A stretch of 54,291 nt of DNA from contig VXLY01000090.1 of NCBI GenBank assembly GCA_009841335.1, positions 1 to 54,291 on the forward strand, in the 5' to 3' direction. Position numbers and translations under genes: made by a program. Of the stretch, positions 1 to 54,291 are shown one piece after another. The notes beneath the pieces are model-generated. The model was given only the letters and a program-made list of their open reading frames with translations. It did not search any database and was not told the DNA's origin. Numbering within the stretch: position 1 is the stretch's first letter; each line of letters starts with the position of its first letter. The DNA is from Rhodothermaceae bacterium (GTDB lineage: Bacteria; Bacteroidota; Rhodothermia; Rhodothermales; Bin80).

Positions 1-2213
1 AACTGCCCGCTGGCAACTCTCTGGGAAATGAGATGATCGACAAGTTTTTCCAATTTCTCCCCGGTCATATCCTTCATCGTCCGGGACGCTGCCTCAACAG
101 TATCGGTGAGCATTAGGATACCGGTTTCCTTGGAAGTCGGTCGTGGACCTGGGTACCTAAACACAGATTCATCCAGAGTGGAATCACTGGTTTGGGCCAA
201 CTCAACAGCCTGCCGATAGAAATACTCCGTTCGGGTAGTCCCGTGATGAGAACTGATAAAGGACATTACCTTGGCTGGAAGATGGTATTGATCTCCAAGC
301 TTCAGACCGCTTGCCACATGACCGATAATGATTCGAGCACTTGATTCCGGATCTAGATTGTCGTGCGGGTTTTTATCCCCAGCCAAGTTTTCAATAAAGT
401 ATTGAGGACCGAAGAGTTTACCAATATCGTGGTAGAGCCCCCCTACCCTCGTTAAAAGAACATCTGCACCAACTTCATCCGCTACCGATTCAGCAAGACT
501 TGACACCTGCATTGAATGATTGAATGTTCCGGGAGCATTCTTTATCAATTCTCTGAGCAAAGGTTGATTCGTGTCAGACAGCTCCAGAAGCCGCATATCT
601 GTAGTAACATCGAATACGCGCTCAACTGCCCAGAGAAACGGATAAGCTGTAACTAAAAGGAATGAGCCCACCCCTGCAAACATCAGGCGCTCCTGAAGCT
701 GCGGCCAGGCACTGCCCTCGTAAAGCCATATAGCCAATAGTGCCAAAGCGTAACCTCCAAATGCATACGCAGCGATCAGAAATAATTGGCCCCTGTTGCG
801 CAGTCCACGTGCGCTGAATATTGCAGCGGATCCTCCAACAAGCGTGGCCCAGGTATACGTGAAATTGGAATCAAGCATTAGTCCGCCAAGCAGTGCTAAA
901 ACGAACGTGCCGAAAAATGCCATGCGCGAATCAAAAATCACAGTCAACAAGACTGAAACGATGACTACCGGAACTGCATAAATGAATTGCGTAGGTGCAA
1001 AACGAATTACTATGCCAAACGAAACAACTACCACAGCATAAAACAAAGCTAGAATTAAGATGAACTTGTTACTGCTAAAGATCTCGGGGCGCGCGTTCCT
1101 CAGGAAAATCCCGAAAATACCAACGATCGTTAGGCCTAGCAATAGCTGTCCAAGCAGTTGTAAGCGTCCCTGGGTAGCTGATAGTTCGCTGCCCCGTTCT
1201 CTTTCTAGAGAATCCAGCTTTTGTTTGATTTCGGGGGTAATGCGCTCTCCGTTACGTACAATTTCTTCGCCCTCTGCCACCATACCGCGAACGGGGAGAA
1301 TCAATGCTTCTGCTTCTCTGCGACGTAGTTCCGTTGGCCCGGATTGATAGATGAGTGAAGGCACAAAGATTGCTTCAATAAACTGGAATATTGCCGTGGG
1401 GCTGAGATGAGAATCCCCCCGAAGTACTGTTTCTTCCAGCCATACCCGAATTCGTTCGCGAGCCTCATGATGCCCAACGACGCTTGTTACTGTTCTTTGC
1501 TCAAAAGTCTGGGCGAGTGTATCCCGTACGGTCAGATATTCTGTAAGAACTGAATCCATCGGCACATCAAGTACCCCCTGGAGCTGAAGCCGTTGGCTTC
1601 GATCCGCAATCGCATCCAGTATTTGTTCAAAGAGTGGTGATTGAGTCGGAGCCAATCTGGTGGATGTCGGCATATCGGGACTACGGCGAGCGTAATCCCA
1701 ACCCAAGTGACGCCAGATTGAGCCACTCAGCCGGATCGGTGCCTGAAGACGCAAATCCATATAAAGGAGAGAATCCTGCACCGTGGCGGTAGATAATTGT
1801 TCTGGCGCAAGATCCGTGCCCGCAGCTATGCTGTCCCTCCGGGCTCCTATGAGGTAGTTTGTAAAGGCATTAAACACGGCATCCAGTGATGCGGCAATAG
1901 AATCTGCCATATTACGTGTTTGCTGCCTGGCTTCGTTAAAGGGGTAGAAGATTGGCTCGGTAGACTCGCGTATACGCTGTCTTTCTGCGGTTAGCGAATC
2001 TTCTGATTTGTAAAGGGGAAATTCGAATTCCGCGATCAGCGTTTCTTCCTGCCATCGATCCCCCACAGACTTCGAAATCTCAGATATACTCCCGCTCCTG
2101 AAAGCCAATGTGGTTACGATCAGCAGTATTATGAATACACCCAGCTTCAGTCCAAGTAAATCTCGGATCACCGTGCGCACGCGCCAAATAATATATCTCC
2201 GTGGGGATCTCAT
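1..2213 (-). CDS. pgpH: 7TM-HD domain phosphodiesterase (PgpH family), 3' end missing
   Basis: Probable membrane cyclic-di-AMP phosphodiesterase. Translating from the ATG at 2213 gives an open frame of about 737 codons that leaves the window at base 1, so the C-terminal tip is missing. The N-terminus has a basic stretch and one membrane segment, then a long extracytoplasmic region of the 7TMR-HDED type. Several hydrophobic segments follow between about 1190 and 600. The cytoplasmic HD domain has the metal-binding motif HDIGK at 431-417, followed by GHV and SSHHGT motifs further down, as in PgpH. It starts 15 bases after the symporter gene and probably shares its transcript. The domain order and HD motif are seen directly. 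The c-di-AMP substrate is inferred from the family. Confidence 0.88.
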   Translation of the reverse strand, partial: MRSPRRYIIWRVRTVIRDLLGLKLGVFIILLIVTTLAFRSGSISEISKSVGDRWQEETLIAEFEFPLYKSEDSLTAERQRIRESTEPIFYPFNEARQQTRNMADSIAASLDAVFNAFTNYLIGARRDSIAAGTDLAPEQLSTATVQDSLLYMDLRLQAPIRLSGSIWRHLGWDYARRSPDMPTSTRLAPTQSPLFEQILDAIADRSQRLQLQGVLDVPMDSVLTEYLTVRDTLAQTFEQRTVTSVVGHHEARERIRVWLEETVLRGDSHLSPTAIFQFIEAIFVPSLIYQSGPTELRRREAEALILPVRGMVAEGEEIVRNGERITPEIKQKLDSLERERGSELSATQGRLQLLGQLLLGLTIVGIFGIFLRNARPEIFSSNKFILILALFYAVVVVSFGIVIRFAPTQFIYAVPVVIVSVLLTVIFDSRMAFFGTFVLALLGGLMLDSNFTYTWATLVGGSAAIFSARGLRNRGQLFLIAAYAFGGYALALLAIWLYEGSAWPQLQERLMFAGVGSFLLVTAYPFLWAVERVFDVTTDMRLLELSDTNQPLLRELIKNAPGTFNHSMQVSSLAESVADEVGADVLLTRVGGLYHDIGKLFGPQYFIENLAGDKNPHDNLDPESSARIIIGHVASGLKLGDQYHLPAKVMSFISSHHGTTRTEYFYRQAVELAQTSDSTLDESVFRYPGPRPTSKETGILMLTDTVEAASRTMKDMTGEKLEKLVDHLISQRVASGQ

Positions 2214-2228
2214 TGAATACAGATCATT

Positions 2229-3776
2229 CTATCTCTTGTGGCGGAGAGAGAGAAGAAAGCCAACAATAATGCAAATAACACTTCCGATCAACGTGTACCA
2301 TGGCCAAGCGATCTGGCGTAATCCTGCCTCTTCAATCATCCCATCTGTGGGATTAATTGCAAATATCCAACCCTCTGTTGGGCTGTGCCAAAGCCCAAAG
2401 ATAACAAGCACCATGACCACAATTGTGAGAATAAACGCAATCACTGCATCCCATTCCTTTGCATTTTCTATCACAATTCCCAGGAGAAAGCCTCCCAGGA
2501 GGCCTCCATACGTAAACGAGGCAATAGCCAGTCCAAGTTCAACTACCGGATTATCTGTGTTCTCAAACAGGCTTGCGAAGACGACAAACAATGCCCCCCA
2601 AAAAAAGGTCAAGCCTCGGGAGAGTAATAAACCTTTGGCTTTACTGATCGGGTTTTTAATCCATCGCTCAACCAGATCCATCATTGAGGAAGATGCCAAA
2701 GAATTAAGTGAGGAAGACAGCGTACTCATCGCTGCTGCCAGGATTCCGGCCAGGAGTAGCCCTGAAAGACCGGCCGGTAAGCCTTCAATGATATAACGGG
2801 GAAAGACCTCATCACCACGAGAGAGTCCTAGTTCCGCAGGTGTAACGCCACCGTAGTGTACCCATAACAATGTACCTATTGCGAGAAACAAGGCAAATTG
2901 CAGGGCCACAAGCACCGCACTACCTACTAACGCATACTGACTATCCTTAAGGGTTCTGCAGGTCAGCAGTCGCTGAACGATCAGCTGATCTGTGCCATGG
3001 GATGCCATAGAGAATACCCCGCCCCCAATAATGGCTGTCACAGTGACATAGGGTTGCGTGATCCAATCAGTGAATGAACCTCCCAGTCCAAAGTCTATCA
3101 CACGTAGTTTGCCTTCCGTTGCGGCCAATCTCATCGCCCCTTCTGGTAAACTATCAAACAGTAAAACAGCACACAGGATGCCGCCTAAAACATATAGCCC
3201 CATCTGCACGACATCGATCCAAATAACTGCCCGAATACCGCCGATAAGGGTATATATAACTGTAATTATCCCAAGCACAAGTATAATCTGACCATAGGTT
3301 ATTGGGTCTCCCATAACCGTCAATCCAGCAGAATCCGCAATAACTTTTAGGGGGATTGCTGTAGCAAACAGGCGGACACCATCTGCTAATAGTCTTGTTA
3401 CCATGAACGTAACGGAGGCAGTGGATCTCATACGATCCCCGAAGCGTTCTCCCAAATAGGCGTACGCGGTCATCATTGCTCCCTTAAAGTAGCGTGGCAG
3501 AAACAGCAGGCTCACTGCTATCCGGCCTACAAGGTACCCGGCCGTAATCTGAAGAAAGGTCATGGTACCTCCGTAAGCGACCGCAGGTACCCCAATTATT
3601 GTCAAGGTGCTCGTTTCCGTAGCCACAACCGAGAAACAAACTGCCCACCACGGCAAATCTCTGCCGCCAAGGAAATAGTCATCCGTTGAGCGCTGACGCC
3701 CCCCTAATCGTATACCCAGAGCTGCTACGCCGATCAGATATACCACAATTACGATATAGTCAAGTGTTGACAACAT
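2229..3776 (-). CDS. Sodium:solute symporter (SSS family)
   Basis: A 515-residue integral membrane protein of the sodium/solute symporter family, expected to import a small organic solute using the sodium gradient. The N-terminus reads as a membrane segment, then the family pattern DDYFLGGRDLPWW, then VATETSTLTIIGVPA. About 13 hydrophobic segments follow, and the protein ends in a short basic tail. The length is typical of the family. It lies 8 bases after the sugar-porter gene and 15 bases before the PgpH gene, so the three are likely one operon. The substrate cannot be read from sequence. A sugar, sugar acid or sialic-acid-like substrate would fit the neighbouring sugar porter, but this is inference. 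Confidence 0.88.
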   Translation of the reverse strand: MLSTLDYIVIVVYLIGVAALGIRLGGRQRSTDDYFLGGRDLPWWAVCFSVVATETSTLTIIGVPAVAYGGTMTFLQITAGYLVGRIAVSLLFLPRYFKGAMMTAYAYLGERFGDRMRSTASVTFMVTRLLADGVRLFATAIPLKVIADSAGLTVMGDPITYGQIILVLGIITVIYTLIGGIRAVIWIDVVQMGLYVLGGILCAVLLFDSLPEGAMRLAATEGKLRVIDFGLGGSFTDWITQPYVTVTAIIGGGVFSMASHGTDQLIVQRLLTCRTLKDSQYALVGSAVLVALQFALFLAIGTLLWVHYGGVTPAELGLSRGDEVFPRYIIEGLPAGLSGLLLAGILAAAMSTLSSSLNSLASSSMMDLVERWIKNPISKAKGLLLSRGLTFFWGALFVVFASLFENTDNPVVELGLAIASFTYGGLLGGFLLGIVIENAKEWDAVIAFILTIVVMVLVIFGLWHSPTEGWIFAINPTDGMIEEAGLRQIAWPWYTLIGSVICIIVGFLLSLRHKR

Positions 3777-3784
3777 TTCCAGGT

Positions 3785-5143
3785 TCAGTCAATCCCCAGC
3801 TTTTTAGAAATTTCTTCAAGCGGTACACCCTTTGTTTCGGGCATGACAAAAATCACCCATAGGAGTTGCCCAACCATACACAGTGCATAGAACGCAAAAA
3901 TATTTGCCCCGGATATTTCAGCGAACATGGGGAATGTCAGGGATATAATTGCGGCCATAAACCAGTGCACAAAACTACCTAGGCTTTGTCCACGTGCTCG
4001 TACGCTATTGGGAAATATCTCACCAAGGAACACCCAAATGACTGCCCCTTGGCCGAACGCATGTGACGCAATGAATACGATAAGGCTGACCAGTACCACT
4101 GGACCAGTCATTTCGGTATAAAATGCGATCGCAGTAGCCCCCAGACTCAGGATATAGCCAATAGATCCTACCAACATTAGTTTTTTGCGCCCAAAGTTGT
4201 CAATAACCATAAGTGCGATTGCTGTCGCGATGAGATTGACGCTGCCAATGATCACGGCCTGAAGGAGTGCAGAAGTACCGGAGGCACCTGCCATTTCGAA
4301 TATTCGGCGGGTATAGTAGATCAATGCATTAATCCCTGAGAGTTGGTTAAATGCAGCGATTGCTATGGCCATAAGGATCGGTTTCAGGTATTTGGGCTGA
4401 AAGAAACGCTCAGTCAGATGTTTGCGCGTTTCTACCAATGACGCCCTTATGGCTGCGAGCTCTTTTCCTGCATCGGAGCTTACACCCCCCATGCTTATCA
4501 GCACATTTCTGGCTTCGTTATCTCGTCCCTGAGCAACCAGCCATCGTGGACTTCGGGGATTTGTGAAGAGTAATGTTGTGAAAGCAATTGCGGGTACCGC
4601 CTCTATTCCGAACATCCAGCGCCATTCAATAGCCCCCAGCTCAAATGAAGCAATGGTAAAATTCGATAAATAGGCTAGTAGAATGCCGAGTACGATATTG
4701 AGTTGTACCAGAGCTACCAGCCGCCCCCGTATATTTGCTGGAGCAATTTCTGCTACGTACATAGGGGCAACGACCGATGCTCCCCCAACACCCAATCCAC
4801 CGATCAGACGGAAAAATGCAAATGATCCAGCATCCCAGGCTATGGCGCTCCCGATCGACGATAGGAGGTATAATCCTCCCATAAGCATCAGCATTGGCCG
4901 GCGTCCGTAACGATCAGCGGGTTTCGAGAATACCAATGAACCGATTATTGTGCCGATCAACGCACTGGCGACGAGTGCTCCGTGCCAGAAGGGGGGTGTA
5001 CCGAAAGCCCCACTGAGACGCTGATAGGTCGGATCAAACAAATCTCGAAGTGTCCCCTCCGCGCCTGAGATCACCGCCGTATCAAAACCAAATAACAAGC
5101 CTCCCAAAGCGGCAACTAAGGACGCCCAGATTACCCTAGACAT
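3785..5143 (-). CDS. MFS sugar porter family transporter
   Basis: A 452-residue, 12-segment major facilitator protein of the sugar-porter family (XylE/GLUT-like), probably a sugar:proton symporter in the inner membrane. Seen directly: GFDTAVISGAEG in the first membrane segment, the loop motif DRYGRRP after segment 2, NQLSGINALIYYTRRIF in segment 7 (the sugar-porter Q-SGIN motif, with N for the first Q), a second basic loop motif DNFGRKK, and the C-terminal signature PETKGVPLEEI. The ATG at 5143 places the first helix at the very N-terminus, as is normal. It is the first gene of the minus-strand operon. The exact sugar is unknown. Confidence 0.9.
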   Translation of the reverse strand: MSRVIWASLVAALGGLLFGFDTAVISGAEGTLRDLFDPTYQRLSGAFGTPPFWHGALVASALIGTIIGSLVFSKPADRYGRRPMLMLMGGLYLLSSIGSAIAWDAGSFAFFRLIGGLGVGGASVVAPMYVAEIAPANIRGRLVALVQLNIVLGILLAYLSNFTIASFELGAIEWRWMFGIEAVPAIAFTTLLFTNPRSPRWLVAQGRDNEARNVLISMGGVSSDAGKELAAIRASLVETRKHLTERFFQPKYLKPILMAIAIAAFNQLSGINALIYYTRRIFEMAGASGTSALLQAVIIGSVNLIATAIALMVIDNFGRKKLMLVGSIGYILSLGATAIAFYTEMTGPVVLVSLIVFIASHAFGQGAVIWVFLGEIFPNSVRARGQSLGSFVHWFMAAIISLTFPMFAEISGANIFAFYALCMVGQLLWVIFVMPETKGVPLEEISKKLGID

Positions 5144-6019
5144 GGCATTACAAGCAGTTAAATTGAATTAAGGCACAAACGAGCGTTTTAAGGTAACGAT
5201 TTACGCTTTCATGGAATACACGAGTTTATGGATGAAGTCTCTCATTTGCGAATGATTGGGATGAATTTCCGTCATTCTGCCTTCGTTGCCTGATCCACGG
5301 GAATTAGTATATCGGTTTGCTACGGTGCCATGATGTAAGGCGGTTTCACTGTGCCCACAGACAGTCTAAAGGTGTCCTGATTATGTTGGAACCCTCCTTA
5401 TGCCATTGATCCTGCGGGGTACATTCTAGCCTTCCCGCCTTCATCGACCGCCTTGGATGGTATTGACCATACCGATGGCCAACTAGCTGTCCAGATATGT
5501 AGCTGGATGTAACTACAGTGGAAGCATCTTCCCGCATTGAGCTAAGGGCCTGCAAGGACTGTGCACCACATGAAGCCCTGCGACAATATCGCCAATACAC
5601 GAACCATGCCGGACGGACGAAGCCCCGAATACATATGCTCCCGGCTCTTTTTTCAGACTAAACATATGTATTGACAAAAATTTCAGGGGGAAATCATATG
5701 TATAGGATTCGCATCTTCGCGCATTACATATGTGTATCGCACTCGTGGTTCGTTCATGATTGTAAAAGGAATCTTCAAAAACGTATTAAGCTGAACAAGC
5801 AAGTGCCCTTGTTTTCGCTCATGCTCAGTGAGATGTGAATTCCTTAGGCAGTTCTGCATTGATCGCGAAGCCAGGTCAGGCGTTGGAACAGTGGGAGTTG
5901 CCTGTTGAGATGAGAGGTGCTCTGCCCCTCTCATACTAGTTCAGGTTTGTTTTTGGAAGGACAGTTAGGCTAATATTGACTACCTTAAGTCTTACAGTCT
6001 ATTGCGTCCACAAGTTATC
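5144..6019. other. Long intergenic region between divergent operons
   Basis: About 875 bases separate the divergent sugar-porter operon and the secreted catabolic cluster. Open frames on the minus strand at 5346-5600 and 5683-5934 have unconvincing composition and no recognisable motif, so I do not call genes. The region probably holds promoters for both operons. The only clear structure is the CATATG series at 5632-5732, described separately. I could not identify transposase or phage remnants here. Confidence 0.5.
5632..5732. promoter_or_regulatory. Four evenly spaced CATATG palindromes
   Basis: CATATG occurs at 5632, 5663, 5695 and 5727, with start-to-start distances of 31, 32 and 32 bases, or about three helical turns. 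Three copies are preceded by A and three are followed by T, so the shared core is close to ACATATGT. A TTTCAG element repeats between copies 1-2 and 2-3, 30 bases apart. A TTGACA hexamer lies at 5671. This looks like an operator series for a dimeric regulator between two divergent sugar-related operons. It is a pattern only; the regulator is not known. Confidence 0.4.
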
Positions 6020-6484
6020 ATGAAGCACTTTCCAATTCTCACATTTCTGTTGGCAGTGCTGGTTTGGGGCTGTGTTACGACTCCCTTAGGGGTCTCTATA
6101 ACGTCTCGGGCGCCCGAGGATACAACCTCTACACGCCCTGCCCCCATTGAAGCCAAACGTGCATGGATTTTTGTGGAGGGCTCCCAACAAGGCACTACAC
6201 CCGCTACCGTCCGCATTCGGCGCAGCTTTGAGATTACAAACGTCTCATTGCACGTTGGACAATCCTTTGAGGAGGTGCGTCGCTACGAAATAGAACGCAG
6301 CGTCACTTCCAATCGAATTATGCAGAACTACACTTTTCAGGGTTCCTATGATGGTGGCACACTCACCTTCAATTCTACAGAGCTCTCCCAGGACAAGAGG
6401 GGACGCTATATTATTCCTTATTATGCTAATCCCATCCAAATAATTGATCACGAGTATGACCTAATATTGATTTTGACTGAATAA
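6020..6484 (+). CDS. Small lipoprotein with PEGA-like segment
   Basis: A 154-residue predicted lipoprotein. The ATG at 6020 gives a compact signal peptide with lipobox LVWGC. An in-frame TTG at 6002 would add six polar residues and is less likely. After a proline/threonine-rich linker, the segment VEGSQQGTTPATVRIRRSFE resembles the PEGA pattern (a short strand, GxTP, then basic strands), often found in envelope proteins. The remainder is beta-rich and unfamiliar. The stop is followed after one base by the GTG of the creatininase gene, so the two are likely translationally coupled. Its function is unknown. A cell-envelope accessory role is inferred from the lipidation signal. Confidence 0.65.
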   Translation: MKHFPILTFLLAVLVWGCVTTPLGVSITSRAPEDTTSTRPAPIEAKRAWIFVEGSQQGTTPATVRIRRSFEITNVSLHVGQSFEEVRRYEIERSVTSNRIMQNYTFQGSYDGGTLTFNSTELSQDKRGRYIIPYYANPIQIIDHEYDLILILTE

Positions 6485-6485
6485 C

Positions 6486-7259
6486 GTGAGCATTAGACCA
6501 TACATACTTACCGAGACTAACTGGAAATCGGTCAGTGAAACTGATTTCGGGACGGCAGTATTACCTTGGGGGGCTATTGAAGCACATAATATCCACCTCC
6601 CCTATGGTACCGACAATATTCAACTGGACCGGATTGCATCTGATGCCTGTGCCGTGGCATGGGAACAGGGTGCCCGCTGCATTGCGCTGCCAACGGTACC
6701 CTATGGTGTCAATACAGGACAATATGACATAAAGTTGGATCTTAATATGATGCCCAGCACACAGCAGGCGTTGTTGGGAGATATTGCACATGCACTTGAA
6801 GGCCAGAACATTCTGAAATTGGTTGTCCTGAATGGACATGGCGGAAACAACTTTCGACAAATGATCCGCGAAGTCGGATACCGCTACCCTAAACTTTTTA
6901 TTTGTGAGATCAACTGGTTCAAGGTAATTGATGCAACACCTTATTTCGAGGATCCCGGGGATCATGCCGGAGAATTGGAAACAAGCCTAATACTGGAAAT
7001 TGCCCCGGAACTTGCCCTGCCGCTTGACCAGGCAGGTTCAGGTGCTGCACGCCCTTGGGCAATTGCCGGATTGAACGAGGGCTGGGCCTGGGCAGAACGA
7101 CGGTGGAGTGAGGTGACAGAAGATACGGGTGTCGGAGATCCCCGGGCAGCGTCAAAAGCTAAGGGGAAGCTATTTCTGGACGCTGTTACGCAAAAGATAG
7201 GCCGATTCCTGGCCGAACTGGATTCTACTCCAATTAACTCGATTTACAAACGGCTGTGA
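6486..7259 (+). CDS. Creatininase-family amidohydrolase
   Basis: A 257-residue cytoplasmic enzyme of the creatininase superfamily (metal-dependent amidohydrolases, including creatinine amidohydrolase, MftE and FAPy deformylase). The metal-site motifs are all visible: WGAIEAHNIHLPYGTD near residue 30 (Glu, His and Asp ligands), VLNGHGGNN near 115 and GDHAGELETS near 160. The length is typical. The start is GTG at 6486, one base after the lipoprotein stop. The gene overlaps the next gene by four bases (GTGA). No mycofactocin genes are nearby, so MftE function is unlikely. It more probably hydrolyses an amide or lactam linked to the surrounding sugar catabolism, but the substrate is unknown. Confidence 0.85.
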   Translation: MSIRPYILTETNWKSVSETDFGTAVLPWGAIEAHNIHLPYGTDNIQLDRIASDACAVAWEQGARCIALPTVPYGVNTGQYDIKLDLNMMPSTQQALLGDIAHALEGQNILKLVVLNGHGGNNFRQMIREVGYRYPKLFICEINWFKVIDATPYFEDPGDHAGELETSLILEIAPELALPLDQAGSGAARPWAIAGLNEGWAWAERRWSEVTEDTGVGDPRAASKAKGKLFLDAVTQKIGRFLAELDSTPINSIYKRL

Positions 7260-8089
7260 AGCTGCTTTCAAGAACTCTTACCTATCTGAATTCTAGATAC
7301 ATGGACCGATTAATGGGCGCGCTGTGCTTCGGGATTATAATGGGATTGACCCCATTGGTACAGGCGCAGGATCAGGCAGGAGCCTACCTGCAGAACATTG
7401 ACCAACTGCTCAGTCAGGCGCATTCGGCCAGCCAGAGTGCTGAAAAGGCCACCTCTGTCGAAGAACTGAAAATGTACACCGATACCGCGTTTGAGACGAT
7501 CTGGGGTGCCCCCTCAGGACTGCTCTCAACCACTGGGGCAGTACTTGCACATGGCTGGAAAACAAGGTGGCAAACCGACGGTACTGAATTTGACGAGGCC
7601 CATGTTGAACGCCATGGTTCGGATAAGCCCGTAATCTCGGATCCAATAAAGCTTGGCATCATGGGACAAGGACGTGCTATCGTAAAGATGCTCGTTCCCC
7701 GTCAGGAAGATCCTCATGCAGAGCACGTGCTTGCTTCCCTGAGCAACGTTGTTGGATGGATGCGCCTCAGTGATGGAGTAACAAAAGGTGAACGTCAACC
7801 TCGAATTGATCTAACACATGTCTGGGATGCCCCTACCCGCTTCTGGAATACGACCGCAGATACCGGCTGGCTGGGTGAAGTTCATTCCCAGGCAATCAAC
7901 ATTCTCAAAACAGAATACGGAGAGGACCTCGCTACCGCCCAGGAACATGCGAAAGCCATGACTGCTCTTTTGGAAAAATGCAGGTCGGGCGTAGATGAAA
8001 ATGGTGATGGCGCTGTCGCACCGATCATGATGGAGGGTGGTCTAGATACAGCGATCCAACATGCAGGATACTTGGGGATTATTAATTAA
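7256..8089 (+). CDS. Secreted protein of unknown function
   Basis: A protein of up to 277 residues that I do not recognise. The GTG at 7256 overlaps the creatininase stop. The ATG at 7301 (residue 16) gives a tidier Sec signal peptide, MDRLMG through a hydrophobic core to LVQAQ, and may be the real start. The mature part is mostly helical and polar, with one Cys (EKCRSG) just before DENGDGAVAP, which resembles a calcium-loop sequence but is not a full EF-hand. There is no haem motif. Its place between a creatininase and a large secreted sugar-processing protein suggests a periplasmic partner in the same pathway. Confidence 0.65.
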   Translation: MKLLSRTLTYLNSRYMDRLMGALCFGIIMGLTPLVQAQDQAGAYLQNIDQLLSQAHSASQSAEKATSVEELKMYTDTAFETIWGAPSGLLSTTGAVLAHGWKTRWQTDGTEFDEAHVERHGSDKPVISDPIKLGIMGQGRAIVKMLVPRQEDPHAEHVLASLSNVVGWMRLSDGVTKGERQPRIDLTHVWDAPTRFWNTTADTGWLGEVHSQAINILKTEYGEDLATAQEHAKAMTALLEKCRSGVDENGDGAVAPIMMEGGLDTAIQHAGYLGIIN

Positions 8090-8098
8090 TTGAAATCA

Positions 8099-11000
8099 AT
8101 GAGCAAAATAAAGACCCGATTCTCATTTATAGCGTTCGCGGGGGTTTTCCTCGGTCTCATTCCTTTGTGGAATCCATCACCCGCCCAGGCGCAGTGGAAG
8201 ACACTCTTTGATGGCTCATCTTTGGACGGATGGTATCAGGCAGGACCAGGTCAGTTCGTATTGGAGCCTGATGGGTCCATGATCAGCGAAGGTGGAATGG
8301 GCCTCTTCTATTACAGTAAGGAATCGTTTCGTGATTTTGAATTGGAACTGGAATGGAAATCAAACAAGACAACAGCAAACAGTGGAGTTTTCGTTCGATT
8401 TCCAAAGACCGATGACCCTTGGGTAGCCGTCGACGAAGGCTATGAAATCCAGATAGACGACAGTCGAGATCCTGACCACAAGACGGGCAGCATTTTCGCA
8501 ATAAGTAAAGCATTCCGCTCAAATCCACTGCCGGCAGGCGAATGGAACAAGTTCCGTATACGCGTAACTGGGCACCGGTACGAAGTATGGCATAATGATG
8601 TTAAGGTCAACGACTATATGGGGAATCGTGGACGGGAAGGTTTTATTGGCCTTCAGAATCATGATAACGGCTCACGTGTGGCTTTCAGGAACGTAAAGGT
8701 CCGCCCCATTGAAGAGGACGTCTACGAGTCTCTGGCTGAACTTCTGGCAACACCTGAGACGTATGAGCCGATACGGGTGCTGATGGTAACTGCAACCCAT
8801 GGTTTTAGGCATGGCGCTGCAATTGAGGCTCAGAAGGAAGTTATGATGGCATTAAACCAAACCACAGAGCTCCAGGTGGATACAACCGAAGATGTCAGCA
8901 TGCTGCGGCCGGAAGTACTGGATAATTACGATGTACTGTTCCTAGCTAACTCGACGCTTCGTGTTCCGCCTCAAGAGGGAGCCCCGGAACCGGAACCGAC
9001 CGCAACTATGGCCGAGGGCACACTGGCAAATTTCGACCTCAAGCTCATGGTGCCCGACAACGAAATCCAAGGCAAGGTTGCCATTAGCGAGGCCCCGGAT
9101 TCGCTCGTCGGAATGGTCAAGTTCAACATATTTCCTGATCCAGCAAGCCTGTTCGGTGTTTGGCTAGATGCAGATTCTCTCTCTTTCATGTGGGATACCG
9201 GGGGGATGGGGGTAGCATCCGCTGTGCTTCATATCGACGGCGATTCGTTGAGCGGACTGATGTCTCTTGGAGAAATGCAGGTGCCGCTTTCAGGCATTCC
9301 TAGTGAACCTGAACCCATCAATTATTCCATAACAATCACTACCCCACAGGCTCCGTTGGGTGCTCAACTGACACTGGGAGGGGCTTCAAGTACAATTACT
9401 TTTCCAGATGGCGCACTGCCAATAAATGATCTCTTGCTTGCGGGAGATTCAGTTACGTTCCACTTTAACATTGAACAATTCGGTGATTTCTACGCCGCAG
9501 GGATTATTCAGGGTGATAGTATCCGTGGTGCGCTTGGGAGTGATTATGGTGAGTTGCCGTTTGAAGGATCCAGGCAAATAGGCGAACCAGAACATGAGGG
9601 AGAGACCCTTGAACCGGCGCAGCTTGATGCCATCCTTTCATTTCTGGCCCAAGGGAATGGAATTGCAATAGCGCACGCTGGACTTGATGCACTTTACAAT
9701 TCGCCGGAATACCGCGAAATGGCTGGAGGAGGTCTGTTTGAAAGCCATCCCTGGACGCAAAGCGTTCGTATTACGGTGGAAGATCCGCATACACCTGCAA
9801 CACGCCATTTGAGAGAAGATCTGTGGGTGCATGAAGAGATTTATGTACTTGATGTCAATCCTCGCTGGAATGCACGAGTACTCCTGTCTCTGGATACTGA
9901 AACCGTTGAATTGACGGAAGCATCTGCAGGAACAGAGCGAAACGACTACCCCATAAGCTGGATACGCACGCATAATGGTGGTCGTGTGTTTGCCACAGGA
10001 CTCGGACACTTTGCGGATACCTGGAGAACCCCCGCATTCCTTGAGCATATTGTTCAGGGCATACGTATGGTAGCGGGGCGTACAGATGCAAATTTCTCGG
10101 GACACCGGGTTAAGGAAGTAATTGCTGACAATGTTTGGCCGGACGATATCGCTGTAGATGAACAGGGTGATGTATGGATTGCGGAGCTTCGAGGCAAAGT
10201 GCATCATTATGATGCACAAAGTGGCGAGGTAAGGCAGATTGCCCACTTACAAACGACAGATCCAACGAACGTTGAACACGGCTTGTATGGAATTGAGGTA
10301 GATCCTGATTTTTACGACGGGTCGCCGTATGTGTATATCTACTATGCAGAACTGCATACTTTCATCAACACCCTTTCACGCTTCATCTATGAGGACGGCC
10401 GAATAAACCTTGAATCGGAGCATGTTCTCCTGCGCGTACCGACTGAGCCTCAATGCTGCCATCAAGGGGGTGATCTTGAATGGGGACCCGATTCTACGCT
10501 CTATCTCTCAACCGGGGATACCGGTATGTCTGAGGTGCGGCCTGGATGGAAGATGTCAGAAGAGCAGCTAGCTGCATTTATTGACACACATGCGCTGAAC
10601 GATTACCATTGGGCCCGTCTGGTGGATTCCGAACGATCCGCACAGAATCTACAGGATCTACGCGGAAAAATTTTAAGGATTAACAGAAATGGAACGATTC
10701 CCCAAGACAATCCTTTTTTCGGCAAACCAGGTGTACGCTGGGAGATTTATGCATATGGCCTACGCAACCCTTATCGTTTCAAAGTAGACCATGAAACCGG
10801 TGCACTCTACATAGGTGTGGTGGGCCCGGATGCTTCCTTTGACTACGATGAGTACAACATTTCTGCCAGTGGAGGGGAAAATTTCGGGTGGCCACGTACA
10901 CTTGGGAAGCTCTTCTACAATGAGTGGACACCAGAATTAATACCTGATTTTGTACCGCCCTTTTGGGAGTACACCTACGAACATGGTGGACGTTCAGCTA

Positions 11001-11599
11001 CTGTTGGACCGATCTACCGCTCTACTGGCCAATATGCATTTGGCGAAAACTTCCAAAACAAAGTATTTGTGTTTGATTGGGCCAGACGCTGGATTAAATA
11101 TGGAGAGCTCGTTGATGGAACTTTTGAAAGCGATCAGGAAGAAGATGTGCGCATTGATGTTCCCAATATTCAGATCCCGGCAAAGCACTTGGTCAACATT
11201 AAAACATTCGATACGCTACGGGGCACCTCCCCCATCTCCATGGAAATGGGACCCGATGGAAGCATATACGTGGCTGAATTTGATGGCTTCTGGGATGCTG
11301 GGCCAGATGCAAAAGTGACACGTTATCGCTGGATTGGAGGGAATCGTGCTCCACTTGGTAAAGCAGAAATAAGGACTGATGCCAACCAGACCAACCTGCT
11401 TCATTTCGACGGGATGGCAATCGTGGATCCCGATGGGGATGCCTTAGAATACCACTGGTCCTTTGGAGATGGCAATGAGGCAAAGGCACAAAATGTATCG
11501 CATGCGTATGACGCTCCTGGCGAGTACCACATCGTGTTAGAGGTTACAGACATTCATGGCGCTTCCAGTGTGACGAGGTGGGATTGGAAGGTTGAATAA
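8099..11599 (+). CDS. Giant secreted fusion: DUF1080, split ThuA, glucose/sorbosone dehydrogenase, PKD
   Basis: A secreted protein of about 1166 residues. The ATG at 8099 starts a good signal peptide ending AQAQ; an in-frame TTG at 8090 is the alternative. Domain order by base: DUF1080 (3-keto-disaccharide hydrolase type, WKTLFDGSSLDGW) about 8190-8716; first half of a ThuA-like fold (RVLMVTATHGFRHGAAI) about 8770-8985; an inserted pair of similar beta units 8986-9607; the second ThuA half (NGIAIAHAGLDAL to MVAGR) 9608-10080; a GSDH-type beta-propeller (LYGIEVDPDFYDGSPYVYIYY, HQGGDLEWGPDSTLYLSTGDT, YAYGLRNPYRF) about 10100-11340; and a C-terminal PKD domain (DGDALEYHWSFGDGNEA). It probably processes oxidised sugars outside the inner membrane, with the next gene's cytochrome c as a possible electron acceptor. 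Confidence 0.85.
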   Translation: MSKIKTRFSFIAFAGVFLGLIPLWNPSPAQAQWKTLFDGSSLDGWYQAGPGQFVLEPDGSMISEGGMGLFYYSKESFRDFELELEWKSNKTTANSGVFVRFPKTDDPWVAVDEGYEIQIDDSRDPDHKTGSIFAISKAFRSNPLPAGEWNKFRIRVTGHRYEVWHNDVKVNDYMGNRGREGFIGLQNHDNGSRVAFRNVKVRPIEEDVYESLAELLATPETYEPIRVLMVTATHGFRHGAAIEAQKEVMMALNQTTELQVDTTEDVSMLRPEVLDNYDVLFLANSTLRVPPQEGAPEPEPTATMAEGTLANFDLKLMVPDNEIQGKVAISEAPDSLVGMVKFNIFPDPASLFGVWLDADSLSFMWDTGGMGVASAVLHIDGDSLSGLMSLGEMQVPLSGIPSEPEPINYSITITTPQAPLGAQLTLGGASSTITFPDGALPINDLLLAGDSVTFHFNIEQFGDFYAAGIIQGDSIRGALGSDYGELPFEGSRQIGEPEHEGETLEPAQLDAILSFLAQGNGIAIAHAGLDALYNSPEYREMAGGGLFESHPWTQSVRITVEDPHTPATRHLREDLWVHEEIYVLDVNPRWNARVLLSLDTETVELTEASAGTERNDYPISWIRTHNGGRVFATGLGHFADTWRTPAFLEHIVQGIRMVAGRTDANFSGHRVKEVIADNVWPDDIAVDEQGDVWIAELRGKVHHYDAQSGEVRQIAHLQTTDPTNVEHGLYGIEVDPDFYDGSPYVYIYYAELHTFINTLSRFIYEDGRINLESEHVLLRVPTEPQCCHQGGDLEWGPDSTLYLSTGDTGMSEVRPGWKMSEEQLAAFIDTHALNDYHWARLVDSERSAQNLQDLRGKILRINRNGTIPQDNPFFGKPGVRWEIYAYGLRNPYRFKVDHETGALYIGVVGPDASFDYDEYNISASGGENFGWPRTLGKLFYNEWTPELIPDFVPPFWEYTYEHGGRSATVGPIYRSTGQYAFGENFQNKVFVFDWARRWIKYGELVDGTFESDQEEDVRIDVPNIQIPAKHLVNIKTFDTLRGTSPISMEMGPDGSIYVAEFDGFWDAGPDAKVTRYRWIGGNRAPLGKAEIRTDANQTNLLHFDGMAIVDPDGDALEYHWSFGDGNEAKAQNVSHAYDAPGEYHIVLEVTDIHGASSVTRWDWKVE

Positions 11600-11620
11600 G
11601 GCTCATACTCTTCTGTCTTC

Positions 11621-12148
11621 ATGGATTTCAAAAAAGCAATTCATCTTTTCGGTATTGGAGTTCTGCTCTCCGGATTGATCATAAACAAGAGTGCAGCACA
11701 AGGTTCTTCCAGCGTGGATGGGGAACAACTCTACCTCAGTCGCTGCATGTCTTGTCACCAAGTTGATGGTAATGGTATCGCGGGAGTATTTCCTCCATTG
11801 AACGAGATTGACTGGGTTACAGGGGATAAGGGTCGACTGATTCGAATCACGCTGGATGGTGCTGTTGGAGAATACGAGATCGGAGGTGTGATTTACACTG
11901 GCGCGATGCCCCCTTGGAAGAATTTTCTGAATGACCAAGAGATGGCTGCCCTACTAACCTACATTCGGAGTGCATGGGATAATGATGCTTCGAGAGTTAC
12001 CGAGGATGAGGTTCGTCTCGTACGAGAGGCCAGCAAAGGCAGAAATCAAGCCTGGACGGCCGAAGAGTTGGCAGATGAGGCTAATCAGGGTATTCCAGGT
12101 TCTTTCGGATTTCTACTGACCCCACGCGATACAACAAAATCAAATTGA
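11621..12148 (+). CDS. Secreted monohaem cytochrome c
   Basis: A 175-residue exported class I cytochrome c. The N-terminus is a signal peptide ending near KSAAQ. The haem attachment motif is CMSCH, with cysteines at residues 42 and 45 and the axial His at 46. The motif GAMPPWKNFL about 60 residues later supplies the likely Met ligand. The fold is of the cbb3-subunit/quinoprotein-partner type (GNGIAGVFPPL). The C-terminal tail of about 45 residues is charged. It starts 21 bases after the GSDH-containing fusion gene and 13 bases before the first lactonase gene. The natural inference is that it accepts electrons from the dehydrogenases of this cluster. Confidence 0.88.
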   Translation: MDFKKAIHLFGIGVLLSGLIINKSAAQGSSSVDGEQLYLSRCMSCHQVDGNGIAGVFPPLNEIDWVTGDKGRLIRITLDGAVGEYEIGGVIYTGAMPPWKNFLNDQEMAALLTYIRSAWDNDASRVTEDEVRLVREASKGRNQAWTAEELADEANQGIPGSFGFLLTPRDTTKSN

Positions 12149-12161
12149 GGAATATTTTAAC

Positions 12162-13157
12162 ATGCTGCGACCATTCTTTATTCTGCTGTGCCTGACAATA
12201 AGTCAAGCGCCTGTGACTTTTGGACAACAACTGATCGGATCAGTTGAGGTGCACGATGAAGCCTTGGCATCACTGATAAATCCAGATGAACAATTAGAGG
12301 TTCTGGCCGAAGGATTTGAGTGGTCTGAAGGGCCAGTTTGGGTGAGTGATGGCGAGTTTTTACTCTTTTCTGACGTTTGGACTAATCGAATTTACCGTTG
12401 GAAGGAGGGAGAAACAGCGGAGGTATTCTTGGAGCCATCGGGCTACACAGGTCCGCCCAGAGAGGGGCGCGTAGGCGGATCTAATGGACTCACATTGGAT
12501 TCGGAAGGTAGACTGGTAATGGTACAGCACAGCGACCGTCGTATTGCGCGATTGAGTGGCTCCCTAACAGATCCAGAGCCCGTGTACGATTCAGTCACCG
12601 ATCTGTACGAAGGTAAACGATACAACAGCCCCAACGATTTGGTCTATCACTCCAACGGGACATTGTATTTCACGGATCCTCCCTACGGACAGGACCGAGA
12701 ACTGGATTTTCAAGGTGTATACAGCGTTACGCCGGAGGGCACTGTTAGGCTGCTTGAAGCGGGGATGAGTCGACCAAATGGATTAGCTTTCTCACCAGAT
12801 GAGAGCATCTTGTATGTCGCAAATTCAGATCCAGAGCATCTCTTCCTGATGGCTTACGATGTGTTGCCCGATGGTGGGCTAGACAATGGGCGCGTCTTTT
12901 TCGACGGTACCAGCCTTATGGAGGATGGATTGCAGGGAATGCATGATGGTCTAAAGGTGGACCAGGATGGAAACATATTTACAACGGGACCGGGGGGAGT
13001 TCTGGTTCTAAGCCCGGAGGGCGTTCATCTCGGCACGATCCATACGACCCAGCGCACGGCTAATTGTGCTTTTGGAAACGATGGCAGTATGCTCTACATC
13101 ACGGCTCATAGCTTTCTATTACGCATCCCATTGTTGACGAGAGGGACTACTCCGTAA
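12162..13157 (+). CDS. Secreted SMP-30/gluconolactonase-family protein, copy 1
   Basis: A 331-residue protein with a Sec signal peptide (ending FGQQ) and a six-bladed SMP-30/gluconolactonase propeller. The metal-site motifs are present: Glu in WSEGPVW, Asn in YNSPNDLVY, Asn in RPNGLAFSPDE and Asp in HDGLKVDQDGN. The family reaction is hydrolysis of aldonolactones, which fits lactones made by the neighbouring quinoprotein dehydrogenases. It is a close paralogue of the next gene. This copy lacks about eight residues after TDPPYG that the next copy has (the segment around FRMSDPAK). Its start at 12162 is preceded by GAGGAATATTTTAAC. Confidence 0.87.
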   Translation: MLRPFFILLCLTISQAPVTFGQQLIGSVEVHDEALASLINPDEQLEVLAEGFEWSEGPVWVSDGEFLLFSDVWTNRIYRWKEGETAEVFLEPSGYTGPPREGRVGGSNGLTLDSEGRLVMVQHSDRRIARLSGSLTDPEPVYDSVTDLYEGKRYNSPNDLVYHSNGTLYFTDPPYGQDRELDFQGVYSVTPEGTVRLLEAGMSRPNGLAFSPDESILYVANSDPEHLFLMAYDVLPDGGLDNGRVFFDGTSLMEDGLQGMHDGLKVDQDGNIFTTGPGGVLVLSPEGVHLGTIHTTQRTANCAFGNDGSMLYITAHSFLLRIPLLTRGTTP

Positions 13158-13284
13158 CTCATTTCAGATGCAGGATCAGGGAGCCACTCTTTATTGAGCG
13201 ACTCGTACCATATGAATGGTCAGTTCGCAATCGCGATACATAGTACGGGAAACCCAAAGCAATTCAGGACTGATCTCCGAGGAT

Positions 13285-14376
13285 ATGATTTCCAGTAATA
13301 ACAAATCAAAAATGCGCCATACTTCCGTCGTTCTTGTGCTGTTGTTGGCAATGTGTCAGACGGCTCCCCCAGATGAAACTCAGGAAGAAACACCCACTAA
13401 CTCAGACCAAGCCATGTCTCCGACGAGATTAATCGGGTCGGTTCAAGTACTAGATGAAACGCTTACGTCCCTGGTTGCCCCAGATGCACAGTTAGAGGTT
13501 CTGGCTGAAGGTTTTGATTGGTCAGAAGGCCCCGTATGGGTAAGCAATGGCGGATTCTTGCTCTTTTCAGATGTACCTACTAACAGAATCTATAAATGGA
13601 TCGAGGGTAGCGAGGTCAGTGTGTTTTTGGAACCGTCGGGTTATACGGGTACTGTGGAAAGAGGGGGTGAGACTGGATCTAACGGGCTAACGCTGGATTC
13701 CGAAGGCCATCTGATCATTGCACAGCATGGGGACCGCCGGGTTGCCCGGCTGAGTACATCTGTTTTGGAACCGCAGCCTGTGTTTGAGACGATCACGGAG
13801 CAGTACGACGGCAAACGATACAACAGTCCCAATGACTTGGTTTATCGCTCTGACGGAACGCTGTATTTCACAGATCCGCCCTATGGACTCGAGTTCAGAA
13901 TGTCTGATCCGGCCAAAGAGCTGGATTTTCAAGGCGTGTACAGTGTTAGCCCAAATGGTACTGTCCAGCTCCTCGAGTCAACAATGAGCAGGCCCAACGG
14001 ATTGGCCTTTTCACCAGACGAGAGCACGCTTTATGTTGCTAATTCAGACCCAGAGCGCGCTATCTGGATGGCTTACGATGTTCTGCCAGACGGCGGTGTA
14101 AGCAACGGACGTGTGTTTTTTGATGCAACCGAACTGGTCGAGCAAGGCCATCCCGGTTTACCCGATGGACTGAAAGTAGATGAGAAAGGCAATTTATTCG
14201 CAACCGGGCCGGGAGGTGTACTTATCATCAGCCCAGAGGGCGTACATCTTGGTACGATCAGTACGACACAGGCCACTGCCAACTGCGCTTTTGGAGGGGA
14301 TGGTAGCCTGTTATACATCACAGCAGACATGCTCCTTTTGCGTATCCAGCTACTAACCAAGGGTGCAATTCTCTAA
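13285..14376 (+). CDS. SMP-30/gluconolactonase-family lipoprotein, copy 2
   Basis: The tandem paralogue of the preceding gene, with the same propeller and metal-site motifs (WSEGPVW, YNSPNDLVY, RPNGLAFSPDE, PDGLKVDEKGN). Three in-frame ATGs are possible (13216, 13285, 13312). I favour 13285 or 13312, because both place the hydrophobic segment VVLVLLLAMC near the N-terminus. That Cys, in a weak lipobox, and the acidic linker after it suggest an anchored lipoprotein, whereas copy 1 looks freely secreted. This copy keeps the DPAKELDFQGVYS segment typical of the family. Two related lactonases in different locations may act on different lactones or at different envelope positions; this is inference. 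Confidence 0.82.
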   Translation: MISSNNKSKMRHTSVVLVLLLAMCQTAPPDETQEETPTNSDQAMSPTRLIGSVQVLDETLTSLVAPDAQLEVLAEGFDWSEGPVWVSNGGFLLFSDVPTNRIYKWIEGSEVSVFLEPSGYTGTVERGGETGSNGLTLDSEGHLIIAQHGDRRVARLSTSVLEPQPVFETITEQYDGKRYNSPNDLVYRSDGTLYFTDPPYGLEFRMSDPAKELDFQGVYSVSPNGTVQLLESTMSRPNGLAFSPDESTLYVANSDPERAIWMAYDVLPDGGVSNGRVFFDATELVEQGHPGLPDGLKVDEKGNLFATGPGGVLIISPEGVHLGTISTTQATANCAFGGDGSLLYITADMLLLRIQLLTKGAIL

Positions 14377-14487
14377 TCTGCCGACCATACGTGGTTAGTG
14401 TCGTGTAGGATATGCTGAGCCTCTGCTACCAGCTGTTATCCCCGAACGGTTCAATTAATTCTGGGAGGTACTAAAATCACTACACCA

Positions 14488-15150
14488 TTGGTCGCTGTAA
14501 TATTTGACATGGACGGAGTTCTTGTTAATTCCGAACCGTTGCACGAAAAGGCGCAGGACATTGTCTGTCGACGATTCGGGCTGGATGTGCCAAAATCAAT
14601 CTCTCCTATATTCAAGGGCTGGACAGAAGATCGTGTGTACGAGTATATCGCTAAACACTTTGGTACAGGTTCAACCACGGTTGAGGCGCTTATACAAGCC
14701 AAACATGCCGCATTTGCGAGCCTTGTGGATGAACTTGAACTCATATCGGGCGCAGCAAAGCTTTTAAAAGAACTATCCGACCTGAATATTCCCCTGGGTC
14801 TGGTTACCTCTGCTACTCGGGCCGACCAGGAAAGAGCATTTACAAAATTTGGTTTATTTCCCTATTTCTCATCGGTAACGACAGTTGAAGATGTTACCGA
14901 GGCAAAGCCTCATCCACAACCATTTTTGACTGGCGCTGAGCGCTTGGGGGTCAGGCCTGAAGAGTGTATCGTTGTTGAGGATTCCAAGTATGGAGTGGTC
15001 AGTGCATTACGTGCGGGATGTTACGTCTTGGGGCTAGCGACAACATTTTCGTGTGATGCATTGGATGATGCCGGTGCACATGCAGTTTTTGATTCGATTG
15101 AAAAAATTGAACCACATATAAAGGAGCTACTCAGCCTGGCAGTTTCATAG
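14488..15150 (+). CDS. HAD-superfamily phosphatase/phosphomutase, beta-phosphoglucomutase-like
   Basis: A cytoplasmic HAD enzyme of about 220 residues. Motif I is FDMDGVLVNSEPLH near residue 6 (the second Asp serves as acid/base in the phosphoglucomutase branch), motif II is LVTSATRAD, and motifs III/IV are AKPHPQPFL and VVEDSKYGVVSALRAG. A helical cap lies between motifs I and II. It resembles beta-phosphoglucomutase and sugar-phosphate phosphatases. The start is unclear. TTG at 14488 is the first standard codon, but the strong GGGAGGT at 14463-14469 sits 6 bases before an ATC at 14476 and is too far from the TTG. It probably handles a sugar phosphate from the surrounding pathway. Confidence 0.85.
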   Translation: MVAVIFDMDGVLVNSEPLHEKAQDIVCRRFGLDVPKSISPIFKGWTEDRVYEYIAKHFGTGSTTVEALIQAKHAAFASLVDELELISGAAKLLKELSDLNIPLGLVTSATRADQERAFTKFGLFPYFSSVTTVEDVTEAKPHPQPFLTGAERLGVRPEECIVVEDSKYGVVSALRAGCYVLGLATTFSCDALDDAGAHAVFDSIEKIEPHIKELLSLAVS

Positions 15151-15211
15151 CTTCTCGGCGTTCCGTGAGCCATCCCTTACTTTTATTTTTTGAGACCAAC
15201 AAGTTTAATAA

Positions 15212-17359
15212 ATGAGACGTACGACGATCTTGCTTACTGTTGTGACTTTATGTAGCTGTACAACCTACCGAAATCCATCAAACACCGGCGATCCATATAC
15301 CGATTGGGCCGTCTACCTGGGGGACGCTACAAGTAGCCACTACAGTACTCTTGATCAGATCAATCGAAGTAATGTCGCTGACCTGACGTTGGCTTGGACC
15401 TATAAATCCGGTGATGCCGACAGCACAGGCCGTACTCAGATTCAGTGTAATCCAATTATTATAGATTCTACGTTGTATGCTACTTCACCTGGATTAAAAG
15501 CTATTGCCCTTGATGCCACCACCGGACGAGAAATATGGCGTTTTGACCCATTTGAAGCCGGAGCTGTAGATGAAGGACGCGGCATCAACCGAGGAGTAAG
15601 TTACTGGCGTGGTGATGATCAGCACGCGGCACGAATCCTCTATTCGGCAGGATCCAGGCTATTTGCATTGGATGCATCAACCGGAATACCGATCAACTCG
15701 TTTGGCGAAGAAGGATCTGTAGATTTGCGTGACGGTCTGGATCGCGACGTTGCGGGTTTATCCGTAACAGCACGAACACCGGGTATCATTCATAAGCATC
15801 TACTGATCCAAGGCACATCTATATCTGAGGGAATACGCTCTGCACCAGGCCATATTCGGGCTTACGATGTGCGCACAGGAGAGCTGGTATGGATCTTCCA
15901 TACAATCCCCCACCCTGGTGAATTTGGATATGAGACATGGCCTCCCAATGCATACTTGTACAGTGGGGGTGCCAACGCGTGGAGTGGATTGAGTCTGGAT
16001 GAAGAGCGTGGAACCGTCTTCCTTCCCACGGGATCGGCAGCTTTTGATTTTTGGGGCGGTAACCGTATTGGTGAAAACCTATTTGCCAATTCTGTACTTG
16101 CGCTTGACGCCATGACAGGTGAGCGCAAATGGCACTTTCAGATAGTGCATCATGATATTTGGGATCGTGATCTCCCAGCTGCCCCTAACCTTGTGACGGT
16201 AGAACGTGATGGTCGCCACATTGAAGCTGTCGCACAGGTCACAAAAAGCGGGCATGTATTTCTTCTTGACCGGGACACTGGAATTCCTCTTTTTCCTGTA
16301 GAAGAGCGCCCATTCCCGCCCTCAGATCTGGAGGGTGAACAAGCCTGGCCAACTCAACCGATCCCGCTGAAACCTCCCCCGTTTGCACGTCAGAAATTTG
16401 ATGAGGAAGATGTAACCAACATCTCACAGGAATCTCATGACTATGTGCTGGAGCGTCTCAGGCAAGTTCGTTCTGATGGCCAGTTCGTACCGCCTAGCAT
16501 ACAGGGGACTATCATTTACCCGGGATTTGACGGGGGAGCTGAATGGGGTGGTGCCGGCTACGATCCAACCACGGGTGTGCTGTATGTCAACAGTAACGAA
16601 ATGGCCTGGATTCTCACGATGGTCCCATTGAACCCGGATGGAGCAACGACAGGGAAAGGTCTATATGCCCGTTATTGTGCAGGCTGCCACGGAACTGGAC
16701 TGGAAGGTTCTCCAACCGGCGACATGCCAGCTTTGACTGGATTGGAATCCCGGATGACAAGAGATGCTGTGAGTGAACAGATTGCCCGGGGTATTGGCTT
16801 TATGCCATCCTTTGGTTTTCTTGAGTCAGGCGAGGTGTCTGCAATCGTAGACTTTCTTTTTGGAGAAGACGAGGAAACTTTAATTGAGCTGGAAGAAGAC
16901 GATGCCGAGCTAAGCGCATTTTTTGCAGGCTCCCCATATGGGCATACCGGATACAATAGATTTTTTGATCAGGACGGATACCCGGCGGTCAAACCTCCCT
17001 GGGGCACGCTAAATGCGATAAATCTGAATACCGGCACAATTGTCTGGACTGTGCCGCTGGGAGAATTCGCGGAATTGACGGCCCGGGGGGTCCCACAAAC
17101 TGGCACAGAAAACTACGGTGGACCTGTGGTTACTTCTGGTGGTCTGCTATTTATTGCGGCCAGTAAAGATGAGCGGTTTCGAGCCTTTGACAAGGAAAAT
17201 GGTGCCGTGCTATGGGAAACACAACTGCCAGCAGGTGGCTATGCGACGCCGGCCACTTACGAAGTTAGAGGAAAGCAGTACGTAGTTATCGCCGCAGGAG
17301 GAGGGAAAATGGGCACAAAATCGGGAGATGCTTACTTGGCATTTGCGCTGCCTGACTGA
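15212..17359 (+). CDS. PQQ-dependent dehydrogenase lipoprotein with internal cytochrome c domain
   Basis: A 715-residue quinoprotein. The N-terminus MRRTTILLTVVTLCSC is a lipoprotein signal. The eight-bladed PQQ propeller starts with DWAVYLGDATSSHYSTLDQI and contains family motifs such as PNLVTV, KSGHVFLLDRDTG, and near the end ENYGGPVVTSGGLLFIAAS and GGYATPATYEVRGKQYVVIAAGGG. A cytochrome c domain is inserted before the last blades: CAGCH at residues 489-493 and a likely Met ligand in GFMPSFGFL. This arrangement resembles glucose or alcohol quinoproteins that pass electrons internally from PQQ to haem. PQQ biosynthesis genes are not in the window. The substrate is probably a sugar or alcohol, and the lactonases upstream fit a lactone product. 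Confidence 0.9.
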   Translation: MRRTTILLTVVTLCSCTTYRNPSNTGDPYTDWAVYLGDATSSHYSTLDQINRSNVADLTLAWTYKSGDADSTGRTQIQCNPIIIDSTLYATSPGLKAIALDATTGREIWRFDPFEAGAVDEGRGINRGVSYWRGDDQHAARILYSAGSRLFALDASTGIPINSFGEEGSVDLRDGLDRDVAGLSVTARTPGIIHKHLLIQGTSISEGIRSAPGHIRAYDVRTGELVWIFHTIPHPGEFGYETWPPNAYLYSGGANAWSGLSLDEERGTVFLPTGSAAFDFWGGNRIGENLFANSVLALDAMTGERKWHFQIVHHDIWDRDLPAAPNLVTVERDGRHIEAVAQVTKSGHVFLLDRDTGIPLFPVEERPFPPSDLEGEQAWPTQPIPLKPPPFARQKFDEEDVTNISQESHDYVLERLRQVRSDGQFVPPSIQGTIIYPGFDGGAEWGGAGYDPTTGVLYVNSNEMAWILTMVPLNPDGATTGKGLYARYCAGCHGTGLEGSPTGDMPALTGLESRMTRDAVSEQIARGIGFMPSFGFLESGEVSAIVDFLFGEDEETLIELEEDDAELSAFFAGSPYGHTGYNRFFDQDGYPAVKPPWGTLNAINLNTGTIVWTVPLGEFAELTARGVPQTGTENYGGPVVTSGGLLFIAASKDERFRAFDKENGAVLWETQLPAGGYATPATYEVRGKQYVVIAAGGGKMGTKSGDAYLAFALPD

Positions 17360-17633
17360 CCGCCACCATATGTCAGGCGTTGTTTCTTAGTCCTCCAGGT
17401 AAGAGGGTCCTTCTGCCTTCTCGCATCCGAAAACAAGTCCTTCGGGGTGGTTTAGGCAAATGCGCAAAGACCAAGCAAGCTTCGGGTCCAAGTCATTGGA
17501 CTTTAACGCCACACAACATCAATGCCTCTAGGGGAGAGATTTAGGCCCACAATCAATACGCGGCCGGACTGCGACGGACAATCGCCTCGAACAGTCCATG
17601 AAATGCCCATATTTATTGTACAGGGCGTACTAA

Positions 17634-18374
17634 CTAAACTGGTCCCGTTTCCGGTTGCGGCAGACGACGAATACGAATATTTCTGAACCAGACCGGATCA
17701 CTATGGTCCTGGAGGCAGATATGCCCGGTCTTGGTCATCCCATAATCCGGCATATCAATCCATTTGCTTTCTGCTATTAAGGCTTTCCAGTCGTCACTCC
17801 ACAACTCATAAGAAACAATTCTTTCCCCGTTCAACCAATGCTCAACCTGGGCACCATTAACAACAATGCGGGTCATGTTCCATTCTCCAACTGGACTCAC
17901 CACATTAGCGGAGGGAGCGTGCATATCATAGTTTGCGCCCGCATGGCGGTCCCCGCCCTCTTGTGCATCTGGATGCAAGTCATTGTCTAATATCTGGTAC
18001 TCCGGCCCTGTACGTCAGGGATAGTCATGGTCTTCGGATACGCGGAACATGATTCCGCTATTTCCCGCAGGGGAAATTTTCCATTCGAGCTCAAGCTCAA
18101 AGTTATCATATTGTTCGACGGTAATGATATCACCGCCCTCCCCTTCACCAGTGAAATGGAAGACTCCGTCATCACTTATTTGCCATGCTTCAGGGATTCC
18201 TTCACCTCCATATCTTCTCCACTGGTCAGCCCCGAGCGTTTGCCAAGGCATTTCTTCGGACATGGCTAGTTCCTCGTCATCTACTTCTGCCGAAGATGTA
18301 TTCTCCGAGGCAGATTGACAACCTACTAAAGTCGCTGCAGCAAATGTAGCCGCTATGAATAATCGCATTGCCAT
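17634..18374 (-). pseudogene. DUF1080 (3-keto-disaccharide hydrolase type) lipoprotein gene with one in-frame TGA
   Basis: Reading from 18374 gives a lipoprotein signal (MRLFIAATFAAATLVGC) and the first half of a DUF1080 domain, ending SEDHDYP at a TGA (18017-18015). The same frame continues without interruption as RTGPEYQILDN and on to NIRIRRLPQP, stopping at 17634. The family usually has DYPW(R/Q)TGPE here, so the TGA sits where Trp (TGG) is expected: a single-base nonsense change. The gene is otherwise complete at about 246 codons. It may be a recent pseudogene, a sequencing error, or read through at low level. The 274 bases between it and the convergent PQQ dehydrogenase gene hold nothing I recognise. 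Confidence 0.85.
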
Positions 18375-18421
18375 GGGATGTTATTTCTGATAAATTGTAC
18401 GAGTTGGGTACTTTTGGTCTG

Positions 18422-19663
18422 TTAGGTCTTTGCAGGTTCAGTGTTATCTGCAACTCGGTCGTTAAAGAGCATCACGAACGCCACTGAAAATACGAATGTG
18501 GCCGCAGCAAAAATATACCAAAACGTAGCCCACCCTCCAAGATCCAATTGCCCGCCTACACCATAGGTATTCACAAAAAGCCCGCTTAACTGGGTACCTA
18601 AGAAAAACCCGATCCCCTGGGTGAGAAGCACCAGCAAGCCTTGCACCTGGCCTCTGATTTCTGGAGCCGTCTTCTTGTCAATGTAAATCTGTCCGGTAAC
18701 GAAAAAGAAATCATAGCAGATGCCATGAATGAGAATACCGATCATTATGAAGTAGTACGTCCCGACACTTGCCCCCACGGCAAAAATTGCGAAGCGGGCA
18801 ACCCATGCAAGCATCCCTAGAAGCAGCATCCATTTTACACCCAATCTTCGGAAAAAGAAGGGGATCAAGAGCATGAAGAATATTTCACTCACCTGCCCCC
18901 AGGCCATCTCCCCGCTGGGATTCGCGAAAAAGCCTGTTCCTGCAAAGAAGTTCTCGTGAATAGCTGAGAAGTAGATCGGTGCGTACGGAAAGTAGGTGCC
19001 GAAGGCAATAAAGATCAGCATAGCCGCCGCTAGGAATACCACAAAAGATTTACTTTTCAGAGCATTGAAAGCATCAATACCCGCAATTTGCTTCCATGTA
19101 GTCGTCTGTCCCTTTGATGGCGGGGGAGTATAGGGTAACGTGAAGCTGTACAGACCAAGAAACAATGCAGCACCTCCACCAATGTATAGCGGAGTCGCTG
19201 TATTATCTGCCTGGAGAACGTAGCCCATAAACAAACCGATTGTAGCCCAACCAATTGTTCCGAAGACACGTACCCAAGGAAATTCCTTTTCCTGATTCTT
19301 CAGGTGATGGAACGCCAGTGAGGCGGTTAAGCCAAGCGTTGGGAAATAGCACAAAGCATGTAATCCTAAAAGAGGCAAGAACAGGTCTGTGCCGGCAGCA
19401 AATGGCATAGCACACATCGCTGCTCCGGCTATCAGCATGAGTACCCCGAGCAGTTTTTCTGAATCAAAGAAGCGATCAGCAACCATGCCAAGGAAAAATG
19501 GTCCGATCATGCAAGCTACCGGTCCAAGAGCATAGGCCAATGGAATCCACTCTCCCGCACCAATAGTGGTCATATAATTGCCCAGCGTGGGTGCCCAAGC
19601 CCCCCAGATGAAATACTGGACAAACATCATTACGCTGAGGCGGGCTATAAGTCGTACGTTCAT
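18422..19663 (-). CDS. MFS transporter, nucleoside:proton symporter (NHS) type
   Basis: A 413-residue, 12-segment membrane protein. The N-terminus (RLSVMMFVQYFIWGAWAPTLGNYM) and the segments GPFFLGMVADRFFDSEKLLG and FVTGQIYIDKKTAPEIRGQVQGL match the NupG/XapB-like nucleoside:proton symporter family. Members of this family in environmental bacteria are often linked to sugar or glycoside clusters rather than nucleosides. It lies 47 bases upstream of the DUF1080 pseudogene on the same strand and probably shared its transcript. The C-terminal tail is short and charged. The substrate is unknown; a nucleoside or disaccharide-like compound is inferred from family and context. Confidence 0.85.
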   Translation of the reverse strand: MNVRLIARLSVMMFVQYFIWGAWAPTLGNYMTTIGAGEWIPLAYALGPVACMIGPFFLGMVADRFFDSEKLLGVLMLIAGAAMCAMPFAAGTDLFLPLLGLHALCYFPTLGLTASLAFHHLKNQEKEFPWVRVFGTIGWATIGLFMGYVLQADNTATPLYIGGGAALFLGLYSFTLPYTPPPSKGQTTTWKQIAGIDAFNALKSKSFVVFLAAAMLIFIAFGTYFPYAPIYFSAIHENFFAGTGFFANPSGEMAWGQVSEIFFMLLIPFFFRRLGVKWMLLLGMLAWVARFAIFAVGASVGTYYFIMIGILIHGICYDFFFVTGQIYIDKKTAPEIRGQVQGLLVLLTQGIGFFLGTQLSGLFVNTYGVGGQLDLGGWATFWYIFAAATFVFSVAFVMLFNDRVADNTEPAKT

Positions 19664-19680
19664 GTTAACTCAATTGATGA

Positions 19681-19725
19681 ATTGAAAAGAAAACGCCATG
19701 CAATCGGTGACCGATTGCACGGCGT
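19681..19725 (-). terminator. Rho-independent terminator after the LVIVD/DUF305 genes
   Basis: A strong hairpin spans 19693-19725: CGCC, A, TGCAATCGG, loop TGA, CCGATTGCA, C, GGCG, with a single A/C mismatch and an extra A-T pair at the base. On the minus strand it is followed by TTTCTTTTCAAT, a T-rich tract. No T-run follows on the plus strand, so it points at transcripts from the DUF305 and LVIVD genes. It separates them from the transporter gene starting at 19663. Confidence 0.8.
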
Positions 19726-19816
19726 CCAAGATAAACACAATCAACTATTGCCCGCAATTATAGACATTAGCTGATCTATTTAAATTTAGACCATAAAACA
19801 GGTTTTTCATTCCCGA

Positions 19817-21700
19817 CTAGTTTGAGTCGTTCATTCTGAGCCGGTTCATCCTCCTCTGGAGGCCATCTATAAGTGCCTGGCTACTTTCTTGTTCTGCCTG
19901 GTCAATCCTTGCACGTAAAGCAGCAATCTGTTCTGCACTCAATTCTTGATTTCGCTCCATCTGATCAGCATGTGCACGAGCGAGCGCAAAGGATGGCGGC
20001 CATTTATATGTCGGCTGTCCCTGAGCATTCTTGTACTCCAATTTCACAGTATTCGCAGCAGCAATTTCGTTGGCGGTCAGGAACTCGCTGGGAACAAGCT
20101 CAAACACATCTAAACCACGCGCAATCTCACTGCTGTAAATGTAGCCGTTGTACCAGTAGACAGACCAGCTACCTCCCATCTCCATCTGCTCATCACTCAC
20201 AGGGCCACGATCATGATACGCGATCTCTACTACATTGGAAGGATCTGTCCAGTCAGTAATTGAAATACCTCCCTGATACCAAGACTGCACGAATATATCC
20301 CGACCGGGCACAGGGATTTGAGACCCGTTGTGTGCTACGCAGTTTTCTTCGTCCGTCTGTGGTACGGGCAACTTGAAATAGCTTTTGAAATGCATCTTCT
20401 TCTCTTCATCAATCGTGAAGTATGCATTTGCCCCCCACTCCATTGGATCTGTTTCACGGCACTTGGGTCCTCCACCTCCACCCCATTCATCCGTGAACAG
20501 GATCTGTGAGCCATCGTTGTTAAATGTTGCCGAATGCCAGTAGGAGAAGTTGCTGTCCGCAACCGCATCAAGACGATAAGGATTGGCCGGATCAGAAATA
20601 TCTAGGAGAAGGCCATATCCTTCACACGCGCCACCGGCTAAGCCAATTTCAGGGTAGAGTGTGATATCATGGCACTGGTTGGGGCCTCGGTCTTCGTCAG
20701 CTTCATCACCCCCGCCCATCATCTGAGCAATTATGTCTGGCAGCGCCTCGCGGAATGCCGTCGTGTCCTCGGCGGTCGGTTCGGTGATTCCCTCCTGACC
20801 AAAGTAGGCTGCAATCATTGGAGCCACATAGTTATCCGGTAGTACGAAAGAAGAACCACCAATTGAAACTACAAACTCTCCACGTGCCTTTGCCTCTTCA
20901 AACTCGACCCGCTCTGCGTCTGTAGGACCATGCTCCGGTGGGGCGGTTAAGTCTTCAAAGATTCTTGGTGAACTCACGATTGCTGCCTGTGAAGGGTCAT
21001 CCAGAGGAACCTGGATGACCTCAATCCGGAAGAGTGCAGACTCGGGGTCCTCACTTGGGGACATGCTCGAGCATCCTGGCAATTCTTCCGCGGGTCTCAC
21101 CGGGGCTGATCCAGAAACATAAATGTAGATGTTCTCGTTGTCATCGGGATCTTTGAGCAACGAGTGTGTGTGTGAGCCTCGACAAGTCTGGACATTATGG
21201 ATGTACTGCGGATCAGTTACATCGGTAATGTCGAATATACGGATTCCCCGCAGCCGGTCATGACTGATGCTTTCCTGTACGCCTTCAGTCCCGCAATCAA
21301 GTCTACCACCTGTACCTTCGCCTGAAACAAAAAGCAGGTTGCCGTACACCGAAACGTCACTCTGAGAAGCTGGACACAGGTAGTCTTTCACTACCACAGG
21401 GTTGCTGGGATTTGATACATCCCAGATAATGACGCCGTTATAGTTTCCCTGGAACACATATTGGTCCTTGAATGCCAAATCACTGTTGGTGACACCAACA
21501 AAGTTTTCCGGTGGCATAACGGTTGCCACTTTACGCAAATTCCAGATAGCTTCCTCCGCATCAAAAAGTCCGACTCCAAGACCAATGCGGGCATCCTCCA
21601 TAACCATCTCCTGGGAGGTGAATTCTTGTGCCGCACCCACCTCTGGTCTGATCATAACAGACATGAGCAATGTGGCAATCAACAAGTATCGTAGTTTCAT
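19817..21700 (-). CDS. Secreted LVIVD-repeat beta-propeller protein
   Basis: A 627-residue exported protein; the signal peptide ends around VGAAQ. It contains several LVIVD-type units in which a strand is followed by an I-x-D-x-(S/T)-x-P-x-x-P pattern: VIIWDVSNPSNPVVVKDYL, IRIFDITDVTDPQYIHNVQ, LLLDISDPANPYRL and ISITDWTDPSNVVEI. Such repeats build propellers of unknown function, usually extracytoplasmic. An acidic insert (PTAEDTTAFREALP to GGGDEADEDRG) separates the blades. The C-terminal 100 residues are helical and charged (LARAHADQMERNQELSAEQIAALRAR), with coiled-coil character. It lies 32 bases downstream of the DUF305 gene, so the two are probably co-transcribed up to the terminator at 19681-19725. 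Confidence 0.8.
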   Translation of the reverse strand: MKLRYLLIATLLMSVMIRPEVGAAQEFTSQEMVMEDARIGLGVGLFDAEEAIWNLRKVATVMPPENFVGVTNSDLAFKDQYVFQGNYNGVIIWDVSNPSNPVVVKDYLCPASQSDVSVYGNLLFVSGEGTGGRLDCGTEGVQESISHDRLRGIRIFDITDVTDPQYIHNVQTCRGSHTHSLLKDPDDNENIYIYVSGSAPVRPAEELPGCSSMSPSEDPESALFRIEVIQVPLDDPSQAAIVSSPRIFEDLTAPPEHGPTDAERVEFEEAKARGEFVVSIGGSSFVLPDNYVAPMIAAYFGQEGITEPTAEDTTAFREALPDIIAQMMGGGDEADEDRGPNQCHDITLYPEIGLAGGACEGYGLLLDISDPANPYRLDAVADSNFSYWHSATFNNDGSQILFTDEWGGGGGPKCRETDPMEWGANAYFTIDEEKKMHFKSYFKLPVPQTDEENCVAHNGSQIPVPGRDIFVQSWYQGGISITDWTDPSNVVEIAYHDRGPVSDEQMEMGGSWSVYWYNGYIYSSEIARGLDVFELVPSEFLTANEIAAANTVKLEYKNAQGQPTYKWPPSFALARAHADQMERNQELSAEQIAALRARIDQAEQESSQALIDGLQRRMNRLRMNDSN

Positions 21701-21732
21701 CGTGTTAGGATTGAGGGGTGGTAGTGTTACTG

Positions 21733-22377
21733 CTATTGTGCGCCTTCTAGGCGTTCGAGCATCAGGCGCATGCGGTCGATCTCTGTGATTTGATCGACAT
21801 GTATTTCTGTAGCTAGTTTGTAGGTATCGTCACCTGTGACCGCTCCATCTACCTTCAGGAGTTCTCTTACCATAAATACAGCTCCTTCATGGTGCATAAT
21901 CATGTACTCCAAGAACAATCGATCGAAGTCGACTCCCTTGGCCGCTTCAAGTTCGTTGAGCTGTTCTTGGGAAAGCATGCCCGGCATATGCATGGCGTGG
22001 TGCTCATCAACGCCATGAATCATGAGAGAACTGCCTTCTATCATCACATGAGGGACTGGTTGGTCACGCTTGCGCAGCCAATCCTGCATAATGCGTATCT
22101 CGTCATTCTGTGCGTTAATGATCCGGGCCGCTAAGGTTTGAATTTGGGGACTTGCATTATTGCTTTCGGCAAATCCCGACATAATCAGAGCCTGGGCATG
22201 ATGTCCGATCATACCGGTCATGAAATCAACATCTGCTTGGGAAAAACGTGCAAGCGCACTATCCTTGCGTGCCCAGTAGAGTGCTTCGAGGTCTTCAGTA
22301 TCCTGAGATATCGCCGGGCCCACGGTGCAAATGCCAATCAACAGGGTGCACAAGAACCCATTCAGGCGTTCTGCCAT
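21733..22377 (-). CDS. Exported DUF305 family protein
   Basis: A 214-residue exported protein of the DUF305 family (ferritin-like four-helix bundle, including the copper-binding CopM group). A signal peptide (LNGFLCTLLIGICTVGPAISQ) precedes the domain. The hallmark motifs are DFMTGMIGHHAQALIMS near residue 55 and EYMIMHHEGAVFMV near residue 155, with a Met/His-rich stretch (MIHGVDEHHAMHMPGML) between them that could bind copper or another soft metal. It is the first gene of a two-gene unit with the LVIVD protein. A periplasmic metal-handling role is inferred from the family and the Met/His content. Confidence 0.85.
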   Translation of the reverse strand: MAERLNGFLCTLLIGICTVGPAISQDTEDLEALYWARKDSALARFSQADVDFMTGMIGHHAQALIMSGFAESNNASPQIQTLAARIINAQNDEIRIMQDWLRKRDQPVPHVMIEGSSLMIHGVDEHHAMHMPGMLSQEQLNELEAAKGVDFDRLFLEYMIMHHEGAVFMVRELLKVDGAVTGDDTYKLATEIHVDQITEIDRMRLMLERLEGAQ

Positions 22378-22438
22378 GTATAGTCTGAAATGGACGGCTC
22401 AAAAGATACAAAAAATCACGTTACTATCACTAAAACAC

Positions 22439-25400
22439 TCAAAAGGTTGCTGACAATTGCATCCGTACAGTATGAATCTGAGGTGCATCCTGTGGACTCC
22501 GTCCTGAATAAGACGCGGTAGCACGCAGGACACGGTTCAATTGAAGCCAGCCGCTTAAGCGCCAAAGGAGAGAACTTCCTTTGCCTCTGCCGTCCGTAAG
22601 CTCGAACAGTGCGAGCCCGGTGGAGCCCTCGCCGCCTTTTAGGTTCACATTCGCAAGTTCAAGCGCAGCATTAACATTTGCTCGCCCCGCGCTACTCCAT
22701 GTGCCTTGTAAGGGGATTTTTACAATGGTAGCTGAAATTCCCGTATCACCATCCTTTCGTGAAAAATCTGGACTAACAGATAGCCTTAAATCCTGTGTGA
22801 TTCCCAATTGAATCTCCTGCGTGAATGATCTTGTTAGAATGTCGAATTCCCTTGAAGAGAAAGTGTCACTTCTGTTAATCTTGCTTGAAGAGCTACCCCC
22901 GGACTTAAAGGCCCACGCCTCTCCGAGTCGCCATCGTATCTGAATGCGAAAATCATCAATACTTCTCATCTCTGCGCCGGCAGCAAGCTTACTGGCTGAG
23001 CGGATTCTTCGCCAGGAAGCCTCAAGACCATACTGAGGGTTATTGCGAAAAAGCCACAGGTCCTGTATAAGATTGAGCACTCCACGGATAGAGTACTGCG
23101 GATGCCGGAAGTTCTGCTGCCGCAGAAGATAGATGTCCGATGCTCGGGGCGCTTGACTCTTTTCGTTCACCTCTACCGCGGTCCGCAGTGCAACTTGACT
23201 CAACCATCTTTTCCACTTTTCCGGTGCACGCTGCCAACGCTGTCCGTTATCAAATTGGATATTGAATCGGGCCTTTAGGCCGGTAACCGACTGCAGCGAA
23301 TCCGATGGTATAAGCGTGCGTGCGTAGTTGCCTTCATCCTGCGTTACTTCAGGAATGAATTCATCAATTTCAATGATTCCATTGTCATTTGAATCAATCC
23401 ATACGTATTCGCCAAGTTCGGGACCAGTTCGAATGTAGATTTCCTGAAGTACGGGTGTTTGTTCGGAGAGCGTTTCATAGAACCAGTTCAGTCTGAACAA
23501 TCGCTGCCACGGCTGTATGCGCCCATTCCACCGGAGTACTAATGATCGCTTGTTCGCCAGACTCTGAGTAGATTGAAAAAAATCCGAATACTTTGTATCC
23601 TGCCAACCCAGTCTTCCCTCACTGCGAAAAGAACGTCCGCCGTTCGCGGTGTATTGCAGACTGGTTGTAGCGGTCCGTCTGCCAGGCATCAGTTTATAAT
23701 CGGTCCATAGATGCTCATCACGCAAGTCAAAACCTGATGATAGTGTACCCCAATTACCGGTCCATTCGGCGGCGGGTAGTATTTGCCAATACTTTTGTGA
23801 GCTCTGCTGCAGCCCTTGGGGTATCTGATGCCGGCGATTACTGGATTTAAATCGCATACTCAAGGATAGACGTTCACCAATCAGCGACTCCTGCAGCTCC
23901 GCATCATGGCGAACCCAATTACCCTGAACCAATTCTGATTCGCTCTCAATATTTGTAAAAAAGTAATTTAGGTGGGGTAAGCGAAGCTCATTGATTGCTA
24001 TTTCCAGTACTTGCCTATTACCACTGAATACTCCAGACTGTCGAAGGCGTCCAACCGTACCGGTCACCGAAGATTCGTTAGAGAATCGCCAGGCAATACT
24101 CGCCTCATCAATAGATTCCCGATATCCCCATACAAGATTGCGATTAGTAGGGAGGTTCCAGGAACGCACAAACTCAATGGGTTGAACACGGTCAAATGTT
24201 GCAAAATTTTCGCCTGTATTGCGTCGCTCAAGAACGACCATAGCCGTACCTACTCCAACCGGTAAATCCGATACTTGAAGACGGCCATGATAACTATGGG
24301 CCCGATCGTCTTCGGCATCAAGGGAAGAGAATCGGTTTTCGTCACGGAATGAGTGCGCCCATTCGCCTGATAGTTCGATATAACGAATTGGTGCAATGCT
24401 CCCGCGCAGATCAAGCATATGCTGTTGCATTGGCTTCGGCAAGATGCGAATTGGTAAATATTCACCTTGTCCCGGTCCACGATAGCTGTATGTGATTCCA
24501 TTCGTAGTCTGGCCTTGCCGAACGTAATCTCCCTCCCCTGGACCTACCCGCGTGAAATCAACCCTGAATACCTGTTCCCGTGATGCCCGGGTAACTGGAA
24601 CATAGACGCGATACAGATTGCCCATTACTGTGGTGTCCCGAAGTTCGTAGTGGACCCATGGTGCTTCAGGATCATAGTTAACTGATGTTGCACCACTGCG
24701 TGACGCCTCCTGATCCCCCAGTGTTGTTAGAAGATCTCTGTCAGCGGTCGTAAGCCCAAACTCCTGATCAAATGATTTACCATCGGCTTCCCTGATAAAT
24801 GTGACCCCGAATGTTGCAAAGGACGGCCCTGAAACACGCTCTCCCGCCGAAAAATCCGCTTCAGTTGCTATAAGGGTACGGGTGAATTCCGTGGTTCTAT
24901 ACTGAAATTCCACTGCTACACGGTGATGGTATTTCATCAACCGGTTCGTAGTGAAGGTTACTTCGCCGGTGGCATAGTCAATCACGTAATCCTGTGATTC
25001 TCCACGGGTTAAGAGATTACCATCTAGGTAGACAGATTCAGATCCTGGGATAACCAGGATAAATGGTTCATTGGCATTTCCTTGTAGCCGATAGGGACCT
25101 TGGACGCCGTCCTGGATTTTGATATCCTGTGTTTTGAACAGTCCGCGGGATGTGGCGGCAGCCATGCGCAATGTTCCTCTCAGACTCCCGGACGGAGAAG
25201 GTGTTGTGATTCCAACACCTTGAATCTTCCGGTTGAGTTTTGCAAAAGTGCTGCTATTGAGAGGCAATTCAAAATCGCCCAGTTGGGCCGAACTGAATGG
25301 CGTTTCAATTTCAATAAACACGCGATCAAGTTCGCTGAGTCGCTGTGTTGTGCCTTCGGGGAGAATAGGAGTATTCTCGTCCGTCAAGGCCGCCCGCAGG

Positions 25401-25933
25401 TTTATGTCCGGTGCCAGTGCCCCCGACATCTGCAGGCGCAGGCCTGACTCAATAGTTGCATCGCGATTATTGCCGGCAAGTATTCCTCGTGTAATGGATC
25501 CACTCCGTCTTATTTGGAGCGGACCCTGCGTGGTCCTTGTGTTGGCTGGCTCTGCCACAATTGATGAATCTGTCTCTATTGGAGGCTCAAGGACTCTTGT
25601 GTATCGGTCTGGCAGGCCCAAATCCCAAAATTGATAGACTGCAGTTGCAGTGTCACTAGGAGCGAGGGACGGAATCCATAGACGGCCAAACCTAATGTCT
25701 AGACGGTAATAACTGGAATCCAGTACTGTACCCTGCACTTCGACCGTCAAAGTGCCAGGTACAATGAATGGACGCAGTACGAAAGGTTGCTCCCCCGTCA
25801 AGGTGTCTGTCCGGGCCTGGGAATTTTGTGCAAACGCGTGCGATGACCATAGCGGCGCACACAGGCAGCATATGGATAGTAATCTACTTAGATGAGTACT
25901 CCAGGGGCGTTTCTGATCCTGCCTAGCTGCCAA
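22439..25933 (-). CDS. Large predicted outer-membrane beta-barrel protein
   Basis: A predicted outer-membrane protein of about 1164 residues that I cannot assign to a named system. The start appears to be TTG at 25933, overlapping the TPM gene by 11 bases. It gives a basic N-region, a hydrophobic core (LLSICCLCAPLWSSHAFAQ) and signal cleavage. The N-terminal 350 residues contain modules such as YRLDIRFGRLWIPSL and SQDYVIDYATGEVTFT. The rest is rich in alternating strands, with a loop YVWIDSNDNGIIEIDEF that resembles calcium loops seen in large barrels of Bacteroidota and Ignavibacteria. The last residues (VRMQLSATF) end in Phe, as barrel proteins do. A role in surface transport or assembly is inference. 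Confidence 0.7.
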   Translation of the reverse strand: MAARQDQKRPWSTHLSRLLSICCLCAPLWSSHAFAQNSQARTDTLTGEQPFVLRPFIVPGTLTVEVQGTVLDSSYYRLDIRFGRLWIPSLAPSDTATAVYQFWDLGLPDRYTRVLEPPIETDSSIVAEPANTRTTQGPLQIRRSGSITRGILAGNNRDATIESGLRLQMSGALAPDINLRAALTDENTPILPEGTTQRLSELDRVFIEIETPFSSAQLGDFELPLNSSTFAKLNRKIQGVGITTPSPSGSLRGTLRMAAATSRGLFKTQDIKIQDGVQGPYRLQGNANEPFILVIPGSESVYLDGNLLTRGESQDYVIDYATGEVTFTTNRLMKYHHRVAVEFQYRTTEFTRTLIATEADFSAGERVSGPSFATFGVTFIREADGKSFDQEFGLTTADRDLLTTLGDQEASRSGATSVNYDPEAPWVHYELRDTTVMGNLYRVYVPVTRASREQVFRVDFTRVGPGEGDYVRQGQTTNGITYSYRGPGQGEYLPIRILPKPMQQHMLDLRGSIAPIRYIELSGEWAHSFRDENRFSSLDAEDDRAHSYHGRLQVSDLPVGVGTAMVVLERRNTGENFATFDRVQPIEFVRSWNLPTNRNLVWGYRESIDEASIAWRFSNESSVTGTVGRLRQSGVFSGNRQVLEIAINELRLPHLNYFFTNIESESELVQGNWVRHDAELQESLIGERLSLSMRFKSSNRRHQIPQGLQQSSQKYWQILPAAEWTGNWGTLSSGFDLRDEHLWTDYKLMPGRRTATTSLQYTANGGRSFRSEGRLGWQDTKYSDFFQSTQSLANKRSLVLRWNGRIQPWQRLFRLNWFYETLSEQTPVLQEIYIRTGPELGEYVWIDSNDNGIIEIDEFIPEVTQDEGNYARTLIPSDSLQSVTGLKARFNIQFDNGQRWQRAPEKWKRWLSQVALRTAVEVNEKSQAPRASDIYLLRQQNFRHPQYSIRGVLNLIQDLWLFRNNPQYGLEASWRRIRSASKLAAGAEMRSIDDFRIQIRWRLGEAWAFKSGGSSSSKINRSDTFSSREFDILTRSFTQEIQLGITQDLRLSVSPDFSRKDGDTGISATIVKIPLQGTWSSAGRANVNAALELANVNLKGGEGSTGLALFELTDGRGKGSSLLWRLSGWLQLNRVLRATASYSGRSPQDAPQIHTVRMQLSATF

Positions 25934-26576
25934 AAGTAACGTCGTCCGCTAGTTCATTGGTGTCGTCTGATCTAATCTCAACTCCAGCCTTCTCAAGGAG
26001 AGAACCACATTCCGTGATGCCTTCGACGAGTCCATCCGCCAATTTTCCCAATTTGATATTCTTCTGTATCGTGGCTACAACGTTTGCCCAGTCATCTGAA
26101 TCTACTTTTGCATTGATGCCCGTGTCCCCAATAACTTCTATTCTATGTTCAAGCAGAGACACAAACAAGAGGATCCCTGTACGTTCCCGAGTCAAAAAAA
26201 CCTCTTTCTCCAAAAAGGCTTGTACTGCTCGTCGATGGGTAGTCACTATAAGTCGGCGGCGTCCTGCAAAACGGCGTTTTAATGCCGGTATCAGTGAGGT
26301 AAGAACCGCTCCTGTCACACCTGTCAATACGATAACAAGGACTGGTGTAATTCCCTCAAGCCACTGTGGAGCTCCCCAGCCGGGAAGCCAGCGAAGCCCC
26401 AAAATCACAGCGTAGGCAAGGAGAGCAGCTAGACCGGCTCCGCGCCAAAGAGCTACTTCATGCTTATCACTTTGTGCCACAATGTAGGGGACGATTTCCC
26501 CCGAGGTACGTGTTTCAGCTGCGGATATTGATTCCTTGATACGTGCGAGTTCAGGCTCGGTCAGGATTGCGTTCAT
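25923..26576 (-). CDS. TPM-domain membrane protein
   Basis: A 217-residue protein with a TPM fold (YgcG/TLP18.3/Psb32/MOLO-1 type). The N-terminal helix (LTEPELARIKESISAAETRTSGEIVPYIV) begins the domain. Two hydrophobic segments (GLAALLAYAVILGLRWLPGW and ITPVLVIVLTGVTGAVLTSL) are inserted in it. The second half has RTGILLFVSLLEHRIEVIGDTGIN and a helical segment ending ECGSLLEKAGV. This is the short cytoplasmic/membrane variant often annotated as a putative membrane protein. It lies 14 bases after modB and overlaps the barrel gene by 11 bases. The biochemical role is not known; in other members it is linked to membrane protein maintenance. Confidence 0.75.
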   Translation of the reverse strand: MNAILTEPELARIKESISAAETRTSGEIVPYIVAQSDKHEVALWRGAGLAALLAYAVILGLRWLPGWGAPQWLEGITPVLVIVLTGVTGAVLTSLIPALKRRFAGRRRLIVTTHRRAVQAFLEKEVFLTRERTGILLFVSLLEHRIEVIGDTGINAKVDSDDWANVVATIQKNIKLGKLADGLVEGITECGSLLEKAGVEIRSDDTNELADDVTFGS

Positions 26577-26590
26577 GAGATCACATATGT

Positions 26591-27301
26591 TTAGGTTTGG
26601 ACACGTATCAGACGCGTTGATAGATAAGCATGGATAGATAAACTAAGTACACTTAAACCCACAGCTACAAGCACTAATCTTATCAGTTGCGCCTCTCCAC
26701 CTACTTGTCCCAGCCTCGTGAATACGGCAAGTGGGATTGTTTGGGTTCGACCGGGTATGTTACCCGCAAAAACGATTGTTGCCCCAAATTCACCGACAGC
26801 CCGGGCAAAACCAAGCACGATACCGGCAATCACCCCTCTTGCGGCCAAGGGCAGTGTCACCCATCTAAACGCTGCCCAGCGTCCTCCCCCATATACGGAC
26901 ACCGCCTCTTCCCATTCCGGGTCAATTTGTTCTATAGCTACACGAAAAGTTTGCACGAGTAAAGGAAAAGCCATGATCCCGGCAGCCAGAGCTGCTCCCC
27001 AGGCCGTGAATGCCAGATCTATTCCCAAGAATTTATCGAGAATGCGCCCCCCTGCTCCGTTTGGTCCTAGGAATGTTAATAACAATAACCCGGTGACTAC
27101 AGGGGGAAGAACCAGGGGAAGTTGAACTAGGTTCTCAACTGCAAAAGTTATTGGAGACTTTCGCCGAGCAAGGTACCACGCAGTCAGGATCCCTGGGATC
27201 AGCATTAACGCAACTGCCGCCGCGGCAACACGGGCCGATAGTGCGATAATCGCCCATTCCTGTGGCAGGATAGACATGACGGGCTTAAGAATTAAATCCA
27301 A
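26591..27301 (-). CDS. modB: Molybdate ABC transporter permease
   Basis: A 236-residue inner-membrane permease with about five to six hydrophobic segments. The EAA loop that docks the ATPase is clear: GGGRWAAFRWVTLPLAARGVIAGIVLGFARAVGEFGATIVFAGN, ending in the molybdate/tungstate permease pattern EFGATI and NIPGRTQT. The N-terminal region (LPLVLPPVVTGLLLL) also fits ModB. The gene overlaps modA by 17 bases. No modC ATPase gene follows; the next gene is a TPM protein. The ATPase must therefore be encoded elsewhere or shared with another transporter. Confidence 0.92.
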   Translation of the reverse strand: MDLILKPVMSILPQEWAIIALSARVAAAAVALMLIPGILTAWYLARRKSPITFAVENLVQLPLVLPPVVTGLLLLTFLGPNGAGGRILDKFLGIDLAFTAWGAALAAGIMAFPLLVQTFRVAIEQIDPEWEEAVSVYGGGRWAAFRWVTLPLAARGVIAGIVLGFARAVGEFGATIVFAGNIPGRTQTIPLAVFTRLGQVGGEAQLIRLVLVAVGLSVLSLSIHAYLSTRLIRVQT

Positions 27302-28028
27302 ATTTTGTCCACAGTGCTAACTGCGTAGAATCTCCGACAAAAGCAACAAAAGCAGCAGCCATCTCTGGATATGCTGCATCTCTCAACGTAGTTGCCACAT
27401 ACCTGATATCCGGAATACAGGAACGCGGTAATTGAAACATTGGTCGCAATCCTCTTACCAATGCAGCATCGGAGTGATATACTACGGCAACCTCAGCTGC
27501 GCCGCTCGACACTGCTGTAAGTGCTCCTCGAACATCCAGTGTCGGGATCACTAAAGGTTCTACAACATCCCAAACCCCTGCACACTGCAATGTCTGTCTA
27601 CCATATACGCCAGCCGGTACATGCGAAGGATCAGCCATTGCAAGACGACGTACGTTTATAAGCTCTGAGAGGCTATCGATTGGATTTGCTGCATGCGGGC
27701 CAATAACGACCAGAGTATTCCCCGCAAAAGTAACCTCCGGCCCCCTAGTCAATGAATGTTCTCGCAGATACTCAATCCAGTCTGGACTCGCGGCCATGAA
27801 CACATCCGCAGGAGCTCCGTGTTGAATTTGCCTCGCAAGGAGTGAGGTCGGCCCAACATGTGTATAGACAGTTATTTCGGGGTACTGAGATTCAAACAAC
27901 ATGACCAATTCATTGAGGGCATCTGTGAGAGAGGCCGCTGCAAAGACAGTCACTGAGGCCTTGTGTGAATCAGAGCGTGTGCTACACCCTACGGCCAGAA
28001 ATACTGCGACCAGAAGCAGCCGCATCAC
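27285..28028 (-). CDS. modA: Molybdate ABC transporter substrate-binding lipoprotein
   Basis: A 247-residue binding protein. The signal RLLLVAVFLAVGC has a lipobox (AVGC), so it is probably membrane-anchored. The ModA signature is present: VTVFAAASLTDALNEL near residue 27, THVGPTSLLARQIQHGAPADVFMAAS, and later DPSHVPAGVYGRQTL and TLDVRGALTAVSSGAAEVAVVYHSDA. It binds molybdate or tungstate for uptake through ModB. It overlaps the zinc-ribbon/TPR gene by four bases and modB by 17, so all are likely translationally coupled. The moaA gene about 5 kb away suggests the same nutrient serves molybdenum cofactor synthesis. Confidence 0.92.
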   Translation of the reverse strand: MMRLLLVAVFLAVGCSTRSDSHKASVTVFAAASLTDALNELVMLFESQYPEITVYTHVGPTSLLARQIQHGAPADVFMAASPDWIEYLREHSLTRGPEVTFAGNTLVVIGPHAANPIDSLSELINVRRLAMADPSHVPAGVYGRQTLQCAGVWDVVEPLVIPTLDVRGALTAVSSGAAEVAVVYHSDAALVRGLRPMFQLPRSCIPDIRYVATTLRDAAYPEMAAAFVAFVGDSTQLALWTKFGFNS

Positions 28029-29029
28029 AAGCTGATCTGTTCACGGATAGAGGCTATCAATGCGGATGCGCGCTGATGGTGTACCGAAGTAGAATCAGGT
28101 GCCAAGGCGCGTACCCGTTCAAGCTGTTCAATTGCCTCATCCGTACGATTGATGCGTGCCAGCATCAATCCGTAATTAAAGTTGGCATTTAAGTGATCTG
28201 GATCAACTTCAAGTACCTTTTTTATTTCTGTGACCCCCAACATAGGGCTACCGGTATTCAGGTATGCTGTTGCCATATCTGTGCGTACGTCGAGATTGTC
28301 GGGATCTAACACAAGTGTTGCTTGATAGGCGTTAACGGCCGACACGGCGGCATTGCTGCGCTCAGTAGTCTGTGTCTCATTCGTCATCCACTCATAGTAC
28401 AGATCCCCTGCTGTTTTCCAATCTTCGGCAAGGCCGGTCTGTTCAGCTATGGCTGATTGAACATCGCCCGCCAAATCAAGTCGTCCTCCCTCTGCCAGGA
28501 CATACATTTTTTCACGCATTAGGAGAAGAGCAACGGCACTTGTATCGCTCATAATTGCCGCATCCAACTCAGCAATTCGATCCGCCAATCCACCGGACAG
28601 CGGAGTACGTAGAGAGATATCATCCGCAGGAGTTGTTGTGGGAAGCACAGGTTCAGGCGAAGATCCCCGCTTGCTGACTGTAGTTGCAACAAACAGTATA
28701 ATCACGAACAATACACCCAATCCGATAAGCACAAAAACCTGCTGACCAACGCCACGCTCAATGTTCGCCGGACGTTTTTTGGACTTCACCGGCTCCTCGC
28801 GGCGTTTAGTAACTACGCGTTGTAGCTTCTCTCCACATTGGGAGCAAAATTTAGAACCGGCCGGGCTTTTCCAGCCACAAGTATTACAGTAAGTACCCTC
28901 TGTAATACTCTTTCTGAGTACACTTTGAGCTTCTTCATGCGTCTCTTCCTCCACTGGCCATCCACATAGGCCACACCGCTCCTCATCTTTAATGAGTCGC
29001 GCCCCACACTCCGCACAAGTCTGCATCAT
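28025..29029 (-). CDS. Zinc-ribbon membrane protein with TPR domain
   Basis: A 334-residue protein with two N-terminal zinc ribbons: CAECG paired with CGLCG in the first 25 residues, then CNTCG paired with CSQCG around residues 50-70. A basic linker and one membrane segment (VFVLIGLGVLFVIILFVATTV) follow. The C-terminal half is helical with TPR features: ATLVLDPDNLDVRTDMATAYLNTG, KVLEVDPDHLNANFNYGLMLAR and RTDEAIEQLERVRALAPDS. The arrangement suggests ribbons in the cytoplasm and TPRs outside the membrane, perhaps as a scaffold. It overlaps both neighbours by four bases (HU upstream, modA downstream). No specific function is known to me. Confidence 0.75.
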   Translation of the reverse strand: MMQTCAECGARLIKDEERCGLCGWPVEEETHEEAQSVLRKSITEGTYCNTCGWKSPAGSKFCSQCGEKLQRVVTKRREEPVKSKKRPANIERGVGQQVFVLIGLGVLFVIILFVATTVSKRGSSPEPVLPTTTPADDISLRTPLSGGLADRIAELDAAIMSDTSAVALLLMREKMYVLAEGGRLDLAGDVQSAIAEQTGLAEDWKTAGDLYYEWMTNETQTTERSNAAVSAVNAYQATLVLDPDNLDVRTDMATAYLNTGSPMLGVTEIKKVLEVDPDHLNANFNYGLMLARINRTDEAIEQLERVRALAPDSTSVHHQRASALIASIREQISL

Positions 29030-29313
29030 TCACGGTTGCGGGTCATCACACGATCTTTGAATTCCCGCGAGGGCTTGAAGACAGGAACTTTCTTTGCTTC
29101 AACACGCATGATTTCTCCGGTTGCGAGATTGCGCGCGTTACGGGCAGCCCGCTCTTGGACTCGGAATGATCCAAAGCCCCGAATATCTACCGGTTCACCA
29201 TTGGACAGAGCTTCCTTGACCGTTTCTGTAAATCCAGACAATACGGCCTCGGTCTCCTGTTTGGATAGACCCGTTCCACGGGCAATTTCTTCAATCAGTT
29301 TGGTTTTGGTCAT
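29026..29313 (-). CDS. HU/IHF-family DNA-binding protein
   Basis: A 95-residue histone-like protein of the HU/IHF family that bends and compacts DNA. The N-terminal helices (TKTKLIEEIARGTGLSKQETEAVLSGFTETVKEAL) are followed by the conserved core VDIRGFGSFRVQERAARNARNLATGE. The DNA-intercalating arm carries the usual proline-rich hairpin region, and the C-terminus KVPVFKPSREFKDRV is diagnostic. Its length matches the family. It appears to be the first gene of the overlapping minus-strand chain down to 22439, and it is divergent from ppc across a 213-base spacer containing a perfect palindrome. Confidence 0.93.
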   Translation of the reverse strand: MTKTKLIEEIARGTGLSKQETEAVLSGFTETVKEALSNGEPVDIRGFGSFRVQERAARNARNLATGEIMRVEAKKVPVFKPSREFKDRVMTRNRE

Positions 29314-29410
29314 GAAACTATTAGTATGAACGATGATGCGAGTAAGTGGGTTGAACCCCCGTCTCTTCCAAGCCTACAACAAGTTTGACGCATAATATAC
29401 ATAATTGTGC

Positions 29411-29424
29411 CCACTCCGGAGTGG
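29411..29424. promoter_or_regulatory. Perfect 14-base palindrome between HU and ppc genes
   Basis: CCACTCCGGAGTGG is a perfect inverted repeat with no spacer, in the 213-base region between the divergent HU and ppc genes. It could be an operator for a dimeric repressor or activator serving either gene. No T-run makes it a terminator. Evidence is symmetry and position only. Confidence 0.3.
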
Positions 29425-29526
29425 TGGAGTTTTTAAGAGGTAGACAGGCATCCTCTAACTGTGCCACGAAGTGTGAATTGGCGAGTATACCTCCCCCAAA
29501 ATTCGGTTCACTGAAGTTCAAGCATA

Positions 29527-32277
29527 ATGAGTTCCTGGCAGGAATTACGATTTGAGGCGCAAGGAACAGGCATTTCTGTTCCCCTGAGTGAGCAGATTAA
29601 TCTCCTGGGCGGCATGCTGGGCCATGTAATTCAAACACAGGCCAGCCCGGAGATGCTGGACATGGTTGAAAAGTTGCGCCATTTGGCGAAGCAAGCTATC
29701 TCAGAGCAGGATATCGTTCTTCGTCGTGAAGCAATAGCACAAATCAAAGAGCTGAAGCTTCAGGATATTGAATGGCTGCTGCGCGCATTTACAACGTTCT
29801 TTTACTTGGTTAATCAGAGTGAGCAACAGGAGATCATTCGGATCAACCGTGAGCGTGCACGACTACTCCCTGAAATGGGACGGGCAGATTCGATTGACGA
29901 GGCCGTGGGGATGCTGCATAGAGCAAATTACCCCTTGGAGGAGGTCATTAAGCTGGTAGCACGGCTTGATATCCAACCCACGCTGACCGCACACCCGACG
30001 GAGGCGCGCCGCCGAACAATCTTGTACAAGCAGGAACATCTGGCATCACTTATCGACAAGCTTCGGCACAGCAATCCGACTCCCGAAGAACGAAATGCTC
30101 TGCTCTACAAAATACAGAACCAGGTCGGTCTCCTAGTTGCTTCTGACAAGGTTCGCGCAAGCAAGCCGACAGTGATTGATGAGGTGGCAAACGGACTGCA
30201 TTATCTACGGAACGCAATCTGGGAAGCAATTCCACGTATTCATATCGACGTGACCAACGCGATAAAGCACCACTACGGTGAACATGTGGAGGTGCCGATC
30301 TTCCTGCAGTTTCGGTCATGGATCGGAGGTGACAGGGATGGCAACCCAAATGTTACATCTGCGATTACGCGAAAAACCTTTTCAATGCATCGTAGAGCCG
30401 TGCTATCCCGCTATCTGAACGATGTTCGTGAGCTGCGACGGGATCTCAGTATTTCTGAATTGCACTTGGCAGTCTCTGATACACTGCACGAGTCTATCCA
30501 GATAGACGAGGTAGAAGTGACGCTGGCTGCTCATGAAAATCGTCTTTACATCCGGGAACCGTTCCGCCGGAAGCTCAGCTTTATGATGCAACGCATTGAG
30601 TTAGCGAGAGACGGGGATGATATTGTTTACGATAGTGACCGATTTCTTGCAGACTTGAAAATCCTTGCAGATACCCTTGAGGAAAACGGATATGAAGATC
30701 TGGTCGTTCATGGACGCCTTAGCAAGATTCTCTTGCAGGCGCAGGTCTTCGGATTTCATATGGCTGCGCTGGATATCCGACAGCACAGCCGAATCCATAC
30801 TCATGCAGTAGATACTCTATTCAGGGTTAGCCGGGTCTGTGAAAATTACTCGGCTATGACAGAAGAGGCTAAGCTGGGGCTATTATCAGAAGAGCTTAGT
30901 AATCCCAGGCCTCTCCTGCCGCGAGGCATTCAGGTTGACGAAGATCTACATGAGGTGCTCAACACTTTTGTCGTAATCCGGGATGTTATAAAATCATCAC
31001 CTCGTGCACTGGGGAGTTATGTGGTCAGTATGACCCACGCCGTGAGTCATATTTTGGAAGTCCTGTTACTGGCAAAAGAAGTTGGCCTTTGGCATACAGA
31101 GGGGGAGGACGTTTATTTTCCTATTGATGTCGTGCCGCTTTTTGAAACGATAGAGGATCTGGATCTTGCGGGAGTCCTGTTGACCAAACTGTTTGAACAT
31201 CCAATCTACCGCCAGCATCTTGCGCACCGGGACAATATGCAGGAAATCATGCTTGGCTATTCCGACAGCAACAAAGATGGCGGCTACTGGATGGCGAACT
31301 GGGCACTGCATAAAGCACAGAAAAGCATTGGTAACATCTGCAAGGATTTTGGGGTTGACCTGCGGCTGTTTCACGGACGCGGAGGAACAGTCGGTCGTGG
31401 TGGAGGCCGCGCCGGTCAGGCAATCATTGCGATGCCGCGAATCATACATAATGGTCGGATCCGGTTCACTGAACAAGGTGAAGTAATTTCTTTCAGGTAC
31501 GCCCTGCCTGCAATAGCCCACCGCCACTTGGAACAGATTGTGAGGGCTGTGCTGATTGCCCCGCTTCGTGCAGCAGATGAAGCAGGGAATGCTGAAATCA
31601 TGGAGCGGCTCTCAGCTGCTTCAATGAAGAGCTATCGAGAACTCATAGACGATCCTGACTTCTGGGCATGGTATGTCTCCTGTACGCCGATTGAGCAGAT
31701 CAGTCGGTTACCCATTGCTTCGCGGCCTGTCTCTCGCGGCTCGGTAAACATGGTGGATTTTGACGATTTAAGGGCGATTCCGTGGGGATTCGCCTGGACA
31801 CAAACACGTTACATCGTACCGGGATGGTATGGAGCCGGGGACGGGCTTACAGCACTTGTTCGAGATCACGCACCTATCCTGAAGCAAATGTATGAGGAAT
31901 GGCCCTTCTTTCAGGCAGTGCTGGACAGTGCTCAACTCGAGATGGCGCGCGCTAGGCTGGATATCGCATCAGAATATGTTGCATTAGCCGCTGACCCTAA
32001 AGTTGGAAAACGTATCCATGATCAGATTGTGGAGGACTTCAAGAAGGGTGAAGCAGTGATCCTGGAGATTACTGGATCCGAGCGACTCTATGGACATGTA
32101 CCCGTTTTCAGAAAATCCGTAGAGCTTCGCAATCCCTACTCCGATATATTGAATCTCTTACAGATTGAGCTTATCAGACGAAGCCGTAATAAGCTGGAAG
32201 CGGACGAAAAGCGGTTGGCGCGTGCATTGCTTCTGAGCGTCAATGGAGTTGCCGCAGCAATGCAGAGCACAGGATGA
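29527..32277 (+). CDS. ppc: Phosphoenolpyruvate carboxylase
   Basis: A 916-residue enzyme that carboxylates phosphoenolpyruvate with bicarbonate to oxaloacetate, replenishing the TCA cycle. The catalytic His is in TAHPTEARRR (His156). Downstream are FRSWIGGDRDGNPNVT, the catalytic GYSDSNKDGGY (Lys583), the active-site loop FHGRGGTVGRGGG, and the C-terminal QSTG (canonical QNTG) that completes the active site. The length is typical for bacterial PEPC. It ends five bases before the convergent EEP-family gene. It is probably cytoplasmic and allosterically regulated, as in other bacteria. Confidence 0.97.
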   Translation: MSSWQELRFEAQGTGISVPLSEQINLLGGMLGHVIQTQASPEMLDMVEKLRHLAKQAISEQDIVLRREAIAQIKELKLQDIEWLLRAFTTFFYLVNQSEQQEIIRINRERARLLPEMGRADSIDEAVGMLHRANYPLEEVIKLVARLDIQPTLTAHPTEARRRTILYKQEHLASLIDKLRHSNPTPEERNALLYKIQNQVGLLVASDKVRASKPTVIDEVANGLHYLRNAIWEAIPRIHIDVTNAIKHHYGEHVEVPIFLQFRSWIGGDRDGNPNVTSAITRKTFSMHRRAVLSRYLNDVRELRRDLSISELHLAVSDTLHESIQIDEVEVTLAAHENRLYIREPFRRKLSFMMQRIELARDGDDIVYDSDRFLADLKILADTLEENGYEDLVVHGRLSKILLQAQVFGFHMAALDIRQHSRIHTHAVDTLFRVSRVCENYSAMTEEAKLGLLSEELSNPRPLLPRGIQVDEDLHEVLNTFVVIRDVIKSSPRALGSYVVSMTHAVSHILEVLLLAKEVGLWHTEGEDVYFPIDVVPLFETIEDLDLAGVLLTKLFEHPIYRQHLAHRDNMQEIMLGYSDSNKDGGYWMANWALHKAQKSIGNICKDFGVDLRLFHGRGGTVGRGGGRAGQAIIAMPRIIHNGRIRFTEQGEVISFRYALPAIAHRHLEQIVRAVLIAPLRAADEAGNAEIMERLSAASMKSYRELIDDPDFWAWYVSCTPIEQISRLPIASRPVSRGSVNMVDFDDLRAIPWGFAWTQTRYIVPGWYGAGDGLTALVRDHAPILKQMYEEWPFFQAVLDSAQLEMARARLDIASEYVALAADPKVGKRIHDQIVEDFKKGEAVILEITGSERLYGHVPVFRKSVELRNPYSDILNLLQIELIRRSRNKLEADEKRLARALLLSVNGVAAAMQSTG

Positions 32278-32281
32278 CCGC

Positions 32282-33106
32282 TTATTGATTCAATCGAATG
32301 CTGACTTTTACAGGCAAGTGATCTGACACGTATCTGCCCTCACTCACGGCTACGACGGCTTCATAGCTCAGTACAACCCAGCCGGACGATACAAATACAT
32401 AATCAATTCGCCTTTGAGGTAGAGTTTCTCTTTCAAGAAACCCGCTGAATGTACCTACCGGCCCTTCGGGCGGATTGTTACTGACTGTTCGCGCATCCTG
32501 TATCGGATCCGCTGTCAGTGTTGCATAAACTTCAGTTTCCGGGGTTGTATTGAAGTCTCCAAGCATCAATACTGGTGCATCTTCGGTGAATATCCGCGTA
32601 CGACTGGAGAGAAGCTTCGCGCTCTCCAACCGCGCCTGGTTGCCGCGGTGATCAAAGTGCGTATTGATCACCCAAAAACGATCGCCTGTTTCTCGCACAC
32701 TCAGATAAGCCGCAGTGGCTATCCTGGGGAGTGCCGCATCCCAGCCCCGGCTACCCGGTACATCGGGAGTTTCCGAGAGCCAGAAGGTGACTGTATCCAG
32801 CAATTCGAAAACCTCAGCCTTATAAAAGATGGGGGCAAATTCACCTGCTTCCTTACCGTCGTCTCTTCCTACTCCAACCCATTCATAGCCGGAAAGCTGG
32901 GTTGCCAGTTGATCCACCTGGTGGACAAGGGCTTCCTGCACACCGACAAGGTCAACCTTGGCCATCTCGTTTGCCACCCATTCCGCCCGATGTGGCCACG
33001 CACTGGGACCGTCATCGGGATTATCATAGCGAACATTGAAGGACATGGCCGTAAAGTCTATCGAGGTAGTCTGCAACACAAATGTCAAAACAATCAGGCC
33101 GAACAT
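32282..33106 (-). CDS. Secreted endonuclease/exonuclease/phosphatase family hydrolase
   Basis: A 274-residue EEP-fold metal-dependent phosphoesterase. A short hydrophobic N-terminus (MFGLIVLTFVLQ) suggests export. The core motifs are FNVRYDNPDDG, DLVGVQEAL (metal-binding Glu), INTHFDHRG, LMLGDFNTTPE (catalytic Asp and Asn), RIDYVFVSS and SDHLPVKVSI (catalytic His). Members cleave phosphodiester bonds in nucleic acids, sphingomyelin or inositides, and the substrate cannot be told from sequence. It starts two bases after the moaA stop, so the two are co-transcribed, but no functional link is obvious. Confidence 0.87.
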   Translation of the reverse strand: MFGLIVLTFVLQTTSIDFTAMSFNVRYDNPDDGPSAWPHRAEWVANEMAKVDLVGVQEALVHQVDQLATQLSGYEWVGVGRDDGKEAGEFAPIFYKAEVFELLDTVTFWLSETPDVPGSRGWDAALPRIATAAYLSVRETGDRFWVINTHFDHRGNQARLESAKLLSSRTRIFTEDAPVLMLGDFNTTPETEVYATLTADPIQDARTVSNNPPEGPVGTFSGFLERETLPQRRIDYVFVSSGWVVLSYEAVVAVSEGRYVSDHLPVKVSIRLNQ

Positions 33107-33108
33107 GG

Positions 33109-34206
33109 CTACCCACCTATCGTGATCATTGGACGGTTCTTGGACGCTGCGATTGCATGCATGCCTGCATGTCGGGCATGTTTACCGCCTACCGCATTAC
33201 TTATCAACTCGAGCAGTTTTTGGTCGCTAGCACCATTCCGCATTGCATTTCGCAGGCTGACTTCGGCCCGTCCAAACAGACAAACTTTCAGATTACCGTC
33301 AGCAGTGATTCGAAGGCGATCGCAACCTTCGCAAAAGTCTTCGGTCATAGACGTAATAAAACCTACCCGGCCACAAAAGCCGGGCACGCCATACAGCTTT
33401 GCAGTTGACTCAGGGCCGCATGCAATTGGTTCAAGCGGATACACATGTCGGATGATTCGGAGCATTTCCTCATATGGGACCAGCTTCTCCCCACTCCACC
33501 GGTTGTCGTCAAAGGGCATAAATTCTATGAACCGGACTTCAATTGACTTATCACGCGTGAGGCCAACAAAGTCCACCAATTCATCTTCATTCACATCCCG
33601 CATCACAACACAGTTGATTTTTACGGGGTCATATCCAGACTCGAGCATTGCATCAATTGCTTCCAACACGAGTCCAAGCCCATCTCGTCGTGTGATCGCC
33701 TCAAACCGGTCAGGTCGCAGTGTATCCAGGCTCAGGTTTATCAGGTTGAGCCCTGCCGCCTGAAGCTTGGAGAGCTTGCGCTTTATCAACAGGCCGTTCG
33801 TGGTAATAGCAAGTGTTTTAAGGCCCTGTAAAGAAGACAGTGCTTCAACAATTTTCTCTATTCCCGGCCTCAGTAGTGGCTCTCCGCCAGTCAGACGAAT
33901 CTTGGTTACTCCCTGTCCGACGAAGAGTCGCGCCAGACGGATGATTTCATCGCTTGTTAGCAATTGATCTGTTGGGGTCCAATCGAGTTCTCCTTCCGGC
34001 ATGCAGTAGCTGCATCGCAAATTGCAATGCTCAACCAATGAAATCCTGAGATACTTGTGCACCCTCCCAAAGCTGTCAGACAAGACGTGTGCGCTGCTTT
34101 TGGCTGGCGCGTACGTAAGCGAGAAATCATTGGGCGCCTGTGATACAGATGCCGTTCTGGAATCCAGTTTTTCAGCCTCCGCGAGAAGCTCGAGTTCATA
34201 CATCAT
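33109..34206 (-). CDS. moaA: GTP 3',8-cyclase, molybdenum cofactor biosynthesis
   Basis: A 365-residue radical-SAM enzyme that converts GTP to 3',8-cyclo-7,8-dihydro-GTP in the first step of molybdenum cofactor synthesis. The N-terminal cluster motif is CNLRCSYC (Cys61, 65, 68) after the DSFGRVHKYLRISL strand. The C-terminal second Fe-S site reads GFITSMTEDFCEGCDRLRITADGNLKVC, and the protein ends in the functional Gly-Gly tail (ITIGG). The N-terminus is about 40 residues longer than usual, so an internal start is possible. Other moa/moe genes are not in the window. It fits the modAB genes at 26.6-28.0 kb. Confidence 0.93.
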   Translation of the reverse strand: MMYELELLAEAEKLDSRTASVSQAPNDFSLTYAPAKSSAHVLSDSFGRVHKYLRISLVEHCNLRCSYCMPEGELDWTPTDQLLTSDEIIRLARLFVGQGVTKIRLTGGEPLLRPGIEKIVEALSSLQGLKTLAITTNGLLIKRKLSKLQAAGLNLINLSLDTLRPDRFEAITRRDGLGLVLEAIDAMLESGYDPVKINCVVMRDVNEDELVDFVGLTRDKSIEVRFIEFMPFDDNRWSGEKLVPYEEMLRIIRHVYPLEPIACGPESTAKLYGVPGFCGRVGFITSMTEDFCEGCDRLRITADGNLKVCLFGRAEVSLRNAMRNGASDQKLLELISNAVGGKHARHAGMHAIAASKNRPMITIGG

Positions 34207-34347
34207 TACACACCGACCAACATGCCTTCATTACCTTAAGCGCACCATCACTTAAAGAATAAGCCAGAATGCGAGAGATTCCGAACGGATAAATTAAGAT
34301 TAGAATTTACTCTAAACAGGGGCTGTTAGTTCATCGGAGTGAACAAG

Positions 34348-34518
34348 TTAATCCAAGTTTGCACTTGACTCGTCCACGCGTGTTGGCAACCGATTTACCC
34401 ACGGAGCACGGTGGAAAATGAAAGTAGGATCCCGGCCCTTTGCATTATCTTTTTCAAGAACCTGAGGCCTCAATCGAGACAATCGTGTGATTCGCATAAT
34501 CTCCCCTTGACTGATCAT
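34348..34518 (-). pseudogene. Remnant of AbiEii-type nucleotidyltransferase toxin
   Basis: Just four bases after the AbiEi-like gene a frame opens at 34518 reading MISQGEIMRITRLSRLRPQV and then LEKD. This matches the start of AbiEii-like toxins, which typically begin with an IxRxxEIxR-type helix and a VLEKDYVLGWLL segment. After LEKD the similarity is lost and the frame ends 56 codons in, so the nucleotidyltransferase active site is missing. It appears to be a truncated toxin next to its broken antitoxin. The remaining bases up to moaA (34207-34347) hold nothing I recognise. Confidence 0.6.
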
Positions 34519-34521
34519 TTG

Positions 34522-35319
34522 CTATTGCAATTCACTTTCCCTGGGAATCCAAAGACGCCATCTTGTGACGAGCCGGGGACTTGGCATAGTTGGTTCAAGC
34601 TTTGCATTTCCTTTCGTCATCCTTTGCCTACAAGCATCAATGAGGTAGGTACTGTCTGATTCGCGTTCTGCCAGGAACCCCAAGCGTTTAAATATGGCGC
34701 CATTTCCAAGACGCTCCGCATAGGAAATCAGTTTCTCATCATTCCTGCACTCGTGACGTAAATACTCAGCAAAGCAATCCATCACATGATGAATCCCACC
34801 CCCAAATGCAGGCTCATCCAGAAGGTCCAAAATGGTCCGATGAAGATCTGAGATGGCAATCTTCATGTTTTCATGCCACACGTATTCAAGACCAAAAATC
34901 TTATCTGGATGAATATATTTTAAGGTATACGGAAGACCCAATCGTTTCTGATACTTTAATCGCACAGGTCGCCCCGTAATCACGACCGTGTCGAGGAAAA
35001 TTTGTTCTGTGAGATCCCAGTATACTGTGGCCGTTTTACCACCGACATATGCTGGGTTGAATAATGCTGATACGATTATCCAAGGATCATCCAATACTTG
35101 TTCGGCCTCAATACAGTCAAGACTGGCAGCTGCATAGATTCCTCGACCGGCACGACGTAGCCAACCCTACCTACTCCATCGGAAAAGCAACTTGGAAGCA
35201 GTCGACCGATCAACATTAAGAGACCGCTCAACATCATCGGTGCAAACTATATCGCCTGTAGCCTGCAATACAGTAGCCAGTTTGATTCGCCCCTTGGGCA
35301 GGCTTATATGCTTATTCAT
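34522..35319 (-). pseudogene. AbiEi-like antitoxin gene with in-frame amber codon
   Basis: From the ATG at 35319 the frame encodes a winged-helix segment (DDVERSLNVDRSTASKLLFRWSR), then a TAG at 35169-35167, then continues in the same frame as GWLRRAGRGIY and, further on, DDPWIIVSALFNPAYVGGK to IPRESELQ. Type IV AbiEi-family antitoxins read RWxxQGWLRRxxRGxY here, so TAG replaces a CAG Gln codon. About 265 codons make up the full gene, close to family length. AbiEi represses its own operon and neutralises AbiEii. The partner lies four bases downstream and is truncated, so the toxin-antitoxin pair is dead. A fragment could still restart after the stop. Confidence 0.82.
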
Positions 35320-35330
35320 ATCATATGATA
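35319..35330. promoter_or_regulatory. Perfect palindrome at the AbiEi-like start codon
   Basis: TATCATATGATA is a perfect 12-base inverted repeat touching the start codon of the AbiEi-like pseudogene. Nearby, ATGCA repeats and GTATAGTATAC on the minus strand add further symmetry. AbiEi-type antitoxins repress by binding inverted repeats upstream of their gene, so this is a plausible old operator. Confidence 0.35.
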
Positions 35331-35866
35331 GTATAATGCATTTGCATAAAATCGGTATAAACTTGAAATAATGCGAATTCAGTATACTATACTCAATTAA
35401 TTTGTCTCCGGTTCTTATAAGTACTGAGGCTGAACAAAGAGCGAGTACCTGAGCAAGATCACTGATGTCACGTGAATCGACACCATACACTACAGTACTT
35501 CGAGACCAAAGCACACGAACGCAGATTGATTCGCATTCAAGTTGCTTCGGCAAAAGCCGATCCCGGCGTTCTTGTATGGCTATTCGAAGCACGTAGCCTC
35601 TCGAACTTCGCCAGTTGTGGCCCCCTACTACACAAATTCCCAAATTGAAATTATGGAGATATGAATCTGAGGTTGTATCAATCTAGCGCTGCCTTCCATC
35701 CGTACAAAAAGACCTCATTGTTCGGTATTTCGTACGGGCACAATGCAGTACGAGGCAGATAGACACATGGAGGTCGGAAATACTAAACCGACTATGTCGG
35801 TACGGATCAAGCTAGCCGCATTAGGAGTTCACGTCGCATGGTTAATAGATATCGGAGGAGGGAAAA
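35331..35866. other. Intergenic region between abiE remnant and CBASS
   Basis: About 535 bases without a gene I can support. A minus-strand open frame extends upstream of the AbiEi start to 35643, but the added part has no recognisable features. The region should hold the promoter of the CBASS operon. A strong ribosome binding site GGAGGAGGG lies at 35854-35862, directly before the CD-NTase ATG at 35867. Confidence 0.5.
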
Positions 35867-36799
35867 ATGGTGTTAGAATGGGAGGGCATCCTTAGCTCCT
35901 GGGCACAGCCGCCGGGGACTGCAGAACAGCAGAGGTCCGAGAACACAGTTCGAGCAATCCGGAACGCTATAGACGGAAGTTCTCCACTTCGGGCGCGCAG
36001 GATAATGCCTTTTGTCCAAGGATCCTACCGAAATCGTGTCACAGTACGCCGAGATAGCGACGTGAACGTGGGTGTGATGTGCCACGATGCTTTCCTACCA
36101 CAATATCCGAGGGGGATGACTCATGCGGATTTTGGAAATACTGATTCGCAATACTCGTTCTCGCAGTTCAAGGATGAGCTAGAGAAGGCCCTTGTGTTGC
36201 ACTTCGGCCGTACGTCCGTTGCACGAGGAAACAAGTCCCTAACCGTTCGCGAGCATACGAATCGCGTCGAGGCAGATGTTACTCCATTCTTCGAATTCCG
36301 GGATTACGAGAATAAAACGCCTTACGTGCAATACGTGGCGGGAGTGGCTCTTTTTACCGATGGAGGCAAACGCATTGAGAATTACCCTGAGCAGCTCTTG
36401 CCTTATTGGCCTTCAATCCCACTTCACTACGAAAATGGAATAGCCAAGAATCGGGAAACATTACGCCGATTCAAGGGCGTCGTGCGGATTCTGAAGCGAT
36501 TACGCAACACCATAGCCGAAAGCGGTAACAATATGGTGCAATCCGTCCCGGGATACCTGATTGAGTGCCTGACTTGGAATGTGCCGAACCAAGAGTTTCT
36601 CAGAGATTCCCTCTGTGCCCGCGTGCAGGCTGTGCTGGCTTATGTCTGGAGTAACACACGGGAGGACTCGTTGTGCAATTCGTGGTGTGAAGTGGACAAT
36701 ACAAAGTACCTATTTCACTGGACGCAGCCGTGGACGCGCGAGGCCGCGCATGCTTTCGCTGATGCGGCATTGAGATACCTGGGAATGCAGACGCGATGA
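35867..36799 (+). CDS. CBASS CD-NTase (cGAS/DncV-like nucleotidyltransferase)
   Basis: A 310-residue nucleotidyltransferase of the CD-NTase family, which makes a cyclic oligonucleotide signal on phage infection. The active-site motif QGSYRNRVTVRRDSDVNVGV supplies Gly52-Ser53 and the metal-binding pair Asp63/Asp65. The third carboxylate is Asp137 in NRVEADVTP. A helical OAS-like C-terminal domain follows (FKGVVRILKRLRNTIAES to VPGYLIECLTWNVPN). The gene overlaps the Cap15-like effector gene by four bases (ATGA). There are no Cap2/Cap3 or HORMA/TRIP13 genes, so this is a minimal type I CBASS. The clade and the exact signal molecule cannot be told by eye. Confidence 0.9.
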   Translation: MVLEWEGILSSWAQPPGTAEQQRSENTVRAIRNAIDGSSPLRARRIMPFVQGSYRNRVTVRRDSDVNVGVMCHDAFLPQYPRGMTHADFGNTDSQYSFSQFKDELEKALVLHFGRTSVARGNKSLTVREHTNRVEADVTPFFEFRDYENKTPYVQYVAGVALFTDGGKRIENYPEQLLPYWPSIPLHYENGIAKNRETLRRFKGVVRILKRLRNTIAESGNNMVQSVPGYLIECLTWNVPNQEFLRDSLCARVQAVLAYVWSNTREDSLCNSWCEVDNTKYLFHWTQPWTREAAHAFADAALRYLGMQTR

Positions 36800-37446
36800 G
36801 ATTGGAACGTCTCCACATCAGCGTGTTTTTAGGAATAGCTATGCTAGTGTGGTTGTTACTTCTGGTTGTACAAGGCGAACAGGTGGGTTGGACATATTTG
36901 AAGCCTTTCGGCACGGTTGTTGGGCTCCTCGTGCTACTTGCCTGGCTTCTTGACAAGAAGCTTTGGAATCAGCCGTGGCTACACGGCTGGTTTGTGAAAC
37001 GTCCCGATTTGCAAGGTACTTGGCGGGTTGAGCTTCAGTCGGATGGGGTAGATGAAAATACCGGAAAACGCATGCCATTGATTGTTTGCTACATGGGAGT
37101 TGTGCAGAGTCTGTCGGATCTCGAAATGCATTTAATGACAAGAGAGTCACAGTCGTGGTCTATTGCCTATAGTATCAAAGCCTCGAGGAGCGGCAAGGGA
37201 TATCGGGTCGCAGCGGTGTATAGAAACGAACCCGACATATTTCTTCGTGGAGAGCGCAGTGAAATGCATTACGGGGGGGTGATTCTGGAAACTCACGGTG
37301 ACCAAGTTAGCCGGCCGAAGGTGTTGAGCGGCGAGTATTGGACTGATCGGAAGACAAAGGGGCAAATGAAGCTGGAATCAAGGATGCCGAAGCTATTCAC
37401 CAATTTCGACGACGCCGACCAAGCCTTTGAACCGACACGTGAATGA
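36796..37446 (+). CDS. cap15: Cap15-like CBASS effector, two membrane segments plus beta-barrel
   Basis: A 216-residue membrane protein. Two N-terminal membrane helices (ISVFLGIAMLVWLLLLVVQG and FGTVVGLLVLLAWLLD) are followed by a beta-rich soluble domain starting RPDLQGTWRVELQSD. It continues through MHLMTRESQSWSIAYSIK and GYRVAAVYRNEP to GGVILETHGD and LSGEYWTDRKTKGQMKL. This matches the Cap15 design, in which a STING-like small beta-barrel binds the cyclic nucleotide and the membrane part assembles to disrupt the inner membrane. Overlap with the CD-NTase start/stop indicates one operon. The assignment is from architecture and operon context rather than a search. Confidence 0.8.
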   Translation: MRLERLHISVFLGIAMLVWLLLLVVQGEQVGWTYLKPFGTVVGLLVLLAWLLDKKLWNQPWLHGWFVKRPDLQGTWRVELQSDGVDENTGKRMPLIVCYMGVVQSLSDLEMHLMTRESQSWSIAYSIKASRSGKGYRVAAVYRNEPDIFLRGERSEMHYGGVILETHGDQVSRPKVLSGEYWTDRKTKGQMKLESRMPKLFTNFDDADQAFEPTRE

Positions 37447-38128
37447 CCAACAGCAACACTTAGTGAGGCAATGCACTACCGCCCCGCAGATCATCAGAAC
37501 GTAGCCCTCAACCTAAATTCACCTTGAAATCTGGCGAACTTTGGAGATGGATTTCCTAGTGAAGCGTGGGATGGGAAATGCCGTTACCATTCTCTCGATA
37601 AATGATTGGTTAGAGAATAAACACGTCTACAAGTAAATCAAATTGTCCGGGCCTAGCATGAATTCCCTACCATGAATGGAAGGGAATTACCCTCAAGTGC
37701 TCAGGGCGAAGGAGCCGATTGATTGCTCTTAGGGAGATACCCACGTAACACGATGCTAAACAAGAGTGCGACGCTAGCTTTTGTGGTCGTGAGAAATCAA
37801 ACCAGTCTAGTTAGATTCAAAAATTCTGCTACGACAACCTCACCTCCACTGAGCGCAAGAATAAAGCACTGAATTAAACATCGCGTATACGATGCAGGTA
37901 GCCTGGGATGACAATTTGTAGTAGTGCGCTTGTCGCGTTTGGATTCGTATGGTCGATTGATCGGATCGCTTCTGATTAGACCTGGTGTTTTGTCCTTGGC
38001 CTTCATGTTTGCTCGATTTGCTTATGCCTGAATCGATGTGCGACATGCAACAACTATGGACCAAACACGACTATGAGGACGTACAAAGTCTCGAGATCTC
38101 ATCCATAAGAACGTAATAGGGAAAACTC
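37447..38128. other. 682-base region without a supportable gene
   Basis: No convincing reading frame. Short minus-strand frames at 37797-38064 overlap one another and look random. The sequence is probably a scar between island modules: it lies between the CBASS operon and an IS1595-type remnant. The one structured element is the near-perfect palindrome at 37661-37688. Confidence 0.5.
37661..37688. repeat. 28-base near-perfect inverted repeat
   Basis: AATTCCCT, A, CCAT, centre GA, ATGG, A, AGGGAATT: twelve of thirteen arm positions pair, with one A/A mismatch. There is no T-run on either side, so it is unlikely to be a terminator. It may be an operator or the end of a lost mobile element. Confidence 0.5.
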
Positions 38129-38332
38129 ATGCAGGACATTGAAAATAGAATCGCTCAACTTGAGCACGAACTGTACGAAACAAAAGCGATGTTGTATGAC
38201 ATTGCTATGCAGTGTAATATTCCTGAGGTCACAGTGATGAAGGCGAGTGGTCAAAGTCCTGGGCGCACTGGAGTCACTTACTCCGTGAAAGGCCTCGCTG
38301 AAAACCATGTGGAATCTCGGCGAAAAAAATAG
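38129..38332 (+). CDS. Small hypothetical protein, possibly a decayed transposase segment
   Basis: A 67-residue frame with a modest ribosome binding site (AGGGAAAA) before ATG 38129. The N-terminus (IENRIAQLEHELYETKAML) looks like a short coiled coil, and the C-terminus is basic. After the TAG stop the same frame runs on into the clear IS1595-type transposase remnant. The segment VKGLAENHVESRRKK resembles the GGLEKNKHESKK stretch of IS1595 transposases. So this may be a piece of that dead gene or a chance frame rather than a functional gene. Confidence 0.3.
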   Translation: MQDIENRIAQLEHELYETKAMLYDIAMQCNIPEVTVMKASGQSPGRTGVTYSVKGLAENHVESRRKK

Positions 38333-38595
38333 ACGAAATCCGAACAAAGCCACAAGTCGTCACGGTCTGGTCCGCACATTATGCGTATTTGCAGCAGTGC
38401 TGTTATGCGGTGCATTGAACGTGGCTACCGCGGCGTATCCCACCAGATCAACCTGAAATACCTGCGACGGTACGTGGATCAGTTTACCGCCAGGCAAACG
38501 TGAGCGGAATGGACGTGCTGGAGCGAACGTGGCGCTCCGTGGGCGTCGTAGTAGGACAGCGGCTGATGTACAGGGACTTGGTCGATTCAATGCTA
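38270..38595 (+). mobile_element. IS1595-family transposase remnant (ISXO2-like)
   Basis: From 38405 the frame reads MRCIERGYRGVSHQINLKYL then RRYVDQFTARQ, matching the C-terminal DDE domain of IS1595 transposases (FWxxLKRGYxGxxHxxSxKHLxRYVxEFxxRxN). Near 38492-38500 the match shifts by one base and resumes as NVSGMDVLERTW and GVVVGQRLMYRDLV, which fits the family end (MVxGMxGKRLxYRDL). In the first frame a TAG at 38330 lies upstream, with weaker similarity before it. The N-terminal and catalytic parts are missing, so it cannot be active. I could not identify terminal repeats. Confidence 0.6.
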
Positions 38596-38719
38596 ATATT
38601 CCCACGAATAGACTGGGGGCGTACCTGAATACGGACTCCGATGTCCCCGTCTGCCCCCAACCAAATATTTGGGGTTTATTGAATGACAAATCGCGAGGGT
38701 AGGCTACGTTAAGCACTGT

Positions 38720-39097
38720 CTACCAGAAACCCTTGTCTTCTCGCCGGCTCACATACTCGACGCAGTATATGGCCATCCTGCGGATCAGATCCTCCATGAG
38801 AGGCTCTTTATACGGAATCAGCAGGGAGTATTTAGTTGTCCCGTAATTTTTCAATTCCTCTCCGAAAGGCTCCAGTGACGCTCTGTGCGGAGCAAAATTT
38901 AGATGGGCCTTGTGTGCGGAATAGGCAAACAGAAATCGGGGTTCCACGAAGAAGGGCGTTCCCCATTTGATCACTTCCTGGGCCTCGGGCGCAACACTTC
39001 GAAGGATCGTACGAAGCTTGCGCAGATGTGGTAGTGCCACGTTTGGGGCGGCCATAAAGTACTCTTCAACCGTAGTTGGCTTCTGTTTGCTAGCCAT
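38720..39097 (-). CDS. DUF1801 family protein (YdhG/frataxin-like)
   Basis: A 125-residue cytoplasmic protein of the DUF1801 family. Seen directly: TTVEEYFMAAPNVALPHLRKLRTILRSVAPEAQEVIKWGTPFF at the N-terminus (the typical helix and KWGxPxF pattern), then FAYSAHKAHLNFAPHRASLEPFGEEL and a basic C-terminal helix. Members have a frataxin-like fold, and some act as iron-binding or stress proteins. It is a single gene with no obvious operon partner, sitting inside the island between the IS remnant and the methyltransferase. Its relation to defence is not evident. Confidence 0.82.
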   Translation of the reverse strand: MASKQKPTTVEEYFMAAPNVALPHLRKLRTILRSVAPEAQEVIKWGTPFFVEPRFLFAYSAHKAHLNFAPHRASLEPFGEELKNYGTTKYSLLIPYKEPLMEDLIRRMAIYCVEYVSRREDKGFW

Positions 39098-39400
39098 TCA
39101 GTTTACACGAGTAATACTAGAATCAATAGATCATTTGTGCATGTGAATTACACATCTCGCGCATGCAGGTTTCCATTGGTACAACCCTAATGGTGTCATT
39201 CCATTTGAAAGTCGTAACATATCTACCTCTGATCGTAGTGAAGCATCTCCTAATCTCGAATTGCAAGGACGCTCACGGCAGCATGCAACAACCACAGTTA
39301 TCTTGGCAGTTGATCCGATTGCTTCATTTAGCACATTACAACCAATGGAAGAATCAGAGATTATTCACCAAAATGAATCCTGATCGCGACTGGTTTCACT
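39098..39400. other. Spacer upstream of the methyltransferase gene
   Basis: About 300 bases. A plus-strand frame without an ATG reads through 39159-39382 (for example PFESRNISTSDRSEASPNLE), but I cannot match it to a family. The promoter of the methyltransferase gene is expected here; no strong ribosome binding site precedes the ATG at 39401. Confidence 0.4.
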
Positions 39401-42400
39401 ATGACCAGGATATCTAGATTCCTCTCCGGCTTAATTGAGCGTCCTTGGGCACCTCTCCCGAGCGCTCAACTCCGTCCAGTCGGGCTTTATATAGGCAAAG
39501 GGCCTCTGGCCATGGAGGTAGCCGTTGCATTCGCACTGAAGAACTTGAGCGACGGAGAAATTAAGAAGACATGGAAAGCTCGAAAAGGCGGACGTGGCTC
39601 TCCGCTACTTCTAATCATTCTGCACTCAGATATAGCCTGTCTGTGTGGGGCTACAGGTGATGATCCATCCATCTATCGCGATCTGGATCCAGGGCTCGTC
39701 GAACGTCTGTGCCGTGAGTTGCTGGATCAACCTGACCGGCATTCTGCCCTTCGCCTTCTTGCTCAAACATTGTCCTCGTTCGACACAAGCCTACCCGGAC
39801 TCAGGAATGAAGGACTATTAGCTCTTCATGAATTGGAGTATGGTGTTCCCAAACGAACGGATTTAGGAAATGCCCGAAAAAAAGCACAGGCAGCCTTAAA
39901 TCTTCGGGGAGGTGACCTACTGAGGGCTCTGGGTTTTTCCATTGAACCACTAGACAGCCTTACAAGTGTACTGCGAAGCAATGACCGAAAAACGGCGCTC
40001 GCGGTAATGTTGCACGAAAACGAGTCGGTAGAGCAAAAAGAGCATCGGTTTAACCAGCTTTCTCCTGTCAGCTACGCATTCAGGAAAGCAGACAACGAAG
40101 ACCTAAAATGGATCATTTTTACCCAGAAGAATCGTATTCGCCTGTACGCAACAGATATTACTGTAGGCGTGGGTCGTCGTGGTCGCACAGAGACTTACAT
40201 TGAATGCCAGCCTTGGCTGCTTTCCGATGAGCAACTGCATTATCTCTGGCTCCTCTACTCCGCCGAGGCATTGATACCCGGCGGGAGTCTCCATCAGCTG
40301 CTGGACGGATCAACCCGATTTGCCGGTAATCTTGCCAAGGAACTTCGCGAGCGAATCTACGAGCATGTAGTTCCTGTTCTGGCCCAGGGAATCGTCCATG
40401 CGCGAGGAGGCGCATCAAATGTAGAAGATCTCGCCCTGACCTACGAAATGGCATTGACCGTGCTGTTTCGCCTCCTTTTTGTTGCCTATGCCGAAGACCG
40501 CGATCTACTTCCTTACCGACATAATGATGCATACCGGCGTAGATCCCTGAAAGAAAAGGCAAAGGAGCTCGCCAATGCGATTGCAAAGGATATTCCCATT
40601 GCGAAGGGAAGTACCCATTGGCGGGAGACCGTGGATCTCTGGGAAGCTGTGGCGAGGGGCAATACTGAGTGGGATGTGCCTGCATACGGTGGGGGGCTGT
40701 TCCTTGATGATGAATCAGTTTCAACAGCAGGCGCCGCGATATCAAGGATCACGCTGCCTAACGAATGCTTTGAGGTTGCTCTGCGTGATCTACTCGTGAT
40801 CAAGACTTCAGAAGGAATACCTGGGCCAGTTGACTTCCGCTCGCTGGGTGTGCGAGAGTTTGGCACCATCTACGAGGGACTATTGGACTCTGGAATAGCT
40901 AGGGCCGACATGGATCTGGTCTTAAAAAAGCAAAAAAAGGCAGAGGTGTACGTTCCGGCCAAGTCTGGGCAAAAACCGGCAGTATCGGCGGGGGAGGTCT
41001 ACCTGCACAATCGGTCGGGAGCACGCAAGTCATCTGGTAGCTACTACACAAAATCCTTTGCCGTTGAGCACCTCATTGGTGGATCACTTGAACCCGCACT
41101 CCGAGATCACTTTGCTCGGCTTGATGAATTGGATGAATCTGATGCCAGCGAGGCGTTCTTTGACTTTCGCGTTGCGGATGTTGCGATGGGGTCAGGACAT
41201 TTTCTGATCAGTGCTGTTGATCTGATGGAGAAGAAAATGGCGGACTATCTAGCTGATCGTCCCCTACCTGACGTGATGAATGAATTGGGAGCACTGCGCT
41301 CAATTGCAATGGATCGAATTCGTGGAACTCATGAACGGGACCCCATTGAAAACAGTCAACTGCTTCGACGTCTTATTGCGCGACGATGTATCTATGGCGT
41401 AGATCTCAATCCATTGGCCGTTCAGCTTGCAAGGCTTGCTGTGTGGATTCACACGTTCGTACCCGGGTTGCCTTTGTCCTTTCTTGACCGCACTTTAATC
41501 CAGGGTAACGCACTGGTGGGTATGGGGAGTATCGCAGAAATACGGATTGCATTCGCTAACCTCTCATCCCCACTTTACATTAATGCCAATAAATTGCTAG
41601 GTAGAGCAAAGAAGCCGCTTCGGCGCCTCGCCAACAACAATGATTCCTCTTTAGCGGATGTTGAGAAAGCGCGCAATGCGCAAGAAGATGTGCGGGTTGC
41701 ACTTCAAGACACGGAGATGCTGTTTGATCTTTTGACAGCTGCGCCGATTGGGGGCAACTCCGTAATCAAAGAGGTGCTTAACGAGTGGGAGAAGCTTTCG
41801 GATCCTCTCAACGTAGAAGATCCTGGGATACAGGAGGCGTTGAACTCTTCCTCTGAAGACTTGCAGCACCTCTCTGTTGTTCATTTTCCGATTGTCTTTC
41901 CAGAAGTATTTCTTCGAAAGCGTCCAGGTTTTGATGTAATTCTAGGTAACCCGCCATGGGAAAAGGTTAAGGTAGACGAAAATGCTTTCTGGGCGCGACA
42001 CTTTCCCGGATTACGTGGCAAGTCTCAGCGTGAGCAAGAAGTCCTAAAGGAGCGTCTACGCGAGGAACGACCTGATCTGATTACGCTCTATGAACGCGAA
42101 CTTGAAGAAACATACAACTTGCGAAAAGCGCTTGTGAGTGGGTCTTATCCTGGCATCGGCACGGGAGATCCAGACCTTTACAAAGCATTCTGCTGGCGCT
42201 TCTGGCGATTATCCAGAACATATGGTGGGGTCGTTGGTGTTGTGCTGCCACGAAGTGCAATTGCTGCCAAGGGTTCAGAAGACTTTCGCAAGGTAATGTT
42301 TGCCGAGGCAACTAATGTGGAAGTCATTACGCTGACTAATCGAGCGGGATGGATCTTTGACGAGGTCGAACATCGTTACACCATCGCCCTCCTATGCGCG

Positions 42401-43444
42401 CAACATGGGAAATCAGCAGAAGGTTCTATTTCTTTGCGGGGACCATTCACGTCATTAGCAAGCTTCAAGGAGGGGATAACCAATAAACCTGTCACCTTTA
42501 CCTTCAAAGAAGTCAAGAATTGGAACGATACCGTTTCACTCCCCCTTTTGCCAAGAGCGGATTCATCTCAGGTATTCGCTCAGCTTCGTAAGTTCCCTCG
42601 GCTTGATCTGAATGAATTGAACCAGTGGAGAGCACGCCCAGATAGGGAATTGGATGCTACCAATCAGAAACATCTCATGGACTTTGAGAAAGTAGATCAA
42701 CCCGAGGGATTCTGGCCGGTCTACAAGGGAGAGTCATTTGATCTATGGACACCAGATACGGGAACCTATTATGCCTGGGCTGACCCCAAACCCGCCATGG
42801 ATTATATCCAGTCAAAGAGATGGAGGGTAAGAAATACTCTCCGCAGTGCGCATTTTGAGTTTTCGCGACAATATCTGCAAGATCAAAGAACCCTACCCTG
42901 CTACCGTCCACGTATAGCTTTTCGAGATGTAACGAACAGGACGAATCAAAGGACCGTAATTCCCGCCCTCGTACCACCAAACGTGTTCATTACAAATAAG
43001 GGCCCCTATTTTCTTTGGCCTCGCGGAAATGAACAAGATCAGGCTTTTCTGCTGGGGATCCTTTCCTCACTTCCTCTTGACTGGTATGCACGTCGCTTTG
43101 TAGAAACGAATCTCAATTTTTTCATAATCAACCCGTTCCCCATTCCCCGTCCTTCCCGCGAGAGTGTCCTCTGGCAACGCGTGGTTGAGCTCGCTGGAAG
43201 ACTAGCATGTCCAGATGAGCGCTTTGCCGAATGGTCTCAAAAAGTGGACGTCGTCTGTGGGCCCATGGACGAAGCCAAAAAGGAAGATCACATTCATGAA
43301 CTTGATGCTGTCGTGTCCCACCTGTATGGACTCAGCGAATCACAACTCATCCACATCTTCGAAACCTTCCACGAAGGTTGGGACGTTGAGTCTAGACTTT
43401 CCAGCGTAATGCATTACTACCAGGCTTGGAGGACAAGACAATGA
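39401..43444 (+). CDS. Large Eco57I-type N6-adenine DNA methyltransferase
   Basis: A 1347-residue protein. Motif I is DVAMGSGHFL (residues 593-602) and the catalytic motif IV is NPPW (850-853, in VILGNPPWEKV), marking an N6-adenine methyltransferase of the Eco57I/type IIG/type ISP class. The adjacent YGVDLNPLAVQLARLAVWIHTF is the usual helix after motif I. A long helical N-terminal region precedes it, and the last 350 residues (FWPVYKGESFDLWTPD to INPFPIPRPS) look like a target-recognition region. I see no clear nuclease motif, so cleavage probably needs a partner. The PLD-helicase at 50.6 kb is the likely candidate. The stop overlaps the next start (ATGA). DrmMI of class 1 DISARM is a related type, but no DUF1998 gene is present. 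Confidence 0.88.
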   Translation: MTRISRFLSGLIERPWAPLPSAQLRPVGLYIGKGPLAMEVAVAFALKNLSDGEIKKTWKARKGGRGSPLLLIILHSDIACLCGATGDDPSIYRDLDPGLVERLCRELLDQPDRHSALRLLAQTLSSFDTSLPGLRNEGLLALHELEYGVPKRTDLGNARKKAQAALNLRGGDLLRALGFSIEPLDSLTSVLRSNDRKTALAVMLHENESVEQKEHRFNQLSPVSYAFRKADNEDLKWIIFTQKNRIRLYATDITVGVGRRGRTETYIECQPWLLSDEQLHYLWLLYSAEALIPGGSLHQLLDGSTRFAGNLAKELRERIYEHVVPVLAQGIVHARGGASNVEDLALTYEMALTVLFRLLFVAYAEDRDLLPYRHNDAYRRRSLKEKAKELANAIAKDIPIAKGSTHWRETVDLWEAVARGNTEWDVPAYGGGLFLDDESVSTAGAAISRITLPNECFEVALRDLLVIKTSEGIPGPVDFRSLGVREFGTIYEGLLDSGIARADMDLVLKKQKKAEVYVPAKSGQKPAVSAGEVYLHNRSGARKSSGSYYTKSFAVEHLIGGSLEPALRDHFARLDELDESDASEAFFDFRVADVAMGSGHFLISAVDLMEKKMADYLADRPLPDVMNELGALRSIAMDRIRGTHERDPIENSQLLRRLIARRCIYGVDLNPLAVQLARLAVWIHTFVPGLPLSFLDRTLIQGNALVGMGSIAEIRIAFANLSSPLYINANKLLGRAKKPLRRLANNNDSSLADVEKARNAQEDVRVALQDTEMLFDLLTAAPIGGNSVIKEVLNEWEKLSDPLNVEDPGIQEALNSSSEDLQHLSVVHFPIVFPEVFLRKRPGFDVILGNPPWEKVKVDENAFWARHFPGLRGKSQREQEVLKERLREERPDLITLYERELEETYNLRKALVSGSYPGIGTGDPDLYKAFCWRFWRLSRTYGGVVGVVLPRSAIAAKGSEDFRKVMFAEATNVEVITLTNRAGWIFDEVEHRYTIALLCAQHGKSAEGSISLRGPFTSLASFKEGITNKPVTFTFKEVKNWNDTVSLPLLPRADSSQVFAQLRKFPRLDLNELNQWRARPDRELDATNQKHLMDFEKVDQPEGFWPVYKGESFDLWTPDTGTYYAWADPKPAMDYIQSKRWRVRNTLRSAHFEFSRQYLQDQRTLPCYRPRIAFRDVTNRTNQRTVIPALVPPNVFITNKGPYFLWPRGNEQDQAFLLGILSSLPLDWYARRFVETNLNFFIINPFPIPRPSRESVLWQRVVELAGRLACPDERFAEWSQKVDVVCGPMDEAKKEDHIHELDAVVSHLYGLSESQLIHIFETFHEGWDVESRLSSVMHYYQAWRTRQ

Positions 43445-44092
43445 CACCGCGTGTCAGCGTGGAACCCGAACTCCTGCTGTGGGCATGCAAACGTGCCCAG
43501 GTAGACCTTGGAAAACTGCGCCATCGATTTCCGAAGTTAGACGATTGAGAAAACGATTCTCTGAAGCCAATACTCCGTCAGTTGCAGAATTTTGACGAAT
43601 TCACCCATGTTCCTGTCAGGCCCCTCTTCATGTCGACGCCGATAGTATAGGAAATGTCCATTCAGGATCTGCGCATATTGGGATATCAGAAGATTCTTCA
43701 AGCCATTGACAAGCTATTGAACAACATCTATATGTAAATGCAATGTCAGAACTGGTATCAAACCCTTGCATCAACTGAAGAAGACCTGCTCCGCCCTTTC
43801 AATCCGCTACACCTGCTAGCACGCCTGGCGTAATTCACCGACTATGTGATATTTGAGTACTACAACGCAATGAATTTATGGAGCAATATCAAAATGAGTT
43901 TAAACAGGTCAAACCAAAACGCAGAAGCGAAGGCAGAAATTATTACGCAACGCTGACGGCGCACGCTGGTCGGTGTTCCGGTGAAGCACTAATTAGCAGT
44001 ACTTTAAACGGAGAGCCATTGTTTGCCGGTGCATTTTGTTGATTACGGGTAATAAAACATCTACCTTAGATGCGTTTGCGCAGAACCTTTGA
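43441..44092 (+). pseudogene. Decayed XRE/ImmA-IrrE family gene
   Basis: The frame starts at an ATG overlapping the methyltransferase stop. It reads MTPRVSVEPELLLWACKRAQ and then HRFPKLDD, TGA, ENDSLKPILRQLQNFDEFTHVP, then TAG, SIQDLRIL, LLNNIYM, TAA and QCQNWY. This is colinear with family members that read PRVxVKPELLRWARERAG...RFPKLxxWExGxxxPTLKQLExFAxxTHxP...PDFR...Q(R)QxWY. The first TGA stands at the Trp position. Further on, in other frames, the family C-terminus reads EGRNYYATLTAHAGR, ISSTLNGEPLF and KTSTLDAFAQNL, stop at 44092. The middle, with the HExxH metallopeptidase site, is missing. It was probably an antitoxin or regulator coupled to the methyltransferase. Confidence 0.82.
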
Positions 44093-44110
44093 GAGAGGTA
44101 AGAGAAGGCA

Positions 44111-44206
44111 ATGTATCAGTTGGAGTCAAATACTTTCAATAGTGGCTCAATTTGTCTGGAATTGATGGCCCACTTGGTTGGAATATGCACCAGAGACGTT
44201 GGATGA
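44111..44206 (+). pseudogene. Possible scrap of DUF4411 (PIN-like) toxin gene
   Basis: Nineteen bases after the decayed ImmA/IrrE gene, ATG 44111 follows AGAGAAGGCA and begins MYQLESNTF, similar to the YLLDxNxFIxAKN start of DUF4411 toxins that often pair with such genes. Similarity ends there, and the frame stops after 31 codons. The rest, up to the Cap4-STAND gene at 44442, shows no gene I can support. The call rests on nine residues plus context, so it is weak. Confidence 0.3.
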
Positions 44207-44441
44207 AAATATGCGACTAATTTTGCGTTTCACTGCTAGAGCGCCTTACAAACTCGCAACTTCATAGTAATCAACGCCGTGAAGGTCATTGTATTGTTTT
44301 TATCAGGATTTGCGCTGCATAACGACCCGAAGAATGCTGGTATCGCTATCGCTGGAGTAATACGTTTCCCTAACCACGTGTGAACTTCAATGTACATTTC
44401 CTTAAAGATTAACCATTGAATTTCCCCCACATTGATCCTGG

Positions 44442-47400
44442 ATGTCAAACGAGTTTATAGAAAGCCACAAGCGTAGCCACGGTCGCCGAACTGGAGATAA
44501 GTACGAAGAGCTCCTCTTTGCGTATTGGTGCCTAAGGATGACAGTGGAGCCTGAAATACTTCGTGTGACGCACGAAGTACGTGGATTAGAGCCCGCTGAC
44601 GACGTTGTTGTAGAATATGACACAAGAATCAAGTGCTATCAGGCAAAGCATTCAACCGGTCTCCATTCGCTAATTAGCCTAAATGAATTGACGACCCCCC
44701 CAGTTACGGGCAAACCACCATTACTTAGCCGCCTCTCAAAAGTATGGGAAGGATTACGATCTAAAGGCAAGCAAGTTGAGCTTCATATCTATACAAACCG
44801 GGCGGCGGGACCAGATCTCGGGAGAATATTAGACGACGATCAAATTAAGGAAAGTGTTCTTGGCCATAAAGAACATGTCGCTTTACACACCCAGTTGGTA
44901 AACGCAGTGTCGCTAAGCTCCGCCGATGACATATCGGATTTCCTCCGAAGCTTACGGTTCAACCTTCGGCAACCAAACGTAGATGAGCTTAAGGATGAAA
45001 TTAAGAAGGATTGGCTAAGAGATCACCTTGGCTTAAAACCAGAAGAAGCATATGATCTCCTAATGGAGCATGTCGATAGATGGTTTCAAGAACCTAAGTC
45101 GCGTCCGATTAGACGTGAGGAGGTACTTGAAGCACTACAAATTGATCAAACCTCGCTTCTGCAACACTTCCCAGTTAACTGGAACACTTTTATTCCATGG
45201 CCAAATTTTGAAAAAGGAGTAATTAGAGCGTTGAATGAGACGGAGCAAGGATATACTGCGCTCATCGGACCACCTGGAAGTGGCAAGTCAACATTTATTA
45301 CCCAATTAATCAAAAGAATCCGGAAACAGCGAGTAAGAATTATTCGATATTATTGCTTTACGAGTGGGGACGATGTTAACTACTCGACTCGTTTGAGTCG
45401 AGGCGAATTCCTAAAATCCCTGATAGAACAGCTATATCTCGAGTGTAGCGAGTTGGAATCAAAAGGAGGTCAACGATATGAATATTCACCGGAAAAGCTC
45501 GCTACTCTCCTAACTTATGTCGGGAAGGTTCTAAAAGATCGGGGCAAATACTTGGTGTTTATAGTAGATGGAATTGATCACCTTGTTAGAAACAATCCCC
45601 ACGCTTCAGATGACATACTGAATATTTTCCCTCGTCAACTCCCAGAGGGTGTCATATGTCTTCTTGGATGCCAAGGGCCTCAGTATTTTCCCAACTTTAT
45701 AAGGCGTGAGTGTAAGGGCCAAAGAACATTTAACTTGCCTCCTTTCACTCTGTCGCAAACGCACAGCTACCTGTCGAAACATCTAAATAATCAGTCTCCG
45801 CACTGCTTAGCGGATGTGCTGCGGCCCATACATAGCAAGTGCAAGGGCTTGCCACTTTACCTACGTTACATGGCAAAGAGATTGCGCATGGACAGCGATC
45901 GAACGCCTAAAACGCTAGTTGATCAATTTCCAGAGTACGACGGAAACATCGAGAGTTACTATGCGACTTTGTGGGATGAGCTTGGCAATGATAGTAGCAT
46001 TCAGCAGCTTTGTGGATTAGCCGCGCAGCTTCGATTTTCTGTCAAGAAAGCGGATTTGATCGAAATGGCTGATGTCAGTGGCAACTTTGAAGGGGCTCGG
46101 CAATTCCGCAGGATAGAGCATCTGTTGCTGAGTAAGACTGATGGATATTCACTCTTCCATGAAAGTTTCCGGATTTTCGTTTCGAGGGAATTGGGCTCGG
46201 CAATTAAAAATGACCTTGACAGCAAAATTCTGCAGTACCTAAAGGATCGGATCTATAGTCAAACATGGTTTCAGCATGCCCATGAATATGCCGAGAAGTG
46301 TGGAGATGATGGATATTTGACGGAGAACTTCGGGTGGGCTTATGTAAACAGGGCTATTTCACACGGGCGCGAACCTGAAGAGATAGTTAAAGTGCTGAGG
46401 ACGGCCATTAGAGCAGCAACAAGAAGGCGAAATTTTGTTGCAGTTGCTGAGATATCGTTGTTGGTCGCCCACACAAGCAACCGCCTGGACTACCATTTGG
46501 ACAGGACGGACTTACTAAAAGCAATGACTCTTTTGGGTAATTCTGAGACAGTTCTGGGTGGAATTACTGGTGGTGGAGAGAATTTAAAACTGAACTATCA
46601 AAATGCTAGCCTATTGATATCAATGGCCAATTATGGGGATCTGGAGCGACGGCAGAGCATCGCTGATGATTTTATTGATCGTATGGATTTGTCGGCAATG
46701 CGTCAAGATTTATCTAATAAGGCAATTGAGTTGATAGCTATTTATCGGCCGGGAGACGTAGCGAAGCTAGTAAAGTTATTTGCAAGATTATCAGAAAACA
46801 ATAGAGATGCAGTTTTGAGAAGATTGTTGCGTCTCCTGTACGATAAGAGAAAGTTTGGGACAATTCGAACACTGAAAAAATGGCTGCAGTCTTTGAAAGA
46901 ATGGGCAGAGTTGAGTGGGGCTTGGTATTTCTGGATTGCGCAGAATGAGTACAGAATTCGAAGAGATACTTGCGTACATCACATCATAAAGGCAGGGCAA
47001 ACTACTCGGGATCCGTCTCAAAATGTATTACTAAGTGAGATGGTTTGGAAATTGAATGGTTATCGACAGCTTGCGACTTCTCTATTGGCTGGGTTGAATT
47101 CAAACAGGAAGGAAATCATTTCAATGGATGATTTAGTGGGTGGGTTGAATTTCGGTGCAATTAGAGCATATGTTCGAATGCTTCTATGTCTTGGTCGGGG
47201 GAAAGAAGTTGATGTTTTGGAGAAGTACACGAGTACCAAAGCTACGATGCAAACATTGTATGTTCGTACTAACATCAAGATAATCATAGCTCTAGAAAAT
47301 GATGGAAATGCAATAAAGAATGTCCTGGCTCAACTCACTTCTGAACGAAAAGAAGCCGTTGAGGAAAGCTCCGATGTTCGAATGGCAATACACCACGACC

Positions 47401-50400
47401 TGCCAGAATTATTGCACGATGTATTTTCCAAGTATAGTTCAAGCGGGGGAAATGTGAAGCAGTTTGCAGATGAACTCAGAAATAGGTATATCGGGGGCAG
47501 TATTCAAATTAGTAATTATGTGTTACTGAAAGCACTAAGTCATGTGAATGGCGCAAATTGGGAATTGAAATCATTTTTGAAGGATGAATACGAAATAATT
47601 ATTGATGATACTCTGGAAACCCAAGCGCGCACCAGCGAATTATTGGAACTTACTGAGCTTGCAGCAAAATCAGGATTTAGTGGATTAGCGAAAACATGGC
47701 TTCGAGAGGCCATTGGCGCGTCACGGGGGTATGGTTATCGGAAGGATGCAACATTAAGTCTACTTATAGATGCGTTGAAGGTCGCCATCAAGCGGGGAAT
47801 ATCTGATCCGCCTTCCAGGATAGCACAGATAGCTGACTGGAATTTGTTAGTTGCGAAGTTTACGGATGGAACGGAGACCAAGTGGTTTCCTCGTGCCCTT
47901 TACGATGTAGTTTTGAACTTCAATCACAATCTTGCACTGCAACTGCTAGTTGCTTACGACGAATACTTGCCGGCATGGCAGTTCCACGATGCAATAAAAC
48001 AGTTTATTGCTACTTGGGAGGAAGGGGCTACTGAGATTGCATACCTCTGTACTGAATTAATTGGTGAGCATTCATGGGAGAATCCCTACGCAAATAAGTT
48101 CAAGGCTAGAATTTCCTTGCTGGAGCGTGTGACGAAAAAAGATCCAGAAAATGCTGATTGGATCGCTAAGCAGATTCAGGTTTTTCTACTAACAGAAGTG
48201 CCTCCAGATATACGCAGCCCGTTTATTGAGGAGTTCAATAAAGTTGCAGAGAAATCCAATCTGCGCAAGATTGAAGATGCATCAGTTTATACAAGGGCGG
48301 ATTTAGAGACTTCAAGTTTTACATTGGATTCAACGTTTGTAATCGGTGACAAGGAAATTACGATGGCGGAATTGCCGGAACATCTGTCACAGTCAATTGA
48401 GGTTTTTACTAGCTGCGTCCATTCTCTCGAGGCAGAGAAAAAGACCTACGAATATAGAGAAGAAATCTCTGATGCCATAGGGAGATTATTAAACCAGGCA
48501 AGTAAAAAATCCGATGTGAAAAAGCTATACGAATTCGTTCGAGCGAACGAAGAGATTGAGTCAACTAGTAGGTTATTGATTGCACGGGCACTTTTGAATT
48601 GGGGTGACACCGATCGAGCAAAGAGTCTGTGCAAAAATGTATTCTATGATGATAATAAATATGGTACATGGAACCCTGACGTAGAATCATTTGAATTACT
48701 GGCAGGTCTTGATCATGAGTATGCAATTGAAGTACTTTTGTCATTCGTGGAGCAACGCATCCAGGAATATGCCTGGGTAGGGAATGGAATATACCTTTTG
48801 TTTACTAGGGCTTTAGATCGGTTGGGGGACGAATATACCGATACAATCCATGAGCTGTACTCGTCATATAGTCGATTTATTGAACACCAATTTGAAAGTC
48901 TAGAAACTGATGTCCCAAGTCCTTACCAATGGGTGAGGGACAATCCGCAGAGTAGAGCAGATTTCGAGACCACCGTCCTGAAGTTTGTTGCAACGGAGTG
49001 GGAAACGCCGGCATTATATCGCCGTGAGTCTCTTATGAACCTTGTATACAAGGTCGCTCTGCGCCAATCAAAATTAATCATACCCTGGCTCATAGGTCTT
49101 CTAGAAAAAAATAACCGTACGGTGTCTGAGCAGGCAGCCGTTGTTTTACATTCAATTGCGTTGAGGAATCCACAGCTGTTGGGAGATTACTGGAATGAAC
49201 TGGTGTCTCACGTAGAAAAGCCTCACTTTACGCAAGTAACTCATATTTTAGGCTGCCTGGAGAATTTGGAATTGGCACCTGACGTAAAGGAATCAATACG
49301 GCAAACACTTAGGCGTATCAGGCCTACCATTTTGCCAGATCCAGTGATGATTTCTGGAGGAAGCCTACGACCGTCACCTACATTCAGAGGACTAGCTTGG
49401 GTAAGAACGGTGCCCGAGGTAGTAAAGGAGACTGTTAAAAACGTTGCCATGACGTTAGAAATGGATTTGAATGAGATTCAATGGCGAATTGAACGTGAAA
49501 TGAAGGATATGGGATATGATGAAGAATGCTCAAATCAGAAGTGGCAGCTTTACCGAGACGAGTTCACCAATCATGGATTAAAAACGTGGATCCCTTTTGA
49601 ATCATACGATTCTCATTTTGTGTGGCATGCGCTAAACAGGATCGTCGAACAAAGAGTACGTGCATCATCAATGGATTTGACATCTCTTACAGGCACAATC
49701 GGGCTGTATGATCCAGTGAACCTTATAGTGCATGAAAAGCCGCGACCTATAGATATAAGCGTTCCGCACGTTGATGAATCCCAGTTGAGGGACGTACCCA
49801 ATAGCATTGAAGCGTGGGTGAGTTTTCAAGATGAGCCAGCTATCAAAAGGACCATCCTCGCAAATGAGTGGGTGAGCATAGTTGACGAATACGACGTATC
49901 GGCTGGTTGTGCTTCGGAAAGATGCAATAGGTATCCATTCCTTGCGTCCAAAGTGATTAGTGATATAATCCTACACCAGCGTTACTCTCCCGAACCAAAC
50001 GAGTGTGTAGTACAAATCGGACATAAGCCTCCCCACTTCACGATGACAAGACATACAGCTAAGGAACTGCTCAATCGAAGTTATGATAGAATTAATAATA
50101 TGCAAGTAAGGCCCGTGCCCCTTGTAGCTAAGCATTATGGCTGGCTATGGTCCCGGAGTCAGATGCACACGAGTATAGCCGGACGGTGGATCCGACAATA
50201 TGACTTACAATGGAAAAGCACTGAAAGTCTGGATTTGTGTCGAAATGGACATGTTGTTCAGCGTTTTTTTGAATGGAAGGATGGAGCCAAGGCAGATCCT
50301 TATACTTACCACCCTGTTGGCAGTGGCGCACGCCTAAGTGTTAGATCTGATTTTTTGGAAAGAATAATGGACGCTTACAACTTGAGACTCATAATTGTAA

Positions 50401-50459
50401 GCGATCGAACGCGCCGACTCAACTCTCGTATGGGTCTAACCTCGGAGTCGCCTAAGTAA
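44442..50459 (+). CDS. Cap4-like nuclease fused to STAND NTPase, Avs-like, 2005 residues
   Basis: A 2005-residue three-part protein. Residues about 10-200 resemble the Cap4/DUF4297 restriction-like nuclease: GDKYEELLFAYWCLR, then Glu45, Asp53-Asp54 and Gln67-Ala-Lys69-His (PD-(D/E)xK style). Next is a STAND-type NTPase: Walker A GPPGSGKS (276-283) and Walker B LVFIVDGIDHL (371-381), where the DGxDH form is typical of STAND ATPases, then a winged-helix-like part (DGYSLFHESFRIFV). The remaining 1300 residues are helical repeats of TPR/HEAT character, a common phage-protein sensor layout. Size and order match Avs proteins. Bases are visibly AT-richer than in flanking genes, suggesting separate acquisition. 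The phage trigger is unknown. Confidence 0.82.
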   Translation: MSNEFIESHKRSHGRRTGDKYEELLFAYWCLRMTVEPEILRVTHEVRGLEPADDVVVEYDTRIKCYQAKHSTGLHSLISLNELTTPPVTGKPPLLSRLSKVWEGLRSKGKQVELHIYTNRAAGPDLGRILDDDQIKESVLGHKEHVALHTQLVNAVSLSSADDISDFLRSLRFNLRQPNVDELKDEIKKDWLRDHLGLKPEEAYDLLMEHVDRWFQEPKSRPIRREEVLEALQIDQTSLLQHFPVNWNTFIPWPNFEKGVIRALNETEQGYTALIGPPGSGKSTFITQLIKRIRKQRVRIIRYYCFTSGDDVNYSTRLSRGEFLKSLIEQLYLECSELESKGGQRYEYSPEKLATLLTYVGKVLKDRGKYLVFIVDGIDHLVRNNPHASDDILNIFPRQLPEGVICLLGCQGPQYFPNFIRRECKGQRTFNLPPFTLSQTHSYLSKHLNNQSPHCLADVLRPIHSKCKGLPLYLRYMAKRLRMDSDRTPKTLVDQFPEYDGNIESYYATLWDELGNDSSIQQLCGLAAQLRFSVKKADLIEMADVSGNFEGARQFRRIEHLLLSKTDGYSLFHESFRIFVSRELGSAIKNDLDSKILQYLKDRIYSQTWFQHAHEYAEKCGDDGYLTENFGWAYVNRAISHGREPEEIVKVLRTAIRAATRRRNFVAVAEISLLVAHTSNRLDYHLDRTDLLKAMTLLGNSETVLGGITGGGENLKLNYQNASLLISMANYGDLERRQSIADDFIDRMDLSAMRQDLSNKAIELIAIYRPGDVAKLVKLFARLSENNRDAVLRRLLRLLYDKRKFGTIRTLKKWLQSLKEWAELSGAWYFWIAQNEYRIRRDTCVHHIIKAGQTTRDPSQNVLLSEMVWKLNGYRQLATSLLAGLNSNRKEIISMDDLVGGLNFGAIRAYVRMLLCLGRGKEVDVLEKYTSTKATMQTLYVRTNIKIIIALENDGNAIKNVLAQLTSERKEAVEESSDVRMAIHHDLPELLHDVFSKYSSSGGNVKQFADELRNRYIGGSIQISNYVLLKALSHVNGANWELKSFLKDEYEIIIDDTLETQARTSELLELTELAAKSGFSGLAKTWLREAIGASRGYGYRKDATLSLLIDALKVAIKRGISDPPSRIAQIADWNLLVAKFTDGTETKWFPRALYDVVLNFNHNLALQLLVAYDEYLPAWQFHDAIKQFIATWEEGATEIAYLCTELIGEHSWENPYANKFKARISLLERVTKKDPENADWIAKQIQVFLLTEVPPDIRSPFIEEFNKVAEKSNLRKIEDASVYTRADLETSSFTLDSTFVIGDKEITMAELPEHLSQSIEVFTSCVHSLEAEKKTYEYREEISDAIGRLLNQASKKSDVKKLYEFVRANEEIESTSRLLIARALLNWGDTDRAKSLCKNVFYDDNKYGTWNPDVESFELLAGLDHEYAIEVLLSFVEQRIQEYAWVGNGIYLLFTRALDRLGDEYTDTIHELYSSYSRFIEHQFESLETDVPSPYQWVRDNPQSRADFETTVLKFVATEWETPALYRRESLMNLVYKVALRQSKLIIPWLIGLLEKNNRTVSEQAAVVLHSIALRNPQLLGDYWNELVSHVEKPHFTQVTHILGCLENLELAPDVKESIRQTLRRIRPTILPDPVMISGGSLRPSPTFRGLAWVRTVPEVVKETVKNVAMTLEMDLNEIQWRIEREMKDMGYDEECSNQKWQLYRDEFTNHGLKTWIPFESYDSHFVWHALNRIVEQRVRASSMDLTSLTGTIGLYDPVNLIVHEKPRPIDISVPHVDESQLRDVPNSIEAWVSFQDEPAIKRTILANEWVSIVDEYDVSAGCASERCNRYPFLASKVISDIILHQRYSPEPNECVVQIGHKPPHFTMTRHTAKELLNRSYDRINNMQVRPVPLVAKHYGWLWSRSQMHTSIAGRWIRQYDLQWKSTESLDLCRNGHVVQRFFEWKDGAKADPYTYHPVGSGARLSVRSDFLERIMDAYNLRLIIVSDRTRRLNSRMGLTSESPK

Positions 50460-50636
50460 TAAAAAAAGAAGACGGTGCAGATTGTAGAAGTAAATGAAAA
50501 CTAGTTTAGGTCTGATAAAGCGATTAAAGGATATCACACGGTTCAAATAAGGTGTACAAAATAATTGAGATTTAATGCTTAGCGTCCCACGGCCGGCTAC
50601 GCCAAGAAAAAGCCCGGATTGCATAAAAAACCAATA

Positions 50637-53600
50637 ATGGATACAGTTCCCACCCTAATTGATAACCAGAATGGGAACACGCTGGCTCAAGCGCTGGCTG
50701 AGACTCTGACAAAGAGTGATTCCAGACAAGAAACTCATAGCTCATCCGTCAGGGAACTGCGTATAGCGACGGCTTTTTTCAGTCCAGCAGGATTCAAATA
50801 CATTGCTGATCACCTGAAAGATATTTCAGATGTGCGTCTCCTGCTTGGAGCTGATCCCGGTGGTCTTCCGATCCCTGACTCCAAGCGACTGGATGAAACA
50901 CCTGCTGATCGTGAACACCGACGTATCAGTACAGCATGGGAAAACCAGGTAAAAACTCTCACACATGAGCGTGATCAATTGCCGTTTAACCGGACCAGCC
51001 GCGCAGCGCTGGAAGCATTGATCATAGCCCTTCGCCATGGTAACATGCAGGTGCGACGATATACCAAGTCCTTTCTGCATGCCAAAGCCTACATCCATGG
51101 CTCTCACACAGATGGAGGGATCATTACCGGTTCGTCAAACCTTACACGGGCTGGTCTTACGCAAAACCTTGAATTGAATCTGGGCTGCTTCAATCCCCCC
51201 ATTGTTCGTGAAGCCAGACGGTGGTTTGATGATCTCTGGGACGATGCATCACCATATGATCTGGCTGAAATCTATGAAGTAGTTTTTGAATCACGCTCTC
51301 CCTGGAGCATTTTCGTTCGGGTGCTCTGGCAACTCTACCACAGCGAGATTGGAGAAGAAATCCAAGAGGAAGACAACCTTCCCCTTACAACTTTTCAGAA
51401 GCATGGCGTCGCTCGTGCGCTTAGGCTGATCCGAGAACGGGGAGGTGCGATTGTAGCAGATGAGGTCGGTCTTGGAAAAACGTTTATCGCCGGGGAGATT
51501 CTGCAAATTTATAGTGATCGTCGCCAGCGCGCACTATTGGTCTGCCCTGCTGCATTACGTGACAGCACATGGAGGCAATTTCTAAATGAATACGGAGTGT
51601 CTCGTGCCATAGAGTGCGTATCCTTTGAACAGTTAGCAGGCGACCGGCAATTGTTCGACAAACAGCATCCCAACGCAAAAAAAAGACACTTGAAGCGTTC
51701 GCTGGATGAATACCAACTTATCATAGTTGACGAAGCGCACAACTACCGCAATCCCACTGCGCCCACCCGGGCAGCAGTGTTGCGTCGCCTTCTATTTGGC
51801 AAAAAAAGGGACTTGCTTCTTCTTACGGCAACCCCTGTTAACAACTCCCTCTGGGATCTATACCATCTCATTCACTTTTTCCTGCGACAAGATGCCCATC
51901 TGGCTGATCGGGGAGTACTTTCAATCCGACAGCGTTTCGTCCGAGCCATGCGGACCAACCCCACTGACCTCAACCCGGATGTACTCTATCCGATTATTGA
52001 CGCGACCACGGTCAAGCGGACCCGCCAGTTTGTGAAAAAACACTATTCCGGTGACACTATCAAGGGGCCAGACGGAAAGCCCAGGGCCATCATATTTCCC
52101 AAACCCAAAGCGATTACCGTTCGCTACGCACTGGAAGATCAATTGCCTGGATTCTTCGACCAACTTGAAGAATCACTGGATTCCGATGGGGATAGAAATA
52201 TTCTGTTCGCCCGCTACATGCCGGAAGCGTACCGGATAGAATCGCTGGATCAGGATGAGACACGCCACGCGCGAGCCATGACTGGACTCCTGCGGTCAGG
52301 GCTACTGAAACGATTTGAATCTTCCTGTTTTGCCTTTAGAGAAACGATTCAAAAAATGATCCTGCAACATGACCATTTTCTCCAAGCTCTCGAAATGGGA
52401 CATGTTGTAACCACGGCTTTCCTACAGGATATTTCAGGCGATGATGAAAGTCTATTTGAGTACCTATTAGAAAAGCATTCCGAAAACATTGCTGATGCCA
52501 GGTGTTTCGACATTACTCGCCTGAAAAACGACGTGGTACGCGATCGGGATCTCCTGCAGAGTCTAGAAGATTCTGCAACCTCTATCTCTAACGAAAGCGA
52601 TGCCAAGCTAAAAGCATTGTCGGATGTGCTCGTCAAAATCGCCGCACAGGCGGAATATGAGGCATCCGACTACATTGACGAAACGCAGAAACGAAAGGTA
52701 TTGATCTTTTCTTCCTTTGCAGATTCCGTTAAATGGATCTGGGATTTCCTCAAACAGGAGCTTGAAAAGCGCCCCGAACTTGCGCCATACCGAGGTCGGC
52801 TTACAGCTGTGAGCGGGTCGCATACCTTTGGCGGAGTTTCCAAGGATGATGCCGTTCTGGGATTTGCTCCCGTCTCCATGCAGGCGGGCCCGGGTGCAGA
52901 TGAAGATCAATATGACATCATGGTCACCACAGATATCTTGGCCGAGGGTGTCAACCTGCAGCAGTGTCGACACATCATCAACTACGATGTACCATGGAAT
53001 CCGATGCGGCTGGTACAGCGACACGGCCGTATCGACCGAATCAATAGTCCCCACAGGCGGGTATTCCTACGGACCATCTTCCCCGCCGACCGGCTTGATG
53101 AATTACTGAACTTGGAAACGCGAATTTTAGGGAAGCTGTCCATGGCAGCAGCCAGTGTAGGCGTTATAGCTCCGCTGGAAAAGGGGGCGCACGGCGATCA
53201 GGTGTTTACAGAAACACGCCAGGAAATCGAAAAACTGCTCTTGGAAGACGCGTCTCTCTTTGAACTTGGAGGAACGGTGGCAGCTACTCAGACGGGCGAA
53301 GAATATCGGCAAACTCTCCGGAAAGCCTATCAGGATCTGGGCAGGAATATTGCCATGCTGCCGTGGAAGGCTGGCTCGGGCATGAGAAGAGGTAAGCAAC
53401 GCGGCCTGTTTTTCTGTGCTGTCGTGGGACATGATACCGATTATGAGCGCACATACCTACGCTTCATCCCGGCAACCCCTGAATGGGAACCAACCAGTGA
53501 AAAGAACTCCATCATTCATGAACTTGGAACATGCCTGCGCATGATTGAATGTGAGGAAGAAACCCCAACTTGGATCCCGGATGGGATTCATGAGCGGGTG

Positions 53601-54014
53601 TACGATTTCTGGGATATTGCACAGACCAATATCTTCGATCATTGGATGCGCGAGACGGACCCGGCTAATTTGCAACCAAAAGTTGGTCGCATCAATCATC
53701 AAGTGGCTGAATTTATTCGTGCGTATCCTCCAAGAGAAGTAAGTTCAAGTGATACAAAGGATGCTCTCGATATTCTAGAATCCCCTTGGCCGCGCCGAGA
53801 GCAAATCATGCTAAGCGGCTGGTTTAAGTCCGCAAATGACCAGGACCAACCAATAGATCAAGATCTCTCACGCGATCTTGTGAATAACATCTTGGAAACG
53901 GGCTTGGAAGCAAGCGAGCCTCCCCTACCCCTTCCACTCATAGAAAAAGACGATGTCAAGCTTCTTTGCTGGATGGCTATAGAATGCGAGAAAGATGACG
54001 GTGCAAAGATGTAA
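50637..54014 (+). CDS. PLD-nuclease / SNF2-family helicase
   Basis: A protein of about 1125 residues from ATG 50637 (an in-frame TTG at 50619 is the alternative). The N-terminal 200 residues form a phospholipase-D-type nuclease domain: His148-Ala-Lys150 in SFLHAKAYIHG and GSSN (165-168) in ITGSSNLTRAGL. Then a superfamily 2 SNF2-type helicase: motif I DEVGLGKT (275-282), motif II DEAH (365-368), motif III LLLTATPVNN, motif V TDILAEGVNLQQ and motif VI QRHGRIDR (794-801). The long C-terminus is unassigned. One PLD motif suggests dimerisation for cleavage, as in BfiI and NgoAVII-like enzymes. It is probably the ATP-dependent translocase/nuclease partner of the methyltransferase at 39.4 kb. Confidence 0.87.
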   Translation: MDTVPTLIDNQNGNTLAQALAETLTKSDSRQETHSSSVRELRIATAFFSPAGFKYIADHLKDISDVRLLLGADPGGLPIPDSKRLDETPADREHRRISTAWENQVKTLTHERDQLPFNRTSRAALEALIIALRHGNMQVRRYTKSFLHAKAYIHGSHTDGGIITGSSNLTRAGLTQNLELNLGCFNPPIVREARRWFDDLWDDASPYDLAEIYEVVFESRSPWSIFVRVLWQLYHSEIGEEIQEEDNLPLTTFQKHGVARALRLIRERGGAIVADEVGLGKTFIAGEILQIYSDRRQRALLVCPAALRDSTWRQFLNEYGVSRAIECVSFEQLAGDRQLFDKQHPNAKKRHLKRSLDEYQLIIVDEAHNYRNPTAPTRAAVLRRLLFGKKRDLLLLTATPVNNSLWDLYHLIHFFLRQDAHLADRGVLSIRQRFVRAMRTNPTDLNPDVLYPIIDATTVKRTRQFVKKHYSGDTIKGPDGKPRAIIFPKPKAITVRYALEDQLPGFFDQLEESLDSDGDRNILFARYMPEAYRIESLDQDETRHARAMTGLLRSGLLKRFESSCFAFRETIQKMILQHDHFLQALEMGHVVTTAFLQDISGDDESLFEYLLEKHSENIADARCFDITRLKNDVVRDRDLLQSLEDSATSISNESDAKLKALSDVLVKIAAQAEYEASDYIDETQKRKVLIFSSFADSVKWIWDFLKQELEKRPELAPYRGRLTAVSGSHTFGGVSKDDAVLGFAPVSMQAGPGADEDQYDIMVTTDILAEGVNLQQCRHIINYDVPWNPMRLVQRHGRIDRINSPHRRVFLRTIFPADRLDELLNLETRILGKLSMAAASVGVIAPLEKGAHGDQVFTETRQEIEKLLLEDASLFELGGTVAATQTGEEYRQTLRKAYQDLGRNIAMLPWKAGSGMRRGKQRGLFFCAVVGHDTDYERTYLRFIPATPEWEPTSEKNSIIHELGTCLRMIECEEETPTWIPDGIHERVYDFWDIAQTNIFDHWMRETDPANLQPKVGRINHQVAEFIRAYPPREVSSSDTKDALDILESPWPRREQIMLSGWFKSANDQDQPIDQDLSRDLVNNILETGLEASEPPLPLPLIEKDDVKLLCWMAIECEKDDGAKM

Positions 54015-54091
54015 GTAGACATCCACCATCTCCCGTGACGGAGTATTGGTTTCGGGGTGCTGCTTCAAGAATCGCTAATATTTAAGCGTCA

Positions 54092-54291
54092 ATGCCGAAC
54101 CTACGATTGTGGCAATCCGTTACAGTGTCCACGAACAAAACCCTCAGACCGGTGGCATCACATAAACTGAAAGTACTTGTGGCCGGGTGCGGCCACATGG
54201 GCACATCGCACGCACGGGCCTACCATTCCATGGATACCTTTGAAATCGTTGGATTGGTAAGTCGTACACCCGGCTCCCGTGATCGGCTTAG
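54092..54291 (+). CDS. Gfo/Idh/MocA-family oxidoreductase, 5' part only
   Basis: The start of an NAD(P)-dependent oxidoreductase that runs off the right edge. The ATG at 54092 gives a 26-residue lead-in. A GTG at 54125 is another option, because the dinucleotide-binding strand KLKVLVAGCGHMGTSHARAYHSM follows soon after. The GxGxxG-type pattern (AGCGHMGTSHA) and the following IVGLVSRTP are typical of the family, which oxidises or reduces sugars and inositols. It lies outside the defence genes and marks a return to metabolic genes. Confidence 0.82.
   Translation, partial: MPNLRLWQSVTVSTNKTLRPVASHKLKVLVAGCGHMGTSHARAYHSMDTFEIVGLVSRTPGSRDRL

Follow-up and report, generated by a model that had tools for sequence, protein, structure and literature searches.

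The large terminase subunit is reported to be sensed by Avs1-3 and the portal by Avs4 (PMC12724215), and JADA is what Avs5 senses (PMC12931631). Avs1 is activated by expression of terminase, its fused effector being switched on by oligomerisation (PMC12799240). A further nuclease-armed protein, bNACHT25, senses through host DnaJ (PMC12169576). The Salmonella Avs3 bound to the PhiV-1 terminase (PDB 8dgc) resembles the protein described here in its nuclease-STAND-solenoid order and in its length of about 2000 aa. Avs1b (AVAST type 1) carries an N-terminal trypsin-like protease and has Avs1a as its partner nuclease, whereas our protein begins with a Cap4-type nuclease, similar in fold and active site to CBASS Cap4 (7yia/7yib), LmuA and HerA-DUF4297. 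The triggers of these three nucleases are cyclic nucleotides acting via SAVED for CBASS Cap4, SMC partners for LmuA and HerA for HerA-DUF4297. To our knowledge, none of them is built into such an NTPase-sensor chain.

The window, i.e., the whole stretch of 54,291 nucleotides that was analysed, covers positions 1-54,291 of the forward strand of contig VXLY01000090.1 (Rhodothermaceae bacterium, assembly GCA_009841335.1). It encodes a 2005-aa protein that is predicted, from sequence comparison and structural models, to be an intact, highly divergent Avs3-like sensor-nuclease. The reading frame is intact, and an in-frame TGA three codons upstream of the ATG places the start at or after 44442. Its G+C content (0.439) is lower than that of the window (0.487) and of the neighbouring genes (about 0.50), as would be expected of acquired DNA. 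A Cap4-type nuclease (residues 1-245) is followed by a STAND NTPase with winged helix (246 to about 700) and a long C-terminal region. Such a single chain of effector, STAND NTPase and long repeat sensor at the C-terminus is the arrangement of Avs/AVAST systems in the broad sense. A preliminary description had proposed a real 2005-residue frame, a Cap4/DUF4297-like nuclease, a STAND NTPase with both Walker motifs and a full sensor-effector architecture, and all of these hold. The features are collected in the table.

Table. Features of the nuclease-STAND-sensor gene and of its neighbours (positions in the window; residues of the 2005-aa protein)
Feature	Position	Strand	Basis
Whole gene, 2005-aa nuclease-STAND-sensor protein	44442..50459	+	Intact ORF
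Cap4-type PD-(D/E)xK nuclease domain, residues 1-245	44442..45176	+	PADLOC matches; model against Cap4
Nuclease active-site motif D53-D54 ... Q67-x-K69	44598..44648	+	Conservation in 37-row alignment
STAND NTPase, including helical and winged-helix segments, residues 246-699	45177..46538	+	Avs1b model of PADLOC, matching in the NTPase alone (2.8e-43)
Walker A, GPPGSGKST, residues 276-284	45267..45293	+	Conserved in alignment
Walker B, LVFIVDGIDH, residues 371-380	45552..45581	+	D376, G377, D379, H380 invariant
Helical sensor solenoid (predicted), residues about 700-1765	46539..49736	+	AlphaFold2 model of 806-2005; match to Avs3 8dgc
Conserved sensor core, residues 1042-1188, with YGYRKD (1097-1102) and TDGTET (1141-1146)	47565..48005	+	hmmsearch i-E 1.3e-14
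Mixed alpha/beta C-terminal domain (predicted), residues about 1766-2005	49737..50456	+	Model, partly low confidence; collinear hhalign alignment of group Z as far as residue 1980
CBASS cyclase (CD-NTase)	35867-36799		PADLOC cyclase PDLC00801, E 6e-105
Cap15-type 2TM effector of the CBASS pair	36796-37446		PF18153 1.9e-15; PDLC00694 1.3e-63
Type IIG restriction-modification enzyme, upstream of the STAND gene	39401-43444		REase_MTase_IIG, E 8.8e-292
PLD nuclease-Snf2 helicase fusion, further candidate defence gene	50619-54014		C3a139, E 4e-57; PLDc_2 and SNF2

The STAND gene sits in a defence island. The stretch of about 1 kb between the IIG enzyme and the STAND gene (43445-44441) contains no ORF of at least 100 aa, and no Avs3b-like partner ORF was seen beside the gene in the ORF list. 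Scanning 29 genomes with the Avs3b model PDLC02168 returned nothing. Several relatives of the protein adjoin Dsr1, a retron with PtuA, or AbiE genes.

Taken alone, the nuclease domain matched the PADLOC models of Cap4/SAVED effectors and LmuA with E-values of 3e-17, 2e-16 and 7e-12, the best CBASS match being SAVED_PDDEXK (3e-17) and the last value belonging to LmuA. A 37-row alignment shows no variation at D53, D54 and K69 and almost none at Q67, in answer to the earlier question of whether the nuclease residues are conserved. An AlphaFold2 model of residues 1-705 (mean pLDDT 83) superposes its nuclease on Cap4 7yia with Z 18.5 and an rmsd of 2.8 over 208 residues. Affiliation with CBASS Cap4 itself was rejected: in place of the SAVED ligand-binding domain, a STAND NTPase follows residue 245. 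The nuclease scores 60 bits with CBASS Cap4 models and at most 43 bits with the nucleases of STAND relatives, values from different models that are not strictly comparable, and this difference hints at an effector swap. The N-terminal nuclease is also shared (E 2.9e-9) with PDB 9n00, a 1523-aa protein entered as 'AAA family ATPase', for which no paper was found.

Besides the two Walker motifs, the NTPase contains a GxP motif at residues 469-471 and a winged helix, and the best structural matches of its model are the plant NB-ARC domains NRC1/NRC2 (Z 19.7). Its best PADLOC match is Avs1b, with an E-value of 2.8e-43 that reflects homology limited to the NTPase. Searching for the conserved NTPase motif yielded at least 80 loci in 84,980 species genomes, and 2 viral contigs. 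The relatives listed come from Pseudomonadota, Bacteroidota, Bacillota, Actinomycetota, Chloroflexota, other phyla and archaea, and the highest NTPase identity to any of them among the matches listed is 26%. Close full-length relatives were found neither by peptide patterns in the 84,980 species genomes nor in viral contigs, phages or class genomes (one weak fragment, in genome G005), and a plasmid search with the sensor (E 0.1) gave no close full-length relative.

Individual relatives show some further features. G009, a species from the genus in which our protein occurs, encodes a 2125-aa relative (L014, 4364-10741) on a branch other than that of our protein, namely group X; the genus thus holds at least two such lineages. 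The G005 fragment, also from this genus, lies at a contig end (L018, 6139-6462) and matches sensor residues 732-847 weakly (E 2e-7, 32% identity); it contains two stop codons and may be a decayed copy. A Moraxella plasmid relative (L009, 6938-9184) breaks off after 748 aa, with an IS3 transposase immediately following, and has apparently been cut by the insertion; the same locus has a 254-aa ORF resembling the sensor core (15326-16090, minus strand). More broadly, loci L039-L120 represent a widespread nuclease-STAND-sensor superfamily of bacteria and archaea, and those members that were scanned match PADLOC mainly via the Avs1b NTPase or nuclease/effector models.

Placing the NTPase in a tree, as the preliminary description had proposed, was done with 51 NTPases including two true Avs1b proteins (L125 and L126; 3243 and 2759 bits to PDLC02159). 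Avs1b groups with relatives of groups Z and W, and the 2005-aa protein with groups X and Y, the two sides being separated by a branch with 100/96 support. Its exact position among X and Y is weak (80/54) and its branch is long. Judged by these sequences, the protein is a lone deep branch. The unnamed families X, Y, Z and W (L039-L120) have the nuclease active site, the NTPase and the sensor core in common with it, but differ in their NTPase sequence (identity at most 26% among the matches listed) and do not clearly share residues 700-1041.

Homology of the sensor was assessed with profiles of the relatives, grouped by the NTPase tree and built without the 2005-aa protein. Four of the five group profiles found the sensor by hmmsearch (shortY 4.7e-16, X 3e-13, bactY 5e-11, W 5e-9), whereas none of 2000 shuffled sensors scored. 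The alignment of group Z to it spans 830 columns between residues 1056 and 1980, with an hhalign E-value of 1.2e-10, compared with 0.07 or worse for shuffles. The sensors of most relative groups are homologous to each other, and homology to the Avs1b sensor is undetectable. Hence, on sequence grounds, the sensor core is homologous to that of a large nuclease-STAND protein family not named by PADLOC. In contrast, residues 700-1041 have no clear hhalign match in any relative group.

The region was also modelled, again following the preliminary description. The AlphaFold2 model of residues 806-2005 has a mean pLDDT of 68 and draws on an alignment only 11-15% identical to the query, which limits the detail in which the fold can be read. 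Its top Foldseek match is nevertheless Avs3 bound to terminase (8dgc; E 6.2e-12, TM 0.48), with the other matches listed at TM 0.07-0.14, and 8dgc is also the top match for residues 1-705 (E 6.5e-20), so that both halves of the protein lead to Avs3. With VIA-align, residues 902-2005 of the sensor superpose collinearly on 933-2065 of 8dgc (Z 18.1, 862 residues); the next best match has Z 11.9. Since Z-values of 10-13 often arise by chance among helical repeats, the gap in Z and the length of the match weigh more than Z alone. The predicted sensor fold is thus that of the Avs3 terminase-binding solenoid. The earlier statement that the sensor bears no familiar signature is wrong on both counts, by homology of its core and by predicted fold. 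The expected 1300 or so residues of helical repeats were right in length for the C-terminal region, but in the model the solenoid ends near residue 1765, and the last 240 or so residues form a mixed alpha/beta domain.

Fold and sequence thus give different answers as to whether this is a characterised Avs family with the same sensor. By predicted fold the sensor is that of Avs3. PADLOC models of Avs2-Avs5 gave no match, those of Avs3 none up to E 10, and the 8dgc sequence was not among the matches listed up to E 10 for the family profiles; judged by these comparisons, the protein would lie outside Avs3 at the sequence level. NCBIfam NF041812 was discarded as an Avs3 model, being class_D_Cupria. 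Avs2 was rejected in view of the missing PADLOC match and a sensor unrelated to Avs2 sequences. Avs1b was rejected as well, as only the NTPase aligns, the sensors lack detectable similarity and the tree splits the two. By these comparisons, the protein belongs to no named Avs family checked.

We consider it probable, at roughly two chances in three, that the protein is a single-chain anti-phage sensor-effector working like Avs3, with the large terminase as its most likely trigger. At rest, the NTPase and the long solenoid would keep the Cap4-type nuclease inactive. Upon infection, a phage protein, most likely the large terminase subunit, would dock in the solenoid, after which the NTPase would take up ATP and oligomerise. 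The clustered nucleases could then cut DNA, and the infected cell would die or phage growth stop (abortive infection). We infer this chain of events, from trigger through oligomerisation and cleavage to protection, from the sensing of terminase by Avs1-3 and the oligomerisation by which STAND sensors activate their effectors. A common solenoid fold does not prove the identity of the ligand, however; bNACHT25, likewise armed with a nuclease, works through DnaJ. There is a considerable, if smaller, chance that the same machine answers to another trigger, its divergent solenoid reading a portal, a capsid protein, an early phage protein or a protein of the host that infection perturbs. The unmatched segment 700-1041 would fit such a reading, as would the portal, JADA and DnaJ routes of Avs4, Avs5 and bNACHT25 (PMC12724215, PMC12931631, PMC12169576), but Avs3, a terminase sensor, leads the fold matches and is alone in standing out. 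We are doubtful of, yet would not dismiss, the more far-reaching proposal of a separate undescribed Avs type, in which an Avs3-like solenoid with the unique 700-1041 segment would bind a non-terminase phage ligand and represent the large unnamed nuclease-STAND superfamily across bacteria and archaea.

The Avs1b match of the NTPase might also suggest an Avs1b protein whose protease was exchanged for a Cap4 nuclease. This origin appears very improbable: the true Avs1b proteins have the NTPase alone in common with ours, their sensor matches no group, they lie across the 100/96 branch, and no MBL-nuclease partner occurs among the neighbouring genes scanned. A role other than phage defence, such as plasmid exclusion or regulation, is improbable too; STAND proteins do include regulators such as MalT, itself a match of the NTPase model, but the intact DNase residues and the flanking defence genes fit defence better.

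The suggestion of a possibly new Avs-like branch thus stands insofar as the protein lies outside the named families by sequence; what is new is a divergent lineage and not a sensor of unknown type. The architecture of the Avs3 sensor apparently reaches well past the named Avs families, to proteins that have little sequence in common with them and are missed by the defence-annotation models now in use. Should terminase prove to be the trigger here too, a single mode of recognition would have been kept through extreme divergence; if it is not, the same scaffold would have been retargeted.
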